From: a virus
Reading direction: 5' to 3' (one strand)
IMG/VR virus record: IMGVR_UViG_3300042540_001613
Span: 1 to 21,870 of that record
Length of the DNA: 21,870 nt
The position numbers were made by a program, and so were the translations under genes. The notes under the pieces are model-generated. The model did not search any database. It worked only from the letters and a program-made list of their open reading frames with translations, and was not told the DNA's origin. This document shows positions 1 through 21,870 of this stretch, one piece after another; the stretch's first letter is position 1, and the number at the start of each line of letters is the position of its first letter.

Positions 1-358
1 CACCGGAACGCCACCATATTGACTGAAGTAATGCTGGAAACTCCTCGACATACCTTATGAGGGCTTGGTATATGGCTTTTTCGCATTCGACAAAAAACGG
101 GTGTTTCATATGCTGGATTCTCACCGGAGCACGGCGCATGGATTCAAGGTCATAAATGAATCCACCCTTATTTATAGCGTGAAGCGGATTACCATCATCG
201 TCGTTTACGATTGTAAAGTTTTCTTCTCGCCATTGGTTTTTAAGTCCATCTAGGTATGGAATTATTTCATCCTGTGGGATATCTATCGCATTTTTGAACT
301 CAACAGTTCCGCCTCCAAGATGGGTTGGCTGAAGTTCATATGATTTTCTAAAACCCAT
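1..358 (-). CDS. Probable 2OG-Fe(II) oxygenase, N-terminal part (cut by window edge)
   Basis: An open frame reads leftwards from an ATG at 358 to the window edge with no stop, giving 119 residues that begin MGFRKSYELQ. The 3' end, where the iron-binding HxD...H residues would lie, is outside the window. The segment has the look of the N-terminal cap of phage 2OG-Fe(II) oxygenases: an acidic helix, then a long amphipathic helix ending in ALLQSIWWRSG, just where the core barrel would start. It begins 4 bp after the stop of the peroxidase-like gene, in the same operon as five clear oxygenases. No convincing Shine-Dalgarno is seen before the ATG. Family assignment rests mainly on context and overall look, so it is moderate; that this is a real coding region is much surer. 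Confidence 0.55.
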   Translation of the reverse strand, partial: MGFRKSYELQPTHLGGGTVEFKNAIDIPQDEIIPYLDGLKNQWREENFTIVNDDDGNPLHAINKGGFIYDLESMRRAPVRIQHMKHPFFVECEKAIYQALIRYVEEFPALLQSIWWRSG

Positions 359-362
359 ATAA

Positions 363-977
363 CTACAATATGCTTTCGATTGCTGCCTTGATTGTTAAAT
401 CACTTTCATTTATCAGCGATTCGTCGGCTAGGGGCCAATTTGTAAACCTAAACCTAAACATCAACTGACCATTCCTGCCAACTATGAACTTCTCGTAATT
501 ACTAGGTATGCGGGCTAGTGCTTCACCAGCCTTGTTCTGCCCGTTTGTGGCCCTGTCGCTGCTGTCAGCCGGATTATCGTCATTTCTTCTTGTCTGGTTG
601 CCTTTCAGAAATTTAAATATTTCATGTTCATTTTCACCATTGACATCAATTTTTTCAGATATTGGAAATGTGACGAATGGATATGCGGTCTTGATGAAGG
701 CGTGAATATCCTCGTTTGAGAGTGGTTCCATTTTGAAAAATTGATTGCATGGAAACCCAACAACAGAAAACCCTTTTTCTCCATACATCTCCTGCAGCTG
801 CTGGAGTTCCCATAATTGCCTTGTGGTTCTAGCCTGCGACCACAACTTGCTGCACTGGGGTGCGTAGCCGGCTTTTGAAGCAATATTGACGAATAAGCAC
901 ACTTTCCCGGACAACTCTGAGAGCATGTCGCTCCTGCCGTCAATAGACGAGATTTTTATGTCGAATACAGATGTCAT
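363..977 (-). CDS. Glutathione peroxidase-fold protein lacking the peroxidatic Cys
   Basis: A 204-residue protein of the glutathione peroxidase / BtuE thioredoxin-fold family. Family motifs are clear: FVNIASKAGYAPQ (29-41), VVGFPCNQF (72-80), FVTFPISEKIDVNGENEHEI and FKFLKG in the middle, and NYEKFIVGRNG near 160-170. Active family members have a Cys or selenocysteine where Ala36 stands here (codon GCC, so not a recoded stop) and a Trp where Ser159 stands; the Gln79 and Asn160 positions of the usual tetrad are kept. About 12 extra residues lie between positions 42 and 65 and about 20 before position 155. Cys42 and Cys77 remain. Normal members reduce peroxides with thiol donors; with these changes classic peroxidase activity is doubtful, and a redox-independent or Cys42-based role is possible. 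An AAAGG ribosome site precedes the ATG. It lies between oxygenase genes with 4-bp gaps. Confidence 0.8.
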   Translation of the reverse strand: MTSVFDIKISSIDGRSDMLSELSGKVCLFVNIASKAGYAPQCSKLWSQARTTRQLWELQQLQEMYGEKGFSVVGFPCNQFFKMEPLSNEDIHAFIKTAYPFVTFPISEKIDVNGENEHEIFKFLKGNQTRRNDDNPADSSDRATNGQNKAGEALARIPSNYEKFIVGRNGQLMFRFRFTNWPLADESLINESDLTIKAAIESIL

Positions 978-981
978 ATTT

Positions 982-1887
982 TTAACCTTTTGAACCCGAC
1001 ACTCTAACTTTCATAAACTGCCCAATTTGGACGAATCCATTTATTTCTCTATCTGGCGATAAATCCAGGTCAATGACTACTTCTATCGTCATTGGAATTT
1101 TTGTAACGAAATTAGCTATTATCTTATTTTCAGTGATGTTCACATTATCTATATCAACGGTATTCCCGTTGAGCCTAATTTTCCATTCTCCATTCTCTGT
1201 TTCAAAAAGAATGTATTCCTCTTCACCAAAAATCGTTTGAGCAGTTAGGTGGTATGTGTTTTTATGGTTTTCGCTAGTCTGTGGGGCGGTTCTTGAGTAA
1301 GCACTCCAGTCCTGTGACGGCTGAATATTTGGCTTCTTAGGAGCGAAATTCGCACTAATAACTATGCGCTGTTCATTTTTGTTTCTATGGCGATTTGTCA
1401 TATGCATCAGGTATGAATTGAATATGACTAGGTCTCCTGTTTTTGGAGGAAGTGTTATCGACGTCTCGAGCGTATTGCATGCCGTAGCTAGGAAAATCAA
1501 ATCGGCACTATTTTCGGGAGCATTTGGGTAATAGGCAATAGAGAAATACTCTTCTTGGTGGACATAGGTATTGGACTTGTGTGAGTGTGCCGCTACTGAC
1601 TGCCCATCGTCAAGGGTAAGCGTCCAAATCTCAGAAAGCTCCATCTCTCTTCCAAGAACAGAAGAAACAGCACTTACCAGCTTTGATATGAGCTTTTCAG
1701 ACTCTGGCATACCAAATGGGTATCTCTTGTCCTCGTAGTAGGTATGGTGCTTATCTTCTAAATAGTTCTTATCTATGTCTCCACGCGAATTCTTGATTTC
1801 GTCAATCAATTTTGTATTATCTACGTCATCCAGCCTTGTCTTCATGACGTTTATCGCAATTAGCGGAATTGTTTCTACATTATTCAT
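982..1887 (-). CDS. 2OG-Fe(II) oxygenase with extra C-terminal domain
   Basis: A 301-residue protein whose first ~185 residues look like the putative 2OG-Fe(II) oxygenase family seen in phages (PF13759-like). Visible signatures are an AHSHKSN segment (His101, His103), a YFSIAYYPNAPENSADLIF strand pair, PPKTGDLVIFNSYLMHMT (147-164, with candidate distal iron ligand His162) and EQRIVISANF (172-181) with Arg174 as candidate 2-oxoglutarate anchor. Which of the His and acidic residues near 101-113 bind iron cannot be settled by eye. After a Pro/Ser-rich linker (about 182-210) comes a ~90-residue beta-rich tail that is not part of the core family and that I do not recognise. The ATG at 1887 overlaps the end of the upstream oxygenase by 8 bp, so the two are probably translationally coupled. 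Confidence 0.75.
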   Translation of the reverse strand: MNNVETIPLIAINVMKTRLDDVDNTKLIDEIKNSRGDIDKNYLEDKHHTYYEDKRYPFGMPESEKLISKLVSAVSSVLGREMELSEIWTLTLDDGQSVAAHSHKSNTYVHQEEYFSIAYYPNAPENSADLIFLATACNTLETSITLPPKTGDLVIFNSYLMHMTNRHRNKNEQRIVISANFAPKKPNIQPSQDWSAYSRTAPQTSENHKNTYHLTAQTIFGEEEYILFETENGEWKIRLNGNTVDIDNVNITENKIIANFVTKIPMTIEVVIDLDLSPDREINGFVQIGQFMKVRVSGSKG

Positions 1888-2551
1888 AGAAAAACGAGTT
1901 CTTTTTTATTGCTGTTGGCGGAACATCTCTATGCCACACGTTTATCACCATAACCTGTCGGATTCCTCTTTTTGCTGGCGATGTGGCATGAATTTGATGA
2001 CCGGCATCAAATATGACCAACCTGTTTCCACGGTAAGCGATTCTTTCACGCTCTTCAATTGGTGAAAGCATGTCACTTATTGTCTCTCTTTCAAGAGCAT
2101 TTTTTGTTCCATCAATCAATATGGATTTGTGCAGTTCGAGAAATCCACCATCACTATTGTCGATGCCGTAGAGTATTGCGCCAATTGCTGGACCGCTAAA
2201 AACTTTATGGTCCTCGTACATGAATGTGTCTTCGTCCACATGGGTGTCGAGATATTGGCCAGGAAGGTAGGTTCTGGTCCAGTACTCAAAACCAAGGACT
2301 TCTTCGATTGGAAATGGAAGATTATTTTCCCAGATATTTTGTATTATCTGCTTCTTAAGCGTGTTTGCAGGGCTGTTTAGCCACCCATCCCAAAACATGT
2401 ATGGGGCAAAACATGTCGACTGTTCGTAATGATACGAGTTCAGTTCAGTTGCGATTCTGTCTCCACCACCCATTGACTCTGGGAAAAAGGATTCATCGCT
2501 AATCATCTTTTCATAAAGCTCTTTAGGGAGCCAATTATCTGCGACTAGCAT
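1880..2551 (-). CDS. 2OG-Fe(II) oxygenase
   Basis: A 223-residue protein with the 2OG-Fe(II) dioxygenase facial triad: THVDEDTF gives His104 and Asp106, and AGHQIHATSPAKRGIRQVM gives the distal His (188, or less likely 185) and Arg198 for 2-oxoglutarate. The double-stranded beta-helix strands between them are visible (AIGAILYGIDNSDGGFLELH and NRLVIFDAG). These enzymes hydroxylate protein side chains or small molecules using O2 and 2-oxoglutarate; the substrate is not shown by sequence. A good AAAGGG ribosome site precedes the ATG. The gene abuts the Rossmann-like gene upstream (1 bp apart) and overlaps the next oxygenase by 8 bp. Confidence 0.85.
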   Translation of the reverse strand: MLVADNWLPKELYEKMISDESFFPESMGGGDRIATELNSYHYEQSTCFAPYMFWDGWLNSPANTLKKQIIQNIWENNLPFPIEEVLGFEYWTRTYLPGQYLDTHVDEDTFMYEDHKVFSGPAIGAILYGIDNSDGGFLELHKSILIDGTKNALERETISDMLSPIEERERIAYRGNRLVIFDAGHQIHATSPAKRGIRQVMVINVWHRDVPPTAIKKNSFFYE

Positions 2552-2552
2552 T

Positions 2553-3290
2553 TCAAGAACCCTTTACAACAACTGTGACACCATAGAAAAGCGGTATGTG
2601 ATAAACCCTGCAGTCATCTCTGCTCTTCAGCTCCTCATGATACTGCCAAACAGGAGACGCCTGTGTGTCGTTTTGATACAGGAAAACGCTGTCTGAAGTG
2701 TTCTGGATAACCATTACGCCGTTTTTGTCTAATGAGTCCACGAGCGCGTCAACTGGGAAAAATGGGTTCTCCATGTCTTGAGACCACCCAACAATCATTC
2801 CAAATTTTCCGCATGTTCCATCAAGAACCTGGTCATGGGTTACAACCTCATGCGATATTGGAGTACTGTTTTGTTGGAATTTCTCGTAGAGCGATAGTTT
2901 TTTGTTATTTAGAAAATAGATAGTTGAGTTAAAAATATCCTGGAATGGTTTAAGTCTGAATCTATCGAGACCTCCGGATAATGCTAGAACTCGAGACTTT
3001 GGAGCTATATCCATAATCATCATTATCAGAAGTATCGGCATCCATTGCGATTGTCCGTAGGATTGGGCGAGATTTGGCCGTGGATAGTGAATTACGAATT
3101 CATAGTCAGCAGCCCCACCTGTTGCGATATTTCTTCTATCCACACCAACGGTTGAGTAAAGATAGTTTGCTATTTCTACAGACTCTGGGCCATCTTTAAG
3201 CGTCGAGTTCTCAGCGAACTCCTGCCAGTCAGTAAACCAGCTGCTGAAGTCAAATGATTTATACGGCTCAAACCTCTGCTCAGCTGACAT
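2553..3290 (-). CDS. Hypothetical protein, Rossmann / methyltransferase-like pattern
   Basis: A 245-residue protein. The start at 3290 (MSAEQRFEPY) is chosen because GAGG lies about 7 nt before it; the frame stays open to 3323, but that would lengthen the overlap with the upstream gene. I do not recognise a named family. From about residue 85 the pattern is alternating hydrophobic strands and helices: SRVLALSGG, STIYFLNNKK, GKFGMIVGWSQD, NGVMVIQNTSD, and a closing CRVYHIPLFYGVTVVVKG. This order, including a final strand pair, is like class I SAM-dependent methyltransferases, but the glycine-rich SAM loop is not canonical (ALSGGLDR). A methyltransferase or related Rossmann enzyme is plausible, not shown. 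It overlaps the upstream gene by 11 bp and is followed directly by oxygenases. Confidence 0.6.
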   Translation of the reverse strand: MSAEQRFEPYKSFDFSSWFTDWQEFAENSTLKDGPESVEIANYLYSTVGVDRRNIATGGAADYEFVIHYPRPNLAQSYGQSQWMPILLIMMIMDIAPKSRVLALSGGLDRFRLKPFQDIFNSTIYFLNNKKLSLYEKFQQNSTPISHEVVTHDQVLDGTCGKFGMIVGWSQDMENPFFPVDALVDSLDKNGVMVIQNTSDSVFLYQNDTQASPVWQYHEELKSRDDCRVYHIPLFYGVTVVVKGS

Positions 3291-3561
3291 TTTCGACCTC
3301 ATATGCCGAGTACTGAACATCAAACCATGCGCGACGGATATTTCGCGACAGGACGATGCTTTGCTTTTTCACATATTCCTGGCAGGCAACATTTGTTGAA
3401 ATGTCATGCTTATAGATGTACGTATCTCGTATTTTGTTTATTGCGTCATCTATGGTTACTGAATCAAAAGAATCACGGTCATAGCCAAGAATATAAAGAA
3501 GCGATGCCAAATTCCTAGAGCGTACGGAGAGTTCTTCTCTTGAGTCATACTTGTTTGTCAT
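3280..3561 (-). CDS. Hypothetical protein (93 aa)
   Basis: A small protein beginning MTNKYDSREELSVRSRN. The start at 3561 is preferred because AGGA sits about 7 nt upstream (GAGGAAAAAG then ATG); an earlier in-frame ATG at 3597 would overlap the preceding gene by over 50 bp. The protein looks mostly helical: a segment RSRNLASLLYILGYD, a linker, then a charged helix ending RNIRRAWFDVQYSAYEVENVS. No family recognised, no signal peptide or membrane segment. Its end overlaps the start of the Rossmann-like gene by 11 bp, and its start overlaps the previous small gene by 17 bp, so it is part of the same operon. Confidence 0.6.
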   Translation of the reverse strand: MTNKYDSREELSVRSRNLASLLYILGYDRDSFDSVTIDDAINKIRDTYIYKHDISTNVACQEYVKKQSIVLSRNIRRAWFDVQYSAYEVENVS

Positions 3562-3751
3562 CTTTTTCCTCGTCTTCTGGCTTAAACATCGCAACACCCT
3601 GACACATACTCACCGGCTTGCCAGCAACGTAGTAAACGCCTGTTGAAGAATCCCATTCAATTATTTCGTTGTCCCAGTCAGGAAGGTCGGTGACCGATTC
3701 GCCTTTCCTGAGTTCCATATTGAACTCGCCAATTTTTTCACTGTCACTCAT
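3545..3751 (-). CDS. Hypothetical small acidic protein (68 aa)
   Basis: An acidic small protein starting MSDSEKIGEFNMEL. It has an apparent beta-hairpin (EWDSSTGVYYVAGKPVSM) and ends in a charged tail EDEEKDDKQV. No family recognised. It starts 1 bp after the stop of the upstream small gene and overlaps the downstream one by 17 bp, which supports it as a real gene in a tightly packed operon. Confidence 0.55.
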   Translation of the reverse strand: MSDSEKIGEFNMELRKGESVTDLPDWDNEIIEWDSSTGVYYVAGKPVSMCQGVAMFKPEDEEKDDKQV

Positions 3752-3752
3752 G

Positions 3753-3965
3753 CTAGTTACCCAGTTTTTTGAAAGCTTTTACTTCAGCCGAAAGGACATT
3801 AAATGCATTGAAAAACGGGCTTGACTGGTCATGGGGATTTTCTGCCGTTTCGTCAAACGAGTCAATATCAACACCAAGCACGCCAGCTAGGACGGATATT
3901 GATTTACTCAAAAACGCACGAGCTTCTGCCTTTGCCCTTGCTTCGTCGAACGCGCCCAATTTCAT
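3753..3965 (-). CDS. Hypothetical small protein (70 aa)
   Basis: A 70-residue Ala-rich, probably helical protein (MKLGAFDEARAKAEARAFLS..., then ISVLAGVLGVDIDSFDE and a C-terminal helix ending EVKAFKKLGN). No membrane segment of full length and no family recognised. Its ATG overlaps the stop region of the DUF6065-like gene by 4 bp (ATGA type), so translation is probably coupled. Confidence 0.55.
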   Translation of the reverse strand: MKLGAFDEARAKAEARAFLSKSISVLAGVLGVDIDSFDETAENPHDQSSPFFNAFNVLSAEVKAFKKLGN

Positions 3966-4672
3966 TGTGTATCTCCCGGAGTTCTGAGTTTTGGCAGACC
4001 TGTAAATGCAGGACCAATCTTATTTCCTTCAGCGTCAATCCCTGTTCTAATGCCTTTAGTCCACGTCCATGGGTTGTCTTGCTGATTCTTCATTTTTACT
4101 CCGTTGTATAGCTGTCTGCTTTTTACTTTTTCTTTATCGTCCCATAGATTTCCAATTTCAAACTCCACATTCTCAAGAATTGAACTGTCAAACATAGTGA
4201 AAAACATAAACGGCATCCCGGCCTCAAACTTGACTGGCTCGTTAATTTTGTCCAGCGCCCAGTTCATCTGAAATTCGTCTGGCCACCAGCTACTAGGAAT
4301 GATTCCAGATAGCGGCTTGGCTCCATCCATCATGTAATTTGGTGAGCCACCAATCCATGTTTCATATCCAGGCTCTGTTCCAAATACCCAGCCCACAGAA
4401 AACGAAACCATGCCAACGATTCCACCGTAGGCAATACGTCGACCCCCATGCATCTCGCCTTCAAGTATTTTCGGGTAAGTATTCCCGCCCTCCCAAATCG
4501 CCACGACGTCATGTGGAAGAACAAGCTCCCACCCATATACGTTTGCGTACGTCATCGGCAAACACTGATAGGCGTGTTTGTTGTATGTATTATCCATCCA
4601 CTCCCGCTTAATGCGAGACTGTCTAATTTCTGGTGGATTTTGCGTTGTTTTAAGAAGACTGAACTTTGGCAT
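3962..4672 (-). CDS. DUF6065-like protein
   Basis: A 236-residue protein that I match from memory to the DUF6065 family of bacterial and phage proteins of unknown function. Matching features are an early EWMD followed by AYQCLPMTYANVYGWELVLP, the central WIGGSPNYMMDGAKPLSGII, and PDEFQMNWALDK with FEAGMPFMFFTMF. The start at 4672 (MPKFSLLKTTQ) is chosen because an ideal AGGAG lies 6 nt before the ATG; the frame extends to 4723, but that would lie inside the upstream oxygenase gene. It overlaps that gene's end by 23 bp. Members often neighbour oxygenase and modification genes in phages; role unknown. Trp-, Gly- and Tyr-rich composition suggests a compact beta-rich fold. Confidence 0.75.
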   Translation of the reverse strand: MPKFSLLKTTQNPPEIRQSRIKREWMDNTYNKHAYQCLPMTYANVYGWELVLPHDVVAIWEGGNTYPKILEGEMHGGRRIAYGGIVGMVSFSVGWVFGTEPGYETWIGGSPNYMMDGAKPLSGIIPSSWWPDEFQMNWALDKINEPVKFEAGMPFMFFTMFDSSILENVEFEIGNLWDDKEKVKSRQLYNGVKMKNQQDNPWTWTKGIRTGIDAEGNKIGPAFTGLPKLRTPGDTQ

Positions 4673-5312
4673 ACTGCTCCTGAACAGAAGACTTAACGTC
4701 ATGGTTTCTGTCGTTGTAGTCAAACATTGTCACGGCAGAGTATTTGGTTCCGCTTATTACAGGTTTTGCAGCATGAGCGAAAATGTATGTCGACGGGAAA
4801 AGAACTATGTCTCCTGCCTCAGCCTTAAAGGTGAGGTCTAGGTATGGGAACCATAACTCTCCGCCCTCATAATCATCGTTTAGATACATTACCGACGAGA
4901 CCGTGCACGTATAGGAAAACCCATGGTCTGCGTGCACCTGGAAGTGCTGTCCTGGTGTGTAGCGAACGTAATTGATTGCCTCCATGTACTGCATGTTTAG
5001 GTTGTAACGCATTTGGTAATCAGCCATGCACTCCATGAGGTGCTTTTTGGTATCCCCATGGATGTTGCGAATCTCCTCGAATTGTGAGGGAAGATGCTGG
5101 AGGTGCAGGTCGCCAATTTTGCAGTCGTGGCAGTCTCTGTATTCTGGCATTTTTTGGGCATAGCCAACCAGTGCCTCCATCCACATATATGGTGGCGTCT
5201 TGCTATTGCCGATTGTCTCCTCGAGACGCTCAATGATTCTGAGCTCTTTTGGTAAAGCGTTTCTATAAACTAATACGCCAAGGCGTGCATCACTTAGTGC
5301 TACTGGTGTCAT
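4650..5312 (-). CDS. Prolyl 4-hydroxylase-like 2OG-Fe(II) oxygenase
   Basis: A 220-residue protein with the prolyl 4-hydroxylase-type core: YTPGQHFQVHADHGFS (His127, Asp129), SSVMYLNDDYEGGELWFP (139-156), AEAGDIVLFPS (164-174), distal His180 in IFAHAAKPVISGTKYS, and Lys190 at the 2-oxoglutarate anchor position, where prolyl hydroxylases use Lys and many other members Arg. The N-terminal ~110 residues are the usual helical cap and include a CHDC pair (61-64). The likely reaction is hydroxylation of a peptide side chain, classically proline; the substrate here is unknown. The gene lies in a string of three oxygenases just downstream of the proline-repeat fibre gene. GAGG is very close to the ATG, so initiation may depend on coupling to the upstream gene 10 bp away. 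Confidence 0.88.
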   Translation of the reverse strand: MTPVALSDARLGVLVYRNALPKELRIIERLEETIGNSKTPPYMWMEALVGYAQKMPEYRDCHDCKIGDLHLQHLPSQFEEIRNIHGDTKKHLMECMADYQMRYNLNMQYMEAINYVRYTPGQHFQVHADHGFSYTCTVSSVMYLNDDYEGGELWFPYLDLTFKAEAGDIVLFPSTYIFAHAAKPVISGTKYSAVTMFDYNDRNHDVKSSVQEQYAKVQSS

Positions 5313-5322
5313 GCCTCAGAGT

Positions 5323-5982
5323 CTATACCGACCAGAAGAAGCCTTGCGACATAAACCTTGACCCAGATGTTATTGGTTTTACACCGTGAGCCATGTCTTC
5401 GTGCCAAACGTGAGACCATACGACAAGGCTATTGGCCTTGGGCTTTATGCTCAGACCAATTGCTGGAACATATAGTTCGCCGCCCTCGTAGTCATCATTT
5501 ATATAATAAACAGAAGAAAAGTCAGTCGACGCTCCTTCGGTGGCTAAAAACACTCCATCGCAATGGAGGGCCATGTAGTCCCCCTCGCTTGCCATTGATA
5601 ACCATGGACCACTTTCAAAATAAGTGTCATTTCCATAAATTGTTTTAATTACATCTCGTGATTTTATTAACATCCACAAAAGTATTTTATGGACATCTCC
5701 GTCAACTGGTTCATGCATCGATATTTTGTAATTGTCGCCATGTCTCGTCGCATTTTCGTTATTGCCATTCTCTGTTAAAAAAGACCTCTGATATTTAATT
5801 TCTGGGTCTGTTGAGTGGATGTGTTCTTGCCAGCCAACCTTGTCAGAATATCCAACAAACTGGAATCTCTCAGTGTTGCCCCTGCAGTACTCATCCACTT
5901 TTCGCCATTTATCATGCGGCAAAAAATCAGTAAAAACCGAGATACGTGGAGACACTTTATTTACTGGTTCAGAACCGTTCAT
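5323..5982 (-). CDS. 2OG-Fe(II) oxygenase (P4H-like)
   Basis: A 219-residue 2OG-Fe(II) oxygenase: MALHCDGVF gives His140 and Asp142, SSVYYINDDYEGGELYVP (156-173) is the hallmark strand pair, KPKANSLVVWS follows, and MAHGVKPITSGSRFMS gives distal His199 and Arg209. The ATG at 5982 overlaps the stop of the upstream oxygenase as ATGA. It shares the DDYEGGEL core with its two neighbours but their N-terminal caps differ greatly, so these are diverged paralogues probably acting on different sites rather than recent duplicates. Substrate not shown. Confidence 0.87.
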   Translation of the reverse strand: MNGSEPVNKVSPRISVFTDFLPHDKWRKVDEYCRGNTERFQFVGYSDKVGWQEHIHSTDPEIKYQRSFLTENGNNENATRHGDNYKISMHEPVDGDVHKILLWMLIKSRDVIKTIYGNDTYFESGPWLSMASEGDYMALHCDGVFLATEGASTDFSSVYYINDDYEGGELYVPAIGLSIKPKANSLVVWSHVWHEDMAHGVKPITSGSRFMSQGFFWSV

Positions 5983-6623
5983 TTATTGAAACTCTCTACG
6001 GTGTAAAAAGCGGGTGTAGTAAAACGCTCTCCTGAAATTATTGGCTTTACGCCATGCAAGTAATGAATGTCTCCAGGGTGAACTACAGCAAGTCCTGGCT
6101 TCGGCTTCACAACAATATCGTGCTGTGGGTAGTAGAGCTCACCACCCTCAAAGTCGTCATTCCAGTAAAACAGCGAATTTATGTCATATGTCGGAAACGG
6201 ATTTGGAGAACCGTCTGGCATCTGCTTATCAGCATGTGGACGCTGCTCTATTCCAGCGAACCACCTAATTATGCATGGTGGCCTATTTGAAACTCTGCAT
6301 TCGTACTTCAAATTAATGGTTTTTGCCATTTTGTTTATGTATTTATCTATGAGGGAATATATTTCTGGGCTTATCCGTTTTAAGATTTGACTTGAGCATT
6401 GGCGATTATTCCAGTAGGAAGCGTCGTATATGCAAACGCCGTTCTCATCGAACTCATCTTCCTCTTTGTCGTTTGCCCACTCGCTGATTGTCCTTGAGAA
6501 TGCAGAAACAGTGCGTACGTCATCGGCATCTATAAAGTCTTCAAATATATAGATATTTTCTGGACCAGTTCCGAAGTGCCCTGGAGCAACCTTCCACGGA
6601 GATTCAGCAACTACTTCTTCCAT
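5979..6623 (-). CDS. 2OG-Fe(II) oxygenase (P4H-like)
   Basis: A 214-residue 2OG-Fe(II) oxygenase: IEQRPHADKQMPDG gives His130 and Asp132, INSLFYWNDDFEGGELYYP (148-166) is the core strand pair, VKPKPGLAVVHPG follows, and YLHGVKPIISGERFTT gives distal His190 and Arg200. Residues 40-65 hold an acidic stretch (DKEEDEFDE). It is the first oxygenase downstream of the fibronectin/FFPP gene, 41 bp away on the same strand. The leader holds a 7-bp palindrome (6637-6654) ending 14 nt before the ATG and only a weak GGA ribosome site. Confidence 0.88.
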   Translation of the reverse strand: MEEVVAESPWKVAPGHFGTGPENIYIFEDFIDADDVRTVSAFSRTISEWANDKEEDEFDENGVCIYDASYWNNRQCSSQILKRISPEIYSLIDKYINKMAKTINLKYECRVSNRPPCIIRWFAGIEQRPHADKQMPDGSPNPFPTYDINSLFYWNDDFEGGELYYPQHDIVVKPKPGLAVVHPGDIHYLHGVKPIISGERFTTPAFYTVESFNK

Positions 6624-6636
6624 TTTTCCATTCTAA

Positions 6637-6654
6637 CCATATTTGGCAATATGG
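6637..6654. repeat. Short palindrome in the oxygenase leader
   Basis: CCATATT, a 4-base loop TGGC, then AATATGG: a perfect 7-bp inverted repeat in the 41-bp gap between the FN3/FFPP gene and the oxygenase gene. It is AT-rich and has no T-run after it in the transcribed (minus) direction, so a classic intrinsic terminator is not supported. It could be an mRNA processing site, a weak attenuator or chance. Confidence 0.35.
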
Positions 6655-6664
6655 CTATTTGTGA

Positions 6665-7114
6665 CTACTTAAAGAATGGTGGGAAGAACGGGGGAAAGAA
6701 CGGCGGGAAGAACGGCGGGAAGAATGGTGGGAAGAACGGGGGAAAGAACGGTGGGAAATACGGCGGGAAAAATGGCGGGAAGAACGGCGGGAAATACGGA
6801 GGGGCAACAGGTGTCACCGATGCGGTAGTTGCCCCAGGGCCACGAACACCACCACTAGTAATTGCGGTAATCGTGAAAGTGTATGCAGTTCCGTTGGTTA
6901 GTCCGGTAAATGTGTGTGGACTCGTTGCATTGGATACCGTAGTTGTCGACGGAGTAGAAACAATCTCATATGTAACGGTTCCTGTTTTTCCTCTATATGC
7001 AGGGGCTGTCCAAGTGATTACAGATTGAGCATTGGCACCAGTTGTTGCCGACTGGCCAGTCGGCGCGCCGGGCTGCTTGCCGCCCGAATCATTGGATTGA
7101 TTTGATGCTGTCAT
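6665..7114 (-). CDS. Fibronectin type III protein with (F/Y)FPP repeat tail
   Basis: A 149-residue, probably virion-associated protein. Residues ~15-104 form one fibronectin type III domain (QPGAPTGQSATTGANAQSV, ITWTAPAY, TYEIVS, FTGLTNGTAYTFTITAITSGG). Residues 107-149 are ten tandem four-residue units, YFPP or FFPP, ending in FFK, with nothing after. The gene starts 3 bp after the stop of the long fibre, as in the paralogous pair at 10223-10792. Fn3 domains in phage tails usually bind glycans or act as spacers; the aromatic-proline tail would be a stiff, very hydrophobic stalk or tip. Unlike its paralogue it has no Cys-rich end domain, so it may be a shortened or slippage-altered version. 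Copy number could vary because the DNA unit is 12 bp. Confidence 0.8.
   Translation of the reverse strand: MTASNQSNDSGGKQPGAPTGQSATTGANAQSVITWTAPAYRGKTGTVTYEIVSTPSTTTVSNATSPHTFTGLTNGTAYTFTITAITSGGVRGPGATTASVTPVAPPYFPPFFPPFFPPYFPPFFPPFFPPFFPPFFPPFFPPFFPPFFK
6668..6796 (-). repeat. 12-bp tandem repeat encoding (F/Y)FPP
   Basis: On the plus strand the unit reads roughly GGGAAGAACGGC with small variants (AAC, AAT or TAC; GGC, GGT, GGG or GGA). There are about ten and a half consecutive units in frame with the FN3 protein. Third-base variation is present, but most units differ by only one to three bases, so recent expansion or slippage is likely. Confidence 0.9.
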
Positions 7115-7117
7115 GGC

Positions 7118-9853
7118 TTACGCTGCTATATCTCCGACCAACACCCACGTGTCGGTTCCTCTCTTGATGAGCGTAGCATACGACCATTGAGCGCGAAGCT
7201 TGAGTCCTGGGGTTCCGTTAATCGTTACGCCGCCAGTCGCAACTACCGTCGTCTGACCAGCTCCTGTCTGCAGTATGTTGATTTGCGTTCCTGTCGGGAA
7301 TGCGACCGAGCTGTTTAGTGGGACTGTCAAGTTATTTGCGGAACCCACGTTCATTTCAACAATCTTGTTTCTGTCAGTAAGGACAAGGGTGTAGCTGGCT
7401 GTCTGGGCGTTTGTAGCAGGGTCTGCAAGCTTCTGGAGGTCGATTCCAGCAGTCGACGAGATGTCCGCATTGGCAATAGTTCCATCAAGAATCATTGCAC
7501 TTGTTACAGTGCCGGTTGGGAGAGTGACTGTTCCGGTGAATGTTGGGCTATTCAGTGGCGCATAGGAAGAGCCATGCTGACCGTCGAGAAGGTCCGCATT
7601 GAGGTTCGTCACTACAGTGCTTGAAGAAACGCTTAGCGGAGCAGTTCCAGTCGAAACCGTGCTGGCAAGCGTATTTGCAGAGAAGTCTGCAGCAGCATAC
7701 GAAGCGTGGCTCGTGTTGATTGGGTGCTCTGGCTCAGGAACGTAGTTTTTAAACACCTTGAATACGCCATCAGTTGCATCTCGGAAGAATCCAGCGTGGC
7801 GATATGTGCCGTCGTTGTAGTTTCCTGCCCAACCAAGGTCTGGGTTAGCAACTGAGCTGCTGTTGTTCAGGTAGATGAACGTGTCATCAACAGCGAGGTT
7901 ATTGACATTAAGAATCGTCTCCTCGCCTTGAACAGTGAGGTTTCCACCTATGACGATGTCGCCAGTTGTTTCGACTCTAGCGAATACAACTGAAGAAGAT
8001 GTCGCTACGGCTTGTCCGATTGCGATTGTCGGCGATGAACCTTCACCTGGAGTATGTGTAACGGTAACGCCGGTTCCAGCGGTTACATCATTGACATAGT
8101 TTCCAGTTGTGTCGGTTCCGAGGGCTACCGAGTTAGCAGCAATTGTTGCTGAAATCTGAACATTTGCGCTTCCATCGAACGTGGTTGAGCCAGTCACATC
8201 ACCTGTTAGCTCTATCGTTCTGGCATTAGTAAGTGAACCAGCGGTTCCGCTTGTATTGCCTGTTACGTTTCCGGTGAGGTTACCAGTTACGTTTCCTGTT
8301 ACGTTTCCAGTGAGATTGCCGGTTACGTTTCCGGTTACATTTCCAGTTACCGGACCAGCGAACTCATTTGCAGCGACTCTTGCAAACTGAACCGATGAAG
8401 ATGTTCCAACTTCCTGCGGAATCGCAATCGTTGGAGTCGCCCCCTCGCCAGTGTTGTTTGTAATTGTTACGCCAGTTCCAGCAACAAGGCTCTCGACGTA
8501 ATTTCCAGTTGTTTGGGTTCCAAGAACAACCGTTGTGCTAGCCGATGTAACTCCAGTAACGCGGCCATAACCATCGCGCGTAACGCCAGAAATAAAGACC
8601 GAAGTTGGGTTTTCTGCAGTTGAATCACTTTGTGAAATTGCTCCCAAATCCAAAAGGTTTGCGCTCACTGTCAAGCCCGAACCAGGAACAATGTTGATTG
8701 AGTTTCCTGATGCCACAAGGCCGTTGCCGGCTTGAATGGTTGCAGTTCCGCTTATCTGTTCGAATGTAATTGAGTCGGTGCCGAATACTATTTGGCCACT
8801 TGAGCCACTGCCGTCATTGGATACGCCGAACATCTGAAGACCATTTGCGAATCCACCAGCAGCATACATAACATCGCCGAATGCAACCTGGCGCGTATAT
8901 GTTCCATTGAAATCCGTAGCACGCGTTAGCACCCAGTACTCAGATGGTCCACCTTGTGCGGTTACGGTATAAACACCATTGTGAACGGCATTAGATTGAT
9001 TCTTTACAAGAATTCTATTGCCAACATTTGCTTCACCTTGGTCTACTACAAGTCGACCATACGTCGTTGCTGTAAGTGTTGCGCCGACACCAGTTCCATC
9101 TGCCCCAGCAGAACCAGCTGCGTATGATGGAGAGTTTGGAAGGACTGCATCAGTTGCGAGTCGAACTGGCTGGTGCCACGTATCCATGGCATTGCTATTT
9201 TCTACGTCAAGGACTCTTGCCAGAGTGTAGTAGTTGGTGCCATCTGTTGTGATTTCCCAAACATCGTTTGATTCGTTCCAACGAAGCTGAACGTTTGCGG
9301 ATGTTCCACGTTCGATTTCAATTCCAGCGTTTGCTGTTGGCGAGCCGGTTTCGTCGCTGTTAAGGACAATAATATTGTCAGCAATAGTTACTGTTTCTGT
9401 GTTGACAGTCGTTGTTGTTCCACTAACGGTTAGGTTGCCGGTTACAACAAGATTGTCATCGACTGTCGTTGTTCCTGATGCTGAGTCAATAGTTAGACCA
9501 CCAGATGTAGTATCGATTTCTCCTGCTGCGGTAACTCCGATTCGAACAGCGTCAATTTCTGCGCCAGTGAAAGATGCTGTCGCAGATGAGTCATTAACCC
9601 ATGCGCTACCGTTCCAACGCAAAAATTGGCCAGAAGCAAAGCTTCCGTAAGTAACGTCGTCGAGCTGGTTCAAGGTGGCATTTTCAAGAGAGCCGTAGAA
9701 GTAGGTCAGGCTGGTCCATGCGGTCGAGCCATCACCAATCTTTATCTTGTCTGTATCGGTTTCAAGGCCGACCTCACCATTGGAAAGGATTGGGTTCTCG
9801 GAAGTCCAGTTTGCGGCCGAATCTCTACGGAAAAGTATCTTTTTATAGGACAT
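7118..9853 (-). CDS. Long tail fibre with Mtd-like N-terminal domain
   Basis: A 911-residue phage fibre. Residues 1-55 match the N-terminal attachment domain of major tropism determinant-like fibres (LFRRDSAANWTSENPILSNG, then GEVGLETDTDKIKIGDGSTAW). After that come mosaic fibre modules: NLTVSGTTTTVNTETVTIAD with NAGIEIERGTS (about 138-217), a RILVKNQSNAVHNGVYTV module (about 265-370), TGN(V/L) four-residue repeats (about 501-533), one copy of the TTGNYV/VTHTPGEGSS repeat shared with the 1808-residue fibre, a NYNDGTYRHAGFFRD module (about 630-705), and a ~100-residue C-terminal domain (NAQTASYTLVLTDRNKIVEMN to the end) homologous to the end of that fibre. Likely a trimeric host-recognition fibre. 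The ATG overlaps the upstream small gene's stop as TAATG; a GGAGG 9 nt before serves as ribosome site. Confidence 0.88.
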   Translation of the reverse strand: MSYKKILFRRDSAANWTSENPILSNGEVGLETDTDKIKIGDGSTAWTSLTYFYGSLENATLNQLDDVTYGSFASGQFLRWNGSAWVNDSSATASFTGAEIDAVRIGVTAAGEIDTTSGGLTIDSASGTTTVDDNLVVTGNLTVSGTTTTVNTETVTIADNIIVLNSDETGSPTANAGIEIERGTSANVQLRWNESNDVWEITTDGTNYYTLARVLDVENSNAMDTWHQPVRLATDAVLPNSPSYAAGSAGADGTGVGATLTATTYGRLVVDQGEANVGNRILVKNQSNAVHNGVYTVTAQGGPSEYWVLTRATDFNGTYTRQVAFGDVMYAAGGFANGLQMFGVSNDGSGSSGQIVFGTDSITFEQISGTATIQAGNGLVASGNSINIVPGSGLTVSANLLDLGAISQSDSTAENPTSVFISGVTRDGYGRVTGVTSASTTVVLGTQTTGNYVESLVAGTGVTITNNTGEGATPTIAIPQEVGTSSSVQFARVAANEFAGPVTGNVTGNVTGNLTGNVTGNVTGNLTGNVTGNTSGTAGSLTNARTIELTGDVTGSTTFDGSANVQISATIAANSVALGTDTTGNYVNDVTAGTGVTVTHTPGEGSSPTIAIGQAVATSSSVVFARVETTGDIVIGGNLTVQGEETILNVNNLAVDDTFIYLNNSSSVANPDLGWAGNYNDGTYRHAGFFRDATDGVFKVFKNYVPEPEHPINTSHASYAAADFSANTLASTVSTGTAPLSVSSSTVVTNLNADLLDGQHGSSYAPLNSPTFTGTVTLPTGTVTSAMILDGTIANADISSTAGIDLQKLADPATNAQTASYTLVLTDRNKIVEMNVGSANNLTVPLNSSVAFPTGTQINILQTGAGQTTVVATGGVTINGTPGLKLRAQWSYATLIKRGTDTWVLVGDIAA
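8252..8353 (-). repeat. TGN(V/L) 12-bp tandem repeat in the fibre
   Basis: About eight in-frame 12-bp units encode TGNV or TGNL runs within the 911-residue fibre. Units are similar but not identical at third positions. In phage fibres such runs commonly form collagen-like or beta-helical shaft segments; the length could change by recombination between units. Confidence 0.8.
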
Positions 9854-10032
9854 TAGGCATTGCCTCCATCAGCTGTCAGCGCCTCCGCTGTAATTTCGGT
9901 TTCTGAGAAACCGGCGTCAATTATCGCATATTTACCCGATTGCTTCCAGAAGGAACCAGTCCATACAAAAAGTTTGCCACCGACTGCGAATTCGGCATCA
10001 GTTGACGGAGATGCGGGTAGTGTTATTGCCAT
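9853..10032 (-). CDS. Small fibre-associated protein (59 aa)
   Basis: A 59-residue frame beginning MAITLPASPSTDAEFAVGGK, followed by LFVWTGSFWKQSGKYA and ending EALTADGGNA. The VGGKLFVWTGSFWK pattern resembles the 'window-dressing' beta segments (value, then WDGTxW) common in phage fibre proteins. Support for reality: its TAA stop overlaps the fibre ATG as TAATG, exactly as the 220-residue gene at 16215-16877 does with the other giant fibre, and its GGAGGC codons double as the fibre's ribosome site. It is too short for common ORF cutoffs. Its own ribosome site is weak (GAGAT about 11 nt before). The leader is the AT-rich gap 10033-10222. Confidence 0.75.
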   Translation of the reverse strand: MAITLPASPSTDAEFAVGGKLFVWTGSFWKQSGKYAIIDAGFSETEITAEALTADGGNA

Positions 10033-10222
10033 ACCGCAATTATCTCACAGGGAAAAGACTATTTCTGGAATGGATAGAAGTTATCAAGATTGCCTCGTAA
10101 TCATTTTACTGAGTCATTTTTAGTATATTAATTTACTTTTTTTGACTTTTCTGTACTTTAATTTTATCTTTAAAATTGTAAATATATATCGAAACATTTT
10201 TAAATCCTATGCTTTTGAGTTA
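10033..10222. other. AT-rich intergenic region
   Basis: The longest non-coding stretch here, about 190 bp and much richer in A+T than its surroundings. It follows the Cys-rich FN3 gene and precedes the small fibre-associated gene, both on the minus strand, so it could carry a terminator for the first unit and a promoter for the second. On the minus strand I see TATACT, with no good -35 at 16-18 bp, and a weak AATTTT/AAAATT hairpin (about 10151-10168). No exact T4-type late promoter is seen. Both roles are unproven. Confidence 0.4.
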
Positions 10223-10792
10223 CTAGCAAGGGCTCGGATAATAACCAGCACAACCAGGTCCTGAGCAATCAGATATAAGAACGGAGCCACAACTCACACA
10301 ACCAGCAGGACTTGATGAATATGACTGATAAACCTGTCTACAGCTAAGGCTTCCGCTATTGCAGCACGAGACCGAGAACGTGCCGCCAGCGACACACGAT
10401 GCTCCAGCGCATGGGTCAAAGTGTGGCGGGAAGAATGGCGGGAAGTACGGCGGGAAGTACGGCGGAAAGTAGGGCGGGAAGTACGGTGGTGCAACTGGGG
10501 CGACACCACTAGATGATGCCGACGCTACAGAGTTAACGCCATACGAAGTATTTGCTGTAACAGTAAATGTATATGTTGTCCCATTTGTTAGCCCAGTTAC
10601 GGTAATAGGAGAGGACGAACCGCTTGCTGTTATACCACCAGGGCTTGATGTAACCGTATACGTTATTGTTGCTCGCCCTGTATATGCAGGAGCTGAAAAT
10701 GAAACAGTTGCCTGTCCATTACCGGCAGTGGCAGATACACCAGTAACTTGACCAGGCAATTTCCCAGTAGCGGCACTAACACCACGAATCAT
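10223..10792 (-). CDS. Fibronectin type III protein with YFPP stalk and Cys-rich tip
   Basis: A 189-residue paralogue of the 6665-7114 product. Residues ~11-98 are a fibronectin III domain (LPGQVTGVSATAGNGQATVS, APAYTG, TVTGLTNGTTYTFTVTANTS). Residues 104-123 are four YFPP units and one FFPP, then HFDP. The last ~62 residues hold ten cysteines (CAGASC, CC, CVSC, CSGPGC and a final C), Gly/Ser rich, probably a disulfide-bonded or metal-binding tip. The start at 10792 is chosen because ATG overlaps the stop of the giant fibre as ATGA; the frame extends to 10822 and the longer form (199 residues) cannot be excluded. Position directly after a giant fibre suggests a fibre-tip or accessory adhesin. 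Confidence 0.8.
   Translation of the reverse strand: MIRGVSAATGKLPGQVTGVSATAGNGQATVSFSAPAYTGRATITYTVTSSPGGITASGSSSPITVTGLTNGTTYTFTVTANTSYGVNSVASASSSGVAPVAPPYFPPYFPPYFPPYFPPFFPPHFDPCAGASCVAGGTFSVSCCNSGSLSCRQVYQSYSSSPAGCVSCGSVLISDCSGPGCAGYYPSPC
10412..10483 (-). repeat. 12-bp tandem repeat encoding YFPP
   Basis: Five to six consecutive 12-bp units, on the plus strand about GGGAAGTACGGC, in frame in the Cys-rich FN3 protein. It is the same repeat type as at 6668-6796 but shorter and richer in Tyr. Confidence 0.85.
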
Positions 10793-13700
10793 GTTGCGCT
10801 CAAGTCGCCGAACAAAATCCATTCATCTGTAGCCCTATTGATTAGAGTGGCAACAGAATATTGAGCTCTTAGATAATTTCCTGGCGTTGAACGTATGGTC
10901 ACTCCGCTTCCAGCAAGAATTTGGGTTTTTCCTCCCCCGTATTGGTATACGGTTATTTCTGCTCCAACAGGGAAAGCTACGCTTGAGTTTGGTGGAACAG
11001 TGAGCGTATTTGCTGAACCAATATTCATTTCGATTACCGTTCGTTTATCAGCAAGGGCAAGCGTGTAGTTGTTTGACTTGGAACTAATTGCTGCATCAGA
11101 AATACTTATTGTTGCAGTCGAGCCTTCTGACGGAGTGTGGGAAACAGTTATCCCGGTTCCAGCAGATACATCTGCCATATAATTTCCGGTCGTATCTGTT
11201 CCAAGAGCGACAGAGTTGGCTTGGATTGTTGCTGATATTGTTGCATCTGCAGAGCCATTGAACGATACAGAGCCAGTTACATCTCCAGATAGAGATATTG
11301 TTCTTGATGTCTGCAATGTTGTTGCCGTGTCGGCATTGCCGGTTACGTTTCCAATTACCGGTGCGGTTACTGCTGCAAACTGAACACTTGATGATGTTCC
11401 AACATTTTGACCAATTGAAATTGTGGCTGTAGATGCCTCTCCTGGAGTGTGAGAAACAGTTACACCAGTACCCGAGGATACATCGGCCATGTAGTTCCCA
11501 ACGGTATCTGTTCCAAGTGTTATGCCTCCGAGGGTTGCGATTGCTCCATACGATGAACCATCATTAGTAATTTCCCATTTGTCGCTAGACTCGTTCCATC
11601 TAAGAACGACATTTGTAGAGCTACCGCGCTCAATTTCTATTCCAGCATTTGTTGAAGGCGCACCAGATGTATTGCTATTAAGAACAATAATATTGTCCTC
11701 AACTTCAAGCGTCTCCGTGTTTATGGTCGTTGTAGTTCCATTAACAGTAAGATTTCCACCAATTACTGCATCACCGGTAGTAGTTACTTTTCCAAATGTA
11801 ACTGAAGCGCTAGTCCCAATATCCTGACCAATTGCCACTGTTGGTGATGAGCCCTCACCTGGAGTGTGTGTAACTGTAACACCGGTACCAGCGGTCAGAT
11901 TGGAAACATAGTTCCCAGTAGTGTCAGTACCAAGAGCTACTGAATTAGGCTGCACTGTTGTTGAGATGGTAACGTTTTGTGAACCATCAAACGAAACCGA
12001 ACCAGAGACATCACCAGACAGACTGATTACGCGAGACGCAAGCAATGCATTAGCAACGGATGCAGTTGTTACAACTGAAACATTTACCCAGTCCGTTCCG
12101 TCGTATTGCAACAAGTCTCCTGGAAGTGCATTAAGCACAGACACATCGACAAGGTCACTAAGTTCAGCAATCTCCGAAGGAGGTGTGTTCTGTTGCAACC
12201 ATGTCCCGTCGTAATAAACGAAAGTATCGAAGCTGGACGAATCAAACCAAAGGTCACCCTCTGAAGGAGAACCTGGTGCCGTATCAGAAACAGTAATTGC
12301 ACTAGAACCAAGTGACGCAGACACCCAGTTGGTTCCATTGAATGTTAAATAATCTCCGTTTACAGGGCTTGCCACAAGCACGTTACTAAGGTCGTCGAGC
12401 GTCGCATTTAGCGATACAGATGCGCTTGAACCTTCGCCTGGTGTATGTGAAACGCTAATTCCAGTTCCAGCAGTTACATCAGATACATAATTGCCAGTTG
12501 TATCGGTTCCTAGTGCAACCGAGTTCGGCTGCACTGTTGTGGATATTGATACATCCGAAGAACCGTTGAACGATACAGAACCCGATACGTCTCCAGTTAT
12601 GGAAATTGTTCTTGCCGTCTGCAGTGTTGACGCAGTTCCAGCATTGCCAGATACATCTCCGGTCACATTTCCGATTACATTTCCAGTGACTGGAGCAGAA
12701 ACATGGGCAAATGTAACTGACGATGATGTTGCAACAGCCTGACCAATTGCAACAGTTGGGCTCGAACCCTCTCCCGGCGTATGGGTGACCGTTACACCAG
12801 TGCCAGCGGTGATGTCGTTTACATAGTTACCAGTCGTATCCGTTCCAAGTGCAACTGAGTTCGGTTGCACCGCTGTTGAAATGTTTACGTTTGCGCTTCC
12901 GTCAAAGTAAACCGAACCAGAAACATCACCAGACAATTCAATGATTCTTGCGTTGTCGAGCTGTGTAGCCGTTGTTGCGTTTCCGCTCAGGTCGGCAGTA
13001 ATTGTTCCGGCAGAGAAGTTTCCATTCTCATCGCGCTTAACTATGGCCGAAGCTGAATTCGAATCCGTGGCGTTGCTTCCTATGAATATCGTTGCGCTTT
13101 CGCCAGGACTGGAAACATTTAGACCAGAGCCAGGAAATGCGGATATTTCAGCTACGTAATTACCTGTCGTGTCTGTCCCAAGAGCAACAGAATTTGGCTG
13201 AATTGTCGCTGTAATGTCGACATTTGACGAGCCATTGAAGGAAACAGAACCGCTTAGGTCTCCGCTGAGGCTAATTGTTCTAGCAGTTTGTAGCGTTGAA
13301 GCAGTTGATGCATTTCCAGTCACATTCCCCGTTAGTGGTGCAGAAACGTGCGCGAAAGTGACAGAGGCAGACGTGGCGACGTCTTGACCGATACTTACTT
13401 GCGGGCTGGTTCCTTCTCCTGGGGTGTGAACGATGTTTACACCAGTTCCGCCAGTTACATCGGCAACATAATTTCCAGTGGTTTGAGTTCCAAGAGCAAC
13501 TGTGTTGTTCGGAAGAGACACTGTTCCAGTGAATGTTGGACTGTCAATTGGGGCAAAGTATGACGAGTCGTATCCATCGAGTTTGTCAGCATTAAGATTT
13601 GTTACTGCTGTCGATGAAGAAACACTAAACGGAGCGGTTCCTGTAGGAATTGTTGATATAAAGCGTTCAGCCTGAAGTGGGGCATCACTGTATGAAGGGT

Positions 13701-16215
13701 CAGAAACGTTAATCGGATTTTGTGGTTCAGGTTCATAGTTGTCGAATATCTTGAAGATTCCGTCACTTGAGTCTCTAAAGAAACCAGCATGCCTGTACGT
13801 TCCATCGTTGTAATTGGCAGCAATACCGAAGTCTGGGTTAACGCTTGCGCTTGTCGCATTTAAGTAGATAAACGAATCTTCAATTTCAAGATTTGTTTCA
13901 TTTATTCTTGTAATTGTTCCTTGGACATCTAAGTCACCTTGAACAGTTACTTGCGCAAATGTGACAGAAGCAGAAGTTGATACGTCTTGACCAATCGATA
14001 TAGTTGGAGTTGAACCTTCACTTGCGATGTGGTTTACAGTTACACCGGTTCCGCCAGAAACATCTGAAACATAGTTTCCTATTGTGTCTGTTCCAAGATT
14101 TATCGCATCATTAACCCAAATAGTCGAGGCACTGTTGTAGCGCAAGAATTGGCCATCAGAAGGGCTGATAATTTTTACATCGTGTAGTTCTTCTAGTTCA
14201 TATCCGTTTTGGGCAGACACAAACATAATTCCATTATTTGTCGCACGAACCACAACACCAACAAACACCATATGGTCTGGTGCGGATGGCTTGGTAGTCG
14301 TGAGCGCGCCATTCTTTGCTAGCCAAAGAATGTCACCGACGTTATACCCAGTGCTGAAGTCAATCTGGTCAACATAACCCTGTGTTACAACTGGGCCGTT
14401 TTGATTAACAGGGATAGCAACACCAACAACACCAAGAGTTTTTGCTGAAGTCGTATCTGACGAGTTATCTGCACGTTTTACAGTTACGTGGTCGCCATTA
14501 CCGCCATAGATATAAACAACAGTTCCTGGTTGAAGTGTTACGGTATCAACGTTTCGAGCATACGAAACTGTGTCTGGCCACTCATTGACCCACTCTGTTC
14601 CGTTGTATTGAATAACCTGGTATTCCTCTGGATTTGTGATGTTTACGCCATCAAGCTCGCCAATAGCAACACTCGAAGTGTTTACAGTCGTAAAGATATT
14701 GATACTTGAGGTTCCATCAAAGGATGCAGAACCAGATACGTCACCACTGAGTTCAATAGTTCTGGCAGTTGCAAGCGCAGTTGCTGTATCTGCGTTTCCT
14801 GTCAAATCACCGGTTACATCTGCAGTTACGTGTGCAAACGTTACGCTCGAAGATATTCCAACTGCTTGTCCGATGGCAATAGTTGGGCTTGAGCCTTCAC
14901 CAGGTGTGTGGGTTACCGTAACACCAGTTCCAGCAGTTACATCATTAACGTAGTTTCCAGTTGTGTCAGTTCCGAGAGCAACGCTATTTGGCTGAATTGT
15001 TGCGTTAATCGTTGCGTTGGCAGAACCATCAAATGATACTGAACCAGAAACATCGCCATTAATTGCAATAGTTCTCGCTGTTTGTAATGCGGAAGCAGTT
15101 GATGCATTACCGGTTACATCGCCAGTCAATGGAGCAGAAACGTGGGCAAAGGTTACTGAAGAAGATGTTCCTACAGCCTGACCAATAGCGATTGTTGGGC
15201 TTGAGCCCTCAGCAGGAGTGTGCGTGACAGTGACGCCAGTACCCGCAGTCACATCGTTTACATAGTTGCCAGTCGTGTCTGTTCCAAGAGCAACAGAATT
15301 TGGTTGGATAGTTGCAGATATTGTTACATCAGCCGAACCATCAAAAGAGACCGAACCAGAAACATCACCAGAAATAGCAATTGTCCTCGATGTCTCAAGC
15401 GTTGAGGCTGTATCTGCGTTGCCGGTTAGGTCTCCAATAACATTTCCTGTTACTGGGGCAGAAACGTGCGCAAATGTTACAGATGACGATGTGCCTACTG
15501 CTTGACCAATTGCAATCGTTGGTGAAGAACCTTCGCCTGGTGTATGAGTTACCGTAATACCTGTACCAGCGGTTACGTCGTTGACATAATTACCTGTCGT
15601 ATCAGTGCCGAGTGCAACACTATTTGGTTGGACAACAGCAGTTATTGAAACATCACTTGAGCCATTAAAAGAAACAGAACCTGACACGTCTCCAGTTAAA
15701 GAGATGGTTCTTGCTGTTTGGAGCGTTGATGCAGTCCCAGCGTTCCCAGAAACATCTCCTGTTACGTTGCCAATTACATTTCCGGTCAATGGTGCATTTA
15801 CATGCGCGAATGTAACTGACGAGGATGTTCCAACCGCTTGACCAATTGCAATGGTTGGAGTAGAGCCTTCTCCAGAATTATTTGCAAGACTTACACCAGT
15901 GCCAGCAACAAGACTTTGAACATAGTCGCCAACGGTGTCTGTAGATAGGTTTACTGGGTCGTTAATCCATGCTGAGGCAGAACTGCTGTAGCGGAGAAAA
16001 TCACCATTTTGTGGGTCTGTGATTGTTACGCCATCAAGTTCGTCGATGTCAATTGAAAAATTGGTGTACGACAAAGAGTTCCAAGCAGTTACGCCATCAC
16101 CAAGTTTGACCTGATTGGTGTCAAGATTTAAGCCAAGCTCACCTTGTGCGAGTACAGGGTTGACACTTTGCCAGTTAGCCGCTGTATCTCTACGAAGTTG
16201 TATTCTTGTTGCCAT
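10789..16215 (-). CDS. Giant repetitive tail fibre (1808 aa) with Mtd-like N-terminus
   Basis: A 1808-residue fibre. Residues 1-52 are the Mtd-like attachment domain (MATRIQLRRDTAANWQ, GELGLNLDTNQVKLGDGVTA). Most of the rest is about nine units of ~95-110 residues containing QPNSVALGTDTTGNYV (seven exact copies), VTHTPGEGSSP, IAIGQAVGTSSSVTFAHV, LTGNV and ISLSGDVSGSVSFNG. Interruptions: a VVYIYGGNGDHVTVKRA...SAQNGYELEELHDV module (about 552-678), a NYNDGTYRHAGFFRD module (about 758-835), a NLTVNGTTTTINTETLEVED/NAGIEIERGSS module (about 1478-1562), and a C-terminal domain (about 1713-1808) homologous to the end of the 911-residue fibre. It is probably a long, thin, trimeric receptor-binding fibre. 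A TAATG overlap and GGAGGAG site couple it to the upstream gene. Confidence 0.9.
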   Translation of the reverse strand: MATRIQLRRDTAANWQSVNPVLAQGELGLNLDTNQVKLGDGVTAWNSLSYTNFSIDIDELDGVTITDPQNGDFLRYSSSASAWINDPVNLSTDTVGDYVQSLVAGTGVSLANNSGEGSTPTIAIGQAVGTSSSVTFAHVNAPLTGNVIGNVTGDVSGNAGTASTLQTARTISLTGDVSGSVSFNGSSDVSITAVVQPNSVALGTDTTGNYVNDVTAGTGITVTHTPGEGSSPTIAIGQAVGTSSSVTFAHVSAPVTGNVIGDLTGNADTASTLETSRTIAISGDVSGSVSFDGSADVTISATIQPNSVALGTDTTGNYVNDVTAGTGVTVTHTPAEGSSPTIAIGQAVGTSSSVTFAHVSAPLTGDVTGNASTASALQTARTIAINGDVSGSVSFDGSANATINATIQPNSVALGTDTTGNYVNDVTAGTGVTVTHTPGEGSSPTIAIGQAVGISSSVTFAHVTADVTGDLTGNADTATALATARTIELSGDVSGSASFDGTSSINIFTTVNTSSVAIGELDGVNITNPEEYQVIQYNGTEWVNEWPDTVSYARNVDTVTLQPGTVVYIYGGNGDHVTVKRADNSSDTTSAKTLGVVGVAIPVNQNGPVVTQGYVDQIDFSTGYNVGDILWLAKNGALTTTKPSAPDHMVFVGVVVRATNNGIMFVSAQNGYELEELHDVKIISPSDGQFLRYNSASTIWVNDAINLGTDTIGNYVSDVSGGTGVTVNHIASEGSTPTISIGQDVSTSASVTFAQVTVQGDLDVQGTITRINETNLEIEDSFIYLNATSASVNPDFGIAANYNDGTYRHAGFFRDSSDGIFKIFDNYEPEPQNPINVSDPSYSDAPLQAERFISTIPTGTAPFSVSSSTAVTNLNADKLDGYDSSYFAPIDSPTFTGTVSLPNNTVALGTQTTGNYVADVTGGTGVNIVHTPGEGTSPQVSIGQDVATSASVTFAHVSAPLTGNVTGNASTASTLQTARTISLSGDLSGSVSFNGSSNVDITATIQPNSVALGTDTTGNYVAEISAFPGSGLNVSSPGESATIFIGSNATDSNSASAIVKRDENGNFSAGTITADLSGNATTATQLDNARIIELSGDVSGSVYFDGSANVNISTAVQPNSVALGTDTTGNYVNDITAGTGVTVTHTPGEGSSPTVAIGQAVATSSSVTFAHVSAPVTGNVIGNVTGDVSGNAGTASTLQTARTISITGDVSGSVSFNGSSDVSISTTVQPNSVALGTDTTGNYVSDVTAGTGISVSHTPGEGSSASVSLNATLDDLSNVLVASPVNGDYLTFNGTNWVSASLGSSAITVSDTAPGSPSEGDLWFDSSSFDTFVYYDGTWLQQNTPPSEIAELSDLVDVSVLNALPGDLLQYDGTDWVNVSVVTTASVANALLASRVISLSGDVSGSVSFDGSQNVTISTTVQPNSVALGTDTTGNYVSNLTAGTGVTVTHTPGEGSSPTVAIGQDIGTSASVTFGKVTTTGDAVIGGNLTVNGTTTTINTETLEVEDNIIVLNSNTSGAPSTNAGIEIERGSSTNVVLRWNESSDKWEITNDGSSYGAIATLGGITLGTDTVGNYMADVSSGTGVTVSHTPGEASTATISIGQNVGTSSSVQFAAVTAPVIGNVTGNADTATTLQTSRTISLSGDVTGSVSFNGSADATISATIQANSVALGTDTTGNYMADVSAGTGITVSHTPSEGSTATISISDAAISSKSNNYTLALADKRTVIEMNIGSANTLTVPPNSSVAFPVGAEITVYQYGGGKTQILAGSGVTIRSTPGNYLRAQYSVATLINRATDEWILFGDLSAT
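11100..15900 (-). repeat. ~95-110-residue repeats of the giant fibre
   Basis: About nine direct repeats of roughly 300-330 bp within the giant fibre, interrupted by unrelated modules. Protein identity between units is very high while DNA identity is much lower because synonymous codons differ: for example CAG CCT AAT TCA GTA GCT at 11935-11952 against CAA CCA AAT AGT GTT GCA at 15613-15630 for the same six residues. Confidence 0.88.
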
Positions 16216-16877
16216 TATCCTGAAGCTCCTCCGCCACTAAGGGCAATTATCCCACCATATACGGTATTAGCGGCGCCACCATCGACGTTTTGTATGGCCT
16301 CGTACTCGTTATACCACGATGCACTTGCCGAAGAATATTTAAGTATCTGTCCATCTTGTATTGAGTTAATTGAAACATCTGTCAAATCCGACAGAGCTGA
16401 TTCACCGCTTACTGGCTCCCAAACGTTGTTGTAATAGATAGAAAGAACTAGCGTGTCTGTGTCCAACCAAAGAGTTCCTTCGTCCTCTCCGACAGGAGGG
16501 GATGACTGGACTAAGACTGTTGCTCCTCCAGCTCCCTCTACCAAGTTCCATGAATTATTCGACCTGAAATAGAATTGACTGTTCGTCGAATCAATCGCAA
16601 GAGCACCATTTGGCAACGTTTCTGTTGGTGCGCCGTCAGTGGTAAGAGTAACGAGCCCGGATGTTGCCTTGAAAATATCGTCTGTTACAAGAACGCTTGC
16701 ACTGTCTCGATAAAGGTTTATATCTCCAGAAGAAGAACCAGAACCCCACGTAATTCTTCCGCCTGCATCAATTCGGATTCTGGCATGTGTGTCAGCTGAG
16801 ACTTTTGCTGAAATAGCCTCGTCACTAACGGTCGCGAAGTCGGTTCCGCGTATAGGCGTGCCAATAAATTTTGCCAT
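16215..16877 (-). CDS. Short fibre-associated structural protein (220 aa)
   Basis: A 220-residue protein beginning MAKFIGTPIRGTDFATVS. The pattern is typical of phage fibre segments: RIRIDAGGRITWGSGSSSGDINLYRD (in pieces), NGALAIDSTNSQFYFRSNNSWN, SSPPVGEDEGTLWLDTDT with YYNNVWEPV, and SDLTDVSINSIQDGQILKYSS, the latter also used in the giant fibres. It ends IIALSGGGASG, whose Gly codons form the GGAGGAG ribosome site of the next gene, and its TAA overlaps the next ATG as TAATG. GAGG lies 8 nt before its own ATG. It probably joins or caps the giant fibre, perhaps at the proximal end. Exact role unknown. Confidence 0.75.
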   Translation of the reverse strand: MAKFIGTPIRGTDFATVSDEAISAKVSADTHARIRIDAGGRITWGSGSSSGDINLYRDSASVLVTDDIFKATSGLVTLTTDGAPTETLPNGALAIDSTNSQFYFRSNNSWNLVEGAGGATVLVQSSPPVGEDEGTLWLDTDTLVLSIYYNNVWEPVSGESALSDLTDVSINSIQDGQILKYSSASASWYNEYEAIQNVDGGAANTVYGGIIALSGGGASG

Positions 16878-16928
16878 GAATCCAGCCTCGACTGTTTCCT
16901 ATTTAGTGCGCCCCTCGAGACGCTATGT

Positions 16929-18248
16929 TTAACCTGTTACAACAGCTGTATACGCACCAGACGTTGGCGCAACAGAGAATCCGATTGTCACACTGTCGGT
17001 AGTGCTTCTTGTTACATCTGTAAATACTGTTTCGTATGTTGCTGTGTCAAATACTTGAACTACAACATTTCTGGTTCCAAAGTTATGTGTAACCGTGTAT
17101 GTCGTATTTGAACCAGTCAATACCTGATAGGCAACTCTTCCAAGTACAGGAGTTGAAGTTGACTGTCCACTTGTCGACGTCTCTGCTAGCGCAGTTCTTG
17201 CTCCAGACGCAGTGGAAGCACTAGTGCCGCCACGATTGATTGGAAGAATATTTGTTGTTGCATCCGAATCCGAGAGGTCAAGAGCGCCCCACGCAGCTGT
17301 TCCCGAACCCTGCGAGATGAGGACCTGGCCTGCCGTACCTGAAGATTTAACTGCAAGGTCGTCGTTGCCATCTACATAGATTGTTGCATCATCGTAATTT
17401 ACGTTAAGAGTGCTTCCATCTTTGTCAAGTCCAGAGCCAGCGGTAATTTGTCCAGTTCCGGAAAACTGGGTGAAAAGAAGTGCTGTTGAACCAACTGTTA
17501 TCGAACCATTTGTAGCAAGAACGAAGCCAGCATCGCCATTTGCCGTACCCTCTTCAACGAATGTGAATAGTCCTGCCGTTACTTCGGCATTGCTATCTGC
17601 ATCTGTTGCACGAGTCGGTGCGCCCGAGGCGGCAACAACATATATGCCGTTATCAACATGAGCAACTCCGCCGACGCCCTGGTCCTTGATGAGGATTCTG
17701 TCGCCTGTTGCGAGTGTTACTCCGTCGATAATACTGCCATTATCAACATCTGTTGAGAGATTTACTGTTGCTGTGGTTGCAGCACGAACCGATGCTTTAA
17801 CATCGAGCCCTGACCGAGCAGCGTCTACATAGGACTTTGTAGCAGCATGGGCAGCTTCTGTTGGGTCGGAAATCTTGATATTTCCGTTTGCGTCCCTCTT
17901 TACGAGTTTGGATGCAGTATTTTCTGATGTTGCATCATTGAGCATGTTCCAGAATGTGCTGGAAAGCAAACCAGCACTATCTGTATCGGCAAGATTTAGG
18001 GTAAGTGTTACTTGACCATTTGCTTCGCTTATTGATATTGCATCGGTATATGAGCCACCAGCAACGACACCATGGAGCATTTTTCTCCATGCACTGCCCG
18101 TGTAGACCTTAATTGTGTCTTCGGTGGAGTTGTAGATGAGGCGACCCTCAAAGTTGTCCGAGTTCGGGTCACTCGACAAAACCTCAAACGTTGCATTGAG
18201 AAGTTGATTTTGGTTTAGGTTAAGATTTGTAACAAATTTCTGTGCCAT
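16929..18248 (-). CDS. Tail fibre protein (439 aa)
   Basis: A 439-residue fibre beginning MAQKFVTNLNLNQNQLLNAT. Modules in order: GRLIYNSTEDTIKVYTGSAW (about 36-55), SISEANGQVTLTLNLADTDSAGLLSS, VKRDANGNIKISDPTEAAHAATKSYVD (about 117-143, a common fibre junction), a RILIKDQGVGGVAHVDNGIYVV module (about 184-205, also in the 911-residue fibre), QVLISQGSGTAAWGAL, INRGGTSASTASGARTAL (a typical phage fibre shaft motif), and a C-terminal beta domain with VTHNFGTRNVVVQVFD and SGAYTAVVTG. Probably an inner or accessory fibre. Starts with an AAGG ribosome site 8 nt before ATG; 10 bp follow the stop of the upstream gene. Confidence 0.85.
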   Translation of the reverse strand: MAQKFVTNLNLNQNQLLNATFEVLSSDPNSDNFEGRLIYNSTEDTIKVYTGSAWRKMLHGVVAGGSYTDAISISEANGQVTLTLNLADTDSAGLLSSTFWNMLNDATSENTASKLVKRDANGNIKISDPTEAAHAATKSYVDAARSGLDVKASVRAATTATVNLSTDVDNGSIIDGVTLATGDRILIKDQGVGGVAHVDNGIYVVAASGAPTRATDADSNAEVTAGLFTFVEEGTANGDAGFVLATNGSITVGSTALLFTQFSGTGQITAGSGLDKDGSTLNVNYDDATIYVDGNDDLAVKSSGTAGQVLISQGSGTAAWGALDLSDSDATTNILPINRGGTSASTASGARTALAETSTSGQSTSTPVLGRVAYQVLTGSNTTYTVTHNFGTRNVVVQVFDTATYETVFTDVTRSTTDSVTIGFSVAPTSGAYTAVVTG

Positions 18249-18258
18249 TTGTCCTGCC

Positions 18259-18570
18259 TTATGTCAAATAGGCGTAACCCGAAAACGGTGCAGTGAAGTC
18301 CACTGTCACTTGAGAATTACTGTTATATGTTACCGTACCTACGACAACGGTATTTGCAGAATCGACAATGGTCACCTGTGGTTTACCACCCAGTGTGTGA
18401 TTTATGGTCCAACTTGTTGACGCTGACTCTTGTGCGTGTACATGTCGTCTCGTATTCGATGAGCCAGCTCCAGCAAATCTAACAACTACTTGATTTGGGG
18501 CATCCTGATTAACAATTACCTGATTCGGCGTGTCTTCATGGATGTTTACTTGATTTGGGACATTGCTCAT
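18259..18570 (-). CDS. Small virion / fibre-connector protein (103 aa)
   Basis: A 103-residue protein. The N-terminus has three ~10-residue repeats around PNQV (PNQVNIHED, PNQVIVNQD, PNQVVVRFAG). From about residue 45 there is a compact beta domain: SWTINHTLGGKPQVTIVDS, TVVVGTVTYNSNSQVTVDFT and PFSGYAYLT, a pattern widespread at the ends of phage fibre and tail-tip proteins. Its ATG overlaps the upstream stop as ATGA. It probably connects a fibre to the tail or caps it; no enzymatic motif is seen. Confidence 0.75.
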   Translation of the reverse strand: MSNVPNQVNIHEDTPNQVIVNQDAPNQVVVRFAGAGSSNTRRHVHAQESASTSWTINHTLGGKPQVTIVDSANTVVVGTVTYNSNSQVTVDFTAPFSGYAYLT

Positions 18571-18950
18571 CGCGTCACCTCTGGTATGAGGTTGAAAGCA
18601 CCTTTGACAACTTTTGACACAAATCCATCGCCATTAATGACTTCTAGGTCGTAAACTCCGCTGCTGTTAATAGATGCAGTAACAGATGCGGCCATTGATA
18701 TTTTTATGAGATTTACTGTGTCACCAGTTGGATTAATTTCAAGGCCAAGATTTTGAGTTGTTAGCTCTACCAGTGTGGAAGATGACTCTATTGTGCGCCT
18801 TACCTGCATTCTTGCGGTATATCCGGTGAGGTCAAAATCTTCGTAGGTTTGGCCTGTTGGGTCCGTGACGAGGTCTGGCTTCTCGATTTCAAGGGTGCGC
18901 AAAAAAGAAGAGCCCTGCTCACACGTAATGTTGTAGACGCCAGCAATCAT
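18567..18950 (-). CDS. Phage tail-associated structural protein (127 aa)
   Basis: A 127-residue protein with the pattern YNITCEQGSSFLRTLEI, DLTGYTARMQVRRT, LEINPTGDTVNLIKIS, GVYDLEVINGDGFVSKVV and a final FNLIPEVTR. I recognise this as a common small structural protein next to fibre genes in phages, resembling the N-terminal domain of baseplate upper proteins (BppU-like); the exact role is inferred. The start at 18950 (MIAGVYNI) is chosen because AGGAG lies 9 nt upstream; a GTG at 18956 would be only 3 nt from it. That ribosome site lies in the 3' arm of an 8-bp hairpin. Confidence 0.75.
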   Translation of the reverse strand: MIAGVYNITCEQGSSFLRTLEIEKPDLVTDPTGQTYEDFDLTGYTARMQVRRTIESSSTLVELTTQNLGLEINPTGDTVNLIKISMAASVTASINSSGVYDLEVINGDGFVSKVVKGAFNLIPEVTR

Positions 18951-18960
18951 GGACACGCTC

Positions 18961-18994
18961 TCCTAATCAAAGCCATAAAGATTGTAGATTAGGA
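18961..18994 (-). promoter_or_regulatory. Hairpin sequestering the ribosome site of the 127-aa gene
   Basis: In the minus-strand mRNA, UCCUAAUC (18994-18987), an 18-nt loop and GAUUAGGA (18968-18961) form a perfect 8-bp stem. The 3' arm contains AGGA of the AGGAG ribosome site that precedes the ATG at 18950. A nine-codon frame starts in the loop (ATG at 18976) and its stop overlaps that ATG as ATGA. Structure as seen; regulatory role inferred. Confidence 0.5.
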
Positions 18995-19011
18995 ACCGGT
19001 CTTAAGCCGGT
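18995..19011 (-). promoter_or_regulatory. Second hairpin in the holin/structural gene gap
   Basis: ACCGG, a 7-base loop and CCGGT form a GC-rich 5-bp stem directly 5' of the ribosome-site hairpin. No T-run follows, so it is not a typical intrinsic terminator; it may stack with the next hairpin or reduce read-through from the holin gene. Confidence 0.35.
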
Positions 19012-19019
19012 AGGTATGA

Positions 19020-19235
19020 CTACAGCGCCGAGGCCGACTCTTTGTTTGAGCCAACTTTCTTAAGGCCCATTGACATTGCAATCGACAGGGCGACAGCTGT
19101 TACACCGATTTTTAGATTATCTGTTGCAACTAGGCCGTCGAAGTCGGCACCAGTAGCAACCCAGGCGCCAAGGTAGGCCTGAAGGAATGTCCTAACTGCA
19201 CGCTCTGCTGTGTCTTTAATGAATGTTGTGCTCAT
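19020..19235 (-). CDS. Holin, phage r1t type
   Basis: A 71-residue membrane protein of the r1t holin type: it begins MSTTFIKDTAERAVRTFLQAY (in the family, a W/F-K-D-x-x-ER-A-x-x-TF pattern), has two hydrophobic segments at about 14-29 and 41-58 (IGVTAVALSIAMSMGL) with a short acidic loop between, and ends with a polar tail KKVGSNKESASAL. It would form lesions in the inner membrane for lysis. The start at 19235 follows a good GGGAG ribosome site; an in-frame ATG at 19262 lacks one. It is the first gene of the leftward block, divergent from the sugar genes. No endolysin lies in the window. Confidence 0.82.
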   Translation of the reverse strand: MSTTFIKDTAERAVRTFLQAYLGAWVATGADFDGLVATDNLKIGVTAVALSIAMSMGLKKVGSNKESASAL

Positions 19236-19253
19236 GATTCGCTCCCTTTGTCT

Positions 19254-19294
19254 ATGCGACAAATAAATTTTATCATATTTAGAAATTGTCGCAT
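19254..19294. promoter_or_regulatory. Inverted repeat in the divergent intergenic region
   Basis: ATGCGACAA at 19254-19262 and TTGTCGCAT at 19286-19294 form a perfect 9-bp inverted repeat around a 23-bp AT-rich centre, between the holin (minus) and the glycosyltransferase (plus). On the minus strand TATGAT inside the centre could be a -10 box, though a -35 is not clear. Candidate operator or divergent promoter region. Confidence 0.4.
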
Positions 19295-19313
19295 TGTGCT
19301 AGTGTCGCTGAGC

Positions 19314-20414
19314 GTGGTAGCAAAGAAACGTAAACCGACAATTGGATATCTAACTGGAGATTGGGCATGGGGTACCGAGCCACTTCAGCCAAACGGTTGC
19401 GCTTGGTATAGGTGTAAATTACCTGCGGATGAGCTTAATAAGCGTGGATGGTTTGCAACTGTTGGATTTCCCGGCTTTAACCCACAGCGTGGATTCGGAA
19501 TGGTTGTCCCAGAGGATAGGGCTATTCATGGCTGGGACATCATAGTTTTTAAACTCTTAATGCAAAAAGAGGTTCTCGAGGCAATGCCAGCTGCTCAAGA
19601 GATGGGGCAAAAAATAGTCGTTGATGTAGACGATTGGTTTGATGGCTTGCATGTAAATAATCGAGCATACGAATCAACCGACCCTAAGAAAAATCCAAAT
19701 AATAATCGCGAGATTTATTCTCAGATAATTATGCAGGCTAATGCGGTTATCACGTCAACCCCGTTTCTCTTTGATTACTACGCAGCAAAGCGTGACAATG
19801 TGTTTTTGGTACGCAATGGCATAGATATCCAAAGATGGAAGCCAAGGCAAATCAAAATGAATCACAGGCTAAAAGTTGGCTGGGTGGGAGCAACGCCGTG
19901 GAGGTCTGGCGACCTAGAAACGCTTTCTAGTTTTATGGGCCAGTATCTAACTTCTCGAAAGATGGGGTTTCATCACTCTGGCCACACCGAGGGGGCGGGT
20001 GCACATAGGGCGAATCGACTTCTTGGAATACCAGACAACATAACAAGAATGTCCCCACTCGTTCCGATTATGTCTTATCCACGCTTGTTTGAATATTTTG
20101 ATATTGGCATGATTCCGCTAAATAATGTTCCATTTAATCACGCAAAGTCTTTTATAAAAGGTCTTGAGTATGCCGCAGCTGGAATACCATTTATTAGTTC
20201 ATTTTCTCCAGAATACAAATATCTTGCAGATAATGGAGTAGGTCGAGTTGCGTATACACCGGATGAGTGGGTTTATCACCTAGATGAACTTCGTGACCTA
20301 CAAACAAGAAAAGATGAAATTGAAGAAAATTATGAACGTCTAGCTGATTTCACTATGGACAAGCGCGGTGACGACTGGGACGCAACAATGCGTATCATTC
20401 TAGAAAAGATTTGA
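19314..20414 (+). CDS. Glycosyltransferase, GT-B fold (GT4-like)
   Basis: A 366-residue GT-B glycosyltransferase. N-terminal domain: PTIGYLTGDWAW, NGCAWYRCKLPADELNKRGW, GWDIIVFKLL and KIVVDVDDWFDGL (about 100-112). The inter-domain part ends VITSTPFLFDYY...VRNGIDIQRWKP. C-terminal domain starts LKVGWVGATPWRSGD (about 187-200) and holds the donor-site region IPLNNVPFNHAKSFIKGLEY with AAAGIPFISS (about 267-296). It probably moves a sugar from a nucleotide donor to a surface glycan, virion protein or DNA base; the acceptor is unknown. The start is uncertain: GTG at 19314 precedes the conserved part closely, with other in-frame GTG, ATG and TTG codons back to 19248, none with a strong ribosome site. 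First gene of the rightward block. Confidence 0.82.
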   Translation: MVAKKRKPTIGYLTGDWAWGTEPLQPNGCAWYRCKLPADELNKRGWFATVGFPGFNPQRGFGMVVPEDRAIHGWDIIVFKLLMQKEVLEAMPAAQEMGQKIVVDVDDWFDGLHVNNRAYESTDPKKNPNNNREIYSQIIMQANAVITSTPFLFDYYAAKRDNVFLVRNGIDIQRWKPRQIKMNHRLKVGWVGATPWRSGDLETLSSFMGQYLTSRKMGFHHSGHTEGAGAHRANRLLGIPDNITRMSPLVPIMSYPRLFEYFDIGMIPLNNVPFNHAKSFIKGLEYAAAGIPFISSFSPEYKYLADNGVGRVAYTPDEWVYHLDELRDLQTRKDEIEENYERLADFTMDKRGDDWDATMRIILEKI

Positions 20415-20415
20415 C

Positions 20416-21072
20416 ATGCAAGACATTCAGTGGACATTCGGCATAATAAGCGTCTATGAAGATAAAAACCGTCTTCAAGAGATTATTGACAACATACGCA
20501 GTCTTCGTATTCCTGAATACGAAATCGTAATCGTTGGTGGTGGGGACTCATCGGGCATTGATGGCGATGATTTAAACAAGATTGATTTTGATGAATCTGC
20601 TAAGCCTAAGTGGATTACACGAAAAAAGAATATACTTGTTCAAAGCGCAAGGTATGAAAATATCGTACTAATGCATGACTATCACATCTTTGATTCTCAG
20701 TGGTACGAAGAATTTAAAAACTTTGGAACAGACTGGGACATATGTTCGTGCCCGCAATACTTAATTACTGGTGCAAGAAATCCAATGGACTGGTCACTTT
20801 GGGATAAGCCAGGTCACGGGAGGGCTTGGTCGCTTGACTATAACGACTGGTCCCAGACTCAATATATGTATATATCTGGCGGGTTCTTTATGGTAAAGAA
20901 GCACGTCATGCTTGCAGAACCATTGGATGAGTCGCGTGGGTGGAACGAAGAGGAAGACGTCGAATGGTCGCTGCGTGTAAGAAATAAATATGTAATGAAA
21001 TGTAATGGGAAAAGTATTGTTCGCCATAACAAGTGGCATCGACACGCGGGTCCAAACCCAAATGAAAAGTAA
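20416..21072 (+). CDS. Glycosyltransferase, GT-A-like (GT2-like)
   Basis: A 218-residue protein with the pattern of GT-A glycosyltransferases: WTFGIISVYEDKNRLQEIID and EYEIVIVGGGD (about 34-44), then RKKNILVQSARYENIVLMHDYHIFD (in parts, 69-93) with an MHDYH box at the place of the metal-binding DxD, YISGGFFMVKKHVM (152-165), and RGWNEEEDVEWSLRVR (174-189) as the acidic catalytic region. It starts 1 bp after the upstream stop and its end overlaps the next gene by 11 bp, so the three genes form one operon. Acceptor and donor sugars unknown. Confidence 0.8.
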   Translation: MQDIQWTFGIISVYEDKNRLQEIIDNIRSLRIPEYEIVIVGGGDSSGIDGDDLNKIDFDESAKPKWITRKKNILVQSARYENIVLMHDYHIFDSQWYEEFKNFGTDWDICSCPQYLITGARNPMDWSLWDKPGHGRAWSLDYNDWSQTQYMYISGGFFMVKKHVMLAEPLDESRGWNEEEDVEWSLRVRNKYVMKCNGKSIVRHNKWHRHAGPNPNEK

Positions 21073-21870
21073 TTTTCTTGCTATTTTCGACCTTGACGGC
21101 GTACTCATAGAGTCGCGAGATGTCCACTTCGATTCACTAAATATTGCCTTAAGTCGAATTGATTCGAAGTATGTAATAACCAGGGACGAACACTTATCAA
21201 AATACGATGGCCTTGGGACAACCACAAAGCTGAAAATGCTTACTGACGAAAAAGGCCTTCCAGAGTCAAATCATCAAAGAATATGGGAAGATAAACAACA
21301 AGCGACATTAAAGATACTGTCACAATTTCCCAAGAATTATATAGCCATTGACATCATGCAGACGCTTAAAGAGCGTGGCTGGAAGATTGCTGTTGCGAGC
21401 AATGCAATTAGAGATACCGTAATTACAGCGCTGGATGCGATTGGCGTACTTCGTTACGTTAGCTACATAATGAGCAATGAAGATGTAAAGCATCATAAAC
21501 CTCATCCAGAAATGTATTGGCAATGTATTGTTTCATTAGATTCAACCCCTGCAAATACTATAATTATTGAGGATTCACATATCGGCAGGGAAGGCGCACT
21601 TAGTTCTGGCGCGAATCTTCATGCTATTAAAAATGCCAACGATTTAAACAAAGAGCGTTTGATGCGATTTGTTGACGAAATAGAAACACGCGGCAAAAGA
21701 CCTGTCGCCTGGAGGAACGAAAAAATGAATGTTCTCATACCAATGGCTGGCGCTGGTTCGCGTTTTGCACAGGCTGGATACACATTTCCTAAACCGTTAA
21801 TAGAGGTAAATGGAAAGCCGATGATTCAGGTTGTTGTAGAGAACCTGAATATTGATGCACACTATATTTT
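21062..21870 (+). CDS. HAD-family phosphatase fused in frame to a nucleotidyltransferase (cut by window edge)
   Basis: An open frame runs from the ATG at 21062 to the window edge without a stop. Residues 1-~215 are a full HAD hydrolase: motif I FDLDGVLIES (Asp10, Asp12), motif II VASN (Ser113), motif III HHKPHPEMY (Lys146), motif IV IIIEDSHIGREGA (Glu170, Asp171), with a helical cap at about 20-90, like beta-phosphoglucomutase/phosphoglycolate phosphatase types. From Met222 a sugar-phosphate nucleotidyltransferase starts: MNVLIPMAGAGSRF, then FPKPLIEVNGKPM. HAD and nucleotidyltransferase steps would together turn a sugar phosphate into a nucleotide sugar for the neighbouring glycosyltransferases. 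A GGAGG at 21711-21715 stands 9 nt before the in-frame ATG at 21725, so the second part may also be made alone. The remainder lies outside the window. Confidence 0.82.
   Translation, partial: MKSNFLAIFDLDGVLIESRDVHFDSLNIALSRIDSKYVITRDEHLSKYDGLGTTTKLKMLTDEKGLPESNHQRIWEDKQQATLKILSQFPKNYIAIDIMQTLKERGWKIAVASNAIRDTVITALDAIGVLRYVSYIMSNEDVKHHKPHPEMYWQCIVSLDSTPANTIIIEDSHIGREGALSSGANLHAIKNANDLNKERLMRFVDEIETRGKRPVAWRNEKMNVLIPMAGAGSRFAQAGYTFPKPLIEVNGKPMIQVVVENLNIDAHYI

Follow-up and report, generated by a model that had tools for sequence, protein, structure and literature searches.

The window analyzed here is the whole of a 21,870-base IMG/VR viral record (IMGVR_UViG_3300042540_001613), a contig that is probably a genome fragment, and its minus strand carries a tail-fiber operon followed by a run of oxygenase genes. 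Read along that strand, it encodes a 1808-aa tail fiber-like protein with an Mtd_N N-terminus (10789-16215), an FN3 protein (10223-10822; fn3 3e-7, F/P-rich window) that has five (Y/F)FPP units, is Cys-rich at its C-terminus, and is a possible second substrate for the enzymes discussed below, a 911-aa tail fiber-like protein with an Mtd_N N-terminus (7118-9853; Mtd_N 7e-14, with matches to phage structural and tail families), and, just downstream of the latter, the FN3-(F/Y)FPP protein that is the proposed substrate (6665-7114; 149 aa, Pfam fn3 E 2e-9). Three P4H-like 2OG-Fe(II) oxygenase genes follow at 5979-6623 (the best candidate enzyme), 5323-5982, and 4650-5312; the first lies 41 bp from the FN3-FFPP gene, the first and second overlap by 4 bp, and the second and third are 10 bp apart. 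Beyond them are genes for a DUF6065 protein (3962-4636; 2e-43), a further 2OG-Fe(II) oxygenase-like protein with an HVD motif (1880-2551; PF13640 5.5e-5, below the cut-off), a 2OG-Fe(II) oxygenase-like protein of another family, PF13759 (982-1887; 2.3e-8, phrog_81 1.6e-22), and a glutathione peroxidase-like protein (363-977; GSHPx 8e-30). The preliminary description of this DNA, which placed an FN3 protein with ten (F/Y)FPP units 41 bp upstream of such oxygenases on the same strand, was right in both coordinates and description.

The product of 6665-7114 ends in APP-(YFPP)(FFPP)2(YFPP)(FFPP)6-FFK, exactly ten units, and within the tandem array of its gene (6671-6803) these units are written with 7 different 12-base spellings, indicating that the peptide repeat has been kept despite codon drift. 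Read directly, the repeat lacks Gly-X-Y triplets and is not a collagen system. The protein's fn3 domain and the two Mtd_N tail fiber-like proteins encoded upstream place it in a tail context, and some relatives end in Peptidase_S74. At least 120 viral stretches match a degenerate DNA pattern encoding three FPP units, and the proteins behind these matches carry (F/Y/H/W)FPP arrays, usually C-terminal after FN3 domains; other arrays follow short non-FN3 N-termini (..TIDYS.., ..YTKYS..) or precede Hint/intein-like or Peptidase_S74 domains. The usual position of the repeats, C-terminal or directly before Hint/S74 domains, suggests an element of the tail tip, not the stalk envisaged in the preliminary description. 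Applied to the genomes of 84,980 prokaryote species (257 Gb), the same pattern returns 18 stretches, mostly with no tandem protein repeat, and FFPP as a common cellular motif is therefore rejected. Real arrays occur in only four of these cellular contigs, three of which also carry a class A or class C oxygenase (relatives of 5979-6623 and 4650-5312, respectively) and resemble phage contigs that were binned into MAGs.

The description of three successive P4H-like oxygenases with intact HxD...H triads, one with a Lys anchor, is borne out by motifs and by PF13640 and phrog_61. Two of the enzymes exceed the curated cut-off of Pfam 2OG-FeII_Oxy_3 (PF13640; 4650-5312, 4e-12, 47.4 bits; 5323-5982, 2e-10, 41.8 bits); 5979-6623 falls slightly below the cut-off of 27 (4e-5, 24.8 bits), with phrog_61 and the fold in agreement. 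Matches to the phrog_61 2OG-Fe(II) oxygenases are 9e-29 (4650-5312), 2e-14 (5323-5982), and 3e-16 (5979-6623). The iron triad is intact in all three, the active sites reading H127-x-D129...H180...K190 in 4650-5312 (class C, HADHG...K+10), H130-x-D132...H190...R200 in 5979-6623 (class A, HADK...R+10), and HCD...H...R in 5323-5982 (R+10). The anchor residue ten positions after the distal His is the P4H-type Lys (C-P4H/Cr-P4H type) in 4650-5312 and Arg in the other two, which are for this reason named P4H-like, not P4H. These residues are invariant among relatives: H130, D132, H190, and R200 in 37 of 37 class-A sequences (alignment A3), and H127, D129, H180, and K190 in 44 of 44 class-C sequences (alignment A4). 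AlphaFold2 models built from aligned relatives have mean pLDDT values of 93.4 (5979-6623) and 89.3 (4650-5312), and the top fold matches of both are prolyl hydroxylases at Z 17-21. The best PDB matches of the 4650-5312 model are P. putida P4H, PHD2, PBCV-1 vCPH, and Chlamydomonas P4H (Z up to 20.7), and those of the 5979-6623 model are vCPH, PHD2, and collagen P3H1 (Z ~17.7, rmsd 2.3-2.8 over 159-176 residues). With sequence profiles of the oxygenases, B. anthracis P4H ranks first in the PDB. The nearest characterized relatives by profile and predicted fold are thus dominated by prolyl hydroxylases. PiuC and the lysyl hydroxylase LH3 are also among the fold matches, making the likeness to prolyl hydroxylases non-exclusive, and because the double-stranded beta-helix fold is common to lysyl hydroxylases, PiuC, and others, the fold does not fix the substrate.

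A search for co-occurrence, as called for in the preliminary description, finds PF13640 in 48 of the first 50 other FFPP viral records of at least 16 kb, commonly in 5-11 copies per record, versus one of 44 viral records of the same minimum length picked by means of an arbitrary 15-mer (Fisher p 3.6e-23). Two fragments (G006 and G009) contain FFPP and have no PF13640 match; the analysis sought, but did not find, a preponderance of FFPP repeats in phages that lack oxygenases. Gene order is equally marked. For 44 dereplicated FFPP genes with 1.5 kb or more of sequence to either side, an oxygenase lies within 1.5 kb downstream in 29 and upstream in one, and a same-strand oxygenase starting no more than 133 bp past the FFPP stop codon is seen in 34 cases; in the window, the FN3-FFPP gene and the adjoining oxygenase genes, all on the same strand, are probably co-transcribed. 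The upstream neighbors of FFPP genes are mostly tail proteins, so that FFPP marks the end of the tail operon. A DUF6065-related cluster recurs in 39 FFPP loci, always downstream, and a glutathione peroxidase family recurs downstream in 15 loci, suggesting a larger cassette. No glycosyltransferase was recognized among the families recurring beside FFPP genes, which leaves the earlier idea that the modified residues serve as sugar attachment sites unsupported. The glycosyltransferases once described as nearby hold up poorly: the sole supported one in the window, a putative gene at 19248-20414 (phrog_7162; PDB sequence search without a match), lies 12 kb from the FFPP gene on the opposite strand.

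The association also appears when the enzymes are the starting point. Class A and class C relatives were collected regardless of repeats, and the count was restricted to loci flanked by 3 kb or more in each direction. An F/P-rich repeat ORF is present in 34/36 class-A loci (17/18 dereplicated) and 41/47 class-C loci (34/40 dereplicated), and no comparable ORF occurs in 80 random viral loci (0.74 Mb), so the repeat in the window is not a product of chance. Among loci below the strict threshold, two contain a shorter array (L275/L276), four have PPYFPPSFCPPC, PPPFPPPF, or (AFFSPP)n genes just upstream (L320, L322, L346, L350), one has FFPP elsewhere in the record (L317), and one has no F/P-rich partner in view (L330). 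In many class-A loci, the enzyme is convergent to a non-FN3 FFPP gene, and overall the pairing recurs with both FN3-type and non-FN3 FFPP proteins, in both co-directional and convergent order, and with oxygenase classes that are mutually only ~20-30% identical. The pairing thus persists through changes of scaffold, orientation, and sequence. The type of repeat also tracks the class of enzyme: tandem FFPP is found 15 times with classes A/B and 4 times with class C, and FPFFPP mixtures 0 and 19 times, respectively (p 5e-7). Shared descent in one uncultured lineage could lie behind part of both the co-occurrence and this class-repeat correlation.

The interpretation preferred here, to which a probability of roughly 0.6 is assigned, is a virion-modification cassette in which the oxygenases hydroxylate prolines of the adjoining FN3-(F/Y)FPP protein and the modified repeats sit at the exposed end of the fiber. 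Genome context strongly supports the link between enzyme and substrate without proving it, and from gene content and order these phages probably modify their own tail tips chemically. The earlier proposal that the phage modifies its own FFPP stalks therefore survives as to modification, favored by the association, the downstream adjacency, the recurrence with non-homologous partners, the tracking of class, and the folds, and not as to the stalk. We infer the repeats as the substrate, the task of each enzyme, the order of action, and the effect on the virion as follows. The FN3-(F/Y)FPP protein would be an accessory protein of the tail fiber or tip, produced from the last gene of the tail operon. 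Its extended aromatic-Pro-Pro repeats would be bound in the cytoplasm by the neighboring oxygenases, first of all the one immediately downstream. With Fe(II), O2, and 2-oxoglutarate, these enzymes would convert prolines to 4- and/or 3-Hyp during or after translation and ahead of tail assembly; the modified residue is presumably Pro, not Phe or Tyr. The modified repeats would then form the exposed fiber end and may tune conformation or host adhesion. Speculatively, the several oxygenases per locus could reflect a division of labor (e.g., first versus second Pro, 3- versus 4-position, or repeat variants). Observations that count against the cassette include the presence of 5-11 oxygenases in many loci, which looks like more than a single repeat would require, and the Arg in place of the P4H-typical Lys in two of the three enzymes. 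Even odds are given to the more far-reaching proposition of a dedicated protein proline-hydroxylation system in bacterial viruses, in which phage-confined aromatic-Pro-Pro repeats co-evolve with several P4H-like enzymes to yield a modified, possibly multiply hydroxylated and adhesive, tail tip.

The most durable alternative, which is considered unlikely, has the oxygenases working on something other than FFPP, be it host glycans, lipids, small molecules, nucleotides, or host proteins; the FFPP gene would simply close the tail operon, with a metabolic or host-recognition island rich in oxygenases following it by chance. The genes upstream of FFPP do code mostly for tail proteins, which puts FFPP at the end of their operon, and as many as 11 oxygenases can trail a single FFPP gene. 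Moreover, PF13640 genes are present in 13/13 named phage records, mostly T4-like cyanophages, at 1-10 each, many of them amid replication or metabolic genes, and a pattern search finds FFPP in none of these 13 records. A wealth of oxygenases in a phage thus does not generally entail FFPP, and the enzyme family has other substrates or uses as well. Named phages were likewise rejected as carriers of the FFPP-oxygenase pair after tblastn with the FN3-FFPP protein returned none; the pattern search is the better test in this case, since the BLAST low-complexity filter may mask repeats. Against other targets as the whole explanation, members of the class A and C clades nearly always have an F/P-rich partner, unlike the oxygenases of FFPP-free phages, and the link survives changes in FFPP scaffold, orientation, and enzyme class, with repeat type following class.

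A second alternative, judged distinctly improbable, accepts the FFPP protein as the substrate and places the modification at Phe or Tyr (e.g., beta-hydroxylation) or at residues of the FN3 or neighboring fiber proteins instead of Pro. The aromatic pair is conserved as much as Pro-Pro across the variants FFPP, FPFFPP, and xFFxPP, and class A has Arg in place of the P4H Lys, both of which are in keeping with such a site. The closest characterized relatives by profile and fold are nonetheless mainly prolyl hydroxylases, and we know of no established reaction in which a double-stranded beta-helix enzyme hydroxylates a peptidyl Phe side chain.

The phages that carry the pairing are a widespread group of uncultured aquatic phages. 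A T4-like (Kyanoviridae) cyanophage origin is rejected, as the gp23 major capsid protein (PF07068) was found in 0/58 FFPP-linked records (up to 210 kb, many of them fragments) and was recovered from three cyanophage isolates used as a positive control. One 206-kb FFPP record has genes for terminase, portal, contractile sheath, and baseplate proteins, its sheath having only remote similarity to cultured phages. The absence of gp23 and the remoteness of this contractile-tailed example mean that FFPP phages may be one broad lineage, yet the least credible alternative, that unmodified FFPP serves as a membrane-active element or as a tip that is rigid or hydrophobic and is linked to oxygenases through shared descent in one such lineage, has against it the repeated pairing of non-homologous FFPP proteins with different enzyme classes and leaves the next-gene position of the oxygenase unexplained amid strong sequence divergence.

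If the cassette does hydroxylate the repeats, part of the abundant and puzzling 'P4HA' genes of aquatic viromes would be explained, supposed metabolic genes would become virion-maturation enzymes, phage host recognition would gain an oxygen- and iron-dependent modification, and new Pro-modifying enzymes for a non-collagen repeat would be at hand. A specific candidate substrate is, in any case, now named for one large class of viral P4HA-type genes. In agreement with the preliminary description, which knew of no such system, a literature search (with subscription journals and preprints mostly outside its scope) found no paper on FFPP repeats, phage virion proline hydroxylation, or a link between phage P4H-like enzymes and FFPP. 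To our knowledge, a phage proline-hydroxylation system would be the first in bacterial viruses. A study of the Baltic virome ranks P4HA with the most abundant auxiliary genes of viruses and states that its viral use 'remains cryptic' (PMC9301287), and the phage phrog_61-type proteins are described in the Phold paper as resembling EGLN3, with no substrate given (PMC12774648).

Several known systems resemble parts of the proposed one. The T4-like cyanophage phrog_61 oxygenases belong to the same broad family and occur in several copies per genome, but they lack FFPP in 13/13 records and often sit amid replication or metabolic genes; for cyanophage 2OG oxygenases, DNA repair or 2OG balance have been proposed (PMC3037559). 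The collagen-like tail protein of E. coli prophage EPcl is likewise a repetitive Pro-containing phage tail element, but is built on a Gly-X-Y repeat, and the prolyl hydroxylase it would require is said there to be missing from bacteria and viruses (PMC3368898). Bacterial P4Hs (B. anthracis 3itq and 5hv0; P. putida 4iw3) share HxD...H and are the best sequence match in the PDB for the oxygenase profiles, with 4iw3 among the top fold matches of class C, but they are cellular enzymes with no FFPP substrate, the P. putida structure having been solved with EF-Tu. The nearest precedent is the PBCV-1 P4H, vCPH (5c5t), a virus-encoded P4H-fold enzyme that is the top or near-top structural match of both modeled enzymes, but it comes from a virus of a eukaryotic alga and shares ~16-20% identity with the enzymes of the window. 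Its peptide substrates are collagen-like and PAPK-type, not FFPP, and we know of no gene-order pairing of vCPH with an FFPP protein. The title of Eriksson et al. 1999 (cited in PMC9301287) ties vCPH to 4-hydroxyproline in viral proteins. As regards the substrate, Chlamydomonas P4H-1 (2jig; 3gze with (Ser-Pro)5) is an algal enzyme acting on Ser-Pro and not FFPP, but it matches class C at Z 19.8 and acts on extended, non-collagen, Pro-rich repeats, and by analogy its substrate is the closest counterpart of the FFPP substrate proposed here.

DUF6065 proteins, encoded in the window (3962-4636) and at 39 loci with (F/Y)FPP-repeat (FFPP) genes, are found downstream of the FFPP gene and on the same strand in every case. 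A glutathione peroxidase-like gene (window 363-977 and 15 FFPP loci) belongs to the same downstream cassette, and a second recurrent, unnamed family (IPDWYRKADRF...; e.g., 6221-6961 of the collected viral locus L059) occurs at 28 FFPP loci. Directly 3' of the oxygenase at eight loci (L036:3164-3931 and seven others) is a gene whose product carries HIPRTSGKG.. near its N-terminus, a motif that by eye resembles a sulfotransferase P-loop; a Pfam profile search of this protein gave no match, and it is a candidate only.

The C-termini of some FFPP proteins are weak matches to Hint/intein-like domains, scoring below the Pfam cut-offs (L090:4048-5253, L044:6071-7393, L088:3040-5559, and L076:2140-3861). 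Since their final residues resemble intein C-termini (e.g., ..LIHNK), putative self-processing immediately C-terminal to the repeats is suggested. The Cys-rich tail of a second FN3 protein with YFPP units (window 10223-10822), together with comparable Cys-bearing repeat variants at L361 (CPFFPNFCPSF), hints at possible disulfide or metal chemistry close to the repeats. Among the 50 FFPP records searched, PF13640 was absent only from the fragments G006 and G009, where the FFPP arrays are internal, between FN3-like domains (L013:4421-7174 and L016); this subfamily may represent a variant without oxygenases.

In cyanophages, 2OG oxygenases are labeled "DNA endonuclease" or "ferrochelatase" (NC_021530.1 36109-36585 and NC_023587.1 42547-43059; phrog_2297 and phrog_3531), names that appear to be inherited from misnamed families.
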